64,000 nucleotides of DNA from Hyphomicrobiaceae bacterium (GTDB lineage Bacteria > Pseudomonadota > Alphaproteobacteria > Rhizobiales > Hyphomicrobiaceae), in assembly GCA_025359165.1 (NCBI GenBank), contig JANYHG010000101.1:1-64000 (forward strand), given 5' to 3'. The position numbers and the translations under genes are program-made. The notes under the pieces were generated by a model. The model did no database searches. It was not told the DNA's origin and saw only the letters and a list, made by a program, of their open reading frames with translations. Positions 1 to 64,000 of the stretch are shown one piece after another (positions within the stretch are counted from its first letter, which is position 1; each line of letters opens with the position of its first letter).

Positions 1-984
1 GAAATGGTGGTGCAGCGGTGCCATGCGGAACACCCGTTTGCCGGTCATCTTGAAGCTTGCCACCTGAATGATGACACTCATAGCCTCGAGCACGAACAGG
101 CCGCCGCAGATTGCCAGCACAATTTCGTGCTTGGTCGACACGGCAATGGCTCCCAGGCCGCCGCCCAGCGCCAGCGATCCGGTATCGCCCATGAAAATCA
201 TGGCCGGCGGCGCATTGAACCACAGGAAGCCCAATCCCGCCCCGATGAGCGCCCCGCAAATAATCGACAATTCGCCGACGCCAGCGACGTGGGTCACCTG
301 CAGATAGCGCGCAAAATCGATACGGCCGATCGCATAGGCAATGAACCCGAACGTCGCCGCCGCGATCATGACCGGCACAATCGCCAGCCCGTCCAGTCCG
401 TCCGTCAGATTGACGGCGTTGCCCGCACCGACGATCACGATCATGCCGAACAGCACGAAGAACAAACCGAGATCGAGCAGCACGCTTTTGAAGAAGGGTA
501 CCGCGAGTTTGCCTGCCAAGGCAGGCGGCGACATCTGCACGATGGTGTAGGTGGCTATGGCTGCGACAATGAATTCCAACAACAGCCGCCCCTTGCCACC
601 GAAGCCAGACGTGGTTTGCTTGGTGACTTTGAGATAGTCGTCATAAAAGCCGATCGCGCCGTAGGACAGCGTCACCGCCAGCACAATCCATACGTATTTG
701 TTCGCCCAATTGGCCCAGAGCAGCGTCGAGACAGTGACGCCAGCCAAGATCATCAGTCCACCCATGGTCGGTGTACCGCGCTTGACGAAGTGCGATTTGG
801 GTCCATCCTCGCGGATGGGCTGGCCTTTGCCCTGCTTGATGCGCAGCAGATCGATAATTGCCGGGCCGAACAGGAACACGAACAGCAGCGCCGTCACCAG
901 GGCACCCATGGTGCGGAAGGTGATATAGCGGAACACGTTCAGCGGCCCGAATTGATCGGCGAAAGCCACCAGTTCATAAAGCAT
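1..984 (-). CDS. mraY: Phospho-N-acetylmuramoyl-pentapeptide-transferase MraY, cut by the left window edge
   Basis: This integral membrane enzyme transfers phospho-MurNAc-pentapeptide from UDP to undecaprenyl phosphate, making lipid I. Translation of the complementary strand from the ATG at 984 gives [20 protein letters not shown], a run of hydrophobic segments, the family stretch [20 protein letters not shown], a YDDYLKVT aspartate motif, a [10 protein letters not shown] motif and, at the edge, MAPLHHHF. These are hallmarks of MraY. 328 codons are present against about 360 for the family, so only the last ~30 residues lie outside the window. It follows murE and murF on the same strand, the usual murE-murF-mraY order, with 173 bp after the murF stop. 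Confidence 0.97.
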
Positions 985-1157
985 GCGCGTTCCCCCGAGC
1001 CGCCAGCATCACCCCAAGGCAGATCTTGCCCGATGCGATGGCGGAATTAAGCTCACACGAAACCGAAGCAGCCACACGACAGGTGCAGCGCATTTTTGCC
1101 CGGTATAGGCATATTCGCGGACTTTGCACACCCTTGGGTGGCCGTCGCACAACGCCC

Positions 1158-2582
1158 TTAAGAAGGGTGGTCGGAAAGCCGACGGATCGCCTGGACTACA
1201 GGTGCCATGTTCGTGCCTAGCGAGCCCTTGACCATGACCACATCGCCAGCGGCGAGTGCGCTCAGCAGGGGCGCAATCAGATCGCGCGACATCGAGGCAT
1301 AGGCACCCCGGACACGTGCCGGGACGACGTCGTGGAGCGATTGCATGTGCGGGCCACAGGTGAACACCAGATCGACGCCGGCTGCATCGATTGCCGGTGC
1401 AAGTCCGCGGTGCAGCGCATCCGCATCGGCTCCGAGTTCCCGCATATCCCCCAAGACTGCGATGCGCCGACCGTAACGCTGGCGCGGAACATTGCCGAGA
1501 TTGGCGAGAGCTGCCGCCATCGACGCAGGATTGGCATTGTAGCTTTCATCAATCAGCAGCAGCGCGCCGCCGGAGACGGCAACCTCACTGCGGGCACCGC
1601 GGCCTGCGGGTGCGGCCACGTCAGCGAGAGCCAGTACGCCCGACCCGACGTCGGTAGCGAGGGCATGCAGTGCGGCGACAACCGCCAGGGAATTCATCGC
1701 ATAATGACGGCCCGGTGCGCCGAGGCGGTAGGTGAGCGGCGTGCCGTGGACCTTCACTCCGACCGTCGAACCCTCGTGATCCAGTTCGAGGCTTTCGAAA
1801 CGCACGTCGCAATCCCGGTGACCGCCGAAGCTCACAACGCGAATGCCGCGCTCGCTGGCGCGTGCTGAGAGCAAATCGAAATGGATATTGTCTCGGTTGA
1901 GTATCGCAACTCCGTCACGCGCGATCCCCTGCATCAGTTCGGCCTTTGCCTCGGCGATTTCGGTCACCGACGCGAACTGCGCGAGATGGACCGCTTCGAC
2001 CGTGGTGATGATGCCGACGTCGGGGGCGACCATGCGTACCAGCTGCGCGATCTCGCCGGGATGGTTCATGCCGATTTCGAACACACCGTACGCCGTCTCG
2101 GTCGGCATGCGCGCCAGGGTGAGCGGCACGCCCCAGTGGTTATTGTAAGATTTTTCCGAGGCATGCGTCGGCCCCAGTCGGCCAAGTGCCAGGCGTAGCA
2201 TCTCCTTGGTGCCGGTTTTGCCGACACTGCCGGTCACCGCGACGACTTTGGCGTCGGTGCGGAAGCGTGCAACGCGTCCGGCGTCTTCCAGGGCGCTTAA
2301 TGGATCGTCGACGCGGATCAACGCACCGTCGCCGTCGCGGCGCACATATTTTCGAGACACCAGCGCTGCCGTTGCACCGGCCGCAAACGCCTGCGTGACG
2401 AAGTCATGCCCATCGCGCTGATCCTTGAGCGCGACGAACAGATCGCCCGCGACGATAGCTCGGGTATCTATCGAGACGCCGCTAATCGGCGCAAGCAGGC
2501 GACCATCCAGTTCGCCTCCACAGACGCTGGCGAGCACGATTTCAGACCACAGCCTTTTAGATGGCGGAGCAGGAGCGCTCAT
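1158..2582 (-). CDS. murF: UDP-N-acetylmuramoyl-tripeptide--D-alanyl-D-alanine ligase MurF
   Basis: This cytoplasmic Mur ligase adds D-Ala-D-Ala to UDP-MurNAc-tripeptide, the last soluble step of the peptidoglycan precursor. The 474-residue product has the three-domain Mur ligase layout: an N-terminal UMP-binding part (SGVSIDTRAIVAGDLFVALK near residue 30), a central ATPase with the P-loop TGSVGKTGTKEM near residue 117, an SYNNHWGVPLTLARM segment, and a C-terminal domain with DESYNANPASM and LGDMRELG. Length is normal. The start lies 15 bp downstream of the murE stop, so the two are almost certainly co-transcribed. Confidence 0.97.
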   Translation of the reverse strand: MSAPAPPSKRLWSEIVLASVCGGELDGRLLAPISGVSIDTRAIVAGDLFVALKDQRDGHDFVTQAFAAGATAALVSRKYVRRDGDGALIRVDDPLSALEDAGRVARFRTDAKVVAVTGSVGKTGTKEMLRLALGRLGPTHASEKSYNNHWGVPLTLARMPTETAYGVFEIGMNHPGEIAQLVRMVAPDVGIITTVEAVHLAQFASVTEIAEAKAELMQGIARDGVAILNRDNIHFDLLSARASERGIRVVSFGGHRDCDVRFESLELDHEGSTVGVKVHGTPLTYRLGAPGRHYAMNSLAVVAALHALATDVGSGVLALADVAAPAGRGARSEVAVSGGALLLIDESYNANPASMAAALANLGNVPRQRYGRRIAVLGDMRELGADADALHRGLAPAIDAAGVDLVFTCGPHMQSLHDVVPARVRGAYASMSRDLIAPLLSALAAGDVVMVKGSLGTNMAPVVQAIRRLSDHPS

Positions 2583-2597
2583 GGCGGCGCGAACCTT

Positions 2598-4073
2598 TCA
2601 TGATGAGACCAGCGCCGCCCGTACTGCAGCCTGATCGGAAAATGGCAGGGTCAAGTCTCCGACGATCTGACCGGTTTCGTGCCCCTTGCCGGCGACCAGC
2701 ACCACGTCGCCCGGCTGCATCGCCGAGACGGCCATTGCGATCGCCTCGCCACGGTCGCCGATATTCCGGGCTTTCGCGGCGAGCGCAGCCGGAACGCCGG
2801 AGAGGACTGCCCGGCGAATGTCTTCGGGATTCTCGCGGCGCGGATTGTCATCGGTGACAATTACGACGTCGGCCTGCTCGGCAGCGATACGACCCATGAT
2901 CGGTCGCTTGCCGGCATCGCGATTGCCGCCGCAGCCCATAACGCAGATCAATTTGCCGCTCACGAACGGCCGGAGTGCTGCCAGCGCTGCCGCGAGCGCT
3001 TCAGGCTTATGCGCATAATCGACAACGACGAGGCCGCCATTCCGTTCGCCGACCACTTCGAGCCGCCCGGAAACGCCTTTAAGCGCCTCAAGGGCTGTCA
3101 GCGTCGCAGCGGGATCTTCGCCCAGCGCGATGGCGAACGCCGCTGCGGCGAGTGCATTGGCTGCTTGATAGTCGCCGATCAAATTCAAATAGACTTTATG
3201 TATCCGCCCGGCATGCTCGACCGCCAATCGCTGACCAAACCCATCGCGCTGGACATCGGCCAGGCGCAAGAACGTGCCATTTGCGCCGATCGTCAGCACT
3301 TTCAAGTTCCGCGCGGTCGCTGCTGCAATCGCTTCTGCCGCAAATGGTGCATCGACGTTGACGATGGCGGGTTGCCCCGCCGCGAGAAGCCGCGTGAACA
3401 AGCCAAGCTTGGCATTCAAATAGTGCGAGATGTCGGGATGGTAGTCGAGGTGGTCACGGCCGAGATTGAGGAAGGCACCCGCCGCCAACTTCACTCCGTC
3501 GAGGCGAAATTGATCCAGGCCATGCGACGAAGCTTCCATCGCCAGGTGGGTGACGCCTTCGGCTGCCAGCGTGGCCAGCGTCTGATGCAGCGTGACTGGG
3601 TCGGGCGTCGTCAGCGAACCGTAGACGACACCTGAGGGCTTGACGATACCGATCGTTCCCAAGGACGCGGCTCGGCGACCGAGCGTCGCGAGCACCTGTC
3701 GGGTGAAATCGGCGACCGACGTTTTGCCGTTAGTGCCCGTTATTGCGACAATGTACTTTGGCTGGCCAGCGTAAAGCTGCGCCGCGATTTTGGCCAGAGC
3801 TTGCCTAGGTTCGGTCGCGGTGAGGACCGCGCCGTCGAAGCCTGCCAGTCGATTGTTTGCGTTAGCATCATCTGCGGCGATCAAGACCGCCGCCGCGCCC
3901 TTCGCCACCGCGTCGCCAATGAAACTGCTGCCGTCGGTGCTCGACCCTGAGAGGGCCGCGAATATCATGCCGGGCTGCACCTGGCGGCTATCGGCCGTGA
4001 TACCGACCACTCGAGTGCCAGCATCGCCCTCGACGCGCAAACATGCCCCATCGATCAAATCTTTGAGCTGCAT
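2598..4073 (-). CDS. murE: UDP-N-acetylmuramoyl-tripeptide synthetase MurE (meso-diaminopimelate type)
   Basis: MurE adds the third amino acid to UDP-MurNAc-L-Ala-D-Glu. The 491-residue protein has TADSRQVQPGMIFAAL in domain 1, the P-loop AITGTNGKTSVADF near residue 110, TTPDPVTLHQTL, and the DNPR motif (TDDNPRRENPEDI) near residue 405, which in characterised MurE enzymes marks meso-diaminopimelate specificity, as expected for a Gram-negative. It is the first gene of the murE-murF-mraY run here. In most proteobacteria ftsI lies directly upstream; here the upstream gene is a DNA glycosylase, and a perfect -10 hexamer sits about 60 bp before the start. Confidence 0.97.
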   Translation of the reverse strand: MQLKDLIDGACLRVEGDAGTRVVGITADSRQVQPGMIFAALSGSSTDGSSFIGDAVAKGAAAVLIAADDANANNRLAGFDGAVLTATEPRQALAKIAAQLYAGQPKYIVAITGTNGKTSVADFTRQVLATLGRRAASLGTIGIVKPSGVVYGSLTTPDPVTLHQTLATLAAEGVTHLAMEASSHGLDQFRLDGVKLAAGAFLNLGRDHLDYHPDISHYLNAKLGLFTRLLAAGQPAIVNVDAPFAAEAIAAATARNLKVLTIGANGTFLRLADVQRDGFGQRLAVEHAGRIHKVYLNLIGDYQAANALAAAAFAIALGEDPAATLTALEALKGVSGRLEVVGERNGGLVVVDYAHKPEALAAALAALRPFVSGKLICVMGCGGNRDAGKRPIMGRIAAEQADVVIVTDDNPRRENPEDIRRAVLSGVPAALAAKARNIGDRGEAIAMAVSAMQPGDVVLVAGKGHETGQIVGDLTLPFSDQAAVRAALVSS

Positions 4074-4134
4074 CAGGTATGATCCTTGCCGGTTTGCCCG
4101 TGTCCAAAAATCCCGACGGTCGGAAAGACGCTCA

Positions 4135-4140
4135 ATTATA
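4135..4140 (-). promoter_or_regulatory. Candidate -10 element of a promoter for murE
   Basis: The complementary strand reads TATAAT at this position, about 60 bp upstream of the murE ATG, inside the 220-bp gap between the glycosylase stop and murE. No convincing TTGACA-like -35 is visible 16-18 bp further upstream. It would account for expression of the mur genes in the absence of an adjacent ftsI. The call rests on one hexamer. Confidence 0.3.
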
Positions 4141-4293
4141 ACTGCCTGACGGCTTAGACTGCGCTCGACGCCAATACACCAAGTTCAGATAGCATCTGGG
4201 AACCGCGCCGACGCACGACTGTCCAATCGGGCTTGTATTGCGCGTCGCCGAGGCCGTCAAACGCGGGCTGCAGCATTGCCGCCGACACCGCAG

Positions 4294-5007
4294 CTAAACC
4301 GGCAGCGCGGGGCCCTGCTTCTTGGCGGCGGCATAGTAGGCCCAAAGCATGCGCGCTGCGACTGCGCGATGCGGGCGCCAACGCTCCGCGATAGCGGCCA
4401 TCTCGCGCGCAGTCGGCTTTGATTGCAGCCCCATCAGCTGTTGCGCTGCGACCTGCAGCGCCAGGTCACCTGATGCGAATATGTCCGCATGTCCGACACA
4501 GAACATCAGATAGATTTCGGCCGTCCAGGGACCAATTCCCGAAATCGCGGTCAGGCGCGCCATGGCTTCGGCTTCCGGCACCTCGCCGAGGCCCTCCAAA
4601 TCCAGCCCCGCCGCGACCGCTTCGGCAACGGCACGCAGGGTCTTGATTTTGGGTCGTGACAACCCGCATCCGCGCAGCACGTCATCAGGCGCACTCAAAA
4701 CTTTGGCGGGAGTGAAAGGATATAACGTCGTCACGACGCGTGCGTGGATTGCGGTAGCGCTGGCAACAGAGAGTTGCTGGCCGTTGACAATGCGCACCAG
4801 GCCTTCGAACCCGCCATCGCGGCGGCGCAACGGTGGGTCACCGGCAAGATCGTACGCCGCTTGAATATATACGCATTTGCGCCTGAGGGCGATAACGCCA
4901 GCTTCGACGTCACTGTCGGTGACGATGCAGCGGTGCGTCACCGGGCTAGCTAGGCGTGGTGTCTCCGAAGCTGCAGCTTTCACATGTCTTGCTCGAGCCT
5001 TGCTCAT
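4294..5007 (-). CDS. DNA-3-methyladenine glycosylase II, AlkA-like (HhH-GPD superfamily)
   Basis: This is a base-excision repair enzyme that removes alkylated purines from DNA. The 237-residue protein contains a helix-hairpin-helix (LTAISGIGPWTAEIYLMF, about residues 150-168) followed by GHADIFASGDLALQVA. The aspartate in SGDLAL sits where the catalytic Asp of the HhH-GPD family is expected. Segment LVRIVNGQQLSVASATAI matches the family's conserved early helix. It is shorter than E. coli AlkA and lacks that protein's N-terminal beta domain, as in many bacterial AlkA-like proteins. It lies upstream of murE on the same strand with a 220-bp gap and is probably a separate transcript. Confidence 0.88.
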   Translation of the reverse strand: MSKARARHVKAAASETPRLASPVTHRCIVTDSDVEAGVIALRRKCVYIQAAYDLAGDPPLRRRDGGFEGLVRIVNGQQLSVASATAIHARVVTTLYPFTPAKVLSAPDDVLRGCGLSRPKIKTLRAVAEAVAAGLDLEGLGEVPEAEAMARLTAISGIGPWTAEIYLMFCVGHADIFASGDLALQVAAQQLMGLQSKPTAREMAAIAERWRPHRAVAARMLWAYYAAAKKQGPALPV

Positions 5008-5151
5008 TTTTGACGCGCGCTCCGTCTCGCGATCACCTTGATTTGATATCGCTGCATCGTGTCAGCATCCTTGCGCGATTAAAAAATTTCGGTCACCTCT
5101 ACAGTCTTTATTACGTACACCCGAGTTCACATTGTCTGGAGTGCTTTTGCT

Positions 5152-5727
5152 ATGTTCGTAAGGCGACTGAAATCATTGCAACGCGTCCTTGTTCGCGTCA
5201 TAGCCGTTATGGGGTCGGTGGTGCCTGTTCATCTGGCATTGGCGGCGCCTGCTTCGGGTCCGCAGCGATGGATTACCTATACGAGCGACGTGGGTGGCTT
5301 GGTGTTTTCCTATCCCGCCGGCATCTTTACAGAGCAGCAAGGCGATCCGACCGACCCGCTTCAGTCCCGAACCCCCGATCGCGTCGGGCGAATCTTCACC
5401 AGCGGCGACGGACAAGCCGTCTTGCAGATTGGTACATTTCCCAATCTCGATAACACGAGCGTCGACGAATTGCGCAAGCGTGCCTTGGCTGCCAGCTATG
5501 CCGATGCCAAAATCGACTACAACAGAACCTCAGCCAACTGGTATGCGTTGTCGGGAACTCGGGCCAAGGAAACGTTCTATGAGCGCGTCCATTTCAGTTG
5601 TGACAATCGTCGCCTCGATATCTGGACCCTGACATATCCGACTGACGATTCCGACTTTTATGACGCAATCGTCGAGGAGATGGCCAAGCGTTTCCGGCCG
5701 ATCATCGCGAACGTGCGCTGCCCTTGA
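5152..5727 (+). CDS. Secreted protein of unknown function
   Basis: The 191-residue product starts with a basic region (MFVRRLKSLQRVLVRV), a hydrophobic core and a likely signal-peptidase site after LALAA (about residue 31), so it is probably periplasmic. The mature part, with SYPAGIFTEQQGDP near residue 54 and a late pair of cysteines, recalls small periplasmic proteins of the PsbP-like fold, but I cannot name a family. It stands alone on the plus strand between two minus-strand genes. Confidence 0.75.
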   Translation: MFVRRLKSLQRVLVRVIAVMGSVVPVHLALAAPASGPQRWITYTSDVGGLVFSYPAGIFTEQQGDPTDPLQSRTPDRVGRIFTSGDGQAVLQIGTFPNLDNTSVDELRKRALAASYADAKIDYNRTSANWYALSGTRAKETFYERVHFSCDNRRLDIWTLTYPTDDSDFYDAIVEEMAKRFRPIIANVRCP

Positions 5728-5753
5728 CTGATCGTGCACTTGAAGCGGAAATG

Positions 5754-6443
5754 TTACGCCAATACTCGCTGCAGTTCGCAAAGATCGCCGACGACGGCGT
5801 GCGGCTCGCCGCCTGAGGGCGCAGTCGTATTTTTATGAATTCGTTGCGCACGATGCGCGGGGCGATCGACCAAAATACTCGTCCAACCCAGCGCATTCGG
5901 AGCGACGAAGTCTTTAGATAGATTGTCGCCAACGTAGACAAACAGATCGCCGGGTTGCCCAAGCGCTGCCTGCATCTGCTCGAACGAACGCGGATGCGGT
6001 TTGTGAAATTGGCGATCAGGACCAAGCGCGCCGGTGATGATGATGTGGTCGAATTTTGGTGCCAGCGCCAAAGCCCAGATCTTTGCATGCTGGGTCGCGG
6101 GGTGACCGTCGGTGATCAGACCAAATCTGGTGCGCGACCTCCAGTGGGCCAAGGCCTCGGCCGCATCTTCGAAAAGTCGAATATCAGGTGTTTGGCGGCC
6201 ATAAGCGCGAACGAATTCCTTCAGATCATCCGAAGTGTGATCCGGCTTGGCCTCCGACAAAGCCGTCTGAAATAATCGGCCGAGCTGGCCGTCGTCCAAC
6301 AGGCCGAGCATTCGGTCGACATCGATTTGGACGCCGAGTGTCGACCGAGCCCATGTCACTGCTGCTCGAAAACCGCCGAGGGCAAAGTCGCGTTCCGCAT
6401 AGAGCGTATCGTCGAGGTCGAAAATGAGATGCGTTTCGGCCAT
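5754..6443 (-). CDS. HAD-superfamily hydrolase, pyrimidine 5'-nucleotidase type
   Basis: This is a cytoplasmic phosphatase of the haloacid dehalogenase superfamily. All four HAD motifs are present: FDLDDTLYAERDF (motif I, nucleophile Asp), FGLITDGH (motif II), FHKPHP (motif III Lys) and VYVGDNLSKDFVAP (motif IV). The DLDDTLY motif and about 230-residue length fit the YjjG / pyrimidine 5'-nucleotidase group, but the substrate cannot be read from sequence. I chose the ATG at 6443 (MAETHL). A GTG at 6455 would overlap the ctaA stop by a few bases and add four residues. The close spacing suggests co-transcription after ctaA. Confidence 0.85.
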   Translation of the reverse strand: MAETHLIFDLDDTLYAERDFALGGFRAAVTWARSTLGVQIDVDRMLGLLDDGQLGRLFQTALSEAKPDHTSDDLKEFVRAYGRQTPDIRLFEDAAEALAHWRSRTRFGLITDGHPATQHAKIWALALAPKFDHIIITGALGPDRQFHKPHPRSFEQMQAALGQPGDLFVYVGDNLSKDFVAPNALGWTSILVDRPAHRAQRIHKNTTAPSGGEPHAVVGDLCELQRVLA

Positions 6444-6451
6444 CGGACAGG

Positions 6452-7531
6452 TCACTCACGAACGAGAGTGTAAAGATGCCAGACCGACGTCGCCAATAGC
6501 ATCATAGCGGTTGCCTGATGTGCGAGCGCTAGGGACAGCGGCACTTGGCTGACGAGCGTCCAGATCCCGAGCGCGACCTGTGCGACGAGGATGGCGATTA
6601 GGCAAACCGCCGAGGTGCGCTGGCGGTCGTCGTCGGCCGATCGGACCACTCGAATGACATGCCAGACGATGAGGGCGGTCAGGGCGTACGCGAACATGCG
6701 ATGATCAAATTGCACCGTGGCGGAATTTTCGAACAGATTCACCCACGTCGGATGCAGGATCAGCAGGTCCGATGGCACGAGGTGACCATCCATGAGCGGC
6801 CAAGTGTTGTAGGCAAGTCCGGCTTTAAGACCTGCCACCAGCGCGCCAGCTCCAATCTGAAAAAAGATGGCAAACAGTACTACGGCAGCCCAAACCGTGC
6901 TTCCCGTTGCCAATGTCTTCAAGTGGATATGCCGATGCGAACCGCGGGCAACGTCCAACGCCGTCCAAATCAATGCCGCGAACAACGCCGAGGCGAGCAG
7001 CAAGTGCGCGGCCAATCGGTATTGGCTGACATCCGTGCGTACACTGAGGCCGGAGGCTACCATGTACCAACCGAGTGCGCCCTGCAGTCCACCCAGGGCG
7101 AACAAGCCGCCGAGATTCCACGCAAGCACGCCTTTTACGCGGCCACGCACCAGAAAGAACAAAAAGGGTATCAAGAATGCCAGCCCGATCACACGCCCTA
7201 ATTGCCGGTGGCTCCATTCCCACCAGAAGATACCTTTGAACGCGCCAAGCGACATCCCCTTGTTCAACGTCTGGTACTGAGGAATTTGCTGATACTTGTG
7301 AAACGCTTCGAGCCAGGCGGCGTCAGACAAGGGTGGTAATGTGCCGACCAGCGGCTGCCATTCGGTGATCGATAGACCCGAGCCGGTCAGCCGGGTCGCG
7401 CCGCCGACCACGACCATGGCAAAGACGAGCGCGGCCATTGACGTCAGCCAGAGCCGCAATGCGCCGAGCGACTCGGGAGCTTGTTTGGCAAAAACGGGAC
7501 GGACCGAGGCTATGCTACCAATCGTCGCCAT
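6452..7531 (-). CDS. ctaA: Heme A synthase (COX15/CtaA family)
   Basis: This membrane enzyme oxidises the C8 methyl group of heme O to give heme A for aa3-type cytochrome oxidase. The 359-residue product has about eight hydrophobic segments and the family blocks VVGGATRLTGSGLSITEW (about residues 42-59), WWEWSHRQLGRVIG (heme-ligand histidine, near residue 107), GLQGALGWYMVASGL and VQFDHRMFAY. These fit the alphaproteobacterial COX15 type. The HAD phosphatase follows with overlapping or near-overlapping ends. The DUF2842 gene is divergent 141 bp away. Confidence 0.96.
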   Translation of the reverse strand: MATIGSIASVRPVFAKQAPESLGALRLWLTSMAALVFAMVVVGGATRLTGSGLSITEWQPLVGTLPPLSDAAWLEAFHKYQQIPQYQTLNKGMSLGAFKGIFWWEWSHRQLGRVIGLAFLIPFLFFLVRGRVKGVLAWNLGGLFALGGLQGALGWYMVASGLSVRTDVSQYRLAAHLLLASALFAALIWTALDVARGSHRHIHLKTLATGSTVWAAVVLFAIFFQIGAGALVAGLKAGLAYNTWPLMDGHLVPSDLLILHPTWVNLFENSATVQFDHRMFAYALTALIVWHVIRVVRSADDDRQRTSAVCLIAILVAQVALGIWTLVSQVPLSLALAHQATAMMLLATSVWHLYTLVRE

Positions 7532-7672
7532 GTGTTGGATCCCACTGCGATCAAAGCTCTGCCTTGTCTACATATCAAAGGCTAGGCTGCGTTGGTTAGG
7601 CTCACCTCAATTTTCACGCAATGCGTTGAAGCAGCGCGCTTGCTGCGGCGTTAGACAGAGTGATCGTGTTCT

Positions 7673-7900
7673 ATGGCTATGGCTCATCCCGTCCGCAAGT
7701 TCGCCGGCACCGTCGGTCTGCTGATGCTGCTGCTCGTCTACGCATTGTTGGTCATGGTTTTCGCGACCAGCGCGTTACCGTCGCAGGGCGGAGTGCTCAC
7801 GACTTTATTTTACGTCGTCGCCGGCGTCGGCTGGGTGCCTGTGGCAATGCTGATCGTTTCTTGGATGTATAAACATGACAGGCCCACGCCTCGCGCTTAA
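7673..7900 (+). CDS. DUF2842 family small membrane protein
   Basis: A 75-residue protein with two hydrophobic helices (about residues 12-34 and 45-64), a basic N-terminus and a short charged tail. The pattern VRKFAGTVGLLMLLLVYALLVM followed by a GWVPVAMLIVSWM helix matches DUF2842, a small alphaproteobacterial family without known function. It is divergent from ctaA; whether it has any role in oxidase assembly is only a guess from position. Confidence 0.8.
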   Translation: MAMAHPVRKFAGTVGLLMLLLVYALLVMVFATSALPSQGGVLTTLFYVVAGVGWVPVAMLIVSWMYKHDRPTPRA

Positions 7901-7920
7901 CAACCTGATCGCCGAGGCAA

Positions 7921-9006
7921 TCAGGCCGCCCGCGCGCGCGGTGCGATCGATTTTGCAATATCGTACAGGGCGAACGGCGCGCCGGATAATAAGGTCTTGG
8001 TGTAACGCGCGTCTTGATAGTCGCCGTTGAGCGAGACCCGTGGCAGCGATGTCAGCGATCCCGCATGATGCGCATGAACCATCCCTTTGCGCGTGGTAAC
8101 AGCTGTGAGCATGCCCATCTCGCGGGCAAAGTCGAACTCGCGCTGACCCGCACTGCAGGCATCGCCGAAAGGATAACTAAAATGGCGGATGGGACGCTTC
8201 AGCTCAGTTTCCAGTCTTTTTATGCTTGTAACCATCTCGTGCTGCATGCCCGCAGTACCAAGCTTGGAGAGTGCGTGGTGGCTTAGCGTATGTCCGCCGA
8301 TCGTCACGAGCGGATCGGACGCAAGCTGGCGCAGGCCATCCCAATCGAGGACGAGTTCGCGGCACATAGTTCTCACGTCGAGCCCAGCGCGGCGGCAAAG
8401 ATTGGCGACAATAGACCTCGCCACAGTTTCGTCGACGTAGCGCAAGCGCCAATAAATCGTGTGATAGGCGGCCTCTTTTTCTGCAAGCGTCGCGGTGGGC
8501 AGCAGCCATTTCTGCCCCTCGATGCAGTACTCAACCCGGGAAACTTTTGCGATCGCCTTCTCCAGTGCCAGCCACCAGAGGTCGCCGTGGCCATCGACGT
8601 AATCGATCGGGGCGTAAACGGTGTAAGGCACTCCGTAGCGACGGAAAACAGGAGCTGCGTGATCGAGGTTATCGCGGTAGGCATCGTCGAGGGTGAAAGC
8701 AACGAATGGCCGTTCGGATTTTGCGGGCTCCTTCAAACGAGCGGCGACCTCGTCGAGCGAGAGCACGTCAAAGCCGGCTTCCATCGTCTGACGGATCGTC
8801 GTGTCCAGAAACTCCGGCGTGATTTTGAGAATGCGGTTCGGCGAGAAGGCTGCGGGCATCTCGGGCGAAACATTGTGCAACATGAGGATCGCACCCATTC
8901 CACGCGTCAGCGGCGTGAGCAGTTCGCCGACACCACTGTAATGGAGTGTCGACAGAGCAGCCTTGAGGTACCTTGTGCTGCGACGGCTCATTGGCGCTGG
9001 AACCAT
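7921..9006 (-). CDS. Polysaccharide deacetylase family protein
   Basis: This carbohydrate esterase 4 type protein probably removes acetyl groups from a surface polysaccharide. NodB-domain signs are FVAFTLDDAYRDN (usually TFDD; here TLDD, keeping the catalytic Asp and metal Asp), TIGGHTLSHHALSKL with the metal-binding His pair, and HFSYPFGDACSAG. The open frame extends to 9210, but the first 68 residues look non-coding, so I chose the ATG at 9006 (MVPAPMSRR); an ATG at 8991 is also possible. No signal peptide is clear. It lies just downstream of the co-polymerase gene on the same strand, consistent with modification of the same polymer. Confidence 0.88.
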   Translation of the reverse strand: MVPAPMSRRSTRYLKAALSTLHYSGVGELLTPLTRGMGAILMLHNVSPEMPAAFSPNRILKITPEFLDTTIRQTMEAGFDVLSLDEVAARLKEPAKSERPFVAFTLDDAYRDNLDHAAPVFRRYGVPYTVYAPIDYVDGHGDLWWLALEKAIAKVSRVEYCIEGQKWLLPTATLAEKEAAYHTIYWRLRYVDETVARSIVANLCRRAGLDVRTMCRELVLDWDGLRQLASDPLVTIGGHTLSHHALSKLGTAGMQHEMVTSIKRLETELKRPIRHFSYPFGDACSAGQREFDFAREMGMLTAVTTRKGMVHAHHAGSLTSLPRVSLNGDYQDARYTKTLLSGAPFALYDIAKSIAPRARAA

Positions 9007-9247
9007 ATCTTGAAGTTTTTCTCGATTACCAAGCCACCTGCCGGGCAATCGATCAGACTTAAGCAAGAACCGTGCAACCGGATCAGCAGGCGAGCAGACG
9101 CCAGCCGGAACGTGTGTCAGAGTTAAGCAGAAGTTAAATGGCGGCGCGTAATACCGGCGGTCAGAATTTTCTGGCTCGGTCGCAAAAATGAAGGTGCCGG
9201 TATTTCTCATTTGTTTGCGCGCGGCCGCCCCACCAACCCCGCGCGCG

Positions 9248-9289
9248 TATATCGACGGTCATAAGTCAGTACTTATGACCGTCGGTATA
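9248..9289. repeat. 42-bp palindrome with 19-bp arms over the stop codon of the co-polymerase gene
   Basis: The arms are 9248-9266 and 9271-9289 around a 4-base loop (cagt). The inner 14 bp (CGACGGTCATAAGT against its exact complement) are perfect, and the outer five pairs include one G-T wobble. The TAA stop of the minus-strand co-polymerase gene (9273-9275) lies in the right arm. No T-run follows on either strand, so it is not a standard terminator. It may be an mRNA-stabilising hairpin, an attenuator between co-polymerase and deacetylase, or a protein site. Confidence 0.85.
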
Positions 9290-11390
9290 ACTGGTCCTGC
9301 GGCATGACGTGTCGCGAGCCGGGTCGTGCGCGCTTCGCTGCCATAACTTCGGCAGCGATGCCGAGAACAGTGAAGTCTGGAACGTCAAATCCCAAAAAAT
9401 GCGATGCTGTTCCATTTCTGGACGGATGGAGCGGTGCATCACCCACCGTCACGCCCGCGTCGAAGCGGCCTTGTACCGCCGTGAAAAGCTCGGTGGCGAG
9501 CGGCGCCGTCGCGCAGACAATGACAATCTCGTACATCTCGTCGAGAGTATCCAAGAGCATGCCGGCGCTGTCTCCATCGGTAGCCCCACTGCCTTTCCCT
9601 GCGGCAATTATATCGAGCGCCGAGCCGGAAGCACGCTGGGTCGCCTCTTCCAGTGATGCCTCTCCGGCAACAAGCTGGGCGATTCCGACAGCGTCGGATA
9701 CGCCCGCGGCGTCGGCCAGCGCTTGGCCGCTGCCCATCCAACCCAGCACGACGACGCGATGCGCTGTGGCTAATTCCCGAGCCAGCGCCAGTGCGACCGA
9801 CTCAGATCGATACCCTGTTGCGGGCGCTGCCAGGATTCGGAACGCTCGCCCCTCGACCATCAGCCGCTCGATCGCAGACGCTGCTTCTAGAGCGGTGATC
9901 GGTGCTGGAGCCGGCACAAATTCAGTCGAGGGTTCCGCAGATGCTGGTGATCGTCCCGGAAATCCGTTTGCACGCACCAGTTGAGCCGAGGACGGCAGTA
10001 CGCTTGGCGCAAACGGGCGAGCACCGCGAACAAGTTCACGCGTCAATATCGCCGCAAGCCCAAGGATGAATGTCGCGAAAGCAGCCAGTGGTGCCATCGT
10101 GCCGATTTTCGGGAATACCTTTTCGTTTGACGCGTAGGCGCGTGATACAATTTCGACTTCGACCGATCCGACGCCAGCTCCGGCACTCGACGAAGCGGTC
10201 TCATATTGGCGCTGCAAACGCTCCAACTCAGCTCGCTTGGCCTTGGCTTGATTCTCCAGTTGATTAAGCTTCGCCGAATCGGGTGCCGACGACAGCACCG
10301 TGCGCTTCATCTCATCGAGACGACGGCGCACGCCGGCCTCGCGATCAGCCGCAATACGAGCGTCGTTCCCGAGGCTTTCTACGACTTTTTGAACTTCGGC
10401 ACGGATTTGAGACTGCAGGTTCGCAAGCTCTGAGGCCAACTGCTTCATACGCGGGTGACCACGTAACAAGGTCGCGGACAACTCGGCGATCTGGCGCTCG
10501 AGCGTCACACGCTGCTCCTCCATGCGCGGGATCAGCGCGGACTTCTGCACGTCGGGATTGGCAGCCGCGATCCCGCGCTGGCTCATCTCCCGAGCGGCAC
10601 TCGCACGGGCTTCGGCGTCACTCCGCGCGGTTGCAGCGCGTGTCATCTCGGCTGCCAGTTCAGCGAGCTGTTGATCCTTCAACTGAGTTGCCTGACTGCC
10701 GCCCTGAAACAGGTTCGCCTTGCCACGAAACTCGGTGGCGATTGCTTCGGCTTCCGCCGCCTCGCGCGTCAGGCGTTCGACCTGCGGCGCAAGTTTGGCT
10801 CGCACATCCGTATTCTCGGTCACCGCGCGGCCGCTCAAACTACTGCGGTACAGTTCGATTAAAGTATTGGCACAATCGGCAGAGAACTTGGCATTCGACG
10901 TCGTGCAATCGACGACGATGCTGCGGGTATCGCGGACCTGATAGGCACGCACAGATTTGAAATAAGCCTGCATGAGCCGGTCTTCATCGGTTTCGCCGAC
11001 TTTGATACCGCTCACGCCCGCCATGCGCCAAAGCCGCCCGTACAAATCGACGGGTTCGAGCGCGCTGTTGAAATCGGGCTGCTGCGTCAGTTTCAACGCG
11101 CTCGACATTTTAAGCGCAAGTTCGGTCGATACCAGACCGCGCACGTGGGTGCCGACGGCTTCCTTATCAGGACGCCCACCCACGTCGCCGGCCCCGGTGC
11201 TGCGCACTTCGAGCTGTGCTTGCGACAGATACTTCGGGGCCATCGTCGACAATATGCCGGCAGTCGCTGCACCGACGATACCTGCTGCAAGAAAAAGCAG
11301 AGGCAATTTGTGAATGACACCGCGTGCGACCGCACCCATGTCCACATGATCTGCCGACGGCGCGGCTGCTCGTTGTTTGATCGACGGCAT
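9273..11390 (-). CDS. Exopolysaccharide chain-length / co-polymerase protein (Wzc/GumC family) with degenerate kinase domain
   Basis: The 705-residue inner-membrane protein belongs to the polysaccharide co-polymerase family that controls chain length and export with Wza. It has TM1 at about 29-49, a Wzz-type periplasmic region with long alpha-helical coiled-coil stretches (about 195-395), TM2 at about 433-450, and a C-terminal domain at about 515-685. The last matches the BY-kinase / CpsD fold by position, but the P-loop is gone: where a GEGKS/T motif is expected it reads ATGYRSESVAL, the Walker A' aspartate region reads VVVLGWMGSG, and the C-terminus (QDQLYRRS) holds one tyrosine rather than a cluster. 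It is therefore probably catalytically dead. The gene is divergent from the wza-like gene. Confidence 0.9.
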   Translation of the reverse strand: MPSIKQRAAAPSADHVDMGAVARGVIHKLPLLFLAAGIVGAATAGILSTMAPKYLSQAQLEVRSTGAGDVGGRPDKEAVGTHVRGLVSTELALKMSSALKLTQQPDFNSALEPVDLYGRLWRMAGVSGIKVGETDEDRLMQAYFKSVRAYQVRDTRSIVVDCTTSNAKFSADCANTLIELYRSSLSGRAVTENTDVRAKLAPQVERLTREAAEAEAIATEFRGKANLFQGGSQATQLKDQQLAELAAEMTRAATARSDAEARASAAREMSQRGIAAANPDVQKSALIPRMEEQRVTLERQIAELSATLLRGHPRMKQLASELANLQSQIRAEVQKVVESLGNDARIAADREAGVRRRLDEMKRTVLSSAPDSAKLNQLENQAKAKRAELERLQRQYETASSSAGAGVGSVEVEIVSRAYASNEKVFPKIGTMAPLAAFATFILGLAAILTRELVRGARPFAPSVLPSSAQLVRANGFPGRSPASAEPSTEFVPAPAPITALEAASAIERLMVEGRAFRILAAPATGYRSESVALALARELATAHRVVVLGWMGSGQALADAAGVSDAVGIAQLVAGEASLEEATQRASGSALDIIAAGKGSGATDGDSAGMLLDTLDEMYEIVIVCATAPLATELFTAVQGRFDAGVTVGDAPLHPSRNGTASHFLGFDVPDFTVLGIAAEVMAAKRARPGSRHVMPQDQLYRRS

Positions 11391-11554
11391 AGACGGCTGT
11401 CTCTGATCTGATCCGACTTCTGGTGATTGCAGTAGTTAAACCGGGCGTGGTTTCTTTTCGCTTAAAGCATGTCAATTCGGCGCAGACCGAAAGTATTTGT
11501 TAATCTATATTGCGCTTAATCAAGGTGTACCGGAGTTCTTAGGGTTCGTTTCCC

Positions 11555-12259
11555 ATGTCGCGTTTGCATTTGCCGCATCTGCTGGTGGCGCTTTGTTTGT
11601 GTTGCGCCAATCTCGCTGGCTGCAGCTCGTTGCAAGCCCCGCACAAATTGTCCGCAACCGACTTCGGCGAGACAACTGTCACCGGTGATGTGCCGTTGCC
11701 GATCGTGCAATCTGGCGGGACCGCCATTGCCGGCTGGTCTTCGGTCACGATGCGCGATAGCGAGGACGAGGAAGCGCGGCGACAGGAGCCGAAAACGTCC
11801 GACTCGTATTCCCTTGATAGCGGCGATAAATTGCGCGTTTTCGTTTACGCGCAGCCGAGCTTGTCCCGCATCTATACGATCGACAACGAAGGCTTCATCT
11901 CCGTTCCGCTCATTGGTAATGTGCGTGCCCGAGGCATTTCTACGCGCGGCCTCGAAGCCACGATAATGGCGCGTCTCGGCGCTGAATTCGTGCGTGACCC
12001 GCATGTCACCGTCGATATTCAGCAGTATCGCCCCTTCTTCATTCTCGGTGAAATACGGTCTGCCGGGCAATATCCGTATGTCGGCGGACTGACGGTAGAC
12101 GCCGCGGTCGCGATCGCGGGCGGATTTTCAGATCGTGCGAATGAACGGAAAGTTCAGATTACACGGCGTATAGAAGGGAACGTCGTGAAGCTGGACGTTG
12201 CCGGAGATGCATATGTGCGCCCCGGCGACACCATCTCCGTCAAGGAGCGGTGGTTCTAG
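11555..12259 (+). CDS. Polysaccharide export outer-membrane lipoprotein (Wza/GumB/ExoF type)
   Basis: This is the outer-membrane channel component for polysaccharide export. The 234-residue product has a lipoprotein signal with lipobox LAGC (Cys23). A Poly_export domain begins at YSLDSGDKLRVFVYAQPSLS and runs through IDNEGFISVPLIGNV and DPHVTVDIQQYRPFFILGE, followed by one SLBB-type segment (GGLTVDAAVAIAGGFSDRAN). It is short like GumB/ExoF, with a single SLBB repeat and no clear C-terminal membrane helix of the E. coli Wza kind. It is divergent from its predicted partner, the co-polymerase, and heads the plus-strand polysaccharide operon. Confidence 0.92.
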   Translation: MSRLHLPHLLVALCLCCANLAGCSSLQAPHKLSATDFGETTVTGDVPLPIVQSGGTAIAGWSSVTMRDSEDEEARRQEPKTSDSYSLDSGDKLRVFVYAQPSLSRIYTIDNEGFISVPLIGNVRARGISTRGLEATIMARLGAEFVRDPHVTVDIQQYRPFFILGEIRSAGQYPYVGGLTVDAAVAIAGGFSDRANERKVQITRRIEGNVVKLDVAGDAYVRPGDTISVKERWF

Positions 12260-12298
12260 TCCTGCCGCGCAGGTTGTCGCGGTGAGGCGTTTGTGTCC

Positions 12299-13462
12299 AT
12301 GCGTTGTGAAATCGATCGCGCACGTTTTACGAATAAAGCTGTATTGCATTGCCTACGGGCCCCGGTCGGCGGGCTGTTCCGTCATGTCGTCGATCTTGCA
12401 AATGCTCAGGTAAACCTCGGCCATCGCGTCGGTGTTGTATGCGCTGCCTCCGGCGATGCGTTAACGGAAGCCCGGCTTCTTGCACTTGCGCCGAAGTTGA
12501 CGCTCGGACTTCACAGGTTACCGATGTCCCGCGACCTCGGGCTTGGTGACTTCAAAGCGTGGCAGCAGGTTGTCTCTATCGCGAACGATCTCGGTGTCGA
12601 TGTTCTACACGGTCACGGCGCGAAGGGTGGCGCATATGCGCGGCTCGCTGCTCGAAGCGCCAAAAAGCAAAATCAGGCCCTGCGTTGCTTTTACACGCCG
12701 CATGGTGGCAGCCTCCACTATGCGCCCACAACGATGGCCGGACTGTTTTACGGCGCTCTCGAACGGCGTCTGGAAACCTGGACAGACGGCATTTTGTTCG
12801 AAAGCCAATTTGCGGCTCGGCGCTATGCCAGCCAAATAGGCGCGGCCAACTGTGCAACAAGGGTCGTGACGAATGGCCTGCTGGCGTCCGAGTTCACGCT
12901 GGTCGAGTGCGCCGATACGGCGGCAGACTTCGTATTTGTCGGTGAATTGAGGTTGCTCAAGGGGGTCGACGTTGCACTGAAAGCGCTAGCGGTCGTCAAT
13001 CGGAAACGCCGAGCGACTGCGGTCATCGCCGGCGGCGGTCCCGACGCCGAACAATTCAAGATGCTGGCGCAAACACTCGGACTTGGTGAGCTCGTGACGT
13101 TCCCCGGCGTCCTAGCCGCGCGCGCCGGATTTGCAATGGGCCGTGTATTACTGGTGCCGTCGCGCGCAGAAAGCCTGCCGTATATCGTGCTCGAAGCGGT
13201 TGCTGCCGGCCTGCCGTTACTGGCGACAGACGTCGGCGGTATCCCGGAGATAGTCACCGCGCCTTTTGGGTCGCTGCTCCCTGCCGGTGATGTTGCGGCG
13301 CTCGCTTGCGCGATGGAGGATGCACTCGAGCGACCTGATGCCATGCGGACGGGAGCGCTCGGTTTGCGCGATGCCATTCGTGACCGATTCACAGTTCAGC
13401 GGATGGCGACTGCAATTACAGATTTCTATTCCGGTCCGCACGAATTGCAGCGCGCAGCTTGA
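12299..13462 (+). CDS. Family 4 glycosyltransferase (GT-B fold)
   Basis: A cytoplasmic nucleotide-sugar-dependent glycosyltransferase, probably extending the lipid-linked repeat unit of the exopolysaccharide. The N-terminal half holds GGLFRHVVDLANAQ and DVLHGHGAKGGAYARL. The C-terminal GT4 domain has FVFVGELRLLKGVDVALKAL (about residue 210) and the nucleotide-binding block VPSRAESLPYIVLEAVAAG with its two glutamates in E-x7-E spacing. I prefer the ATG at 12299 over a GTG two codons earlier. It is the only elongating glycosyltransferase in this locus. Confidence 0.92.
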   Translation: MRCEIDRARFTNKAVLHCLRAPVGGLFRHVVDLANAQVNLGHRVGVVCAASGDALTEARLLALAPKLTLGLHRLPMSRDLGLGDFKAWQQVVSIANDLGVDVLHGHGAKGGAYARLAARSAKKQNQALRCFYTPHGGSLHYAPTTMAGLFYGALERRLETWTDGILFESQFAARRYASQIGAANCATRVVTNGLLASEFTLVECADTAADFVFVGELRLLKGVDVALKALAVVNRKRRATAVIAGGGPDAEQFKMLAQTLGLGELVTFPGVLAARAGFAMGRVLLVPSRAESLPYIVLEAVAAGLPLLATDVGGIPEIVTAPFGSLLPAGDVAALACAMEDALERPDAMRTGALGLRDAIRDRFTVQRMATAITDFYSGPHELQRAA

Positions 13463-13556
13463 GTTTGCTCAGAGTTAATGCCGTTCGATATTGGCACGAT
13501 CCCTGCTTCATGAGGATCGTGACATCGACACAGCACAAATCCTGGACGCCGCACGC

Positions 13557-15047
13557 ATGACGACCGCCGCACATACCTCGACACCCGCTATCGCTGAAGC
13601 GCCCGCGTTTGGGTCATTCAGGGGGACTTTGACGTCAGCGCTTATTACGCCTTCGATGTTTGGCGTTGCTGCGCGCGGTTTCGAAACCTGCGCGCTGCTG
13701 GTGCTCGGAACGCTGATCGCTCAGGCTTATGTTCCGGCGGCGGCTCTTGTCGGGGGAACGAACTACATTCTCGCGCCGATCGTCACGGTTTTGATCGCCA
13801 CCTCGATCTTCCAGGCGTTCGGTCTTTATGCTCCTGCGATGCTGCGCTCGCCGTTGCGTGTTCTCGGTCATCTCTGCCTCGGGTGGACGGTGGCTGTCGC
13901 TGCGCTGTTAGCAAGCTTATTTTTTCTCAAGATCGCGCCCGACTTCAGCCGCGTCTGGCTCGCGACGTGGTACGGCACCGGTCTCGTCTGCCTGACACTC
14001 GGCCGGGTCGCGTTGATGGTGATCACGCGCGCTGCCAGCCGCGCCGGACACCTCACCCGTTCGGCGATCATCTACGGGAGCGGAGGCTCAAGCGAGGCGT
14101 TGATCGCCCAACTGCAAAGCGACCCGAACTCCGATGTCCGCATCTGCGGCGTGTTCGACGACCGCTCCGAAGACCGCTCCATCACGTCGATCGGCAATAT
14201 CCCATGCCTGGGCAACATCGATGCGTTGAAGGCGTTCTCGCGCAGCGAACATGTGGACATGCTGATCATGGCGCTGCCGCTGGCCGCGGAAACACGCGTC
14301 ACCATGCTGATGCAGCGCGTCACCGAACTACCGATCGACATCCGGCTTGCCGCCACGGCCTCGACGCTGCGTTTCCACAAGAGCGCCTATTCCTACATCG
14401 GTTCGGTGCCGGTGATCGATCTTTGCGAACGTCCCATTTCCGGATGGGATGCCTGCGCAAAGTGGCTGTTCGACAAGACGATTGCGATGTTGGCTATCGT
14501 TCTGTTGGCGCCACTCATGGCAATCGTTGCCGCCGCCGTTAAAATCGAGAGCAAGGGACCTGCGATTTTTCGGCAGAAGCGCTACGGTTTCAACAACGAG
14601 CTGATCGAAGTCTACAAGTTCCGCTCGATGTACACCGACCGCGCCGATGCGACGGCCACCAAACTGGTTACCAAGAACGATCCCCGCGTCACCCGCGTTG
14701 GCCGCCTCATCCGCAAAAGCAGTCTCGACGAGTTGCCGCAACTGTTCAACGTGCTGTGCGGAACGCTTTCGCTGGTCGGTCCGCGACCGCATGCGATGCA
14801 GGCAAAGGCCGCCGACCGTCTCTACCCCGATGTCGTGGACGGCTATTTCGCGCGACACAAGGTAAAGCCTGGCATCACGGGCTGGGCACAGATCAACGGC
14901 TGGCGCGGCGAGACTGACACGCACGAGAAAATTCAGAAGCGCGTCGCTTTCGATCTCGATTATATCGAAAACTGGTCGGTCTGGTTCGATCTGTATATTC
15001 TGGCGAAAACACCCGTCTCGCTGATGTCGACCGATAATGCGTATTGA
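13557..15047 (+). CDS. Undecaprenyl-phosphate sugar phosphotransferase (WbaP/ExoY/GumD type)
   Basis: This membrane enzyme starts repeat-unit synthesis by moving a sugar-1-phosphate (commonly glucose or galactose) onto undecaprenyl phosphate. The N-terminal half has about four membrane helices and a CoA-binding-like domain ([17 protein letters not shown]). After a further helix comes the bacterial sugar transferase domain with [47 protein letters not shown] and [15 protein letters not shown], the family's catalytic and substrate-binding blocks. The frame is open back to a TTG at 13491, but the ATG at 13557 (MTTAAHTS) is the more likely start. The stop TGA directly abuts the ATG of the next gene. 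Confidence 0.95.
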
Positions 15048-16382
15048 ATGATGGACGCTTCCGCACTTTCCCCGACGGTGGCGACCAGCGCCGCACATAA
15101 AATAGCGCTGGCGTTCGTGTGGCTGGCGATTGCATCGGGGGCAATCGTTTTTACCGAGCCGGCCCCGTTCGACGTGTTCGGAGCGGGATTGCTCATTCTG
15201 TTACCTGCACTCGGACTGGTGCATGTGACTCCCGGATTGCTGGCCTACTTCGCCATAATGTTGGTGCCTGTGGGATGCGCATTTTTTGCGATTCTTGCAG
15301 CTATCGATCCATCACGTTCGCTCACACATACGTCGGTCACGCTCTTTCTGACCATGGTTTCGTTGCTGCTTGCCGCGTTTGTCGCCAAGGCACCGGTGCG
15401 GCATACGCGGCTGATCTGTAACGGCGCGGTAGCGGCTGGCGTGATTGCAGCCGGCGCTGGCTTCGTGGGTTATCTCGATCTATTCCCGGGCGCCTACGAT
15501 ATTTTCACGCTCTATGGGCGCGTTTCCGGGACATTCAAAGATCCGAACGTGTTTGGTGCATCCCTCGTTCTACCATCAGTTTATCTCATGCATGTCTTGC
15601 TGTCTCCGGCGGGGTCCGGCCGAAAGATCGTTGCCGCTGGCGGCCTCATGATACTGGTGCTCGGCGTACTACTCAGTTTCAGTCGAGGTGCATGGTTCGG
15701 CCTTGCGGTGGCTGCGGCGACATTTGCCTACTTCGCATTCGTCACGGCGACGGACGATCGACAACGGATGAGGATCATCGGCGGCGTCGGTGGCGCGGCG
15801 ATTGCGGGCGCGTTGCTCGTTCTGGTTGCCCTGCAGTTCGACGTGGTGGCAAATCTGCTCACGGAGCGCGCGACGCTGACGCAGAGTTACGACGAAGGCC
15901 CCGAGGGACGTTTCGGCGGTCAGGTGAAAGCCAAGCGATTGATCCTGTCGCATCCGTTCGGGCTCGGCGCACAACAATTCGACGGGTTTTATCACCTCGA
16001 GGAAGCGCACAACGTCTACCTGTCGATGTTCATGAATGCTGGCTGGCTGGGCGGTCTGCTGTTTGCGATGACTGTCGCGGGCACCGTCGTGCTCGGAGCG
16101 AGGCACGCATTACGCAACAGCGAAACACAACGTCTTTACATGGTCGTGTATGCGGCATTCGTTGCGCACGCGTGCGAAGGCTTCGTGATCGATCTCGATC
16201 ACTGGCGGCACTTTCATCTGCTGCTGGCGCTGAACTGGGGATTGATACTGAGCGATCGCGCGCCCAACCTGGCGAGTTCAATCAATTTGCAAGCGATTGC
16301 CTTATCCGCTCCGCGGCATCGACGGTATTTTTCAGCAGGCACGCAATCGTCATTGGTCCGACGCCGCCAGGCACAGGTGTGA
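15048..16382 (+). CDS. O-antigen ligase / Wzy-type polysaccharide polymerase family protein
   Basis: A polytopic inner-membrane protein of 444 residues with roughly ten hydrophobic segments. The conserved Wzy_C/WaaL region has [40 protein letters not shown] and [17 protein letters not shown]; the ARF..HP..G...F..AHN pattern marks O-antigen ligases and polymerases. Within an exopolysaccharide locus it is most likely the polymerase. Its ATG follows the previous stop with no gap. The last ~33 codons run antisense through the end of folD, giving a hydrophilic, arginine-rich tail beyond the last membrane segment. Confidence 0.88.
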
Positions 16383-17163
16383 TGGCCCCGGCGACTTGCA
16401 GCGCTTCGTCGTAGGCGACATCGCCGACCAGCCGCGTTTTGCCCGCAACGTCCGCAGCCACGCGATTGATGCCGACATCAATGACGATGGCGCCGGGCTT
16501 GATCCAATTGCCGCGTACCATCAGTGGCCGACCTGCCGCCGCAATGATCAGGTCCGCGCGTCGAACGACAGCCGGGAGATCGCGCGTGCGCGAGTGCGCG
16601 ATCGTGACTGTGCAATCCTCGCGCAACAACAGCTGAGCCACCGGCTTGCCGACGATCGTCGAGCGCCCAATCACCACCGCTTCCAGGCCCGCGAGTTTCG
16701 GCGTGACCGTCTTGGCAAGCAGCACGCAGCCTGTCGGGGTGCACGGCGTCAGGCAGGGCTCGCCGATGACCAGGCGGCCCACGTTGATGGGATGGAACCC
16801 GTCGACGTCCTTGTCCGGATCGATGGCGCGCAGGACGGCCGCGGCGTCGATTTGGGGCGGCAACGGCAATTGCACGAGAATGCCGTGGACATTCGCATCC
16901 GTGTTCAATCGGGCGACGATCGCCAACACTTCGGCCTGCGTAGCCGTTGCCGGCAACTTATGCTCGAATGAAGCCATGCCCGCCTCGCGCGTTTGCGCGC
17001 CTTTGTTGCGCACGTAGACCTCGCTCGCGGGGTCTTCGCCGACGAGCACGACGGCCAGTCCCGGGGTCACGCCTCGCGCGGCCTGCAGCGCTTGGACGCG
17101 TCGAGCGACTTCGTGGCGCAACGCCTGTGCGATCGCCTTGCCGTCGATGATCTCGGCCGTCAT
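16282..17163 (-). CDS. folD: Bifunctional methylenetetrahydrofolate dehydrogenase / methenyltetrahydrofolate cyclohydrolase FolD
   Basis: This cytoplasmic enzyme interconverts 5,10-methylene-, 5,10-methenyl- and 10-formyl-THF. The 293-residue sequence has [20 protein letters not shown] with the catalytic Lys, [25 protein letters not shown], the [14 protein letters not shown] dinucleotide region and the C-terminal [19 protein letters not shown]. The length is normal. Its ATG overlaps the stop of the upstream DUF167 gene (ATGA), so the two are translationally coupled. Its 3' end overlaps the convergent polymerase gene by 101 bp. Confidence 0.97.
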
Positions 17164-17525
17164 GTGTTCGTCCTGCTGGAGTTGCGCTCGGCGAGTACCG
17201 CCAAGGCGGCCTCGGCCGCAGCCGACAGCACTTTGCCATCGCCAGTGATCGTCAGCACCTTAATGCGCGATTTGTGCCCGCTCGTCACGCAAGCCGAACG
17301 TTTGGGCACGTCGAGCCATGAAGCGATCAACTCCTCCAGCGCGGCATTCGCCTTGCCGTCTTCGGGCACTGCACGCACGCGCGCCTTGAGGGCGGGCCCG
17401 TCGGCGGTCACCTCGACGCCTTCGATACGGTCATGCGCCGCCTTCGGGGTCAGTCGCACCCGCAACGAGAGGCCATTGGTCGACGGCCGCCAGGGTCGGT
17501 CCTTGCTCATTGAACCGGCAGTCAT
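17160..17525 (-). CDS. DUF167 / YggU family protein
   Basis: A small cytoplasmic protein of 121 residues with the DUF167 signature: [41 protein letters not shown] and [13 protein letters not shown]. The biochemical role of the family is unknown. It is downstream of the yggT-like gene and overlaps folD by 4 bp. The YggT-YggU-FolD order recurs in alphaproteobacteria. A second ATG five codons in (MSKDRPW) is an alternative start. Confidence 0.92.
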
Positions 17526-17620
17526 CGTATCAGACCCAAAGCCGGGGTGCCTTTTTGAGCTTCAATTTTCCGCTCAACGAAGCGGAATGCATGTCGCGGA
17601 CATAACCAACGCGCACTGAT

Positions 17621-17917
17621 TTACATGCCCGCAAACAGTTCGATCAGGTTGCCGAGAATGACACTGTCGATGAACATCACGATGAACCACAGCGCCAACG
17701 GTGTGAGGTCGAGGGGCGCGGTGTTGGGCATCCATGGCCGAATGCGTCGCAGAAATGGCTCGGTGACCGCATCGATCGCCTGAACGATGGGACGCACGCG
17801 CGCGTCGAAGCGGCTGATACGCCCAGATGCGAAGATCCAGCTCATGACGACCGAGACGATCAGAACGATCTGATAAAGATGCAGGATCTGCTGCAAGAAA
17901 ACAAGAAATCGCACCAT
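17621..17917 (-). CDS. YggT family membrane protein
   Basis: A 98-residue protein with two membrane segments: QQILHLYQIVLIVSVVMSWI near the N-terminus and PLALWFIVMFIDSVILGNLI near the C-terminus. Between them lies AVTEPFLRRIRPWMP, the typical YggT loop (usually TEPxLRPxRRxxP). The YggT family has been linked to cell-envelope or osmotic stress and division-site proteins in other organisms; the role here is unproven. It is the first gene of the yggT-yggU-folD run. Confidence 0.93.
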   Translation of the reverse strand: MVRFLVFLQQILHLYQIVLIVSVVMSWIFASGRISRFDARVRPIVQAIDAVTEPFLRRIRPWMPNTAPLDLTPLALWFIVMFIDSVILGNLIELFAGM

Positions 17918-18000
17918 TGAGGGAGACGCCTTTCGCTGGATAAGATCAGTACGTTATATACTGAACACCACTCAATGCGAAGGAGCGATCCATCTGCGGC

Positions 18001-19887
18001 TCACCGTCGCGGCAAACCGGGCGCACGGGCCATGCGAGCCTGAGCCGTAAGCCGGACTTGCGCGTTGGGTGCGCCAAAGCCGGCATAGTTAATCCGCTGC
18101 ACAATCTCGAAGAAGAAGCGCTCGTCGAATGTCTGCGTATACATCTGGAAGTATTCACCCTGCTCGTCGCGGTCGTAAAGTACGTCATGCGCCTGCAGCC
18201 TTTCCAGGAGGGCCGGGGCGATTTCGATCTTGGATTCCAAATCGTCGTAGTAGTTTTCCGGGATCGTCAACAGCTCGACGCCGCTGGCCTTGAAGGCCGC
18301 TGCCGTCTTGAAAATGTCGTCCGTCGCAAACGCAATGTGCTGTACGCCCGACCCGAATGCCTCCGAAAGAAACCGCGACGACTGCGTGTGCGTCGACTGC
18401 GATGCATTCAGCACGATGCGCATCGCGCCGTCGGCCGATTGCACGACCTGACTTTTTACCAAACCGCCGGGGTCGAGGACGTCTTGTTCCGCCGTTTTGC
18501 CGACATCGAGCAGCGAGGTATAAAATAGCAGCCACGTCAGCATTTCCTCGTAGTGCATCGATTGTGAGATGTGATCGACCACAGTCAATCCGGCACCGGC
18601 GTTCGGTTGCGCATCCATCACCGACTTGAATTCGATGTCCCAAACACGACCGAGATCGCTGGCCGGATCGATGAAATAGACGAGGCTGCCGCCGAGGCCG
18701 CGCACAGCTGGAATATCGAGTTCGCCGGGCCGAACCGGCTGGCGGAACGGGCGATCGAGTAGCCCTTCTGCACGCGCCAGCGTCGCCTTCGCGTCAGGCA
18801 CGCGCAGTCCGATCGCGCAGACCGACGTGCCGTGCGTGATATTATAGGCCTGCGCAAAGCCCTCGGTGTCGGAGTTGACGACCACGTTTATCTTGCCTTG
18901 AGTCCAGCGGCTGACCGCCTTGGACACGTGCTGTCCAGCCTTGAAGAAACCCAAGCCGGACAGCACCTTTTCGAAGGCGGGCCGACTGGTGTCGTCAATC
19001 GAAAATTCGATGAATTCGGTGCCGAGGCAGGCGGAGCGCGGCGGCAAAGCAGGCGCGCTGGATGGGCGTCCGGTTTTCGTCGAAAACTGATCCATCAAGT
19101 AGATAAGCGAGCGGTGGCCATCGACTGCGAGCCTGCGGGCGGACCCGGCGCGAAACTGATCATTGAAGATTTCCAATGAGAGCAGTCCGTCGTATCCGGT
19201 CGTGTCGAGCGCTGCCATGAAGTCGAGCAGCGGAAAATCACCTTGGCCGGGGAAGTTTCGGAAGTGACGGCTCCATTGCAGCACGTCCATATCCATCGTC
19301 GGCGCGTCCGCGACCTGAACCAGGAAAATGCGGTCACGCGGGATGGAGCGCATGGCGCTGAGATCGGTCTTGCGAGACAGAATATGAAAGGTATCCAGAA
19401 CAACGCCGACGGAGGGATGATCGGCGCGTCGCACCGCTTCCCAGGCATCGCGGTAATCATTGATGTGCCGGCCCCAAGCCAATGCCTCGAAGCCCACCCG
19501 GATGCCGCGCGCCTTGGCCCGCTCACCGAGTTCGCGCAGGTCCGCCGCGGCGCGATCGATGCCGCCGAGGCAGTCCGGCGCGACGTTCGAGCAGACCATC
19601 AGCAGGTCGCATCCAAGTTCGGCCATCAGATCGAACTTGCGCTCGGCGCGCGCAAACGCCCGCGCACGTTTTTCCGGTGGCAGGCCCTCGAAGTCACGGA
19701 ACGGCTGAAATGTAATGATGTCGAGCCCCAGATCGACCGCCATCTTGCGCACGTCGCCCGGCGTGCCATTGAATGACAACAAATCGTTCTCGAACATCTC
19801 GACGCCTTTAAAGCCAGCCGCGGCGATGGCTTCGAGTTTTTCGGCCAGCCCGCCGCTCAGGCAGACCGTGGCTATCGACATGCGCAT
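18001..19887 (-). CDS. quiC: Two-domain 3-dehydroshikimate dehydratase (QuiC/QsuB type)
   Basis: Predicted to convert 3-dehydroshikimate to protocatechuate. The N-terminal ~270 residues are a sugar-phosphate isomerase/epimerase-type TIM barrel with metal-ligand candidates in VGFEALAWGRHINDY, VGVVLDTFHILSRK, FLVQVADAP and LLSLEIFND. After a linker, residues ~285-605 resemble 4-hydroxyphenylpyruvate dioxygenase (tandem VOC), with VVDHISQSMHYEEML, GVQHIAFATDDIF and RFFFEIVQRINYAGFGAPN supplying a His-His-Glu set. This fusion and the 628-residue length match characterised fused dehydratases of Pseudomonas and Corynebacterium, where the C-terminal domain is not needed for the dehydratase reaction. 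No dedicated quinate genes adjoin it. Confidence 0.85.
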   Translation of the reverse strand: MRMSIATVCLSGGLAEKLEAIAAAGFKGVEMFENDLLSFNGTPGDVRKMAVDLGLDIITFQPFRDFEGLPPEKRARAFARAERKFDLMAELGCDLLMVCSNVAPDCLGGIDRAAADLRELGERAKARGIRVGFEALAWGRHINDYRDAWEAVRRADHPSVGVVLDTFHILSRKTDLSAMRSIPRDRIFLVQVADAPTMDMDVLQWSRHFRNFPGQGDFPLLDFMAALDTTGYDGLLSLEIFNDQFRAGSARRLAVDGHRSLIYLMDQFSTKTGRPSSAPALPPRSACLGTEFIEFSIDDTSRPAFEKVLSGLGFFKAGQHVSKAVSRWTQGKINVVVNSDTEGFAQAYNITHGTSVCAIGLRVPDAKATLARAEGLLDRPFRQPVRPGELDIPAVRGLGGSLVYFIDPASDLGRVWDIEFKSVMDAQPNAGAGLTVVDHISQSMHYEEMLTWLLFYTSLLDVGKTAEQDVLDPGGLVKSQVVQSADGAMRIVLNASQSTHTQSSRFLSEAFGSGVQHIAFATDDIFKTAAAFKASGVELLTIPENYYDDLESKIEIAPALLERLQAHDVLYDRDEQGEYFQMYTQTFDERFFFEIVQRINYAGFGAPNAQVRLTAQARMARAPGLPRR

Positions 19888-19926
19888 CCGAAGTCTCCCA
19901 AGACGTCCCGGTCCGCTTCTCGAACC

Positions 19927-20220
19927 TCAGCCGTCGTAGCCCTCGACGATGACGATGTCGACGGTCCCGGCGGTGTTGCGGACCTTGACTGCATCCTGGT
20001 ACTCCGGGCTGTCGTAACAGGCCTTTGCGGCGGCGAAGCTTGTAAATTCGATGACCACATGACGGGGCAGCAGTTTGCCGCCGCGCACTTCCGACGCTCC
20101 ACCGCGGACGAGAAACTTGGCCCCGTACTTGGCGAACGCGATCCCGTTCAGCTTTACATACGCCTTGTATGCCTCCGGATCAGTGACATCGACGTGGGCG
20201 ATCCAATATCCCTTGGTCAT
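19927..20220 (-). CDS. DUF1330 domain-containing protein
   Basis: A 97-residue protein of the ferredoxin-like dimeric alpha/beta barrel type. The signature is GYWIAHVDVTDPEAYKAY, KFLVRGGASEVRGGKL, VVIEFTSFAAAKACYDSPEY and IVIVEGYDG. The frame is open to 20370, but the ATG at 20220 (MTKGYWIAHV) is preceded by a GGAG at suitable spacing and matches the usual family start. It lies between the threonine-aldolase gene and the dehydratase on the same strand. The function of the family is unknown. Confidence 0.9.
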   Translation of the reverse strand: MTKGYWIAHVDVTDPEAYKAYVKLNGIAFAKYGAKFLVRGGASEVRGGKLLPRHVVIEFTSFAAAKACYDSPEYQDAVKVRNTAGTVDIVIVEGYDG

Positions 20221-20248
20221 GCTTCGACTCCCATGTTCTTGCTGGAAA

Positions 20249-21307
20249 CTATATCCCGGAAACAGCGACCTGGAGGGCCTTGGCGGCGGTCTCGATATCG
20301 GCTGCGGACACGTCCAGATGCGTGACGGCGCGTAAACGCGCGGGTCCCATCGCACCGATGCGAACGCCATGTTTCAGCGCCGCCTCCGAGATCGCCTTCG
20401 CCGACATACCGGTGCCACTCACATCGAGGAAAACGAGGTTGGTTTCGGTTTTTGGATGCATCAGTTCGATGCCTTTGATGTTGCCGGCGAGTGCCGCAAA
20501 GCGCTGCGCGTTGGCGTGATCCTCGGCCAACCTGTTCCAGTTATTGTCCAGTGCGTAAAGCCCTGCCGCCGACAAAATGCCAGACTGACGGAGTGCGCCG
20601 CCGATGCGATGCTTCCAGAGCCATGCCTCAGCGATGAAATCCTTGCTGCCGGCCAACACGCCGCCGATCGGACAACCTAGGCCTTTGGAAAGGTCGAGCC
20701 AGGTACTATCGAAGGCTGCGCACATCTTCGCCGCGGATACGCCGGACGCGACAACCGCATTCGGCAAGCGTGCGCCATCCATGTGCAACCGCAATTGGTG
20801 AGCCTTGGCAGTCTTCGCGACATCGTCGATCTGCGCCATCGTCCAGACTGCGCCGCCGCCGAGGTTCATGGTCTGCTCGATGGCCACCATGCGCGTGCGG
20901 GGCGTGTGGCGCATCGCTGGGTCACGCACCGCTGCATGCACGGCGGCGCCGTCGAAGATGCCGTTTCGATGTGTCACCGCACGACCCTGCGCGCCCGCGA
21001 TGGCCGCACAGCCGGCACCCTCGAACGTCAACAAATGAGAATTGTCGGTCGAAATGAACTCATCTCCCGATCGGCACTGCACTGCGACAGCAATCTGGTT
21101 GCACATCGTCCCGGACGGCAGGAACATCGCCGCCTCTTTGCCGAGCAGAGCGGCAACTCTCTCCTGTAACAAATTGGTGGTCGGATCTTCGCCGCGCTGT
21201 TCATCGCCAACCTCGGCATCGGCCATGGCTTTTCGCATGCCGGGGGAAGGCCGCGTCATAGTATCAGAAAACAGGTCGACGAATTTACGGTTAACAGTTG
21301 CGGACAT
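20249..21307 (-). CDS. Threonine aldolase family PLP enzyme (low-specificity type)
   Basis: A fold-type I PLP enzyme predicted to cleave L-threonine or another beta-hydroxy amino acid to glycine and an aldehyde. From the ATG at 21307 (MSATVNRKFVDLFSDTMTRP) the 352-residue protein has the family start LFSDTMTRPSPGMRKAM, EVGDEQRGEDPTTNLLQE, FLPSGTMCNQIAV, RLHMDGARLPNAVVASG and WLDLSKGLGCPIGGVLAGS, where Lys is the expected PLP lysine. The frame continues upstream to 21496, but that part overlaps the divergent promoter region and is not conserved. It is divergent from the SDR gene. Confidence 0.88.
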   Translation of the reverse strand: MSATVNRKFVDLFSDTMTRPSPGMRKAMADAEVGDEQRGEDPTTNLLQERVAALLGKEAAMFLPSGTMCNQIAVAVQCRSGDEFISTDNSHLLTFEGAGCAAIAGAQGRAVTHRNGIFDGAAVHAAVRDPAMRHTPRTRMVAIEQTMNLGGGAVWTMAQIDDVAKTAKAHQLRLHMDGARLPNAVVASGVSAAKMCAAFDSTWLDLSKGLGCPIGGVLAGSKDFIAEAWLWKHRIGGALRQSGILSAAGLYALDNNWNRLAEDHANAQRFAALAGNIKGIELMHPKTETNLVFLDVSGTGMSAKAISEAALKHGVRIGAMGPARLRAVTHLDVSAADIETAAKALQVAVSGI

Positions 21308-21461
21308 AATTCTGTTTCTCGATAAGTTGGCTGAAAGGCAGGATTGTCCCGTCCATCCGAGCATGATAGCGCCACCAAAGCAAATGCCGTCCCCCCAAAA
21401 TTTCGCTGCGCAGCGCTCGCACCTTTTGGCCCGCGCCCGCTCCCGAGAAGGCGTACAAATC

Positions 21462-22247
21462 ATGCAATTGAGCAAAGACATCACAGCCATCGTCACCGGA
21501 GGCGCATCCGGCCTCGGCGGCGCGACAGCCGAAGCCCTTGCGGCTCACGGGGTGAAGGTCGCGATCTTCGATCTGAACGAAGCGGCAGGCCAGGCCAACG
21601 CCACCAAGATCGGCGGCCGGTTCTACAAATGTGACGTCAGCAGCGAGGTCAGTATCGATGCGGCTTTTGCCGCCGCTCGCGCCGATCTGGGGCAGGAGCG
21701 TGTTCTCGTCAATTGCGCCGGTATCGGCGTATCGAAGCGGATCACCCGCAAGAACAAAGAGACAGGCGTCTTCGAACCTCATGACCTCGCGAGCTTCGCC
21801 AGAACCATTCAAATCAATCTTGTCGGCACCTTTTTGATGATCTCGCGGGCGGCGGCCGGGATGCAGACGCTCGCCCCGCTCAACCCAGACGGCGAACGCG
21901 GCGTGATCGTCAACACGGCCTCAGTGGCGGCCACCGACGGCCAGATCGGTCAAGTCGCCTACTCCGCCTCGAAGGGTGGTGTGCTCGGAATGACGTTGCC
22001 GATCGCCCGCGACTTGGCACAGATGGGCATTCGGGTGTGCACGATCATGCCGGGCCTGTTCAATACGCCGATGGTCGCCTCATTGCCCGACGAAGCGAGG
22101 CAGTCGTTGGCGGCCTCGGTTCCGTTTCCGGCACGGCTCGGCTACCCCGCTGAATATGCCGCGCTTGCATGCCACATTTGCGAAAACGGAATGCTGAACG
22201 GTGAGAGCATACGGCTGGACGGTGCCATACGTATGGCACCACGATAA
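21462..22247 (+). CDS. Short-chain dehydrogenase/reductase, 3-hydroxyacyl-CoA dehydrogenase type 2-like
   Basis: A cytoplasmic NAD-dependent classical SDR of 261 residues from the ATG at 21462 (MQLSKDITAIVTGG). Motifs are TGGASGLGGA (dinucleotide binding), CDVSSE, LVNCAGIG, an NTAS serine, YSASKGG (catalytic Tyr and Lys) and IMPGLFNTPM. The IGVSKRITRKNKETGVFEPHDL stretch and the FPARLGYPAEYAAL ending resemble HSD17B10-like 3-hydroxyacyl-CoA dehydrogenases. The exact substrate is not determined. Confidence 0.9.
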   Translation: MQLSKDITAIVTGGASGLGGATAEALAAHGVKVAIFDLNEAAGQANATKIGGRFYKCDVSSEVSIDAAFAAARADLGQERVLVNCAGIGVSKRITRKNKETGVFEPHDLASFARTIQINLVGTFLMISRAAAGMQTLAPLNPDGERGVIVNTASVAATDGQIGQVAYSASKGGVLGMTLPIARDLAQMGIRVCTIMPGLFNTPMVASLPDEARQSLAASVPFPARLGYPAEYAALACHICENGMLNGESIRLDGAIRMAPR

Positions 22248-22442
22248 TCTGCAAAAACTTCGCTCCGAGCGACATTTACTACGTTTTGTTCAAGTAGTTA
22301 TTCCGTGAGCCTCTCGTCGCGAAAGTCGATTGGCATCACACCGATCGTGAGCTAAGGACTGCGAGACGCTGTCGAGTTGCAGGCGCAGTCTTCGTTACTC
22401 GCCCCAACATCGATTACTGTTCAGTGCGTGCGTGGATTTCCT

Positions 22443-23720
22443 ATGCGTTCCCCCAATAGTGCAAATTCCGATCGTTCGATGCGGTCGACGCGACGGCAAA
22501 GCATTGCAAATGCTTGGCTGTCGCCAGCGAACTGTGCGCTTGGCTGGCTGCTCGGAATGGTTTTGATCGTCGCATCGGGATCGCTGCGAGAAGTGCCGAC
22601 GGCACGACCGACCTTGTCGACAGAGAAGACGACGGTTCCCGGTGCGGCACCTATCGTTGTGCTGTCCGCCAATGGGCCGACGAGCGCCTGGATCCCGAGT
22701 GAAAGCGAATGGGGCGAGCAGCTTCGCGCTACGAAGTTCGCGTCTCCTTCACGGCGTGAAGGTGGCTACGTCAATGGCTCGAACAGCGGCGTCGGCTACA
22801 CACCTGCGCTCAGGAACGGCCTGACAAAAGCGCTGCCATGGGAATATGGTCAACCCGGTTCACAACGTGTGTCGCTGCCACTGCGCGCCGGGGACGGCAA
22901 GAAAAACAAGAACGGCGACGACGACGATGACGGCCGGGAGGAGAAGTCGTCGTCCACGACTTACCGGACGATGTGCGTTAGGCTCTGCGACGGCTACTAT
23001 TGGCCGGTGAACTACGCGGTTACAAAGGACCAGTTCAAGGAGGACGCCAACGCCTGCGCCCGCACGTGCGGGGGGCCGGGCGAAGCCAAACTGTTCAGCT
23101 ATCGCAATCCCGGTGGTGAAATCGAGGAGATGGAGGACAGTGACGGCAAAGCTTACAAGAAGCTGCAGAATGCCTTCCTGTTCCGCACCAAGTATGAGGC
23201 GTCGTGCAAATGCCGTCCGCATCCCTGGGAGGAAGCGGCCGCCGATCGGCACAAGGCTTATTCCTACGTGGCCGACGCCCGGAAGGGCGACCGTATCGCA
23301 CAGCAAAAGCTTGGCGATCTTCGAGTCAAGTTGCAAGTTGGCGCCCAGACGTCACGGAAAGCCAAGGCCGCTCAGATGGCCGGGAAGGGCAAATCGGCGG
23401 CGTTGATGCCATCGCCTGACTTAGCACCGATCACGCTGCCCGCAGAGGCTCAGAGCGCGAAACCAGCCGACGGCGCATTACCTCTCATTGTGCTGAGAAA
23501 GCCATCCGTGATACGGGGCGATCAACTTCAAACTGGAAATCTCCGCGTTTCACGCCCGCGCACCGCCGCCGATGGCACGCCTGATGTCGTCAAGGGCGCG
23601 CCACGGTCCAGCCTCGTCCGTTTGCGCCTTGGCGGCCGTGAGGCTGAGGAAATTCCGGTCTCGTCGCGATTGCCCCGGAAGGCTGCGGATGCGGCCGACG
23701 GCCTTGTCGTAAGGCGCTGA
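22443..23720 (+). CDS. DUF2865 domain protein, paralogue 1 (secreted or membrane-anchored)
   Basis: About 425 residues from the ATG at 22443 (MRSPNSANSD). A hydrophobic segment (NCALGWLLGMVLIVASGS, about residues 30-48) may be a signal anchor. After a low-complexity acidic stretch (NGDDDDDGREEKSS) comes the DUF2865 core: TYRTMCVRLCDGYYWPVNYA, CARTCGG, LFSYRNPGGEIEEMED and SCKCRPHPWEE. The three cysteine pairs (CxxxC, CxxxC, CxC) suggest disulfides and an extracytoplasmic location. The C-terminal ~150 residues are basic, proline/alanine-rich and not conserved. The function is unknown. It forms a tandem with the next gene. Confidence 0.85.
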   Translation: MRSPNSANSDRSMRSTRRQSIANAWLSPANCALGWLLGMVLIVASGSLREVPTARPTLSTEKTTVPGAAPIVVLSANGPTSAWIPSESEWGEQLRATKFASPSRREGGYVNGSNSGVGYTPALRNGLTKALPWEYGQPGSQRVSLPLRAGDGKKNKNGDDDDDGREEKSSSTTYRTMCVRLCDGYYWPVNYAVTKDQFKEDANACARTCGGPGEAKLFSYRNPGGEIEEMEDSDGKAYKKLQNAFLFRTKYEASCKCRPHPWEEAAADRHKAYSYVADARKGDRIAQQKLGDLRVKLQVGAQTSRKAKAAQMAGKGKSAALMPSPDLAPITLPAEAQSAKPADGALPLIVLRKPSVIRGDQLQTGNLRVSRPRTAADGTPDVVKGAPRSSLVRLRLGGREAEEIPVSSRLPRKAADAADGLVVRR

Positions 23721-23921
23721 ACGGCTATTCGCGAGGGTAACGCAGTCGCCACCCGTTACAGTTCGACGCGTGTATTCAGACAAAGTTTGCGAATTTCTTG
23801 CATAACCAAAGCGTTGGCTTGGCGAAGCTGGCATTCCATCTTAAGTTTCACCAATCCCGTGAAATTGTGGCATGTCAGCCGCGTCCGGCGCTCCTATTCC
23901 AACGCCGCGGTTTCAATAGAC

Positions 23922-24917
23922 ATGCCGATCTTTCGTCAAAGCCTGGTCGTCGGATGGCATGTGAGCGCCGTGCTCGCTCTGCTCGTCGCACTGCTGTCGC
24001 CGGAGCCTGTGGCGGCACAAGGGTTCCTCGAGCAGGTTTTCGGGATCAGCCCCCCGAAGCCGGCGATGTCCGCGCTTCCACGGACTCAGTTCGTGAAACC
24101 GCTCAGTCCCGGGCTATTTGCCAGTCCGCGTGAGCATTCCGCCCAGTCGGCGTCCGTAAGCGAAAGCTCTGGTGGCACCTACCGAACGCTGTGCGTGCGC
24201 ATGTGCGACGGGTTCTATGTGCCGATAAGTTTTTCGACCCGCCGCGACAACTTCATGCAGGATCAGCTCAAGTGCCGGTCCACGTGCGGAGCAGACGCAC
24301 AAATCTTCTATCACCGGAACCCTGGCGCTACGGTCGAGGATGCCGTCGATCTCGGCGGCCGTCCCTATAGCCGTCTTCCCAACGCCTTTCGGTTCCGAAA
24401 AGCGCGCGTCGATGGCTGTGCCTGTCGTCCTCCACCGTGGTCGCAAGCCGAACTGGCACGCCATCAGAGCTATGCATCGGCAACCACCAGCCTTTCCACG
24501 GCGCGATCAGCGCAGGCCCCAGCACCGCAATCCGGAGATAGCTTAGCCATCGCGTCGGCGGCGGTTCCTATCGTCGGGGCCGAAGCCGCCGCGCCGCCGA
24601 AACCAGTCACCGATGTCGTCGACGGAAAATCGGGCAAACCCGTTATCGACCAGACATTGGGCAGATCCGCGAAAGCAACTCGCATCGCCAAGTCCGAGGT
24701 GCCGTCCAGCGTCGATGGGACGCCAGCTTTGCGGTCGAAGCCTGCCGGCGTCGGCCAGCGTCCCAAAACCGAACAGAGATATGCCAGTGTCGAACGCCGA
24801 TCGCGACCGCAGGGGCAAAAAGTCGCCGCTGCGGCACTTCCGTCACAAAGTTATGGCGGTGGTCTATTCGGTAGCGGCCTGACCAATCAACCGAAACTCA
24901 AATGGCCCGGCGACTGA
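23922..24917 (+). CDS. DUF2865 domain protein, paralogue 2 (secreted)
   Basis: 331 residues from the ATG at 23922 (MPIFRQSLVVGWHVSAVLAL), with a clear signal peptide ending near PVAAQ. The DUF2865 core reads TYRTLCVRMCDGFYVPISFS, CRSTCGADAQIFYHRNPGA and GCACRPPPW and keeps the same six cysteines as the preceding gene. The remainder is low-complexity. The stop codon (24915-24917) directly abuts the stop of the convergent pterin dehydratase gene, with no base between them. A tandem duplication with divergent tails is the simplest explanation for the pair. Confidence 0.85.
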   Translation: MPIFRQSLVVGWHVSAVLALLVALLSPEPVAAQGFLEQVFGISPPKPAMSALPRTQFVKPLSPGLFASPREHSAQSASVSESSGGTYRTLCVRMCDGFYVPISFSTRRDNFMQDQLKCRSTCGADAQIFYHRNPGATVEDAVDLGGRPYSRLPNAFRFRKARVDGCACRPPPWSQAELARHQSYASATTSLSTARSAQAPAPQSGDSLAIASAAVPIVGAEAAAPPKPVTDVVDGKSGKPVIDQTLGRSAKATRIAKSEVPSSVDGTPALRSKPAGVGQRPKTEQRYASVERRSRPQGQKVAAAALPSQSYGGGLFGSGLTNQPKLKWPGD

Positions 24918-25223
24918 TCAACCTTGGCCGCTGGCGCTCTGCATAAAAGCCGCGAGCTCCAGATCAAGCGACGTCACCCCGTTGGCGTCATGAGTTTGCA
25001 ACACGACGTCGACACGGCTGTAGACATTGAACCATTCGGGGTGATGGTTGATCTGCTCTGCTTTCAACGCGGCGCGGGCCATGAAACCGAAAGCCGCGTT
25101 GAAGTCGGCAAACTTGAACGTCTTGCTTATCGCCTCGCGACCTGGCACGCGAGCCCATCCCTCGAGTTTGGCCAGTTCGTCGCCGATGTCTTTGTCGCTC
25201 AATCGTTGCGGTCGCTGCGTCAT
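24918..25223 (-). CDS. phhB: 4a-hydroxytetrahydrobiopterin dehydratase (pterin-4a-carbinolamine dehydratase)
   Basis: A small enzyme that dehydrates 4a-hydroxytetrahydrobiopterin to recycle the pterin cofactor of aromatic amino-acid hydroxylases. The 101-residue protein from the ATG at 25223 (MTQRPQRLSD) has the family block KAEQINHHPEWFNVYSRVDV with the active-site histidine pair, and THDANGVTSLDLELAA. No phenylalanine hydroxylase gene is seen in the window. Confidence 0.94.
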   Translation of the reverse strand: MTQRPQRLSDKDIGDELAKLEGWARVPGREAISKTFKFADFNAAFGFMARAALKAEQINHHPEWFNVYSRVDVVLQTHDANGVTSLDLELAAFMQSASGQG

Positions 25224-25292
25224 GTGGTTTCTCCTCAACTCTTGGGATGTCGAGATATCGGGTTCGTCAGATGCTTCACCGGATTCGTCGCC

Positions 25293-25769
25293 ATGGCACT
25301 GATCCTATTCATATGCCGCGGCAACACCTGCCGCTCGCCGATGGCCGAAATCGCCGCTCGCAGCATGGAATCGGGATCGGCGACCAAGCGAGACGGTGGA
25401 TTGCGCTTTGGCTCTGCAGGCGTTGCCGTCAACGCGCCGGGTAGCCCTGCCGATCCCCGGGCCATTGCGCACGTCGCAAGATCCGGCCTGGATCTCACGA
25501 GGCATCGCACCCGCGCGGCTGACCCGGACCTGCTCGCTGCGGCCGAACGCATTTACGCTCTCGACAGGTGCGTCCGGGTTCATCTGCTTCAGACCATGTC
25601 CGAATCCTTTCATCCGCGCATCACACTGCTGCTCGACCTCGTGCCGCAGCTGGGTTTGCAGGACGTCGTAGACCCGTGGCATGGCAGCGCCGCCGACTAC
25701 GCAAGAGCGTTCGACCTGATTCAACTCGCGGTGGCCGCCCTCCATACGTCTCGAAGACAGCTCGGCTAG
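25293..25769 (+). CDS. Low-molecular-weight phosphotyrosine phosphatase family protein
   Basis: 158 residues from the ATG at 25293 ([16 protein letters not shown]). The phosphate loop CRGNTCRS follows the C-x5-R-S pattern of LMW-PTPs at the very N-terminus, and the late [20 protein letters not shown] supplies the general-acid DP motif. Such enzymes often act on BY-kinases of polysaccharide systems, but this gene is about 9 kb from the polysaccharide locus and the co-polymerase there lacks a kinase site. Its 3' end overlaps kdsB by 4 bp. Confidence 0.88.
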
Positions 25770-26560
25770 GATCGCAGAAATCGTCGGGCGGTCTCAAGGT
25801 CTTCCGGCGTATCAACACCCAAAGGCACGGTATCCACCACCATCACGTCAATACGCATCCCATGTTCGAGGGCGCGGAGTTGCTCGAGCCGTTCGCGCTG
25901 CTCGAGTGGAGTCGGTTTCAGCGTCACAAAACGTTCGAGCGCTGCTCGCCGGTAGGCATAAATGCCGATGTGATGATAAAGTGGGCCGTCGCCCGATGGC
26001 GCAGTGGCCCGGGTAAAATATAACGCCCGCAAACGCCGGACAGAAGTTTCGATTGCACCTGCGGTGCCGTCGGCCAGCGCAACGGGCGTGCCGATAGCCT
26101 TGACGACATTCGGGTTCGTGCGTTCCGAGGCGACACGAATTTCGGCAGCAAGTGTCGCGATGTCGACGGCGTCGGTCTGCAGCGGCTTTAGGCAATCGCT
26201 TACGAGGTGCGGCTCGAGTGTCGGAAGATCGCCTTGCAGATTGACGATGTTAGTGATCGCACCATCAGGGTCGATGGTATTCAGCGCCTCATGAATGCGG
26301 TCCGATCCGGTCGTATGACTGTCGCGTGTCATGACCGCTTCGCCGCCCGCCGCGCGGACCACGGCCGCAATCTCGGTGCTGTCGGTGGCGACGATCACAC
26401 GCCCGACGTCGGCAGCGATTGCGCGGCGCCACACGTGAACGATCATTGGCAGTCCGTTGATGTCAGCCAGCGGCTTGTCCGGCAGCCGGGTTGCTTTCAG
26501 ACGTGCCGGTATGGCCACAAGAGTTCTCTGCACGGCGTCCCCTTCGGGTTTGATGTTCAA
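25766..26560 (-). CDS. kdsB: 3-deoxy-manno-octulosonate cytidylyltransferase KdsB
   Basis: Activates Kdo to CMP-Kdo for lipopolysaccharide inner core. The 264-residue protein has [85 protein letters not shown] and the C-terminal [16 protein letters not shown], all matching KdsB. It confirms a Gram-negative with Kdo-containing LPS. It is divergent from cycM. Confidence 0.96.
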
Positions 26561-26769
26561 GTATCGGGTCGGGCATCGCTCTCAGCGGTGACAATTCGCC
26601 TCGGCTTCACGTGGTAGAACGGCCCCCGTGGCAGTTGCAAGGCGGGTCTCAACCCGTATATTTGCGCCTGATTGAGGTGGGTTGCGGTGAGAGCCGTGAA
26701 CTGCTGCGGGGGATGTCGGTGCCGCATATCGGGCATGGGCAGCTGAAGTCACGACGAAAGTCAGGAAAT

Positions 26770-27318
26770 ATGAGCAATTCCGACAAGTTGAATAACGTCG
26801 CCATGGCCGTGTTGTCGGCTGCCTTGTTCGCGTTCGGCGGCAAGACTTTGATCGACATCGTCGGGTCTGGTCATGCTCCTGCAAAACCCAGTTACGCGCT
26901 GCCGGCCAGCACGGGCGGCGGCAGCGGTGGTGCAACTGCGGCGGCGGCGGGCTTCACGTTCGCCAAGGTTGCCGAATTGCTGCCGAAGGCAAATGCCGAT
27001 GCCGGTGCCGATACGTTTAAAAAGTGCGCCGCCTGCCACACCGATGCCAAGGACGCGCCGAACAAGGTTGGTCCGAACCTGTGGGGCGTCATTGGTCGCC
27101 CTGTCGGGCAGCACGCCGGTTTTGTCTACTCCGAAGCCGTCAAGGCCAAGGGCGGCAACTGGTCTTGGGAAACTTTGGCCACCTACTTGAACGACCCGCG
27201 CAATGCGATCCCTGGTAACAAGATGGCGTTCGCTGGTGTCACTGACAATGCCGATCTGGCGGACCTTCTCGCCTATCTCAACAAGCAGTCCGACAAGCCG
27301 GCCGATTTGCCGAAGTGA
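26770..27318 (+). CDS. cycM: Membrane-anchored c-type cytochrome, CycM/c552 type
   Basis: 182 residues from the ATG at 26770, preceded by AGGA. The uncleaved-looking N-terminal helix (MAVLSAALFAFGGKTLIDIV) is followed by a Gly/Ala-rich linker and a class I cytochrome c domain with heme motif CAACH (about residue 89), GPNLWGVIGRPVGQHAGF and KMAFAG giving the Met ligand. Length and layout match Bradyrhizobium CycM, which carries electrons from the bc1 complex to aa3 oxidase. That agrees with ctaA elsewhere in the window. A terminator follows about 65 bp downstream. Confidence 0.92.
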   Translation: MSNSDKLNNVAMAVLSAALFAFGGKTLIDIVGSGHAPAKPSYALPASTGGGSGGATAAAAGFTFAKVAELLPKANADAGADTFKKCAACHTDAKDAPNKVGPNLWGVIGRPVGQHAGFVYSEAVKAKGGNWSWETLATYLNDPRNAIPGNKMAFAGVTDNADLADLLAYLNKQSDKPADLPK

Positions 27319-27381
27319 CGTCGCGTGGTGCTCGACGACGTAATCGACGCAGTTCCGCCGTTGAAACTCTCGAAAGTATCA

Positions 27382-27407
27382 GCCTCGCACGTCGTGCGGG
27401 GCTTTTT
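27382..27407 (+). terminator. Rho-independent terminator after cycM
   Basis: Arms gcctcgcac and gtgcggggc (one G-T pair) enclose a 3-base loop and are followed directly by ttttt. It is well placed to end cycM transcription before the yej operon. Confidence 0.8.
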
Positions 27408-27549
27408 CGTACTGATTTTTGCCCTATCGATGTGAAATCGTACTGAAATGAAGAACTTGTAACTTGGAACCTGATGCCGCCGTGCAACATGTTATGAGCC
27501 GGTCGAATACAGCTTAACCACAAGACTGGACATCTGGGAGATGACGTCG

Positions 27550-29394
27550 ATGGCATTGGATGATCCACGCAAAGTCGCGATGATGGTGCTCGCACTCACC
27601 GTCGGATGGTTCGTGCAACCGTCGGCAGCTCGCGCAGACGACGAACGCAGGATGGGCGTGTCGCTCGTCGGCCCGCCAAAAGCCTCCGCCGACTTCAAGA
27701 ATTTCGAATGGGTCAACCCGGCGGCACCGAAAGGCGGTCGCATTCGCCAGTTCGCCAACGGTACTTTCGACAGCCTCAACCAGTTTCCGGCGCAGGGGCA
27801 GTCGGCGTCTGGATTGACGCTGATCTACGATCTGCTTTTCGCGCGCAGTCCCGACGAAGCCGCGACCGGCTATGGATTGATCGCCGAGTGGCTTGCGTTC
27901 CCGCCGGACTTCAGTTCGGTGACGTTCGGCCTGCGCCCTAGCGCCCGTTTCAATGACGGGCAACCCGTGACGCCCGAAGACGTCGTGTTTTCGATGGAGG
28001 CCTTGAAGAAGGCGTCACCGCTCTATTCGACCTACTATCAGCATGTCGTCAAAGCCGAAAAGTCCGGGCCAAACGAAGTGCGCTTCACCTTCGACGTCAA
28101 GGACAACAGAGAGTTGCCGCAGATCGTGTCCGAGTTGCCGATTTTGCCGAAACACTGGTGGACCGCAAAAAACACGAACGGCGAGCCACGCGACATCATG
28201 AAGTCGTCGCTGGAAATACCGGTGGGCTCGGGCCCATACATCGTCAAGTCGTTCGAACCTGGCCGAGCCATCACCTACGAGCGGGTCAAGAATTGGTGGG
28301 CGGCCGATCTATCGGTCTCAAAAGGCCAGTGGAATTTCGACGAAATCAACATCACCTATTATCGCGATCGCGTTGCACCGTTCGAAGCGTTCAAGCGTGG
28401 CGATATCGATTATTGGACCGAGCCGTCGGCAAAGAATTGGGCGACTGAATACGAATTCGACGCCATCAAACGCGGCGCCGTAAAGAAAGAAGCGTTTCCG
28501 GTCGATCGCGTCGCCGCCATGCAGTCGTTCGTCATGAACCAACGGCGGCCAGTGTTCCAGGATCCGCGCGTGCGACAGGCCTTCAATCTCGCCTTTGATT
28601 TCGATTGGGCCAACAAAAACCTGTTCTTTGGCCTGTACACGCGACTCAACAGCTACTTCGATAATTCGGAATTGGCGACACGTGGACTGCCACAAGGTCG
28701 CGAACTCGAGATCCTCAACGAAGTGAGGGCCGAACTACCTGCTGACGTGTTCTCGAAAGAGTTCAAGGCCCCGACCGACGACATTCGCAAGAACCTCGCG
28801 GCGGCCTCGAAACTGTTGGCGGAAGCGGGATATGTGAACAAGGGCGGCGTCGCGACCAACGCGGCGGGGCAACAACTCGCGTTCGAATTCCTGCTCGACG
28901 ATCCGCAGTACGATCGTATCGTGCAGCCGTATATTCAGAATTTGCAGAAGCTTGGCGTGCGGGCCAACATTCGCCAAGTCGACAGTGCCCAATATCAGCG
29001 CCGGCTGACCGAGTTCGACTACGACATGATCTTCGGTCAGTTCGCCCAATCGGAAAGCCCCGGCAACGAGCAGCGCGAATTTTTCGGCACCTCGACGGTC
29101 GACGTGCGGGGCAGTCACAATCTTGCAGGCATCAAGAACAAAGCGATCGATGCTATCATAGAGAAGGTCATTTTTGCCCGCGATCGGGCAGATCTAGTCG
29201 CTGCTACCCGCGCGCTGGATCGCGCGCTGCTGTGGAATTTCTATGTCGTTCCGACGTGGTACCGGGGAGCGGAATGGGTCGCCTACTGGGACAAGTTCGG
29301 GCGTCCCGCAAAGCTGCCTGCGCGTGCAGTGGGCTTTCTGCAGACATGGTGGTTCGATCCGGCAAAAGCCGATGCGACAGCAGCGCGCCCCTGA
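27550..29394 (+). CDS. Extracellular solute-binding protein family 5, YejA-like (first of two)
   Basis: Periplasmic oligopeptide-binding component of a Yej-type ABC importer. About 614 residues, with a signal peptide ending near SAARA. The YejA-type opening FEWVNPAAPKGGRIRQFANG, TFDSLNQFP, YGLIAEWLAFPPDFSSVTFG and the SBP_bac_5 body follow, through GSGPYIVKSFEPGRAITYER and FAQSESPGNEQREFFGTSTV. I prefer the ATG at 27550, which lies 9 bases after GGGAG; the ATG at 27541 touches it. It is followed after 22 bp by a paralogue. Confidence 0.93.
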   Translation: MALDDPRKVAMMVLALTVGWFVQPSAARADDERRMGVSLVGPPKASADFKNFEWVNPAAPKGGRIRQFANGTFDSLNQFPAQGQSASGLTLIYDLLFARSPDEAATGYGLIAEWLAFPPDFSSVTFGLRPSARFNDGQPVTPEDVVFSMEALKKASPLYSTYYQHVVKAEKSGPNEVRFTFDVKDNRELPQIVSELPILPKHWWTAKNTNGEPRDIMKSSLEIPVGSGPYIVKSFEPGRAITYERVKNWWAADLSVSKGQWNFDEINITYYRDRVAPFEAFKRGDIDYWTEPSAKNWATEYEFDAIKRGAVKKEAFPVDRVAAMQSFVMNQRRPVFQDPRVRQAFNLAFDFDWANKNLFFGLYTRLNSYFDNSELATRGLPQGRELEILNEVRAELPADVFSKEFKAPTDDIRKNLAAASKLLAEAGYVNKGGVATNAAGQQLAFEFLLDDPQYDRIVQPYIQNLQKLGVRANIRQVDSAQYQRRLTEFDYDMIFGQFAQSESPGNEQREFFGTSTVDVRGSHNLAGIKNKAIDAIIEKVIFARDRADLVAATRALDRALLWNFYVVPTWYRGAEWVAYWDKFGRPAKLPARAVGFLQTWWFDPAKADATAARP

Positions 29395-29416
29395 GCACCG
29401 ACAACTGGAGACCTGA

Positions 29417-31249
29417 ATGAAGCGGTCGACGGCGAGTTTTTCTGCAATTGCGATTTGTGCGATCGTGTGGACGTTGTCAGGTGCGGCCGTAGCAGAGCCG
29501 GTGCATGGCCTCTCTGTGTTCGGAGACCTCAAGTACGCCAAAGGTTTCGCACATTTTGACTACGTCAATCCAGGCGCGCCCAAAGGTGGCAAGATCGTCA
29601 CGGTCGGCACTCAGGCTCTGACAACATTCGACAGCTTCAATGCCTTCATCCTGAAAGGCGATGCGGCGCAAGGCGTGGTGGAACTCGTCTATGATTCGCT
29701 CATGGTGCGCGCGACCGACGAGCCGGACGCCATGTATGGCCTCGTCGCGGAAAGTGCCGATGTCGCGCCCGATAAGCACTCCGTTACCTTCAAGATTCGT
29801 CCCGAAGCCAAGTTCGCCGACGGCACGCCGATCACCGCCGACGACTGCGTTTTCACATTCGCGGCGCTGAAGGAGAAAGGCCATCCGATGTATGGCAGCG
29901 TGATGTCGAACGTAGAATCTGCGACCGCACTCGACCCGCAGACTATTCGCTACGTTTTCGTCGGTGACGAAGTCCGCGATTTGCCGATGATCGTTGCTGC
30001 CATGCCCGTGCTTCCGCGCGCATTCTACAACGCGCATCCGTTCGATCAAACCTGGCTCGACAGGCCGGTTGGATCGGGTCCCTACAAGATCGGCGATTAC
30101 AATCAAGGCGTCTCGGTTATTTTCGTGCGTCGGCCGGACTATTGGGCGAAAGATCTCAACGTCACGCGCGGACGCTTCAACTTCGACGAGATCCGTTATG
30201 ATTATTTCCGCCTTCGCACAGCGGCGGTGCAGGCATTGAAAGCGGGTATGATCGACTTGCGGGAAGAGTTCACCTCGAAGGATTGGGCAACCGGCTACGA
30301 CATAGATCCTGTCAAGGACGGCAAGATGACGCTCAAAGTGATGCCTGACGCCAATCCGTCGGGCACGCAGGGGTACTGGATCAACACGCGACGCGCCAAG
30401 TTCGACGATATTCGCGTGCGACAAGCCCTGGGCTTTGCCTTCGATTTCGAGTGGGCGAACAGGAACCTGTTCTATAATTCTTACATGCGAACGGCGAGCT
30501 TCTTCGAAAATTCAACGATGAAGGCCGTGGGCGCTCCTTCGCCGGCCGAGCTTGCACTGCTCACGCCGTTCAAAGACAAATTACCGGCGGAAGTTTTCGG
30601 CGAAGCTCCACTGCCTCCCGTTTCCGATGGCTCCGGCTCCGATCGCAAAATGATGGCCGAAGCGGGCCGGCTGCTGACGTCGGCCGGCTACGTTTTGAAG
30701 GACGGAAAACGTGTCAATCCCCAAGGGAAACCGTTCGAGATCGAGTTTCTGATCAACGATCCGTCGAGCGAGCGAATTCTCGGCGGCTTCATCCGTAATC
30801 TGCAGAGTCTGGGCATCAACGCGAGCGCCCGCATCGTCGACGAAGCACAGTACCTTCGACGGGTGAAGTCGTTCGACTACGACATCGCAAGTTCGCGCTT
30901 CACCATGCAGATGACACCCGGGCCAGAACTGAAAGCGTTTTTCGGCAGTAAGGCTGCGACCAACGAGGGCAGTTTCAACATGTCGGGCATCAAAGACCCC
31001 ATCGTCGACGCCATGATGAACAAGGTCGTGACTGCGAAGAGCCGGGACGAATTGCAGGCCGCTGGACGGGCTCTCGATCGGATCTTACGCGCTGGATATT
31101 ACTGGGTTCCGAACTGGTATAAGTCGGCGCACAAGCTCGCATTCTGGAATAAGTTCGGCTGGCCGGAAAAACAGCCTTTGTACGATACCGGTATTCTCGA
31201 TACGTGGTGGTTCGACCGTGACAAAGCGGCCAAACTCGCCACAAACTGA
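29417..31249 (+). CDS. yejA: Extracellular solute-binding protein family 5, YejA-like (second of two)
   Basis: 610-residue periplasmic binding protein closely related in layout to the preceding one. It has a signal peptide ending near AAVAEP, then FGDLKYAKGFAHFDYVNPGA, YGLVAESADVAPDKHSVTFK, RPVGSGPYKIGDYNQGVSVI and FAFDFEWANRNLFYNSYMRT. GGAG six bases upstream supports the start. Yej systems import oligopeptides and, in enterobacteria, the peptide-nucleotide antibiotic microcin C. Two binding proteins feeding one permease would widen the ligand range. Confidence 0.94.
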   Translation: MKRSTASFSAIAICAIVWTLSGAAVAEPVHGLSVFGDLKYAKGFAHFDYVNPGAPKGGKIVTVGTQALTTFDSFNAFILKGDAAQGVVELVYDSLMVRATDEPDAMYGLVAESADVAPDKHSVTFKIRPEAKFADGTPITADDCVFTFAALKEKGHPMYGSVMSNVESATALDPQTIRYVFVGDEVRDLPMIVAAMPVLPRAFYNAHPFDQTWLDRPVGSGPYKIGDYNQGVSVIFVRRPDYWAKDLNVTRGRFNFDEIRYDYFRLRTAAVQALKAGMIDLREEFTSKDWATGYDIDPVKDGKMTLKVMPDANPSGTQGYWINTRRAKFDDIRVRQALGFAFDFEWANRNLFYNSYMRTASFFENSTMKAVGAPSPAELALLTPFKDKLPAEVFGEAPLPPVSDGSGSDRKMMAEAGRLLTSAGYVLKDGKRVNPQGKPFEIEFLINDPSSERILGGFIRNLQSLGINASARIVDEAQYLRRVKSFDYDIASSRFTMQMTPGPELKAFFGSKAATNEGSFNMSGIKDPIVDAMMNKVVTAKSRDELQAAGRALDRILRAGYYWVPNWYKSAHKLAFWNKFGWPEKQPLYDTGILDTWWFDRDKAAKLATN

Positions 31250-31268
31250 GCGGCTGGCACCCACGTGA

Positions 31269-31305
31269 CGCGCCAGCGGTTACGGTTATGCTAACCCCCG
31301 GCGCG
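31269..31305 (+). repeat. Intergenic stem-loop between yejA and yejB
   Basis: Nested inverted repeats: cgcgcc (31269-31274) pairs with ggcgcg (31300-31305), and ggtta (31278-31282) pairs with taacc (31292-31296). No T-run follows, so it is unlikely to terminate transcription. A stem of this kind after a binding-protein gene can protect the upstream mRNA and keep binding protein in excess over permease. Confidence 0.6.
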
Positions 31306-31340
31306 CCTGCGTCCAAGACAACACGGAGTGCGACCTGCCT

Positions 31341-32444
31341 ATGGCCGCCTACCTTCTCAAACGCTTCCTGCTGATTTTTCCGACACTGTTCGGCATCATG
31401 CTGATCAGTTTTGCCGTCATTCAGTTCGCTCCCGGCGGTCCGATCGATCGGATCATCGCGCAGGTGCAAGGCACCGAGGTGAAGGCAAGTGACCGCGTTG
31501 GTGGCGGCGGCGGCGGCGACGGCCTCGGGAACCGCAACCAGACCATCTCTGGCGAAAGTTCGAAATACCGTGGTGCGCAAGGGCTAGACCCGGCGTTCAT
31601 CAAGAGTCTCGAAAAGCAATTCGGCTTCGACAAACCGGCGCACGAACGCTTTTTCCTGATGCTCAAAAATTACGCTGTGTTCGACTTCGGAAAAAGTTAC
31701 TTCCGCGACGTTTCCGTGCTGCAATTGATCCGCGAGAAGATGCCGGTGTCGATCTCGCTCGGTCTTTGGATGACCTTGGCGACGTATCTCCTCTCGATCC
31801 CGCTAGGCATTCGCAAAGCTGTGCGGGACGGTGAGAAGTTCGATACTTGGTCGTCGGCGGTGCTCGTGGTCGGCTACGCGGTGCCGCCGTTTCTGGTCGG
31901 CGTCATGCTGCTCGTTTTTTTCGCTGGCGGCTCGTTCTTTCAGTGGTTTCCGCTTCGTGGTTTGACGTCGGACGGCTGGGCACAGTTGTCCATGCTCGGC
32001 AAAGTCAAAGACTACTTCTGGCATCTCGCGTTGCCGCTGACGGCCTTGGCGCTCGGCTCTTTCACGACCATGACGTTCCTGACCAAGAATGCGTTTCTCG
32101 ACGAGATACGCAAGCAGTACGTAGTCACCGCACGCGCCAAAGGTCTTACGGATGCGCGCGTGCTCTACGGGCACGTGTTCCGTAATGCCATGTTGCTCGT
32201 GATCGCGGGATTTCCGAGTGCGTTCGTACATGCCTTCTTTTCGGGCTCGCTGCTGATCGAAAAGATCTTTTCACTAGATGGGATTGGATTGCTCGGGTGG
32301 GAGAGCCTGATAAATCGCGATTATCCGGTCATCTTTGCGACCATGTATATTTTCGCGCTGCTTGGACTGGTCATCAAATTGCTCTCTGATTTCATAGCCA
32401 CCCTGGTCGATCCGCGCATCGACTTCGAAAGCCGGGAGGTTTGA
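31341..32444 (+). CDS. yejB: Peptide ABC transporter permease YejB
   Basis: 367-residue inner-membrane permease. It opens MAAYLLKRFLLIFPTLFGIM, has LISFAVIQFAPGGPIDRII typical of DppB-type permeases, a periplasmic insertion rich in glycine (GGGGGGDGLG near residue 55), and a C-terminal transmembrane domain with an EAA-type loop (VTARAKGLTDARVLYGHVFR). The long form with the extra hydrophilic segment matches YejB. It partners YejE and YejF. Confidence 0.95.
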   Translation: MAAYLLKRFLLIFPTLFGIMLISFAVIQFAPGGPIDRIIAQVQGTEVKASDRVGGGGGGDGLGNRNQTISGESSKYRGAQGLDPAFIKSLEKQFGFDKPAHERFFLMLKNYAVFDFGKSYFRDVSVLQLIREKMPVSISLGLWMTLATYLLSIPLGIRKAVRDGEKFDTWSSAVLVVGYAVPPFLVGVMLLVFFAGGSFFQWFPLRGLTSDGWAQLSMLGKVKDYFWHLALPLTALALGSFTTMTFLTKNAFLDEIRKQYVVTARAKGLTDARVLYGHVFRNAMLLVIAGFPSAFVHAFFSGSLLIEKIFSLDGIGLLGWESLINRDYPVIFATMYIFALLGLVIKLLSDFIATLVDPRIDFESREV

Positions 32445-32446
32445 TC

Positions 32447-33673
32447 ATGGATGTTCCAGCTCAGATGCTCCTGCCGCGCGACGACAGCGCTACAAGCGCG
32501 CCACCTCTCACAGAACCGGCCAAACGGAGCCGCTTGTCGCGTTATGCTGACAAACTCACACTCAGCCCCATCAATCGCCGCCGGTGGCAGAATTTCAAAA
32601 GTAACCGGCGCGGCTACTACAGCTTCATCATCTTCCTGTCGCTGTTCGTCATCAGCTTGTTCGCGGAAGTGATCGCCAACGACAAGCCGATCCTCGCCTA
32701 CTACAAAGGCGAATGGTTGACGCCCGCGTTCGTCAACTATCCCGAAGAGAAGTTCGGCGGTTTCCTTGCCGTCACCGACTATAAAGATCCTGTTATCTAC
32801 GACGAGATACAGGCACATGGCTGGATGCTATGGCCGCCGATCCGCTATTCCTACAGCTCCGTCAACAAGGACACACCGCACTTCAAAACCAAAGCCGGGG
32901 GTCAGTGTCTCGCGTTCCCTGATCCGCCGCCGTGGGCAACGTCGGCAAGTCTCTGCGACGCGCCTGCCGATCAGGTCGAGAGATTCCAGACGCTCGGCAA
33001 TCGCAACTGGTTCGGCACCGACGATCAGGGGCGCGATGTATTGGCGCGATTGATCTACGGCTTTCGCATCTCGGTTTTGTTCGGGCTGATTTTGACGACG
33101 TTGTCGTCGATCATCGGTGTCGCGGCGGGTGCCGTGCAAGGATATTTCGGGGGCCTCACCGACATCGTGTTCCAACGCTTTCTCGAGATCTGGTCATCGA
33201 TCCCGACGTTGTATGTCCTGATCATCATCTCGTCGGTCCTGTCGCCGGGATTTTGGGTGTTGCTTGGCATTCTGTTGTTGTTCGAGTGGACGCATCTGGT
33301 GCACTACGTGCGAGCCGAGTTCCTGCGCGGTCGCAATCTCGAATACGTGACGGCAGCGCGCGCGCTCGGTCTTTCCAATGCCAAAATCATGTACCGTCAC
33401 ATTTTACCGAACGCTACCGTGGCAACGCTGACATTCCTGCCGTTCAATCTCTCGGGCGCGATCACCGCCCTCACGTCGCTCGATTTCCTCGGGCTCGGCC
33501 TGCCGCCGGGCTCGCCATCGCTGGGTGAACTCGCGTCGCAGGCCTACGGCAATCTGCAGGCGCCGTGGCTGGGTTTTGCTGCATTCTTTTCGATCGCCTC
33601 GCTGCTGAGCCTACTGATATTCATCGGTGAAGGCGTGCGCGACGCGCTCGATCCCAGAAAGACCTTTCGATGA
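32447..33673 (+). CDS. yejE: Peptide ABC transporter permease YejE
   Basis: About 408 residues from the ATG at 32447, two bases after the yejB stop and behind a GGGAGG Shine-Dalgarno. It has the YejE N-terminal block SPINRRRWQNFKSNRRGYYS, a large periplasmic loop, NRNWFGTDDQGRDVLARLIY, and the EAA loop VTAARALGLSNAKIMYRHIL. The 3' end ATGA overlaps the start of yejF, indicating translational coupling. Confidence 0.95.
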   Translation: MDVPAQMLLPRDDSATSAPPLTEPAKRSRLSRYADKLTLSPINRRRWQNFKSNRRGYYSFIIFLSLFVISLFAEVIANDKPILAYYKGEWLTPAFVNYPEEKFGGFLAVTDYKDPVIYDEIQAHGWMLWPPIRYSYSSVNKDTPHFKTKAGGQCLAFPDPPPWATSASLCDAPADQVERFQTLGNRNWFGTDDQGRDVLARLIYGFRISVLFGLILTTLSSIIGVAAGAVQGYFGGLTDIVFQRFLEIWSSIPTLYVLIIISSVLSPGFWVLLGILLLFEWTHLVHYVRAEFLRGRNLEYVTAARALGLSNAKIMYRHILPNATVATLTFLPFNLSGAITALTSLDFLGLGLPPGSPSLGELASQAYGNLQAPWLGFAAFFSIASLLSLLIFIGEGVRDALDPRKTFR

Positions 33674-35340
33674 CCGAACTGAGAGCCGAGCAAGAAAACC
33701 TTGTCGAGCACGCTACCGATACGCTGGTGCGGGTGCGTGATCTCGAAGTCGCTTTCGGGCACGGTGCGCGGCGCTCGCTGGCAGTGAAGGGCGTGTCATT
33801 CTCCATCGGCAAGGGCGAAACGGTAGCCCTCGTCGGTGAAAGCGGTTCGGGTAAAACCGTGTCCGCCATGTCGATCCTCAAGCTGTTGCCATATCCGGCG
33901 GCGTCGCATCCGGCCGGCGAAATCTTCTTCGAAGGTACGGATCTTTTGCATGCGCCAGAGTCCGTCATGCGCGATATTCGCGGCGCACGGATCTCGGTGA
34001 TTTTTCAGGAACCGATGACGTCGCTGAACCCGCTGCAGACGATCGAGACGCAGGTTACGGAGATCGTGAAACTGCATCAGGGTCTCGATGATGCGGCGGC
34101 GCGTGCACGCATGCTGCATTTGTTGAAGCGTGTCGGCATTCCCGACCCCGAGAAGCGGCTCAGCGCTTATCCGCACCAGCTCTCGGGTGGGCAACGTCAG
34201 CGCGTGATGATCGCGATGGCGTTGGCCAACGAGCCAGACCTGCTGATCGCCGACGAGCCGACGACGGCGCTCGACGTGACCATCCAGGCGCAAATTCTTG
34301 AACTGCTCGCCGAGCTCAAGGCCGAAACGGGCATGGCGATGTTGCTGATCACGCACGATCTCAACATCGTGCGGAAACTCGCCGAACGCGTCTACGTCAT
34401 GCGCCATGGCGTCATCGTCGAGACGGGCGCCACCGAGCAGATCTTCAACGCGCCGAAGCACGCCTATACTCAGATGCTGATTTCCTCCGAACCCAAGGGA
34501 CGCGCACCCGACGCGCAGCCCGACGCACCCGTGATGGTCGAAGCGGACGATCTCAAGGTCTGGTTTCCTATCAAGCAGGGATTTCTGCGTCGGACGGTCG
34601 ATCACATCAAGGCCGTCGACGGCATCTCGTTCAAGCTACGGCAGGGCGAAACGATCGGCGTGGTCGGCGAATCGGGCTCGGGTAAAACCACGCTCGGCCT
34701 CGCAGTGCTTCGGCTCGTGTCCTCCAAGGGTCCGATCATCTACATGGGCCGCCGTCTCGACGGTCTCGACAGCACGGCCATGCGCCCACTGCGGCGTGAA
34801 ATGCAGATCGTCTTCCAGGATCCCTACGGCGCATTGTCGCCACGCCTGTCGATCGGCCAGATCATCGAAGAGGGACTGACGATACAATATCCGGGCTTGG
34901 ACAGTGCCACACGGCGCGCGCGGGTTAGCGAAGCGTTGGAAACCGTCGGACTGCCAGGCGATGCGCAAGATCGATATCCGCACGAATTCTCCGGTGGCCA
35001 GCGGCAGCGCATCGCCATCGCGCGCGCCATGGTGCTGGAGCCAAAATTCATCATGCTCGATGAACCGACCAGCGCGCTCGATCGCAGCGTGCAGGCGCAG
35101 ATTGTCGATCTGTTGCGCGACCTGCAGCAGGCGCGCGGCCTTTCATATCTTTTCATCAGTCACGATTTGCGCGTCGTGCGCGCGCTGGCGAACTACGTCA
35201 TCGTGATGAAGAGCGGTCGCATCGTGGAGCAGGGTCCGGCAGAAACTATCTTCGATGCGCCCCAGCAGCCCTATACCAAAGCGCTGCTGGCGGCCGCTTT
35301 CGATCTCAAAGCCGTTCAGCGTGAGTCGGTGGCGTCGTGA
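33670..35340 (+). CDS. yejF: Peptide ABC transporter ATP-binding protein YejF (two fused ATPase domains)
   Basis: 556-residue cytoplasmic ATPase with two complete ABC modules. Module 1 has [15 protein letters not shown] (Walker A, about residue 56), [15 protein letters not shown] (signature) and [12 protein letters not shown] (Walker B). Module 2 has [30 protein letters not shown] and [14 protein letters not shown]. It powers the YejBE channel. The 3' end overlaps the next gene by 4 bp (GTGA). Confidence 0.96.
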
Positions 35341-36293
35341 CCTTGCTGCTGTCCATTAACAGTGCCGGCGATAGCTGGTCGCCGCAACGCTGGCGTGAGC
35401 GATTTGAACAGGCGCTGCCGAACCATCGCATCGTCGTGGACGGAGCGGACGCGTACGCGAAAACGGAGGTGCGGTATGCTGCAGTCTGGAAGCCCGCCCC
35501 GGGCTTGCTGGCCCAGTTTCCGAACCTCGCCGTGACCTTCAATCTTGGTGCCGGCGTCGACGCTCTGCTGTCCGATCCGGCGTTGCCGGATGTGCCGTTG
35601 GTCCGCGTCGTGAACGCGGACCTCACGCGCCGCATGACCGAGTATGTGACGCTGCATGTGCTGCTGCATCATCGGCGCATGCCCAAACTTTTGCGCGCGC
35701 AGGCCGACAAGCAATGGTTGGCGAAAGACCAAAGCGCGGCGAGTGCGGTGCGGGTCGGGATCATGGGGATGGGCACGCTCGGCCGGGATGCGGCCGATGT
35801 GTTGCGCCGCATCGGCTTCCAGGTGGCGGGCTGGAGCCGCAGCGCGAAACCCGAAACCGGCGTTGTGATCTATTCCGGAGCCAATGAGTTGGCAGCGTTT
35901 CTTGCGCGCACCGATATCCTCGTGGTGCTGCTGCCGCTGACGCCCGCAACGACGGGCATTCTCGATCGGAGGGTGTTTGCCGGTCTTGCGCGCGACGGCG
36001 TGCTCGGCGCGCCCGTGTTAATCAACGCCGGACGCGGCGGCTTGCAGATCGAAGCCGATATTTTGGCGGCGCTCGACGATGGCACGCTGGCGGCAGCATC
36101 GCTCGACGTCTTTGAGACGGAACCGCTGCCGCAGATGTCGCGCCTTTGGGTGCATCCCAACGTCATCGTGACGCCGCACAATGCTGCCGACAGCGACCCA
36201 GACGCAATTGCTGCGGACGTCGCCGCGCAAGTTCTGGCCTTCGAACGGGGCGATGCGTTGCGCAACGTCGTCGCGCGCGGGGCAGGGTATTGA
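35337..36293 (+). CDS. ghrA: Glyoxylate/hydroxypyruvate reductase A-like D-2-hydroxyacid dehydrogenase
   Basis: 318-residue NAD(P)H-dependent reductase of the GhrA group. It has LAVTFNLGAGVDALL early, the Rossmann motif GIMGMGTLGRDAADVLRRIG, and catalytic residues in INAGRGG (Arg), DVFETEPLP (Glu) and VTPHNAA (His). The GTG start at 35337 overlaps the yejF stop, so it is translated as the last gene of the yej operon. A link between peptide import and hydroxyacid reduction is not obvious. Confidence 0.9.
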   Translation: MTLLLSINSAGDSWSPQRWRERFEQALPNHRIVVDGADAYAKTEVRYAAVWKPAPGLLAQFPNLAVTFNLGAGVDALLSDPALPDVPLVRVVNADLTRRMTEYVTLHVLLHHRRMPKLLRAQADKQWLAKDQSAASAVRVGIMGMGTLGRDAADVLRRIGFQVAGWSRSAKPETGVVIYSGANELAAFLARTDILVVLLPLTPATTGILDRRVFAGLARDGVLGAPVLINAGRGGLQIEADILAALDDGTLAAASLDVFETEPLPQMSRLWVHPNVIVTPHNAADSDPDAIAADVAAQVLAFERGDALRNVVARGAGY

Positions 36294-36311
36294 TGTAGCC
36301 GACCTTGGTGA

Positions 36312-37010
36312 TCAGGCAAGGCCCGCCAGCACTTGGCGGACGACGGCGAGAGGATCGAGGGCGGCGGTGATGGGGCGTCCGACGACGAGGTGGGTAGCGC
36401 CCGCAGCGATGGCTGCGGCGGGCGTCATGACGCGGGCTTGATCCTTATCGGGGCCAGCCGACAGACGGATGCCCGGCGTGACGATGAGAAAGTTCGGCCC
36501 GACGGCTGCGCGCACCTCTGCGGCCTCGTGGCCCGACGCGATGACGCCATCGAAACCTGCGGCTTTGGCCATCAACGCGCGACGCACGACAAGTTGTGCC
36601 GGCGTGGTGTCGCCTATGCCTTGCTCGACAAGATCGAGCGCATCAAGGCTGGTGAGAACCGTCACCGCCAACAATTTCAGCCGGCTCGAACCACGACCCA
36701 TGACGGCGGCATCCAGCGTTTTGCGATCGGTGCCGTGGACGGTGAGATAGTCAAGGCCGAGCGTGCCGATGTTCGCGACCGCCTTCTCGACAGTATTCGG
36801 AATATCGAGCAGCTTCATGTCGAGGAACACCGACTTGCCGTCGCGCTTGAGTTGCTGTGCCAGGGCGATACCGCCGCCGAAGAGCAATTCGAGACCTATT
36901 TTATAGGCCGCCACGTCATCGCCAAGTTTGTCTATCAGCGCTTCCGCCGCCGTCACGTCGGGCATATCGAGGGCGACGAACAGGCGGGCATCGGCGCGAG
37001 ATGTGGTCAT
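36312..37010 (-). CDS. pyrF: Orotidine 5'-phosphate decarboxylase PyrF
   Basis: Decarboxylates OMP to UMP, the last step of UMP synthesis. The 232-residue TIM barrel has FVALDMPDVTAAEALI, the catalytic array VFLDMKLLDIPNTVEKAV (D-x-K-x-x-D-I-x-N-T), YLTVHGTDRKTL, VTPGIRLSAGPDKDQARVMT and ATHLVVGRPITAA. It is convergent with the ghrA-like gene and 33 bp downstream of gloB on the same strand. Confidence 0.97.
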   Translation of the reverse strand: MTTSRADARLFVALDMPDVTAAEALIDKLGDDVAAYKIGLELLFGGGIALAQQLKRDGKSVFLDMKLLDIPNTVEKAVANIGTLGLDYLTVHGTDRKTLDAAVMGRGSSRLKLLAVTVLTSLDALDLVEQGIGDTTPAQLVVRRALMAKAAGFDGVIASGHEAAEVRAAVGPNFLIVTPGIRLSAGPDKDQARVMTPAAAIAAGATHLVVGRPITAALDPLAVVRQVLAGLA

Positions 37011-37043
37011 GGTTCGATCCCTAGTCTTGCAGCCTTGCTTGTC

Positions 37044-37811
37044 TCACGCGTTGTTCTTCCGGGTGCGCACTTCGGCAAAAACCTGCCAGTCGGGTGCGGT
37101 TTCGAGACCCAGGCGCTTGCGAATGGCCGCCGAGGTCACACGCAGGAACGGGTTGGTCGCGCATTCGATGTCGATGCGGGTCGGCAACGTCGGCTTGCCA
37201 GCTTTGCGCAGCGCTTCGACCTCGGCGGCACGGGCGACGAGGTTGGCATTTTCAGGCTCGATGGTGAGCGCGAACCTGGCATTGGCGAGGGTGTATTCGT
37301 GGCCGCAATAGATCGCGGTGTTGCCTGGTAACGCGGCCAATTTTGCCAGAGAGGTCCACATCATTTCCATGGTGCCCTCGATAACGCGGCCGCAGCCAAG
37401 TGCGAACAACGTGTCGCCGACGAACGCGACGTTCGCGGTCGGGATGTAAAAGGTAATGTGGCCATTGGTATGCCCTGGCGTCTCGATGACCTGCACCTGA
37501 TAGGAGCCCAACCGAAATGCATCGCCCTCGGAGACCTGCGTATCGATGCCGGGGATTTTTGCAGCTTCCGCCTTCGGCCCGATAATGACGCAGCCTGTTT
37601 CAGCTTTGAGGGCGAGGTTGCCGTCGGTGTGGTCGGCGTGATGGTGAGTGGTCAAGATATAGCTGAGCTTCCAGCCCTTTTCGGCAAGCGCGGCGCGGAC
37701 GCTATCGGCATTCGGCGCATCGATGGACGCGGTGACGCCGCGCTCGGTGTCGTGAATGAGCACGCCGAAATTATCGGACAGGCAGGGAAATTGGTGAATT
37801 TCGAGAGCCAT
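37044..37811 (-). CDS. gloB: Hydroxyacylglutathione hydrolase (glyoxalase II)
   Basis: Metallo-beta-lactamase-fold enzyme that hydrolyses S-lactoylglutathione to lactate. 255 residues from the ATG at 37811 (MALEIHQFPCLSDNFGVLIH). It has the metal site TTHHHADHTDGN, VIETPGHTNGHITFY, VAFVGDTLFALGCGRVIEGT, AIYCGHEYTLANARFA, and the C-terminal HAGH-type domain with TNPFLRV. The open frame reaches 38039, but the extra 76 residues are not conserved and overlap the neighbouring gene. Confidence 0.96.
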   Translation of the reverse strand: MALEIHQFPCLSDNFGVLIHDTERGVTASIDAPNADSVRAALAEKGWKLSYILTTHHHADHTDGNLALKAETGCVIIGPKAEAAKIPGIDTQVSEGDAFRLGSYQVQVIETPGHTNGHITFYIPTANVAFVGDTLFALGCGRVIEGTMEMMWTSLAKLAALPGNTAIYCGHEYTLANARFALTIEPENANLVARAAEVEALRKAGKPTLPTRIDIECATNPFLRVTSAAIRKRLGLETAPDWQVFAEVRTRKNNA

Positions 37812-37927
37812 GGGGCGTGCTCCGGCTGCGGCCGCAGAGGCGGCGGTTGATCGGCCCGAGCAGTGCCACTGGTTCGGGGGCAAGTGCAAGTCTTGTTGCT
37901 TCCGGCCGTTGCAGCAAACCCTTGATA

Positions 37928-38890
37928 TCAACCGTGGTCGGCGGGCGGAGTGCCGTGGGTGTGAAAACTCTCGATCGTCTTTAGGCCCCAGGCTTGCCCC
38001 TTCTTGCGCTCGGTTTCGGTCCAGGTCACCGGTTGCCAATCGGGTGCCAGGATCAAACGCGCGCCAGCATTGGCAACTTCGACGCGATTGCCGGCGGGTT
38101 CGTAGACGTAGAGGAAGAATGTCTGCTGCACCGCATGTTTGTGCGGGCCGGTTTCGATGTGCACGCCGTTTTCGAGAAACATATCGGCAGCCTGCAGAAT
38201 GTGCTCGCGCTGGTCGACGGCATAGGTGACGTGATGGAAACGGCCGCGCGCCGCCGTGCTGTCTCGCGTGTAGGCGACGTCGTAGGACTTGTTGTTGACC
38301 GTGAACCAGCAGCCCGCAAGCGCGCCGTTGTCGAGTACGATCTGCTCCGTCACACGGCTGCCGAGCGCGTTGGGCAGGAAATCCCGGATCGCCGACACAT
38401 CCTGCGCCAGCAGATTGAAGTGATCGAGACGGCGCACACCGGCACCGCGACCGTGCGTGCGTTGCGCCTGATTCTTTAGGGCCGGGCGCTCGTTGGCCGG
38501 TGGCTCGTAGCGCTTGGTGTCGTAGTAGATTTCAAAGATGTGGTTGTCGGGATCGCGGAATCGATAGGCAGAGCCGTGACCGAGATCGCCCTCGGTCCAG
38601 CCGATACCTGTGCCGAGTTTCTCGATGGCGGCGACGCGTCGCTGCAAGGCTTGAGGAGAGGCGCATCGGTAGCCGACATGGGCCAGACCCGTCGTGTGCG
38701 ACGCGGTGAGCTTGAGGGTGTGGAACTCGTAGTCGTCGAACGCGCGCAGATAGACGGAATCGCCGGCGCGGCCGCTCTCGGTCAATCCGAGCAAGTTGAC
38801 GAAAAAATCGAGGCTTTGCTCGGGTTTGTTCGTGAGCAGCTCGACGTGGCCGAGATGAGCTACATCGTAGCAGGGTTCTATGGGTGTCAT
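37928..38890 (-). CDS. Type I extradiol (catechol 2,3-dioxygenase-like) VOC family protein
   Basis: 320 residues in two VOC modules. The N-terminal module has VAHLGHVELLTNKPEQSLDF and FRDPDNHIFEIYYDT. The C-terminal module carries a plausible iron triad: His157 (RRLDHFNLLA), His220 (RGRFHHVTYAVD) and Glu271 (GNRVEVANAG), spaced as in catechol 2,3-dioxygenase. It should cleave an aromatic diol next to a hydroxyl pair, but the substrate cannot be read. It is the last gene of the galD-galB run, starting about 24 bp after the galB stop, and probably belongs to the same aromatic pathway. Confidence 0.85.
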   Translation of the reverse strand: MTPIEPCYDVAHLGHVELLTNKPEQSLDFFVNLLGLTESGRAGDSVYLRAFDDYEFHTLKLTASHTTGLAHVGYRCASPQALQRRVAAIEKLGTGIGWTEGDLGHGSAYRFRDPDNHIFEIYYDTKRYEPPANERPALKNQAQRTHGRGAGVRRLDHFNLLAQDVSAIRDFLPNALGSRVTEQIVLDNGALAGCWFTVNNKSYDVAYTRDSTAARGRFHHVTYAVDQREHILQAADMFLENGVHIETGPHKHAVQQTFFLYVYEPAGNRVEVANAGARLILAPDWQPVTWTETERKKGQAWGLKTIESFHTHGTPPADHG

Positions 38891-38914
38891 CTTCTGATCA
38901 ACCTAGTGATGGGG

Positions 38915-39640
38915 TCAGCCCAAAAGTTCCAATGCCTCAGGGAAGAGCCGCTGATAGGCCTCGCCATAGGTCATGGCGCGACCGGAGTTGCGGCCACCCT
39001 GCATACCGCGATTGAGGGCGACGCGCGTGTAGTAGTCCCAGAGATGTTTCTGGGCGGCCAGCACTTCGAAGGCTTTGCGCTTGGTTTCCCAGACATCGTC
39101 GATATTCAGAATGACAGTCGGTTTGAAGTTGCACTGCTCGGGCTGATGTGGCTCGAACAGAAACATGGGTGGTGCGGAATAGGCGCGATCCGGATCCGGC
39201 TTGTGACCCGCAGCCTGTGCGATGATGCGGGCTTCCTGAGCAAAGCGCGTCGCTTCGGGATGATCGACGTTGTAGGGGTCCTCGAGTGCGTGCGTCAAAA
39301 TAAACGACGGGCGCAATTCGTGCATCACGTCGATCGTGCGTTCGAGCATGGCGGGCGTCGTGTGCAGTGGGTAATCGCCGGCATCGAAAAACTCGATTTC
39401 AGCGCCGAGTGTTTGCGCCGCACGTTCCGCCTCTTCGCGACGTCCCGCCTTCACCTCGGCCAGCGAAATGCCCCGCTTTTTCCAGGCGAACTGACTCTCG
39501 CCGCGTTCGCCGTACGAAAGGCAGAGAATTTTCATCCGGTAGCCCCTGGCTGCATGCAAGGCGATGGCACCGCCCGCGCGCCAGACGAAGTCGCCGGGAT
39601 GCGCCGAGACGACGAGGCCGGTTTTTGACGCATGTGCCAT
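38915..39640 (-). CDS. galB: 4-oxalomesaconate hydratase, GalB type (PIG-L deacetylase fold)
   Basis: Predicted zinc enzyme hydrating 4-oxalomesaconate to 4-carboxy-4-hydroxy-2-oxoadipate in gallate / protocatechuate 4,5-cleavage catabolism. The ~241-residue sequence has the PIG-L/LmbE motif VVSAHPGDFVWRAGGAIALH. It shares with Pseudomonas putida GalB, as I recall that sequence, CLSYGERGES, RREEAERAAQTLGAEIEFFD, DPYNVDHPEA, AQEARIIAQAAGHKP and FEPHQPEQCNFKP. The family otherwise holds deacetylases, but these stretches and the neighbouring galD favour GalB. A GGGAA favours the ATG at 39640 over one two codons upstream. Confidence 0.87.
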   Translation of the reverse strand: MAHASKTGLVVSAHPGDFVWRAGGAIALHAARGYRMKILCLSYGERGESQFAWKKRGISLAEVKAGRREEAERAAQTLGAEIEFFDAGDYPLHTTPAMLERTIDVMHELRPSFILTHALEDPYNVDHPEATRFAQEARIIAQAAGHKPDPDRAYSAPPMFLFEPHQPEQCNFKPTVILNIDDVWETKRKAFEVLAAQKHLWDYYTRVALNRGMQGGRNSGRAMTYGEAYQRLFPEALELLG

Positions 39641-39682
39641 TTGCATTTCCCATCGATCCCAAAGTTAATCTGCTGTGCGCGA

Positions 39683-40786
39683 TCATTCCGCAGCGATGCC
39701 ACGCACCGTTGCGTCGACAAACGGCACATAGGCCGTGCCGTCAAATAAAACTCGCGCTGTGCGGATCAAGCCGGCGCTTTCAAAAGTCGGCGCTGCAGCA
39801 GTGCCGCCAACTTCGACGGCGACACTGAATTCGCCGGTGGGATGCTCGACAGAGATCACCTTGGAGCGACCAATTGGGATCTGCGCTACACTCGCGGCGG
39901 GGGAGTCCGGCAGCAGACACGCCGTCGCCACCGTCACTGCCGCGAACACCCCGATGGAGGCGTGGCACTCGTGCGGGATGAAGCTGCGCGTCGCGACATG
40001 GCCGCCGTTTTTGGGGGCTGCCACCAGTGCGATCTTCGGCACGACCTTCGCCGCGACGTCGCCAAGATTCATTATGGGACCGGCAGCGAGCCGTATTTGT
40101 TCGAGGCGGGCTTTGAGTTCGAGATCCGCATTCAATTGATCGCGCGGCTCGTAGCCGGTGCGACCGACGTCGCTCGCCCGCAACACGATGACCGGCATAC
40201 CGTTGTCGATCAACGTGCAGTCGACTCCTGCGACGCGGTCGACGGCGCGACCGGTCGGCAGCAGCGATCCACAGACCGAACCTGCGGTATCGACGAAGTC
40301 GATGGCAATCGGGGCTGCCGTGCCGGGTACGCCGTCGATACGCGTCGCGCCGCCATACTCGACCCGGCAGTTCGGCGTGCAAACCTTGAGTACCGCAATA
40401 GTCCCGGTGTTCAGCGTGCGGACGCGCACCGGAGTGATGCCATCGCGTGCCGCTATCAGACCGCGCTCGATCGCAAACGGTCCGACGCCGGCCAGAATGT
40501 TCCCGCAGTTCGGCGTCGTGTCGACCATCGGCTTGTCGACGCCAACTTGTGCAAACAGAAAATCGATGTCGGCACCCGGGGTTGCTGCCGGTGCCACGAT
40601 GGCGACCTTGCTCGTCAACGGGTGCGCCCCGCCGAGGCCATCGACTTGCCGCGCGTCGGGCGATCCCATTACGGCCAGCAACAAACGATCGCGGCTGATC
40701 GCATCGCGGGGCAGATCGCGCGCCAGAAAATACGCGCCTTTCGATGTGCCGCCGCGGATCAACATGCATGGAAGTCCGATCTGCAC
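39683..40786 (-). CDS. galD: 4-oxalomesaconate tautomerase, GalD type (PrpF family)
   Basis: Predicted to tautomerise 4-oxalomesaconate between keto and enol forms ahead of GalB. 367 residues with the PrpF-family start IGLPCMLIRGGTSKGAYFLA, LLLAVMGSPDARQVDGLGGA, DTTPNCGNILAGVGPFAIE (the conserved Cys), VCGSLLPTGRAVD, LIDNGMPVIVLRASDVG and FIPHECHASIGVFAAVTVAT. The start is GTG at 40786, backed by AGGAG seven bases upstream. It is first in the galD-galB-dioxygenase order and divergent from the carbamoyltransferase gene. Confidence 0.9.
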   Translation of the reverse strand: MQIGLPCMLIRGGTSKGAYFLARDLPRDAISRDRLLLAVMGSPDARQVDGLGGAHPLTSKVAIVAPAATPGADIDFLFAQVGVDKPMVDTTPNCGNILAGVGPFAIERGLIAARDGITPVRVRTLNTGTIAVLKVCTPNCRVEYGGATRIDGVPGTAAPIAIDFVDTAGSVCGSLLPTGRAVDRVAGVDCTLIDNGMPVIVLRASDVGRTGYEPRDQLNADLELKARLEQIRLAAGPIMNLGDVAAKVVPKIALVAAPKNGGHVATRSFIPHECHASIGVFAAVTVATACLLPDSPAASVAQIPIGRSKVISVEHPTGEFSVAVEVGGTAAAPTFESAGLIRTARVLFDGTAYVPFVDATVRGIAAE

Positions 40787-40992
40787 AGATGTTCTCCTCG
40801 GGACGTCGAATGTAGCGAAACGTACCTACCGACCAATTCACGATCCGATGCCGCCGACAACCTTCGTCACCGTAAGCTCTGACTTTGAACCTTACGACGC
40901 GGCGCCGCTGCACTACAAAATTCGAGGTGCAACAGCATCTTGCCGCAAGGCTTTTATTTACGTCGCGTATCGCCACAATCTGAACGTGCATC

Positions 40993-41019
40993 TTGCAAAA
41001 TATCCCTTATTGCTATAGT
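40993..41019 (+). promoter_or_regulatory. Candidate promoter of the carbamoyltransferase-exporter pair
   Basis: TTGCAA (40993-40998) and TATAGT (41014-41019) lie about 40 bp before the ATG at 41059, in an A+T-richer part of the 272-bp divergent gap. The 15-bp spacer is short for a sigma-70 promoter, so confidence is low. Confidence 0.3.
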
Positions 41020-41058
41020 TAAAGAAGGGTGAATTTCGCGTCTCGGGAGCATTAATAC

Positions 41059-42045
41059 ATGGCGTCGGTAGCTTTTGGACTGTCTCATAAAACTGTTCGT
41101 GCACGCAAAAATTACAGGCCCCGCCATACTCTTTCAGCGTCGACCATCGACATCGACCATGTCGATGAACTTTGCGAGTTGGCCTATCGATACGAGACCG
41201 GCGATGCGCCCCATGGCGACTTGTCCCGCAAAGCGATTGCCTTGCTGTTTTTTCAACCCAGCACGCGCACGCGCGCCGGCTTCCAGGTGGCGACACTGGC
41301 GCTCGGCAGCAATGTGGTCGGCTTCGAGAACATGTCTGCGTCGCGGTCCAATCAGCGCAGCGGGGAAACGCTAGAAGACTGCGCAGCTGTTTTCTCTCGG
41401 CTTTGCGACGCCATCGTCGTCCGCCATCATGAAGCCGGGGCTGCCATGCGGATGGCGAGCACGTCGGCATGCCCGATCATCAACGCGGGTGACGGCTGGA
41501 ACGAACACCCGACACAGGCGCTTGTCGACATTTATTCACTGCGGCGCGGCCTCGGAACAATCAAAGGAAAAAGCATCGCTTTTGGTGGTGATCCGCGTGG
41601 GCGTACGGTGCGATCGCTCATCCTGCTGCTTCGGCTCGAAGCGCCGAAAGAAATCGTATTTTGCCCGCCGGTGCACGTGCCGCTGCCGGAGGACCTCGTG
41701 CAGGTCATAGAAAGTCATCAGATCCGCTTACGTATCGTTTCCAGTATCGACGACGCACTGGTGCAGTGCGATGCAGTGATGATGGCGCCGTACGACATGT
41801 CCGATATCGGCGAAGCTGCCAGCTCTGGATATGTTTCGCCTCGAACGACACCGCTAAGTCACGTCATCACGTCTGAAAAAATCGAGTTGGTGGGTTCACG
41901 CTCGCTCTTGTATCATCCGTTGCCACGGCAGGACGAAATCCACCCGTCTTGCGACGATTTAGAGCAAGCGATGTATTTCGAGCAGGTGCGACTATCGAAA
42001 TTCATGCGTATGGCCATTCTCGGCAATACTTTGCTGAATACGTAA
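41059..42045 (+). CDS. Aspartate-carbamoyltransferase-like enzyme with altered acceptor site
   Basis: 328 residues of the ATCase/OTCase fold. Carbamoyl-phosphate residues are present: FFQPSTRTR (Ser68-Thr71), VVRHHE (Arg122), NEHPTQALVD (His150, Gln153), GRTV (Arg182) and the HPLPRQDEI loop (286-294). By alignment with E. coli PyrB, positions that handle aspartate differ. Lys84 of the SLGKKGE loop becomes Ser101 (SNQRSGE), and Arg229/Gln231 of TRVQKE become Pro244/Asp246 (MAPYDM). The ornithine motifs of OTCase (SMG, HCLP) are absent too. It is probably a carbamoyltransferase with another acceptor rather than pyrimidine-pathway PyrB. It abuts an EamA transporter, stop to start. Confidence 0.85.
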   Translation: MASVAFGLSHKTVRARKNYRPRHTLSASTIDIDHVDELCELAYRYETGDAPHGDLSRKAIALLFFQPSTRTRAGFQVATLALGSNVVGFENMSASRSNQRSGETLEDCAAVFSRLCDAIVVRHHEAGAAMRMASTSACPIINAGDGWNEHPTQALVDIYSLRRGLGTIKGKSIAFGGDPRGRTVRSLILLLRLEAPKEIVFCPPVHVPLPEDLVQVIESHQIRLRIVSSIDDALVQCDAVMMAPYDMSDIGEAASSGYVSPRTTPLSHVITSEKIELVGSRSLLYHPLPRQDEIHPSCDDLEQAMYFEQVRLSKFMRMAILGNTLLNT

Positions 42046-43071
42046 ATGGGTGAAGGTAAGCTGCCAATCGCGCCGAACCTGCGCTTACTCAAAGTCCTGG
42101 CCTGGATGTCCGGAGCGCTCACGTCGTTCGTGTTCGCTGCGGTGTCTATTCGTGAGCTCTCGCAATCTTTGAATGTTTTCGAAATCAACGTCTGCCGCAC
42201 AGGTGGCGGACTGTTCGCGCTTATCGCGGCCATGTGCGTCGTCAAATCTCTCAGATGTGGGCTGTCGCTCAACGACATGCCGCAACACCTCTGGCGCAAC
42301 GCCGTGCACGCCACTGGCGGATTTTTCTGGACGCTTTCGATTTTCACGCTGCCACTGGCGACCGTGTTTTCATTAGAGTTTACAGCACCGGCCTGGGCGG
42401 CAATCATGTCGATGGCGGTTTTGGGCGAGCGGGTCAGCGTCAACGCCATCGTAGGGTTGGTGGCAAGTTTCATCGGAACATTGATCGTACTGAGGCCATC
42501 ACCAGACTCGTTCGATATCTTCGCGCTGTTGCCTCTGGCTGCAGGATTGTGTCTCGGCCTTTCCGCATTGCTTACCCGCCGTCTCACGCGAACTTTTGGC
42601 GTCTTTGCGATCCTGTTCTGGATGATGATCATCCAGTTGATCATCAATTGTGTCGGTGCGCTGATGATCGTCGACGCGGCGAGGCTCAGTGAGAGTTTGA
42701 CGCCTCCAAACGTCCTTGCGGCCATCGTGCTGGCGCTCGCGGGTTTGAGTTCGCAGCTGTGTCTGTCGAATGCCCTGAAGATCGGGGAGGCGAGCCTGGT
42801 CATGCCGCTCGATTTCCTGCGCGTGCCCCTGATCGCGGGCGTGGGTGCACTCAACTATGAAGAACCGTTCGACCACTGGGTGATGATCGGTGCAGCGGTC
42901 GTCGCATCTGGAGTTCTCATTGGCCTGCCGAGGCCAAGCGCTCAACATATTCAGCTGCGCGGTCGCAAGGTAGAGAACTCACGACGTCACGCCGCCCGCA
43001 GCAGACTTCCCAAGGCCACCGACAACTCGAAAGAAATCTCGGTCGCCGGCACTGGACGGCTGAATAAGTAG
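42046..43071 (+). CDS. EamA / DMT family transporter
   Basis: 341-residue inner-membrane protein with about ten hydrophobic segments in two EamA halves. TPLATVF-type spacing is seen in FTLPLATVFSLEFTAPAWAA (first half), and LSNALKIGEASLVMPLDFLR (second half) is a standard DMT signature. Such proteins usually export metabolites or drugs. The ATG follows the carbamoyltransferase TAA with no gap, implying coupled translation. The last ~45 residues (from PRPSAQHIQLRG) are hydrophilic and lie partly antisense to the end of the GGDEF-EAL gene (85-bp overlap). Confidence 0.9.
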   Translation: MGEGKLPIAPNLRLLKVLAWMSGALTSFVFAAVSIRELSQSLNVFEINVCRTGGGLFALIAAMCVVKSLRCGLSLNDMPQHLWRNAVHATGGFFWTLSIFTLPLATVFSLEFTAPAWAAIMSMAVLGERVSVNAIVGLVASFIGTLIVLRPSPDSFDIFALLPLAAGLCLGLSALLTRRLTRTFGVFAILFWMMIIQLIINCVGALMIVDAARLSESLTPPNVLAAIVLALAGLSSQLCLSNALKIGEASLVMPLDFLRVPLIAGVGALNYEEPFDHWVMIGAAVVASGVLIGLPRPSAQHIQLRGRKVENSRRHAARSRLPKATDNSKEISVAGTGRLNK

Positions 43072-45851
43072 CCTTGAAATTCGGTACACCCGGCCTCGAT
43101 GGCTGTGGCGAACTGTTGCTGGGTCTCGATACCCTCTGCTGTTACGCTCATTTTAAGCGCTTTTGCCATTGCAACGATCGCTGTAACGATATCCCGCGAA
43201 CTCTGTTGCTCACCCAAGTTCTGAATGAAGGAACGGTCTATTTTCAGTTTCGTGAATGGGAAGCTCTGCAAATAGCTCAATGAGGAATAGCCGGTTCCGA
43301 AGTCGTCCAGCGCGACGCCGACGCCAATATGGCGGAACTGATGCAATGCTTCGAGGACGTCTTCATTGGCGTCCAGGAGAAGGCTCTCCGTCACTTCCAA
43401 CTCTAAACGGTGCGGCTGCAAATTCGCATCAGACAGTGCTTCGGCCACCATTGCGGCGAGCCCGGCACGGCGAAATTGCAGCGGAGACAGGTTCACGGCA
43501 ACGCGGACATCATCAGGCCATTGCATCGCTTGCATGCAGGCCTCGCGGACGACCCACTCGCCGATGGAATGAATGAGCCCTGTTTCCTCGGCTATCGAAA
43601 TGAAATCCAATGGTGACACCAGACCGCGGGCCGGATGCCGCCAACGGAGAAGCGCCTCCGCGCCTTTGATCGTGCCGGTTTTGACGGAGACAAAAGGTTG
43701 ATAATGAAGCTCCAACTGATTCAAGGCCAGTGCTTGACGCAAATCTACTTCAATATCGCGCCGCGTCTGCATTTTTGCATTGAGGGCGGGCTCGAAGAAT
43801 TGATAATCCCCTCGACCGAGTTCCTTCGCCCGGTAGAGGGCAAGATCCGAGTGCTTCAGGAGTTCCTCCGAGCTTGTCCCGTCCTCCGGCGCGAGCGCGA
43901 TGCCGATGCTCGCTCCTCTGACGATGGACGATCCGTCGATCTCGTAGGGTGCGCCAAGCGTTGCGATCAATCGCTTGGCGAGAACAATGGCGTCGTCAGG
44001 CGATTTTATGTCGCTCTGGATGACAGCAAATTCATCGCCACCAAGACGAACCACCGTATCATTCGTCCTTACGCACAGGCGCAATCTGTCAGCTACCGAT
44101 AGCAACAATTTGTCACCGACTGCATGACCGAGCGTGTCGTTGACGGACTTGAAGTCATCGAGATCGATGAAATGCAGGGCCGCTTTATGTCCGCGCAGAC
44201 AGCGCGTGAGTTCTGTCGCTAGAACCTCGCCAAGGACCACGCGGTTAGGAAGGTCAGTGAGCGTGTCGTGACGAGCAAGATGGATTATTTTTGCTTCGCG
44301 CTGGCGTTCGAGCGTCACGTCACGATGAGTGATGACCCAGCCGCCCGTCAGCATGGATTGGCAATTCACGGACAACATCGTCCCGCTATGCAGTTCGGTG
44401 ACGAAACTAGATGCTTGTGGATTTGCAAACGCGGCCGTGTAGGCCTCAATTGCCTTTTTGAACAAATCCTTGGAAGCAACGCCGCTATCGATCCTGACTG
44501 CGGCAAGGTCTGCAATCGTCATGCCGGTGTGTACGTCGACACGGTTGATGCCATGCATGGACAGGGCTTGATCATTACACAAGATCAATCTCCCCTGACC
44601 ATCGAACATCGATAGACCTTGATTCATATTGTTGATGGCGGCGTCGAGTTGAAGGTGCTTGACCTGCAGCTCCGCTTCCCGGTAGGCGAGCGTCACATTT
44701 TTCTGCGCCAGCGTTTTCAGCGCGGATTGCAAGTCGGTGATATCCTCAAAGGTTCCGAGGGCGCCTCCGGTCGCCAAAGGGGTTACCTTGACGTTGATCG
44801 TGCGACCGTCCGCAAGCTCCCACTGCGAGACACTTTCGAATTTCGCACCACGCATGCCGAAGAAGTTCACGAGCACATCTTCGTCGTCGTTCAGGACAAC
44901 CAGACTGTTGGTTCGCACGAGCCGCTCGATATCGTTTACGGTAGTGTCGGCCCCGATAGCTTTTCGATCGAGGGCGAAAGTCGCGGCGAACTGGCTATTC
45001 GCCAACTGCACGCGCCCCTGCGAATCGATCATCAGCAAGCCCTGAGACATATTCGAGAGGGCCAGATCCAATTTGAAATTCTGCTCTGAAATTACACTTT
45101 CGCGTTCGATGATCTCGGTTCGATCACGTCCGATGCAGAAATATTTCCGTTCGCTTTCGGACCAGGCACACGACCATGCGACCATTACGTCACGGCCGCT
45201 CTTGTGCGACAGGCGCGCCTCAAAACTCCTAGTAACCGAATCCGATTTCACCTGCCACATTACAGCTTCAGCGTAGGACCGGTCAGCCTCCATCAAAAAT
45301 GCCAGCGCATTTTGCCCGACCAACTCCGCCGGAAGGAAACCGAAAATGGCGTAACAGCTGGGTGTAACTCGAACTATATTGCCCCGATCATCTGTAATCA
45401 AAATCAAGTTTTTCGAAGTATCGAATAAGATTCGCCGCTCCTCGATCTCCTGTTGAAGCTCTTCGGAAACGAGCGTCTTTTTATATTCCACTTGGAATAT
45501 TCTGGTTCGCTCCCGGCTGAGCGCGGCGGTTCCCAGGATGAGGACCGCACCCAACGCTGCAAATGCAATGCACAAAGCACTCAGCAGCGTGAAAAGCTCG
45601 GCATCTTGTGCGACTGGCCGCGCACTGTGAGTGGCGAATGCGACCTGGAATGACGCCGCGAGCGCGCCGAGATAGGCACCGACCGATGCTGCAAGCAGTC
45701 TCTTCTGCGAAGCGTCCAGTTTGCGAAGCAGCAAAACGAGATTTGCGATGTGCAAGACTCGTACGACCCTTCGAGAGCAACTAAATCGACGAAGCGTCTG
45801 GACGATCGCGGTCGAAATATCCGCGCCTAAGAAGAACCGTTTACTCTGCAT
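42987..45851 (-). CDS. PAS-PAS-PAS-GGDEF-EAL cyclic-di-GMP signalling protein
   Basis: 954 residues. Two membrane helices lie at about 53-73 and 86-111, followed by PAS domains at about 140-250, 260-375 and 400-515. The GGDEF domain (about 525-685) has an intact GGDEF at 604-608 and an RTND inhibitory site (RxxD) five residues before it. The EAL domain (about 700-945) has AEALLRW (732-736), LEVTES and DDFGTGYSS (849-857). Both catalytic motifs look intact, so it could make or degrade c-di-GMP depending on PAS input. Its 3' end overlaps the convergent EamA gene. Confidence 0.95.
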   Translation of the reverse strand: MQSKRFFLGADISTAIVQTLRRFSCSRRVVRVLHIANLVLLLRKLDASQKRLLAASVGAYLGALAASFQVAFATHSARPVAQDAELFTLLSALCIAFAALGAVLILGTAALSRERTRIFQVEYKKTLVSEELQQEIEERRILFDTSKNLILITDDRGNIVRVTPSCYAIFGFLPAELVGQNALAFLMEADRSYAEAVMWQVKSDSVTRSFEARLSHKSGRDVMVAWSCAWSESERKYFCIGRDRTEIIERESVISEQNFKLDLALSNMSQGLLMIDSQGRVQLANSQFAATFALDRKAIGADTTVNDIERLVRTNSLVVLNDDEDVLVNFFGMRGAKFESVSQWELADGRTINVKVTPLATGGALGTFEDITDLQSALKTLAQKNVTLAYREAELQVKHLQLDAAINNMNQGLSMFDGQGRLILCNDQALSMHGINRVDVHTGMTIADLAAVRIDSGVASKDLFKKAIEAYTAAFANPQASSFVTELHSGTMLSVNCQSMLTGGWVITHRDVTLERQREAKIIHLARHDTLTDLPNRVVLGEVLATELTRCLRGHKAALHFIDLDDFKSVNDTLGHAVGDKLLLSVADRLRLCVRTNDTVVRLGGDEFAVIQSDIKSPDDAIVLAKRLIATLGAPYEIDGSSIVRGASIGIALAPEDGTSSEELLKHSDLALYRAKELGRGDYQFFEPALNAKMQTRRDIEVDLRQALALNQLELHYQPFVSVKTGTIKGAEALLRWRHPARGLVSPLDFISIAEETGLIHSIGEWVVREACMQAMQWPDDVRVAVNLSPLQFRRAGLAAMVAEALSDANLQPHRLELEVTESLLLDANEDVLEALHQFRHIGVGVALDDFGTGYSSLSYLQSFPFTKLKIDRSFIQNLGEQQSSRDIVTAIVAMAKALKMSVTAEGIETQQQFATAIEAGCTEFQGYLFSRPVPATEISFELSVALGSLLRAA

Positions 45852-46075
45852 CTCGCATGCTCACCAGGACGCTTCGGTCGCGACTCCGGTAAAGGCAATA
45901 CGTTCGGTGCATATACTTCGAACGCCAACTTTAACAACCAGAGATCGCATAAACGGAACGTACATCCTAGTTATTAAGGAACCACACCCAGCAGGTAGTA
46001 GATTTTAAATGCATTTCCCAAGTCGGAAGTCCCAGATGTGTGTCCGTGCGAGCCAGCTTCGTCCTTGCTTAAAGC

Positions 46076-47167
46076 CTATTTCGGTTTCCACGCCTTGGCC
46101 TCTGCAACAATGGCGGGCGTATCGAAGGAGTTGACCTCATCGAGCAACTCGTTCGTCACAAAATCTGCGTAAGGTATCGACTGCTTGATCACGCCGTTTT
46201 TCAGCAGCCAAGCGACGAACGACGTATAATTTTCGGCGACGTTGTCGCCCCACCGCGTTGCACCGACCTTCGCGTAATCCCAGCTTTTTGCCCGGGCTTT
46301 CAGAGTTGAAACGTCATCCCGCAGGGCCGTTTCCTCGTCCTTGCCGGTGGCTTTCGACTGGGGATAAACCTCCCACATGATCCGAATGGCAGCCTCGGGA
46401 TTGGCCATGGCGAACGTCGTGCCCATGGCATAACCTTTCGCCAAAGCGACGGCCTGCTTACGTTTGATTTTCAGCGTTTCAGCGAGAGCTATGAAGCCGT
46501 TGGATGGAAATTTAGCGATTTCCGGATGGGCAAAATAGCGCAACTTTACGCCGGCGTTCTCGACCAACGCGTATTGTGTGTCGAACTGGGAGAGGGCGTC
46601 GACCTGTCCGCCAGACATCAGCGCAGCCGTCTGGCCGCCTTCTCCGGCGACGACGATGGACACGTCCTTGGTCGGGTCCATGCCGGCGTCGGCTACCAAG
46701 GCACGCGCCACGATGGCACCGGCCGACCCCATGCCGATCACACCGATTTTTTTGCCTTTGAGATCCGCGACGGTTTTGAGCGGGCTGTTTTCTGGGACGG
46801 TAATGCCGTAGATGTTGCCTTGATACGCCGTGTAGAAGAACTTGATGTCGACGCCTTGCGGGCGGATGACCAGGACCGGCTCGGCGCTCGGCAATGCGAA
46901 CGGAACCTCGCCGGTCGCAACGAGCTTGGTGCAGTCGCCGGAGCCGGGCAGTGGCACCAGCTCGACCTTGATCCCGGCCTTTTCGAACCAGCCCATCTTG
47001 GTCGCGATGGCGAACGGCGTCGAGGCGGAGGAAACCGTTCGCGCACACCATCCGACGCGTATCGTCTCGATCGGGGCTTGGGCTTGTGTCGCTCCGGTTG
47101 TAAAAAACAATGCGCCGAAGGTCAGCGCGACAGCAGCGCGCCTGGCACCGTTCACTCGAGTTTTCAT
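46076..47167 (-). CDS. ABC transporter substrate-binding protein, NMT1/TauA/SsuA-like
   Basis: 363 residues from the ATG at 47167 (MKTRVNGARRAAVALTFGAL), with a signal peptide ending near ATQAQA. The mature part is a type-II binding fold: IRVGWCARTVSSASTPFAIA, KMGWFEKAGIKVELVPLPGS, GEVPFALPSAEPVL, DLKGKKIGVIGMGSAGAIVA and GGQTAALMSGGQVDAL. The family covers sulfonates, taurine, nitrate, pyrimidine precursors and aromatic acids; the ligand is unknown. It overlaps the permease by 4 bp and is the last gene of the operon. Confidence 0.9.
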   Translation of the reverse strand: MKTRVNGARRAAVALTFGALFFTTGATQAQAPIETIRVGWCARTVSSASTPFAIATKMGWFEKAGIKVELVPLPGSGDCTKLVATGEVPFALPSAEPVLVIRPQGVDIKFFYTAYQGNIYGITVPENSPLKTVADLKGKKIGVIGMGSAGAIVARALVADAGMDPTKDVSIVVAGEGGQTAALMSGGQVDALSQFDTQYALVENAGVKLRYFAHPEIAKFPSNGFIALAETLKIKRKQAVALAKGYAMGTTFAMANPEAAIRIMWEVYPQSKATGKDEETALRDDVSTLKARAKSWDYAKVGATRWGDNVAENYTSFVAWLLKNGVIKQSIPYADFVTNELLDEVNSFDTPAIVAEAKAWKPK

Positions 47168-47961
47168 AGTTTTTTCTCCTCCACGACCGCCGCTGCATTT
47201 CCCTGCGCGGCGGCATCCCAAAACAACAGACGCCGTCGCGTCATCCCGACGATGCCGTTCAAAACAAGTCCGATTGCCGACAAAATCAACAGGATCGAAA
47301 ACTGCCCGGCGACGTCGACGTTTATATTCATGCTCTGGATCAGCATCCCCAGACCTTTTTCGGCTCCGATGAATTCAGCCACGATGGCACCGATCAAAGC
47401 GAAGATCATCGCGATTTCCAAACCGGCGAAAATAAACGGCAGCGCATTGGGCAACCGTAGCATCCAGAAAATCTGCCATTTGGATGCCGCCAGTGAACGC
47501 ATCAGGTTGATGCGGTCCTCCTCGGCGGACCGGAGACCCACGATTGTATTGACCATAAGAGGGAAAAACGCGACCAGCGCAGCGTTGATGACCTTGGACG
47601 TCAAGCCTAGCCCGAACCAGACGATGATCAACGGTGCCAAAGCGACCTTGGGCATCGCCTGGAACATGACGATGAAGGGATAGAGGAAATATTCGACGCG
47701 CCGCGATAGCGCGACGAACGTGCCGAGGATGAACGCCAAAGCCGTTCCGAGCACGAACCCAAGAAACGTTTCCATCAGCGTCACGCCGATGTGCTCCGGA
47801 TAGAGGTTGTTAGCGAAACCTCGGTAGAGCGCCAGAAATACCTCGCTCGGCGGCGGCAAAATAAAGGCGCGTATCTTGAAGTACCAGACACAGCCTTCCC
47901 AAAGGCCGAGCATGGCTGCGATCAGCAGCAAGCGCAGAATAAATTTACCTGAGCGCCGCAT
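47164..47961 (-). CDS. ABC transporter permease, TauC/SsuC-like
   Basis: 265-residue inner-membrane permease with six predicted helices. The opening FILRLLLIAAMLGLWEGCVW and the EAA loop with LMRSLAASKWQIFWMLRLPN, then FAGLEIAMIFALIGAIVAEF and GLGMLIQ, are typical of the nitrate/sulfonate/taurine permease group. It shares an ATG/stop junction with both neighbours, indicating one transcript. Confidence 0.93.
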   Translation of the reverse strand: MRRSGKFILRLLLIAAMLGLWEGCVWYFKIRAFILPPPSEVFLALYRGFANNLYPEHIGVTLMETFLGFVLGTALAFILGTFVALSRRVEYFLYPFIVMFQAMPKVALAPLIIVWFGLGLTSKVINAALVAFFPLMVNTIVGLRSAEEDRINLMRSLAASKWQIFWMLRLPNALPFIFAGLEIAMIFALIGAIVAEFIGAEKGLGMLIQSMNINVDVAGQFSILLILSAIGLVLNGIVGMTRRRLLFWDAAAQGNAAAVVEEKKL

Positions 47962-48815
47962 CAGTCGAGTCCTCCACCGGAATTGAGCGCAACACGAACC
48001 CGCTTCACGTAGGCCCCGAACTCTGGGGTATTCATCACTTCGAGGGGACGCGGCCGCGGCAGATCCACCACGAACGCGTCGGCAATACGCCCGGGCCGAG
48101 GTGTCATTGCGATCACGCGGTCTGCGAGGAACACCGCCTCAGAGGTCGAATGGGTGATGAAAAGCACAGTTTTCTTGCGCTCCATCCAGATGCGCTGAAG
48201 TTCGACGTTCATGGTCTCTCGAGTCATGGCATCGAGCGCGCCGAACGGCTCATCCATCAGCAGCAGAGCAGGGTCGTGGAGTAACGCGCGGATGATGCCG
48301 ACGCGCTGTTGCATACCGCCCGACAGCTCGCGCGGATAGCGATGCTCAAACCCAGAGAGACCGACGAGCTTGACGAGATCGAGCGCACGTTGGCGCATCT
48401 CGGCCTTGTCCAGCCGTTGTACATCGCCCGGCAACATGACGTTGGCGAGCACATCGCGCCAGGGAAACAGCACCGGCGACTGGAATACGACACCGATGTC
48501 GCGACGCGGGCCGGTAATCGGAGATCCGCGCAGGCGCGCCTGCCCCGACGTCGGCGGCAACAACCCTGCCAGAATTTTCAAAATCGTCGACTTTCCGCAG
48601 CCGGACGGGCCAACGATGGCGACGAACGAACCATCGGGTATATCGAATGAAATCCGGTCGAGGGCCAACACGCCCGCGCCTTTGCCACCGTAACTGAGAG
48701 AAACGTCATCGACCGCGATAGCCGAATCGTTGATCGAAGGTGCAGTTGCCGCGACACTGCGCGCCGACGCATCAGCCGCTGCGTGACTTACCAAACCGCA
48801 ATCCTCCACGATCAT
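47961..48815 (-). CDS. ABC transporter ATP-binding protein, TauB/SsuB-like
   Basis: 284 residues from the ATG at 48815. Motifs are Walker A VGPSGCGKSTILKILAG, Q-loop VVFQSPVLFPWRDVLAN, signature LSGGMQQRVGIIRAL, Walker B LLLMDEPFGALDAMTRE and H-loop FITHSTSEAVFLADRV. The FGALDAMTRE form is typical of nitrate/sulfonate-type ATPases. An extra ~30 residues precede the domain. First gene of the three-gene importer. Confidence 0.94.
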   Translation of the reverse strand: MIVEDCGLVSHAAADASARSVAATAPSINDSAIAVDDVSLSYGGKGAGVLALDRISFDIPDGSFVAIVGPSGCGKSTILKILAGLLPPTSGQARLRGSPITGPRRDIGVVFQSPVLFPWRDVLANVMLPGDVQRLDKAEMRQRALDLVKLVGLSGFEHRYPRELSGGMQQRVGIIRALLHDPALLLMDEPFGALDAMTRETMNVELQRIWMERKKTVLFITHSTSEAVFLADRVIAMTPRPGRIADAFVVDLPRPRPLEVMNTPEFGAYVKRVRVALNSGGGLD

Positions 48816-48941
48816 CCGAAGTCTGCGACTTCGGCATGATTGGTCAGCTTGAACTGCCGATCTCAACCATGAGCAATGTCAGCCAGATCACGCGCCGTGT
48901 CCAGACCATGGGTGCTGTACCATGGGTGTTTAGATTTCATA

Positions 48942-49931
48942 TTACTTTGGGCCGACCGTAGGATGCTGCAAAATGCAGCGGACGGTATGTCCCGCCCCAA
49001 CGGCACGTGCTTCCGGCGCTTTTGTGCGGCAACTTTCGGTCACGCTCGAACAGCGCGGCGCAAATGCACAGCCGGCTGGAAGGTTGGTCAAATCAGGCGG
49101 GCTGCCCGGAATCGTTGGCAGTCGATTGCCGGACAGTCGACCGCCATGCGCACGCGTCGAGAGGAGCCCGACGGTGTACGGGTGGCGCGGCGTGCGGAGC
49201 ACATCGCGGACGGGACCAAGTTCGACGATACGGCCTGCATACATGACTGCAACGCGGTCTGCGACTTCGACCGCGACGCCGATATCGTGGGTGACGAAAA
49301 TCATCGACAAACCGAGTTCGCGCTGCAGGTCACGCAGCAGCAGCAGGATCTGAACCTGCACCGTAGCGTCGAGCGCGGTCGTCGGCTCATCGGCCAACAG
49401 AACTTTGGGTGAGCATGCGAGGGCGAGGGCGATCATTGCGCGCTGTCGCATACCGCCAGACATCTCGTGGGGGTAACTGTCGAGCCGCCGCTCGGGGCTC
49501 GGGATGCGCACACGCTCGAACAGATGAAGCGCGCGGGTGCGCGCCGTATCCTGTGACACGGACTCGTGGCGTCGGATGGCTTCATTGATCTGGCGGCCGA
49601 CCGTGTAGACGGGGTCGAGCGCCAGCATGGGCTCCTGAAATACCATCGAGACCGTCTTGCCGCGGAAGCGGGACAGCGCGTCGCCATCGAGCAACGTCAC
49701 GTCTGTCCCATCCGCGATAATACGGCCGTCGATGCGCGTGCGCTTCTCGTTGTGCAAACGCAAGATCGACCGCAACGTCACGCTTTTTCCGGAACCGGAT
49801 TCGCCGAGCAGAGCCAGGACCTCGCCACGCGCGACGTCGAGGTCGACATTGTCGACCGCGCGCACAGGCTTGGTGCCGCCCGTAAACGTGACGCTGAGTT
49901 GCTCGACCCGCAGAATTTTATCTTTGGTCAT
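48942..49931 (-). CDS. Dipeptide/oligopeptide ABC transporter ATP-binding protein, DppD/OppD-like
   Basis: 329 residues. Walker A GESGSGKSVTLRSIL, Q-loop MVFQEPMLALDPVYTVG, signature MSGGMRQRAMIALAL, Walker [17 protein letters not shown], and the C-terminal oligopeptide extension with GCAFAPRCSSVTESC, whose cysteines are typical of the OppD/DppD [4Fe-4S]-like tail. It overlaps the upstream DppF-like gene by 4 bp and is last in the operon. Confidence 0.94.
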   Translation of the reverse strand: MTKDKILRVEQLSVTFTGGTKPVRAVDNVDLDVARGEVLALLGESGSGKSVTLRSILRLHNEKRTRIDGRIIADGTDVTLLDGDALSRFRGKTVSMVFQEPMLALDPVYTVGRQINEAIRRHESVSQDTARTRALHLFERVRIPSPERRLDSYPHEMSGGMRQRAMIALALACSPKVLLADEPTTALDATVQVQILLLLRDLQRELGLSMIFVTHDIGVAVEVADRVAVMYAGRIVELGPVRDVLRTPRHPYTVGLLSTRAHGGRLSGNRLPTIPGSPPDLTNLPAGCAFAPRCSSVTESCRTKAPEARAVGAGHTVRCILQHPTVGPK

Positions 49932-50932
49932 GCCACGCGCCCCGCCGCTCTAGAATGGCCGGTCCCGGGGTGGGCCATGTGGCAGGCGGCTGCATGAGCA
50001 AGGCCGACGCCGCCCAAGTCGGGCTCGCGCGTGCTGCACACCGGTTCTGCGTATGCACACCGCGTATGGAAGCGACAGCCGGGTGGGGGATCGATCGGAT
50101 TGGGCGGATCGCCAGCGAGCGGCGCTTGGGTGCGGCGATTGTCGGGGTCCATGGATAGCAGCGATCCCAGCAATGCGGTCGTGTAAGGGTGTCGGCTCGC
50201 CGTATATAACGCCTCGGTCGGACCAACTTCGGCGATGCGCCCAAGATACATGACCAGCACCTGAGTGGACATGAAGCGGACGACTTCAAGATCGTGGCTG
50301 ATGAAGAGATACGTGAGGCCCATCTCGTCTTTCAGATCGAGCAGGAGATTCAACACCTGCGCTTCGACGGACTTATCCAGAGCGGACACCGCCTCGTCGA
50401 GCAGCAGCACGCGGGGTTCGACGGCAAGCGCGCGGGCGATGTTGACGCGTTGACGTTGACCGCCAGAAAGTTCGTGCGGATAGCGGCCGGCAAAACGGGC
50501 GGGCTCCAACCCGACGCGGTCGAGCAGTGCGCGCGCCTTGCGCACGGCCTGATCGCCGCTGACGCCATGCACTGTTGGTGCGAAGGCGATACTGTCTTCG
50601 ACGGTGAGGCGTGGATTAAGCGACGCGTAGCTGTCCTGGAACACCATCTGCACCTGGCGGCGGAATTCTTTCAAGGGAAGGGCTTTGGTGCCGACCGTCT
50701 GGCCCTGATAGCGGATCGCGCCGCTGGTCGGCACGATCAACTGCATGAGCAGGCGTGCGGTGGTCGACTTGCCGCATCCGGATTCGCCGACGATCCCAAG
50801 CGTCTCGCGCTCCTGGACCGCGAACGACACCCCGTCGACGGCGCGCACTGCGGACCCTGCGCGTCCGAGCAGACCTGTCGCGAGCGGAAAATGTTTGATG
50901 AGATCGACGACTTCGAGAATGGGGGTGCTCAT
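49928..50932 (-). CDS. Dipeptide/oligopeptide ABC transporter ATP-binding protein, DppF/OppF-like
   Basis: 334 residues from the ATG at 50932 (MSTPILEVVDLIKHFPLATG). Walker A GESGCGKSTTARLLMQL, VQMVFQDSYASLNPRLTVED, signature [15 protein letters not shown], Walker B VLLLDEAVSALDKSVEAQ (a DEAVSALD variant of DEPTSALD that is frequent in this subfamily), and the tail GCRFHTRCAYAEPVCSTREP. It overlaps the permease stop by 4 bp. Confidence 0.94.
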   Translation of the reverse strand: MSTPILEVVDLIKHFPLATGLLGRAGSAVRAVDGVSFAVQERETLGIVGESGCGKSTTARLLMQLIVPTSGAIRYQGQTVGTKALPLKEFRRQVQMVFQDSYASLNPRLTVEDSIAFAPTVHGVSGDQAVRKARALLDRVGLEPARFAGRYPHELSGGQRQRVNIARALAVEPRVLLLDEAVSALDKSVEAQVLNLLLDLKDEMGLTYLFISHDLEVVRFMSTQVLVMYLGRIAEVGPTEALYTASRHPYTTALLGSLLSMDPDNRRTQAPLAGDPPNPIDPPPGCRFHTRCAYAEPVCSTREPDLGGVGLAHAAACHMAHPGTGHSRAAGRVA

Positions 50933-51813
50933 GCTTTGAGATCCATCGCCGAGCGGAGGCCGTCGGTAAGCATGTTGAAGGCGATGGAGGTGAGAAAGAT
51001 CATCAACCCCGGCAACGCGCAAAGGAGCGGCTGGATATACATGGCCGTGCGCAGTGTGTTGAGCATCAAGCCCCATTCGGGCTCGGGCGGTTTGACGCCG
51101 AGGCCGAGAAACGACAGCCCCGAGGCGAGGATCATCGATACGGCGACAAGGCTCATGGCATAGACGAAGATCGGGCCCATGACGTTGCCGAGCACTTGCG
51201 TGCGGATAATTCGCAAGGGGCCTGCCCCGCTTGCGCGCGCGGCCTCGACATAGTCACGGGTGCGGACACTGGTCGTGACGCTTTCCGCGATACGGGCGAT
51301 GGGTGGAATGAAGACGACCGTCAGCGAGATGAGCCCGTTAGCAATGCCGGCGCCGAGAGCACCCGACAATGCGATGGCGAGCAATACCGAAGGAAATGCG
51401 AAGAACACGTCGATGATGCGCATCATGATCGTGTTGACCCAGCCGCCCGCATAGCCAGCGACGATACCGATCGTTGCTCCGGCACCGAGTGCGAGGAGCA
51501 CCGGCGTTACGCCCATGAACAGTGAAAGACGCGCGCCGTAAATCAGGCGCGACAGCATATCGCGGCCAAGTTCGTCGGTGCCGAGCGGATAACCGTCGGT
51601 GCCCGGTGGTCGCAGACGACGCAAGGCCATGCCCTTGAATGGATCTTGCGGCGCAATCAACGGCGCGAAGACAGCCATCAGGATCAGCGCGAGCACGACC
51701 AACCCTGCGCCGACGGCCACGGGGTCACGACGAAAACGGGACCACACCGTCGCCCAGTAGCCTGGCGACCGTTCGATTGGGACGAGTGCTACGGGTGCGG
51801 CGGTCTGCAACAT
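50929..51813 (-). CDS. Dipeptide/oligopeptide ABC transporter permease, DppC-like
   Basis: 294 residues with an N-terminal helix (GAGLVVLALILMAVFAPLIA), the DppC landmark GTDGYPLGTDELGRDMLSRL, SLFMGVTPVLLALGAGATIG, and the EAA loop VEAARASGAGPLRIIRTQVL. It follows the DppB-like permease by 3 bp and overlaps the next ATPase gene by 4 bp. Confidence 0.95.
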   Translation of the reverse strand: MLQTAAPVALVPIERSPGYWATVWSRFRRDPVAVGAGLVVLALILMAVFAPLIAPQDPFKGMALRRLRPPGTDGYPLGTDELGRDMLSRLIYGARLSLFMGVTPVLLALGAGATIGIVAGYAGGWVNTIMMRIIDVFFAFPSVLLAIALSGALGAGIANGLISLTVVFIPPIARIAESVTTSVRTRDYVEAARASGAGPLRIIRTQVLGNVMGPIFVYAMSLVAVSMILASGLSFLGLGVKPPEPEWGLMLNTLRTAMYIQPLLCALPGLMIFLTSIAFNMLTDGLRSAMDLKA

Positions 51814-51816
51814 CGG

Positions 51817-52770
51817 TCAGGTCCGCTGAATGCGAGGGTCGAGCGCGGTCTGCAGCACGTCGACGAGAAGGTTGAGCAGCACGAAGAACATCGCCAGTAC
51901 CAAGATCGTGCCTTGCAGGACGGGGAGATCGCGCTGGAAAATTGCATCGTTGAGCAGCAGCCCTGTGCCGGGCCACGAGAACACCGTCTCGATAAGAATC
52001 GAACCACCTAGGAGATAGCCGAGCTGGATACCCATAACTGCGAGCGCGGTCGGCGCCGCGTTTTTCAACACGTGTCGGAACACGCCCAGTTCAGTCAGGC
52101 CTTTGGCACGCAGACCGGCGATGAATTCCTGGCTCAAAATTTCGGCGACGAGCGCCCTTACCGTCCGGGCGATGATGCCCATGGGAATAACCGACATCGT
52201 GATGGCCGGCAGGATCATGTGGCGCACGTGGTCCCAGTTCCATTTCCAGGCTTCCGATCCGCCGGGGCCGGCACCGGTAGGGGGCAACCAGCCAAGCGTT
52301 GCGGAGAAGATGATAACCAGCACCATGCCGAGCCAGTAATGCGGCACAGAAACGCCGACGACCGAGACGAACGACGCCAATTTGTCGAGCCACGTATCGC
52401 GGAAATAGCCGGCGACAAAACCGAAAAACGAGCCGAGCACGAAACCTATGAACGTCGCCAGCGCTGCAAGGATCAAGGTGTTGTTCACTGCCTTGAGCAC
52501 CTCGAGGGCGACCGGCCGATTGGTGCGAATGGACGAGCCGAGATCGCCGGTCAGTGCGCGGCCGAGCCACTTGAAAAACTGCTCGTAGTAGGGGCGATCG
52601 AAGCCGTACAGCGACATCATCTGCAGTTTCAAGTTCTCAGAGGCGTCGGGCGGCAGCACCGACACCAATGGATCGCCCGGTGCCATATGCACCAGCAAAA
52701 AACAGACGAACGCCACACCGAGCATGATCGGCAGGGAGTAAATCACTCGTTTGGCGATATAAATCAGCAT
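51817..52770 (-). CDS. Dipeptide/oligopeptide ABC transporter permease, DppB-like
   Basis: 317 residues from the ATG at 52770 (MLIYIAKRVIYSLPIMLGVA), with the DppB block FLLVHMAPGDPLVSVLPPDA, YGFDRPYYEQFFKWLGRALT GDLG-type spacing, SVPHYWLGMVLVIIFSATLG and the EAA loop IAGLRAKGLTELGVFRHVLK. The frame is open far upstream but that part overlaps the divergent racemase gene. It begins the BCDF block, apart from its binding-protein gene. Confidence 0.95.
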   Translation of the reverse strand: MLIYIAKRVIYSLPIMLGVAFVCFLLVHMAPGDPLVSVLPPDASENLKLQMMSLYGFDRPYYEQFFKWLGRALTGDLGSSIRTNRPVALEVLKAVNNTLILAALATFIGFVLGSFFGFVAGYFRDTWLDKLASFVSVVGVSVPHYWLGMVLVIIFSATLGWLPPTGAGPGGSEAWKWNWDHVRHMILPAITMSVIPMGIIARTVRALVAEILSQEFIAGLRAKGLTELGVFRHVLKNAAPTALAVMGIQLGYLLGGSILIETVFSWPGTGLLLNDAIFQRDLPVLQGTILVLAMFFVLLNLLVDVLQTALDPRIQRT

Positions 52771-52926
52771 TGAATTGCGATGCTTCCCCGAGACGACGTT
52801 CGCAAGGTATGATTTTTTGCAGTGCCACAACAATGCGAACGGTGCCAGACGAATGTGCGGCCACAGTCGATCCTGCCTGGAAAAATGGCAAGGCGGAGCC
52901 ACTGGCGATCCTGGTACGGTCAAGGA

Positions 52927-53679
52927 ATGACAATGCGGCTTTTGATGATCAATCCGAATACGTCGCCTGAGATCACGGATCTGGTCGTGTCGGCCGCCCG
53001 CCGCGTGGCAAGTGCGGGCACAACGATCGTGGGGGCAACTGGAGCGTTCGGTGCTCGATATATCGCTACCCGTGCGGCAGCGGCGATCGCTGCGCATGCA
53101 GCACTTGACGCCTATGCCCGCCACGCTAACGACGCTGATGTGATCGCGCTCTCGTGTTTTGGCGATCCCGGCCTCGACGGCCTCAAGGAACTTGCGGCGC
53201 AGCCCGTCGTCGGCATGGCCGAGGCGGCTTGCCAAGAAGCTGCGGCAGGCGGTCGACGCTTCGCAATCGTCACCGGCGGGGAACGCTGGGGGCCGATGCT
53301 CATGGAGTTCGTCGCGGCACTGGGACTGAGTGGGCAACTCGCGGTGATCAAGACGGTCGCGCCCAACGGTGCCGAAATCGCACGCAATCCGTCGGCGGCC
53401 CACCAGCTGCTGGCCGATGCCGCCAACGCCTGCGTCGCGAAGTACGGCGCAGACGTGGTTATTCTCGGCGGTGCCGGTCTGGCTGGAATGGCCGAGGTGC
53501 TGGCCGAGCGCGTCGCTTGCCCCATGATAGACAGCGTGACGGCAGTCGTCCGCGCGGCAGAGATCCTCGCACGGGCGCGGCCACTGAAGCCACTCGACGG
53601 GTCCTATGCCCGGACCGCGCCTGCGCCGACCGTGGGCCTCGGAGAATCGCTTGCCGCGCTGATCGAGGGCCGGCGTTAA
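52927..53679 (+). CDS. Asp/Glu/hydantoin racemase family protein
   Basis: 250 residues from the ATG at 52927 behind AAGGA. It has MRLLMINPNTSPEITDLVVS, the two active-site cysteine regions of the cofactor-independent racemase fold (ALSCFGDPGLDG near residue 75 and ERVACPMIDSVTAVVRAAE near residue 197) and VVILGGAGLAGMAEVLAE. This matches hydantoin/allantoin racemase-like proteins; the substrate is not determined. It sits on the opposite strand between the binding-protein gene and the rest of the Dpp-type operon. Confidence 0.9.
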   Translation: MTMRLLMINPNTSPEITDLVVSAARRVASAGTTIVGATGAFGARYIATRAAAAIAAHAALDAYARHANDADVIALSCFGDPGLDGLKELAAQPVVGMAEAACQEAAAGGRRFAIVTGGERWGPMLMEFVAALGLSGQLAVIKTVAPNGAEIARNPSAAHQLLADAANACVAKYGADVVILGGAGLAGMAEVLAERVACPMIDSVTAVVRAAEILARARPLKPLDGSYARTAPAPTVGLGESLAALIEGRR

Positions 53680-53683
53680 AAGA

Positions 53684-53711
53684 CGAAGGGCGACGTTGCC
53701 GTCGCCCTTCG
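53684..53711. terminator. Bidirectional terminator hairpin between the racemase and binding-protein genes
   Basis: Perfect 11-bp arms cgaagggcgac and gtcgcccttcg enclose a 6-base loop, between two convergent genes. On the minus strand the stem is followed by tcttttaa, a usable T-run for the binding-protein gene. On the plus strand the run is weaker. Confidence 0.8.
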
Positions 53712-53739
53712 CGTTACTCGCATTTCGAAGTTCCGGACA

Positions 53740-55392
53740 TCATTCCATGCTGATCGGTGCCAAGTCGATGAACCAGCTCTTCGGCTGCACGACGCCTTTG
53801 ACCTTCGCACTCATGGCGCGGGGACCGACGTCGTGGGCGACCCACAGGAAAGGCGCATCCTCGACGATACGAGCGTGGAGCTTGGCGAGACCCGCATCGC
53901 GATCGGCTTCAGCGAACGACGTGCGCGCGGTTGCGATCAGGGCGTCGATTTCCGGATGCGTATAGTAGCCCCAGTTGTTCGACGTGGGCGGAACGGTTTT
54001 CGACGACGAGAACCGCACCATGGCGAAGAACGGGTCCATGGCGGCGAAGGTGACGTTGGTGGCGTGCGCGCCGCGAGACGTCGGATCCTTCGCACCGGCA
54101 CGCCAATTGGTGAAAAGTGCGTTCCACTCGATGACGTCAAGCTCCACGTCGAAGTAACACTCCTTGAGCGCCTGCTGCAGGTACTCGTTCATGGCGATGG
54201 GCTGCATCTGGCCGGAGCCCGAGGCCGACGTGAGTGTTTTGACCTTGAGGCGCTTGGTCGCGGTGAAACCCGCATCTTCCATCAATTTTTTTGCGGCGGG
54301 GAGATCGTACTTGATCTCGAACTTCGGATTGCCCCACCAGGGATGGCCCGGCGGTACGGTGCCCTTCGGCACTTCCATCAGACCGTTGAGCGCGGCCTTC
54401 AACTCCTCGCGGTTGACGCACAGGTTGGCTGCCTGACGAACGCGTTTGTCGAGCCAAGGCGAGCCTTCGGCGAACGAGAACTGCCAGGGCCAGACGTGCG
54501 GCTGGGCGTTGGCGTAAAGCACGAAACCCTTGTCCTTGATGCTTTTGACGGCATCGGGAGCCGGGTTTTCGATCCAATCCACCTGACCCGACAACAGCGC
54601 CGCAGTACGCGCGCTGGCTTCGGGCATCGGCACCAACACGACGCGATCCAGCTTCGGCACGCGCTTGGCGTCCCAATATTCTTTGTTACCAACGTATTCG
54701 AGCCGTTCGCGCGGTTGGAACTTCGACATCTTGAAGGGGCCCGACCCGGAAGCGTCGCCAGCAAAAGCCGCCCACGCCTGCTTGGCGCGTTCGGCCTTGT
54801 CGACGACCGAAGCCAGGGCGTCGTACTTTTTCTGCCAATGGGCGGGCGAGGCGATAAACAGGTTCGTCAGATTCAGCGGCAAGAAGCTGTCGGGCTCCTT
54901 GGTGGTCATTTCGACCGTCGTCGCGTCGATCACCTTCGCAGACGCAAGTGTCGGCATACGCGAGACCGTCACGCCAATCTGATCGGGCGCGAAGTGGGCC
55001 GCGTCCTTGTCGAGAACTTTCTGGACGTTCCAGACGATCGCTTCTGCAGTCAATGGCGAGCCATCGTGGAACTTGACGCCGGAGCGCAGCTTGAACGTCC
55101 ACTTAGTCTTGTCGGCGTCGTCGACTTTCCATTCGGTCGCAAGTCCAGGGATCAGAACGCTCGGTTTATCAGCCGATGACAGGTCGAATTGCGTGAGCGC
55201 ATCGTACATGGGTATCCCGGTGAAGCGGTTGCCCTCGAAGCCCTGGTCGGGTTGGCCGCTGGTCTTGGGGATGTCCGCCGCCGTCATAGCTATTCGCAGT
55301 GTTTTTTCCTGGGCGAGTGCCACAGGTGCGGCCAGCAGCATCGCAGACAGTGCGACGGCATGACCAAGGTGAACCGAAAATTTGACGGGCAT
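53740..55392 (-). CDS. Dipeptide/oligopeptide-type extracellular solute-binding protein family 5
   Basis: 550 residues from the ATG at 55392, preceded by GGGAGG. A signal peptide ends near PVALAQ, followed by SBP_bac_5 blocks: LIPGLATEWKVDDADKTKWT, FKLRSGVKFHDGSPLTAEAI, ASGSGPFKMSKFQPRERLEY, YWDAKRVPKLDRVVLVPMPE, and a long LMEDAGF-containing late lobe. It is presumed to feed the DppBCDF-like components 3 kb downstream on the same strand. Confidence 0.92.
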   Translation of the reverse strand: MPVKFSVHLGHAVALSAMLLAAPVALAQEKTLRIAMTAADIPKTSGQPDQGFEGNRFTGIPMYDALTQFDLSSADKPSVLIPGLATEWKVDDADKTKWTFKLRSGVKFHDGSPLTAEAIVWNVQKVLDKDAAHFAPDQIGVTVSRMPTLASAKVIDATTVEMTTKEPDSFLPLNLTNLFIASPAHWQKKYDALASVVDKAERAKQAWAAFAGDASGSGPFKMSKFQPRERLEYVGNKEYWDAKRVPKLDRVVLVPMPEASARTAALLSGQVDWIENPAPDAVKSIKDKGFVLYANAQPHVWPWQFSFAEGSPWLDKRVRQAANLCVNREELKAALNGLMEVPKGTVPPGHPWWGNPKFEIKYDLPAAKKLMEDAGFTATKRLKVKTLTSASGSGQMQPIAMNEYLQQALKECYFDVELDVIEWNALFTNWRAGAKDPTSRGAHATNVTFAAMDPFFAMVRFSSSKTVPPTSNNWGYYTHPEIDALIATARTSFAEADRDAGLAKLHARIVEDAPFLWVAHDVGPRAMSAKVKGVVQPKSWFIDLAPISME

Positions 55393-55652
55393 ACTATTCC
55401 TCCCAGAACTCACATGTGGTCGCAAGGCATTTGGTCCTGCCAACCGCAACACGATAAACACATGAGCATTTCAGCGGCAATGCGCCAACTGCTCAAAAAA
55501 TGAGCGTGATGAACCGGTGTCAGTAAGTAGTTGAATGGGTAGGGATGGTGGACTGCGGACCGCTCAGGTTTGCGCTCAGCTCAGTCTCATTCGCGGTTCC
55601 TTTTGGCGACCAACAATATTGATTGCATCTGCGGCATCGCTATATTGCAACT

Positions 55653-58430
55653 ATGGCCAAATCCCTGAACCCGAAAGCAAAGCTGCGTCCGTCGCGCGGC
55701 AGCAAATCCGGTAAACCACTGCCCCCGCCGGCGGAAACACAGGCGGGCACCCCTGGCTTCAGCGAAGCGCCACAAATGGCATTTACCGCGTCGGGACCAT
55801 TGTTCGACCGCCCGAAGCTGACCGCCGCCGGATTGCCGACGCTGCCGGCTTTGCGCCAGTCCGGTCCGCGCCCGCCGCGCGGCGACGAGACGATGACATC
55901 GTCCCTCAACGCGATTTTGACGCGCCCGGAAGATCGCGGCGAAAAAGAGCGCGATATCCTGGCGCGTCAGCCGATGATCGCGGCGCATCCGCTCGTCGCG
56001 GGCACGCTGCCAAAGTATGTGCCGCATCGACCGGAACGGCCCGACAAGAGCGAAGGCGGCATCCGGTTCGAGTTGATCTCAGATTACACGCCGAAAGGCG
56101 ACCAGCCGGCGGCGATCGCCGAGCTTGTCGACGGCGTAAAGCGGCATGACAACAATCAGGTGCTGCTCGGCGTCACGGGTTCGGGCAAGACGTTCACGGT
56201 GGCGCACGTCATCGCGCAGACACAACGGCCCGCGCTGATCCTGGCACCGAACAAAACGCTCGCGGCGCAGCTTTACGGAGAGTTCAAGAGCTTCTTCCCG
56301 AATAACGCCGTGGAGTATTTCGTCTCGTACTACGATTATTATCAGCCCGAAGCCTATGTGCCGCGCACCGACACCTACATCGAGAAGGAAGCGACGATCA
56401 ACGAACAGATCGATCGTATGCGCCACGCGGCGACGCGGGCGCTGATCGAACGCGACGACGTGATCATCGTGGCGTCGGTGTCGTGCATCTACGGCATCGG
56501 CTCGGTCGAGACGTACACGGCCATGACGTTCACGGTGAAGACTGGCGACCGGCTTTCGCAGAAGCAATTCCTCGCCGATCTCGTCGCGCTGCAGTATCGC
56601 CGCAACGACATGGCGTTCGTGCGCGGCAATTTCCGCGTTCGTGGCGATACGATCGAGTTGTTTCCGGCGCATTTGGAAGATCGCGCGTGGAGGTTCTCAT
56701 TGTTCGGCGACGAGATCGAGAGCATCACCGAATTCGATCCGCTGACGGGCCAGAAGACGGACGAACTCAAGCTCGTGAAGGTCTACGCCAATTCGCACTA
56801 CGTGACGCCGAAGCCGACGTTGCAGCAGGCGATGAAATCCATCAAATCCGAGCTGAAACAGCGCCTCGACGAACTCAACGCCACCGGCAAACTGCTGGAA
56901 GCGCAGCGACTGGATCAGCGCACCACTTTCGACATGGAGATGATGGAGGCGACGGGCAGTTGCGCCGGCATCGAGAATTATTCGCGTTACCTGACAGGCC
57001 GCCAGCCCGGCGAACCGCCACCGACGCTGTTCGAATATCTACCCGACAACGCGCTGGTGTTCGCCGACGAAAGCCACGTCACCGTGCCGCAGATCGGTGG
57101 CATGTTCCGTGGCGATTACCGGCGCAAGGCGACGCTTGCCGAGTACGGATTCCGGCTGCCGTCCTGTATGGACAATCGCCCGATGCGCTTCGAAGAGTGG
57201 AACGCGATGCGACCGCAAACGGTGTACGTGTCGGCGACGCCGGGCCCGTGGGAGATGGAGCAGACCGGCGGCGCGTTCGTCGAACAGGTGATCAGGCCAA
57301 CCGGTCTGATCGACCCCGTCTGCGAGATACGTCCGGCCAAAACGCAGGTCGACGATCTCTTGGACGAGGTGCGCAAGGTCGCGGCGCAGGGCTATCGCAC
57401 GCTGGTGACGACGTTGACGAAACGGATGTCGGAAGACCTGACGGAATACATGCACGAGAGCGGTATTCGCGTGCGCTACATGCATTCCGATGTCGAGACG
57501 CTGGAGCGGATCGAGATCATCCGCGATCTCAGGCTCGGGGCTTTCGATGTGTTGATCGGCATCAACCTGCTGCGTGAAGGCCTCGATATTCCGGAATGTG
57601 CGCTGGTGGCCATTCTCGACGCGGACAAGGAAGGGTTTTTGCGTTCGGAAACGTCGTTGATCCAGACGATCGGGCGTGCGGCCCGCAACGTCGACGGTCG
57701 CGTGCTGCTGTATGCAGATCGGATCACCGGCTCGATGGAACGTGCGCTCGCCGAGACGACCCGCCGGCGCGAAAAGCAAACGGCTTACAACATAGAGCAC
57801 GGGATCACGCCACAGAGCATCAAACGCAACATTCACGACACGATGTCGTCGGTGTACGAACAAGACCACGTCACCATTGATGCCGGCTTGGCGGACTCCG
57901 GACTGACGCCGACGGTCGGGCACAATCTCGGGGCCGTCATCGCGGATATGGAGAAGCGCATGCACGCTGCGGCGGCTGATCTCGAATTCGAAACGGCGGC
58001 GCGGCTGCGCGACGAGGTCAAACGGTTGCGGGCGACGGAACTGGCGATTGCTGACGACCCGCTGGCACGACAGTCGGCGATCGACGATCGCACCGGCGGC
58101 TATAAAGGCGAGCAGAAATACGGTGCCTCGGCCAACATGCCGAGCAAGCGCGCGCCTGCGAAGGCCGGATCCGGCATCGCAACCGAGTACCAGCCGGTGC
58201 AGCCGACATTTGCGCAATCTACGGCGCAACCGGCATCGAGCCGTGTGCGCAAGCCAACGCTTGACGAAATGACTGTCGGCCGCACAGAGGTGCCGGTCGG
58301 AAAACCGATACCGAAGCGGCCAGAGGGAGCGGTGCCGCGTGCCCCGACGAAAACCATTGACGTTGCGGGCGAAGGAGAGACTGTAAGCCGGCGCGGCCGC
58401 TCGAAGAAGACGGGACGGCCAGGGGCCTAA
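55653..58430 (+). CDS. uvrB: Excinuclease ABC subunit B with long N- and C-terminal extensions
   Basis: DNA-damage verification helicase of nucleotide excision repair. 925 residues from the ATG at 55653 ([10 protein letters not shown]), against about 670 in E. coli. After ~145 extra residues the core starts with [20 protein letters not shown] and has Walker [15 protein letters not shown], the beta-hairpin [38 protein letters not shown], the DESH box, [25 protein letters not shown] and the QTIGRAARN motif. A UVR domain ([20 protein letters not shown]) follows, then a ~120-residue basic tail. Extensions of this kind occur in other Hyphomicrobiales. No SOS box was visible upstream. Confidence 0.97.
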
Positions 58431-58526
58431 TGTAGGCTTGTCGAGCAGGGTTGGATCTGATGGATAGTCCTGCTAGAATCACGTGACACCGGCACGGACC
58501 GTGCGATTGCAACTACAGCGCAGGCC

Positions 58527-58742
58527 ATGACCAAACTCGAGTACATTGAAAAGGCGGTCAAGCAACTCTCAGCGGACGAGGTTGCTCTTTTTCGCCTGTG
58601 GTTTGACGAATATGAGGCCGATCTCTTCGACGCTCGCATCGAAGCCGATTTAAACGCAGGCACGCTGGGCAGCCATTTCGATAGCGCCTTAGCCGCTCGT
58701 AGCGCAGGCAAGACGAAAAAATTGCCTTGCGGGGAGGGTTAG
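58527..58742 (+). CDS. Antitoxin component of a RelE/ParE-type toxin-antitoxin module
   Basis: 71 residues with the pattern MTKLEYIEKAVKQLSADEVA, LFRLWFDEYEADLFDARIEA and an alanine/serine-rich C-terminus, matching short antitoxins that accompany ParE/RelE-like toxins (usual form: IE..V.xL...E...FR.WF.EYD...WD.QIE.D...GKL). Its stop codon overlaps the start of a truncated toxin frame. The identification rests on this pattern and the downstream remnant. Confidence 0.75.
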   Translation: MTKLEYIEKAVKQLSADEVALFRLWFDEYEADLFDARIEADLNAGTLGSHFDSALAARSAGKTKKLPCGEG

Positions 58743-58906
58743 TGCACTCGCCCCTAACCGGTGCTCTCACGAAGCGCTCCCTCCCACAGCTCGCGGTTCG
58801 CGTAGGGCTGAAGCATCGCGCACTCGCCGTCGAGACCGACGACGGCTTCTTGTGGACCTGGATTGGGAGTCATAGCGATTATGACAGGCTCATAAAATCG
58901 CTATAA
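58742..58906 (+). pseudogene. Truncated RelE/ParE-like toxin remnant
   Basis: From a GTG at 58742 that overlaps the antitoxin TAG, a 54-codon frame ends in VRVGLKHRALAVE, GFLWTWIGSHSDYDRLIKSL. This matches the C-terminal half of the cognate toxin family, where YSVRVGxxYRAxGV and FWIGSHxDYDxLL are standard. Family members are about 85-100 residues, so roughly the first 30-45 residues, including the FxxLPxxVQxxA helix, are missing or replaced by an unrelated stretch (HSPLTGALTKRSLPQ). It is likely inactive. Confidence 0.75.
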
Positions 58907-58999
58907 GGATCACGGGCGACGCGTAGGGCTTCGAGGATCACACTCGCGCCATCTCAGTGTTGAAGGTTGGGGCGGGACTACAGAGGACGAGGGGACAAC

Positions 59000-59461
59000 A
59001 TGCTTGGTCGCGCATTGATTTCGACGATAGTTTTGGCTGCCGCACTGGCAGTTCCGGTTTTGGCGCAGACGGCACCGTCGGTGGCACCCGCCGCGTCTAC
59101 GATTCCACCTGCGGCCGAAGTGCCTGCAACTGCGCAGCCCGTTGCGGCACCTGGCGAGGTACCTGCTACGACGGCTGTCCCAGGTAAAGGCAAGGGCGCT
59201 GCGGCAGCCGGCACGGGCGCAGCCAAGGGTCGCGAATGCACGCGCCTGCCGCTGTCCGATATTCAGGTCGGGAAGGAAAAGACCATCGAAGTCGCTCGGC
59301 TTCGTCTCGACGAGTACGTCGCCAAGGTCGGCAAACAAAAGGGCTGGAATACCTGGGACAAGAGCCAGGAAACGATCGCCTGCGAGGATTACCTGTTCGT
59401 GCCGCTGCTCGGACAAGAATACAAATGTCTCGTCACAGCCACGTTCTGCAAAAAGTCCTGA
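59000..59461 (+). CDS. Secreted four-cysteine protein of unknown function
   Basis: 153 residues from the ATG at 59000 behind GAGGGG. A signal peptide (RALISTIVLAAALAVPVLAQ) is followed by a Pro/Ala/Thr/Val-rich linker and a compact ~75-residue domain beginning GRECTRLPLSDIQVGKEKTI, with four cysteines (ECTRL, IACED, YKCLV, TFCKK). An extracytoplasmic disulfide-bonded fold is likely. I recognise no named family. Confidence 0.75.
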   Translation: MLGRALISTIVLAAALAVPVLAQTAPSVAPAASTIPPAAEVPATAQPVAAPGEVPATTAVPGKGKGAAAAGTGAAKGRECTRLPLSDIQVGKEKTIEVARLRLDEYVAKVGKQKGWNTWDKSQETIACEDYLFVPLLGQEYKCLVTATFCKKS

Positions 59462-59612
59462 GACCGACTGCCCACAGGTTGCTGTTGCCACGATAGGCCT
59501 GCATCGGCGAATCGCGTATGAAGCACCCACGATGCAAATGCGCGTCGTGCTCGTGCGCCCGCATCTTGCGGAGGCGCATCGGCCGATAGGTTCAGGCTCA
59601 ACTGCCCCGGAG

Positions 59613-59927
59613 ATGATGATGCGAATTTCTACACTGGCGCTGGCATCTGCCTTCGCCGCCCTCGCGGGTTCGGCTTTGCCGGCCCTCGCTCAAGATGTCG
59701 TCGGCGTCGCCAGCTGCGATTCGTTTCTGAAAACGTATTCGGCGTGCATCACCGAAAAGATTCCAGCCAACCAGCGCTCCAGCGTAACGACGGCGATCGA
59801 ACAGACGCAGGCGAACTGGAAAGCTGCAGCCGCCACTCCGGAAGGCAAGGCCAAGCTCGATACGACCTGCAAAGAAACGGCTGAGAAGCTCAAGAAAGAA
59901 GTCGCCGCGCTGAATTGCGCTTGGTGA
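59613..59927 (+). CDS. Small secreted four-cysteine protein of unknown function
   Basis: About 102-104 residues; three consecutive ATGs (59613, 59616, 59619) precede the signal peptide STLALASAFAALAGSALPAL ending near AQ. The mature ~78 residues are helical and have four cysteines (SCDSF, ACITE, TTCKE, LNCAW). SCDSFLKTYSACITEKIP resembles short alphaproteobacterial periplasmic proteins of unknown role. A strong terminator follows 28 bp downstream. Confidence 0.75.
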   Translation: MMMRISTLALASAFAALAGSALPALAQDVVGVASCDSFLKTYSACITEKIPANQRSSVTTAIEQTQANWKAAAATPEGKAKLDTTCKETAEKLKKEVAALNCAW

Positions 59928-59954
59928 TTACGGCGGGTCGCTAGAGGTCTCGAA

Positions 59955-59990
59955 CAACGCCCCAGGCCAGCCCGGGGCGTTGTTTTGTTT
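59955..59990 (+). terminator. Rho-independent terminator after the small secreted protein
   Basis: Perfect 9-bp arms caacgcccc (59955-59963) and ggggcgttg (59974-59982) are followed by ttttgttt. It separates the plus-strand gene from the convergent ndk. Confidence 0.9.
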
Positions 59991-60006
59991 CAGATTGCTT
60001 GAGTAA

Positions 60007-60429
60007 TCAGCCGACGATTTCGTCGAGGCGGAAGTTCATCGCGATTTCGCGCTCGGCGGCGGCTGGGCTGTCCGACCCGTGCGACGAGTTCTCGCCCTTA
60101 GATACGGCGAACAGCTTGCGGATCGTGCCTTCGGCGGCTTCCTTAGGATCAGTCGCGCCCATCACTTCGCGATACTTGGCGATGGCGTTCTCACCGGCCA
60201 GCACTTGCAGCACGATGGGGCCCGAAGTCATGAACATCACCAGTTCGCCGAAGAACGGCCGCGCTTTGTGCTCGGCGTAGAAGGCTTCGGCCTGCGCCCG
60301 CGTCCAGCGCACGCGCTTCTGGGCGATGATGTTCAGGCCAGCCTTCTCGATAACGGCGTTGATGCCACCTGTGATATTGCGGCGCGTCGCGTCCGGCTTC
60401 AGAATAGAAAACGTGTGTTCGATAGCCAT
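60007..60429 (-). CDS. ndk: Nucleoside diphosphate kinase
   Basis: Balances nucleoside triphosphate pools by phosphate transfer through a phospho-histidine. 140 residues from the ATG at 60429 ([20 protein letters not shown]). It has [60 protein letters not shown] and [17 protein letters not shown] with the catalytic His. Length is normal. Upstream open frame to 60498 is not conserved. Confidence 0.97.
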
Positions 60430-60610
60430 CGCGGGCGCTCCAAAGTGGGGATGTGTGAAAGTCGCCAGAGCTATAGCGACGGCGGGGGTAGGGGGCAAGG
60501 TGGAACGAAACCTCAGCCGGCGAGCTTGCTGAGCAGGGCCCCGATAGATGGTCGCCCCTCAGGGGGTATGCCGAACCAACGCCATTATGCGAAAGCGAAA
60601 GGAACTTGCG

Positions 60611-61084
60611 ATGGCCAAGAACACGATCTGCCTCTGGTACGACAAAGACGCCGAAGCTGCCGCCCTGTTTTACGCCGAGACGTTTCCCGACAGTGCCGTC
60701 GGCGCTATTCGACGCGCGCCCGGAGATTATCCGTCCGGAAAGGCGGGTGACGTGCTGGTCGTCGAGTTCACGGTCGCCGGGATCGCTTGCATCGGGTTGA
60801 ATGGCGGACCGGCATTTCGACACACCGAAGCCTTTTCATTTCAGATCGCCACCGACGATCAACAAGAAACAGATCGCTATTGGAACGCTATTGTCGGCAA
60901 CGGCGGTCAGGAGAGTGACTGCGGTTGGTGCAAGGACCGCTGGGGCATTTCGTGGCAGATCACGCCACGTGTGCTGACAGACGCCCTGGCGCTCGGCGGT
61001 GGCGAGGCTCAACGTGCGTTCGCGGCCATGATGAGCATGAAAAAGATCGACGTTGCCGCTATCACGGCTGCACGACTTGGTTAA
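60611..61084 (+). CDS. PhnB/3-demethylubiquinone methyltransferase-like VOC family protein
   Basis: 157 residues from the ATG at 60611 (MAKNTICLWYDKDAEAAALF), behind GGAA. The single-module PhnB-like VOC signature is FYAETFPDSAVGAI, LVVEFTVAGIACIGLNGGPA, FRHTEAFSFQI, DRYWNAIVGNGGQESDCGWC KDRWG and SWQITPRVL. Despite the usual database name, such proteins have no methyltransferase fold, and the function is unknown. It is divergent from ndk. Confidence 0.9.
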   Translation: MAKNTICLWYDKDAEAAALFYAETFPDSAVGAIRRAPGDYPSGKAGDVLVVEFTVAGIACIGLNGGPAFRHTEAFSFQIATDDQQETDRYWNAIVGNGGQESDCGWCKDRWGISWQITPRVLTDALALGGGEAQRAFAAMMSMKKIDVAAITAARLG

Positions 61085-61442
61085 GGGCGTTGCTTATTCG
61101 GATGACTCGCAAAAGGACGGGCTCCGCGATCACTTGCGAAATTGTCGTCGTGTTTCCCTGGTCACAAATGGCGCAGGACTGGCGTTTGCACGACGTAGCT
61201 ACGTCCGGTGCCGAAACGGACAAAAACGCGCCAAATCGCAAATTTGGACGCACAAAATCGAAATCGCCGATTTTACCGCTTTCGTGCGACTTTCGGGAAC
61301 AACGCTAGCCCGTTTTGGTCCGGAGGTCAGTAGAAGCACGGCTGCCATTCGGCGTGGAATTGCCGGGTGGCTTGTTATTGGGCCTTTCCTGCCTTTTTTC
61401 TGGCCTTCTTTCGCAACACTTCTCTTGCCTGAAGAATAGGCA
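61085..61442 (+). other. 358-bp intergenic region without a recognisable gene
   Basis: It lies between the VOC gene and the Pot-type ATPase gene. A 128-codon open frame (61053-61439) crosses it but has no recognisable family, no good ribosome site, and overlaps the end of the VOC gene, so I do not call it. The region contains two adjacent inverted repeats at 61231-61274 and a pyrimidine-rich run (about 61385-61432) before the ATPase start. Confidence 0.6.
61231..61274. repeat. Two adjacent short inverted repeats upstream of the Pot-type operon
   Basis: First repeat: ccaaat (61231-61236) against atttgg (61242-61247). Second: aaaatcg (61254-61260) against cgatttt (61268-61274). They lie about 170-210 bp before the ATPase start. 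They could be operator half-sites or weak hairpins; no T-run follows either. Confidence 0.5.
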
Positions 61443-62570
61443 ATGGTAGCGTCAGCCAATGGGTGGGGCAGGAGACGGGAAGCCGTGGCAGTAGGGGAAG
61501 CATTGCGACTCACCAGTCTGTCGCACGTCTACGGCAGTTCGAAAGCCGTCGATAATGTGTCTCTTGATGTAGCCGGCGGCGAACTCGTTGCCCTGCTCGG
61601 TCCGTCAGGTTGCGGCAAGACCACGTTGTTGCGCGCGATAGGCGGCTTCATTCGCCAAACCGAAGGCCAGATCAACATCGGAGGCGAGAGCGTCGATCAT
61701 CTGCCGCCAAACAAACGAACGGTCGGGATTGTTTTCCAGAATTACGCCTTATTCCCGCACATGACAGCGGCGCAGAACATTGCTTATGGCCTCGAAGCGC
61801 GCGGGACGTCGCGCCAAGTTACACAGGCCCGCGTCTCCGAGATGCTTGCACTCGTCAAGTTGACTCCGTTCGGCGGCCGTTATCCGAAGGAGATGTCTGG
61901 TGGCCAGCAGCAACGCATCGCGCTCGCGCGTGCACTCGCCATTCGACCTGCCATACTTCTGCTCGACGAACCGTTCGCTGCCTTGGACAAGAATTTACGG
62001 CTGGACATGCAGATCGAAATCAAACGCATCCAACGCGCGTCGGGCACGACGACACTTATCGTCACGCACGACCAGGAAGAAGCGCTTTCGATGGCGGACC
62101 GGGTGGCGGTATTCAATCAGGGGCGCCTTGAACAATTTGCAGCGCCGTCGGAGATCTACGACCATCCAGCTTCGCTGTTCGTCAATACGTTCGTCGGCGC
62201 TGCCAACACGTTCGCTGGTCAGGTAACGGAATCTAACGGCGAACAGTTGACCGTCGATCTGGGTGAAGGGTCTGAAATCCCCGCACGCGGTATCGGGCAA
62301 GCTATCCCTGTCGGGTCGGCGGTCACGGTCTGCATCAGACCAGAATATCTACGCATGGCGCACGATACTGGTGGCATTCGCGGCACTGTCGAGATGGGCC
62401 TGCCGCTGGGCGCCATGGTGGTTTACGAAATCGTGATGGCCGACGGCAGGGCTGTCAAGATTGCCCGACCCCGCGAACTCGGCGCCAACATCATCGCCCC
62501 TGGTACCGCCGTTACACTCGTGCCGGCTTCACCAACCGCTGCCACGGCATTTCGCGCCGCAGCTGCGTAG
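61443..62570 (+). CDS. Spermidine/putrescine-type ABC transporter ATP-binding protein (PotA family)
   Basis: 375 residues. Walker A LLGPSGCGKTTLLRAIGG, Q-loop IVFQNYALFPHMTAAQNI, signature MSGGQQQRIALARAL, Walker B ILLLDEPFAALDKNLR, H-loop VTHDQEEALSMADR, and a C-terminal TOBE-type regulatory domain from about residue 270 (VCIRPEYLRMA). The PotA-like ALDKNLR ending fits the polyamine/iron/opine importer group. First of a three-or-more-gene importer. A later GTG start near 61485 is possible. Confidence 0.93.
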   Translation: MVASANGWGRRREAVAVGEALRLTSLSHVYGSSKAVDNVSLDVAGGELVALLGPSGCGKTTLLRAIGGFIRQTEGQINIGGESVDHLPPNKRTVGIVFQNYALFPHMTAAQNIAYGLEARGTSRQVTQARVSEMLALVKLTPFGGRYPKEMSGGQQQRIALARALAIRPAILLLDEPFAALDKNLRLDMQIEIKRIQRASGTTTLIVTHDQEEALSMADRVAVFNQGRLEQFAAPSEIYDHPASLFVNTFVGAANTFAGQVTESNGEQLTVDLGEGSEIPARGIGQAIPVGSAVTVCIRPEYLRMAHDTGGIRGTVEMGLPLGAMVVYEIVMADGRAVKIARPRELGANIIAPGTAVTLVPASPTAATAFRAAAA

Positions 62571-62605
62571 AGTTACGGAGCGTTATTTTTCAGGAGGGAC
62601 CACGC

Positions 62606-63652
62606 ATGTCATTTAACCGTCGGACATTACTTACTGCATCTCTGACCATGGGCGCGATGCACGCTTTCCCCGGTCTTAGCTACGCTCAGGCGCGCCGATT
62701 GGTTTTCGCCACTTTCACCGGAAGTTGGGAAGAAGCGCACAAGGACGTCCTCGTGCCGGCCTTTCGCAAAGCCAATGCGGACGCCGAAATCACGCTCGAT
62801 CCCATGCTGTCGGTCGATCAGATCGCGAAGGTGAAGGCTGCGCTGACCAATCCGCCCATCGACGTCATGCTGCACGATCCTGGCCCTGCCCTCGTCGCCA
62901 TCGATCAGGGGCTGGTTGAGCCGTTCCCCATCGCCAAGTCGGCCCACTACAAGGATCTCATTCCCGATGCCCAGGTCGAAACCGGCCCTGCGCCGTTTTT
63001 CCAGGTTGTCGGCATCACCTACAATCCCGAAAAGGTGAAGACACCGCCGACGTCGTGGGAAGATATCTGGAAACCGGAGTTCAAGGGCCGCGTCGGGATT
63101 ACGAATTTGAACTCTACGCTGGGCACCGGCTGGCTTGTCGAAATCGCGCGTATGCGCGGCGGCAGCGAAGCCAACGTAGACGCTGGCTTCAAGGCAATCG
63201 AGGATCTGAGGCCCAACCTGGGCGCGGTCGCCTCCAATCCGGGTGCACTGGCCACGCTCTATCAGCAAGGTCAGGTCGACATTGGACCTGGCAACTTCAA
63301 CGCCATTCAGATCCTCAAGGCGCGCGGCGTGCCGGTCGAGTTTGTGGCGCCCAAGGAAGGCGCCATTGCATTCAAGACAACCATGCATATCGTCAAGAAT
63401 TCGCCGAACATCGAAATGGCCACCAAGTTGATCGACGCCGCGCTGTCGCCCGAGGTGCAGACCAAGCTAATGGAAAGCCCCTATCTCATCGTACCGACCA
63501 ACACCAAGGTGAAGATGTCAGGTGAAATCGCCAAGGTCCTGGCCAAGGACCACGCCGACATGAAAGCCAAGTTCAAGTTCCAGGACTGGAAGAAGATCAA
63601 TGAACAGCGCGCGGGTTGGATCGAAAAATTCAATCGCGACATCAAAATATAA
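62606..63652 (+). CDS. PotD-like extracellular solute-binding protein
   Basis: 348 residues with a probable twin-arginine signal (FNRRTLLTASLTMGAMHAF, cleavage near SYAQA). The type-II binding fold follows: RLVFATFTGSWEEAHKDVLV, LTNPPIDVMLHDPGPALVAI, GITYNPEKVKTPPTSWEDIW and FKGRVGITNLNSTLGTGWLV. The TPPTSWEDIWKPEFKGRV block is typical of PotD/Fe3+-type proteins. The ligand is unknown. GGAGG lies upstream of the start. Confidence 0.92.
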   Translation: MSFNRRTLLTASLTMGAMHAFPGLSYAQARRLVFATFTGSWEEAHKDVLVPAFRKANADAEITLDPMLSVDQIAKVKAALTNPPIDVMLHDPGPALVAIDQGLVEPFPIAKSAHYKDLIPDAQVETGPAPFFQVVGITYNPEKVKTPPTSWEDIWKPEFKGRVGITNLNSTLGTGWLVEIARMRGGSEANVDAGFKAIEDLRPNLGAVASNPGALATLYQQGQVDIGPGNFNAIQILKARGVPVEFVAPKEGAIAFKTTMHIVKNSPNIEMATKLIDAALSPEVQTKLMESPYLIVPTNTKVKMSGEIAKVLAKDHADMKAKFKFQDWKKINEQRAGWIEKFNRDIKI

Positions 63653-63715
63653 CGCCCGCATCATGACCACGACGGCTGCCGCGGGAGCGGCTTTCGCTCA
63701 TCGAGCAAGCGATTC

Positions 63716-64000
63716 ATGGCAACTGCGACACGGCCCAATACGACCACTTACGAACTGAAGCTGGCGCTGCCGCTGGCCTTGTTCTTTTGTGCCTTCTTTC
63801 TTGCGCCGCTCGCCATCCTGTTCTTCGTCAGCCTCCACACCGACCCCAGCATGTCGAAGATGGGGGTGGCGCAATACTGGAAGTTTCTGAGCGATCCGTT
63901 CTCGATCGGCGTGCTCCTGCGCACGCTGTGGATCGGTGTCGAAGTGTCGGTGCTTTGTTTGCTGCTCGGCCTGCCGATGGCCTGGATCTACATGCGTGCC
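63716..64000 (+). CDS. PotB-like ABC transporter permease, cut by the right window edge
   Basis: The first 95 codons of an inner-membrane permease, MATATRPNTTTYELKLALPL, with a strong first helix (ALFFCAFFLAPLAILFFVSL), a periplasmic loop, KFLSDPFSIGVLLRTLWIGV and the second helix LCLLLGLPMAWIYM. This N-terminus is typical of PotB/PotH-type permeases. It follows the binding protein by 63 bp and completes the visible importer. Confidence 0.88.
   Translation, partial: MATATRPNTTTYELKLALPLALFFCAFFLAPLAILFFVSLHTDPSMSKMGVAQYWKFLSDPFSIGVLLRTLWIGVEVSVLCLLLGLPMAWIYMRA

Follow-up and report, generated by a model that had tools for sequence, protein, structure and literature searches.

A carbamoyltransferase that keeps the site where carbamoyl phosphate is bound while losing the one where aspartate should come to meet it raises a simple question: what does it now carbamoylate, and to what end? 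Such an enzyme was noticed by the initial annotation in a stretch of 64,000 nucleotides of Hyphomicrobiaceae DNA, the whole of which is termed here the window. The 328-residue product matches the Pfam families OTCace_N (125 bits) and OTCace (50 bits), and its nearest matches, with phmmer as with Foldseek, are the ATCases of Arabidopsis, Methanocaldococcus, Pyrococcus and E. coli, at approximately 30-35% identity and with a Foldseek TM score of about 0.83. An AF2 model (pLDDT 85) confirms the fold, the active site lying between subunits and the acceptor loop, residues 250-255, being modelled at a pLDDT below 50. The protein nevertheless stays under the cut-offs of the ATCase equivalogs, with 210.7 bits against 236.95 for TIGR00670 and 199.9 against 263 for PRK00856.

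Residues were compared in an alignment of 74 sequences comprising E. coli PyrB and some 60 other ATCases. As had been read from the letters, STRTR (68-72), RHHE (122-125, where R122 stands for Arg105), HPTQ (150-153) and HPLPR (286-290) are all present, and with them every residue that binds carbamoyl phosphate. With the ATCases of the ATC II branch, the E. coli and archaeal type, the enzyme also shares its fold and the equivalent of Arg167, the residue that positions the alpha-carboxylate of aspartate in the E. coli enzyme (PMC4581275). The aspartate subsite, by contrast, has been replaced. The three substitutions first noticed, Lys84 to Ser101, Arg229 to Pro244 and Gln231 to Asp246, hold in the alignment, and two more have to be added, Glu50 to Gln66 and Arg234 to Asp249. 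They extend to the whole clade of the gene, which counts eight members from several Hyphomicrobiales lineages: in place of the RxQxER and Lys84 that bind aspartate, Pro244-Tyr245-Asp246-Met247-Ser248 is invariant (PYDMSD here), the residue at position 101 is always Ser, Thr or Val, Gln66 always occupies the Glu50 position and Arg234 is replaced by Asp or Glu. Two arginines of the 80s loop, Arg96 and Arg100, are both new and invariant. The ordinary ATCases of the alignment, whether from alphaproteobacteria, archaea, Peregrinibacteria or E. coli, all retain the glutamate, KGE[TS] and RxQxER, and none shows any of the changes at Lys84, Arg229 and Gln231.

Table 1. Features of the carbamoyltransferase locus, in window coordinates
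Feature	Position	Strand	Basis and remarks
ATCase-derived carbamoyltransferase, acceptor site rebuilt (pseudo-ATCase)	41059..42045	+	ORF, Pfam, alignment, tree; closest solved structures are ATCases
Q66-P-STRTR (68-72), carbamoyl-phosphate loop retained, Glu50 replaced by Gln66	41254..41274	+	Alignment; Q invariant in the 8 members and sister gene L149
80s loop R96-x-N98-x-R100-[STV]-G-E, Ser101 at the Lys84 position	41344..41367	+	Alignment
HPTQ (150-153), carbamoyl-phosphate site retained	41506..41517	+	Alignment
Arg182, equivalent of E. coli Arg167, retained	41602..41604	+	Alignment; role from PMC4581275
240s loop P244-Y-D-M-S-D-I-G251 in place of RxQxER	41788..41811	+	Alignment
HPLPR (286-290) retained	41914..41928	+	Alignment
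EamA (DMT) transporter	42046..43071	+	ATG directly after the carbamoyltransferase stop codon; Pfam
PAS-PAS-PAS-GGDEF-EAL protein	42987..45851	-	Convergent, 85 bp overlap with the EamA 3' end; GGDEF, I-site and EAL motifs intact

The genome to which the window belongs has three carbamoyltransferases: the present one, an argF on contig C52, downstream of an aminotransferase gene, and a separate, canonical pyrB on contig C158, with KGET and RLQRER, followed by a dihydroorotase-like reading frame. The second pyrB for which the initial annotation proposed to look is therefore there. Each other genome carrying the gene also has exactly three, in a count where one genome was entered under two labels. 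Since the enzyme is a third paralogue, with a canonical pyrB elsewhere, and since the clade as a whole has replaced the aspartate subsite while keeping the carbamoyl-phosphate site intact, there is good support for an enzyme that is not the ATCase of the cell and very likely uses another acceptor. On this point the initial annotation, which had proposed a carbamoyltransferase of unassigned substrate, was well inspired, but it missed the tie to EamA and GGDEF-EAL genes described below. Its further remark that no pyrimidine gene stands beside the locus makes a weak argument, because pyrF lies 4 kb away (36312-37010, minus strand), although pyrF was not seen beside the relatives of the gene.

Among known carbamoyltransferases, a simple copy of pyrB is ruled out by the residues and by the separate pyrB, while OTCase, AOTCase, SOTCase, putrescine carbamoyltransferase and YgeW are ruled out by motifs and model scores; the OTCase motifs SMG and HCLP are absent, as previously stated, with PYDMSDIG and HPLP instead. 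Non-standard acceptors are the trait shared with YgeW and with the carbamoyltransferases acting on putrescine, 2,3-diaminopropionate and 2,4-diaminobutyrate, the first of these three having also Gln at the Glu50 position. These three, however, belong to the OTCase branch, unknotted and with HCLP or HDLP, YgeW differs in being knotted, and the scores obtained with the NCBIfam models of all four fall far below cut-off. There was no PADLOC match that would indicate a defence system. A closer comparison is with the published pseudo-ATCases, which form three groups marked by the motif pairs HPLA/AIA, H[ST]LP/GX[SC] and HSLP/VXP (PMC4016543, Table 1), and which, the ureidoglycine carbamoyltransferase of Rubrobacter included, have purine or hydantoin genes and a carbamate kinase nearby (PMC4016543). 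Judged on these published motifs, the enzyme fits none of the three groups, that of ureidoglycine carbamoyltransferase included: it has HPLP/PYD, and its neighbours are EamA and GGDEF-EAL genes. Taken broadly, the term pseudo-ATCase does apply to the enzyme, which branches at the root of ATC II, has lost RxQ and coexists with a genuine ATCase; its motif pair lies outside the published groups.

In a tree rooted with OTCases, built without the pseudo-ATCase sequences of PMC4016543, the clade and a divergent sister from the genome G115 are monophyletic (UFBoot 99) and group with the E. coli and archaeal ATCases (UFBoot 100), while the pyrB resident in alphaproteobacteria falls elsewhere; the gene is therefore no recent copy of the pyrB of its host. 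Its carriers are few, soil and water bacteria. Orthologues 60-67% identical were found in five contigs, all from Hyphomicrobiales, in a collection of 84,980 species, and in three genomes of a single genus among 397 genomes of the order; there were none in the 102 other genomes of the family, none in the class sample and no close homologue in the plasmid searches, the phylum sample yielding only the G115 relative. As these searches covered genome samples in which mostly the top candidates per genome were scored, such absences are no proof. This patchy distribution fits horizontal acquisition. The G+C content of positions 41000-46500 drops to 0.53-0.58, compared with about 0.62 around, a dip which hints at acquisition too, even if the GC3 of the genes within it stays in the range of the window. 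Two copies from the Prosthecomicrobium group differ by a dN of 0.016 for a dS of 0.230, and we can therefore consider the gene to be under purifying selection.

A GGDEF-EAL gene adjoins every member of the clade as well as the divergent sister, usually together with EamA, and this in four gene orders: carbamoyltransferase-EamA facing a convergent PAS-GGDEF-EAL gene in the window; carbamoyltransferase-EamA-GGDEF-EAL on one strand in L007 and L009; GGDEF-EAL-carbamoyltransferase-EamA in three Prosthecomicrobium-group genomes; and, in L008 and L010, the carbamoyltransferase, a convergent GGDEF-EAL gene and an MFS gene of the MHS type. At the latter two loci, as at that of G115, EamA is missing. 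In the window, the transporter and the carbamoyltransferase are predicted to be translationally coupled (Table 1), and EamA orthologues (51-53% identity) are found only at carbamoyltransferase loci among the 11 genomes compared, the next best protein elsewhere reaching 38%. The EAL motifs of the partner proteins are intact, and so are the GGDEF motifs, except in G115 (SGDEF). Outside the window these partners are orthologous to one another (49-70%) and begin with a membrane domain of about six helices, which found no match in Pfam or, fold search included, in the PDB; the PAS-type protein of the window is not their orthologue. Of 249 genomes searched in the order, three were found to have the membrane-type orthologue, and it is precisely these that carry the carbamoyltransferase; the sister gene of G115 starts 5 bp after a GGDEF-EAL gene with the same N-terminal membrane domain. 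So conserved a tie makes it likely, as far as gene context can tell, that the enzyme is part of a signalling module rather than a stray metabolic enzyme. The module was not found in the literature searched, mostly outside subscription journals, and a review of the stimuli of c-di-GMP (PMC8846402) contains no carbamoyl or ureido term.

Metabolic genes are also met around these loci. Directly upstream of the GGDEF-EAL gene and of the sister carbamoyltransferase of G115, a homologue of GTP cyclohydrolase II (URC1), a DUF1688 protein and a uracil phosphoribosyltransferase (UPRT) make up a uracil catabolism set of the URC type (L150:3773-10216). A dihydropyrimidinase and an amidase of the hydantoinase/carbamoylase family lie 4 kb from the carbamoyltransferase in a MAG of Alsobacter (L009:709-3632). 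In the window, a ring-cleavage cluster adjoins the module (37928-40786, minus strand), with a catechol 2,3-dioxygenase and a 4-oxalomesaconate tautomerase, both NCBIfam equivalogs above cut-off, and a PIG-L deacetylase.

What a membrane GGDEF-EAL protein might be doing beside such an enzyme is suggested by the relatives of its membrane domain. Searched alone against 72,556 plasmids, this domain had seven matches, EAL proteins of Methylobacterium, Bosea and Sphingomonas, and hhalign gives it as homologous to their N-terminus (99.7%, E 2e-25). A crotonase gene adjoins the EAL gene, convergent or in tandem, at all seven loci (L151-L157), which amount to about three independent lineages, since the four Methylobacterium loci are related. 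The two crotonases compared with RpfF structures matched them with E-values of 1e-48 and 1e-54 (other hydratases, about 1e-15 or worse), while these plasmid enzymes remain under the NCBIfam cut-off for the RpfF equivalog, at approximately 160-207 bits against 550. It should be kept in mind that RpfF makes DSF quorum signals and that RpfR, its receptor for BDSF, is a PAS-GGDEF-EAL protein whose gene is convergent with rpfF in Burkholderia (PMC4504480), and that the receptor binds the synthase directly (PMC6361424). The pairing of an RpfF-like crotonase with a membrane-anchored GGDEF-EAL protein in these seven plasmids is worth recording for itself: it has the look of an alphaproteobacterial, membrane-bound version of RpfF-RpfR, on which our literature search found no paper. 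The link between the receptors that accompany carbamoyltransferases and those that accompany crotonases is decided by the N-terminal domain only, supports in the tree of the GGDEF-EAL domains ranging from 8 to 68.

The carbamoyltransferase thus occupies the slot of a signal synthase, inasmuch as the membrane-domain relatives of its partner adjoin RpfF-like crotonases, and this position, an argument by association, is the main reason for the reading that we tentatively prefer, at a confidence that falls somewhat short of an even balance. The enzyme would be an active carbamoyltransferase, derived from the ATC II branch of ATCases, that no longer uses aspartate and transfers the carbamoyl group to another amine, most probably that of an acceptor resembling an alpha-amino acid. 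Arg182, the Arg167 equivalent, would hold the carboxylate of this acceptor, the rest of which would face Pro244, Tyr245, Asp246 and Asp249 and might be neutral or cationic, because the positive pocket for the beta-carboxylate became Pro/Tyr/Asp. The ureido product would be a small signal that the co-translated EamA transporter exports (at two loci an MHS-type MFS gene is nearby) and that the GGDEF-EAL protein encoded alongside perceives, with a change in c-di-GMP as the outcome; catalysis and acceptor, as well as the direction of transport and the perception of the signal, are what we infer here. The design would parallel that of RpfF, the synthase, and RpfR, the receptor, where likewise the enzyme gene adjoins, often convergently, that of a GGDEF-EAL protein with intact catalytic motifs. 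It differs in that the enzyme is a carbamoyltransferase and not a crotonase, in that a transporter usually belongs to the set, and in the sensor, which is here either a membrane domain that matches nothing in Pfam or the PDB or, in the window, PAS. Several observations run against this signal reading. The parallel is weaker at the window itself, because the conserved receptor is missing there and the partner is a different, PAS-type GGDEF-EAL protein without the membrane domain; the plasmid crotonases score below the RpfF equivalog cut-off, and neither partner of that pair is known to sense DSF; EamA is missing at L008, L010 and G115; and the uracil catabolism set of G115, together with the dihydropyrimidinase and carbamoylase genes of L009, would suit a role in metabolism.

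Such a role is the alternative to be taken most seriously, unlikely as we hold it to be. The enzyme would then help the cell to take up or degrade some amino acid or ureido compound, moved by EamA or the MFS protein, while the GGDEF-EAL protein would adjust lifestyle to supply, with no signal passing between cells. Amino acids, amines and carboxylates are indeed common cargo of EamA and MHS-type MFS proteins, catabolic carbamoyltransferases exist (PMC4581275), and the G115 and L009 neighbours just mentioned point the same way. Yet pyrimidine or ureido genes vary or are missing at most loci, and the membrane domain of the receptor is paired elsewhere with RpfF-like synthases. Furthermore, no carbamate kinase is found among the annotated neighbours of the loci. 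This speaks against catabolism and makes phosphorolysis for ATP, the course taken with ureidoglycine carbamoyltransferase (PMC4016543), less likely.

It is improbable, though not absurd, that the protein became a regulatory relic, binding carbamoyl phosphate with little or no turnover and docking as a sensor on the GGDEF-EAL protein in the way RpfF docks on RpfR, a contact for which there is precedent (PMC6361424). Lys84 and Arg229, needed for catalysis in ATCase, are lost after all, and the sister of G115 has NPLP where HPLP is expected. The main clade, however, retains STRT, Arg105, His134, Gln137 and HPLP, the full set by which carbamoyl phosphate and the tetrahedral intermediate are handled, its new 240s loop is nearly invariant, as befits a substrate site, and a transporter is usually co-encoded.

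We give very little credit to the idea of an ATCase, specialised or kept as a back-up, where residues such as Arg96 and Arg100, the new invariant arginines of the 80s loop, would stand in for Lys84, Arg229 and Gln231: the fold and the closest relatives are those of ATCases, but a canonical pyrB lies beside a dihydroorotase-like frame in the same genome, Pro-Tyr-Asp and Asp249 place negative charge where the beta-carboxylate would bind, and the context is not that of pyrimidine synthesis. Least credible of all is adjacency by chance in genomes rich in GGDEF-EAL genes, for although some hold about 40 GGDEF/EAL candidates, giving approximately 5-7% chance per adjacency, and a GGDEF gene lies within 1.5 kb of one of 47 ordinary carbamoyltransferase loci (50 counted, minus three belonging to the clade), the neighbour is there at every locus, the set is kept through four shuffled orders, the membrane-type protein and the carbamoyltransferase co-occur exactly in the same three genomes of the order, and the adjacency at the window is not arbitrary, as its genome has only two strong GGDEF-EAL matches (chance about 0.3-1.7%, by a simple Poisson estimate).

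Carried to its end, the signal reading leads to a bolder proposal, which we put forward with somewhat greater reserve: a novel class of signals between bacterial cells, N-carbamoyl (ureido) compounds made by a repurposed ATCase, exported by EamA and read by GGDEF-EAL receptors whose sensor domain accompanies, in other bacteria, RpfF-like synthases of fatty-acid signals, in which case synthases of unrelated folds would have been exchanged on a single receptor family. If true, the fold of a core enzyme of pyrimidine synthesis would have been recruited for making a signal, a new chemical class would join the few small molecules directly sensed by the enzymes of c-di-GMP metabolism, and a role would be indicated for a membrane receptor domain that has no known ligand. 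Even if the product turned out to be a nutrient, this family would provide a clear case of an ATCase-like enzyme that is not an ATCase, recognisable by a definite set of residues and joined to a genetic partner that lends itself to testing.
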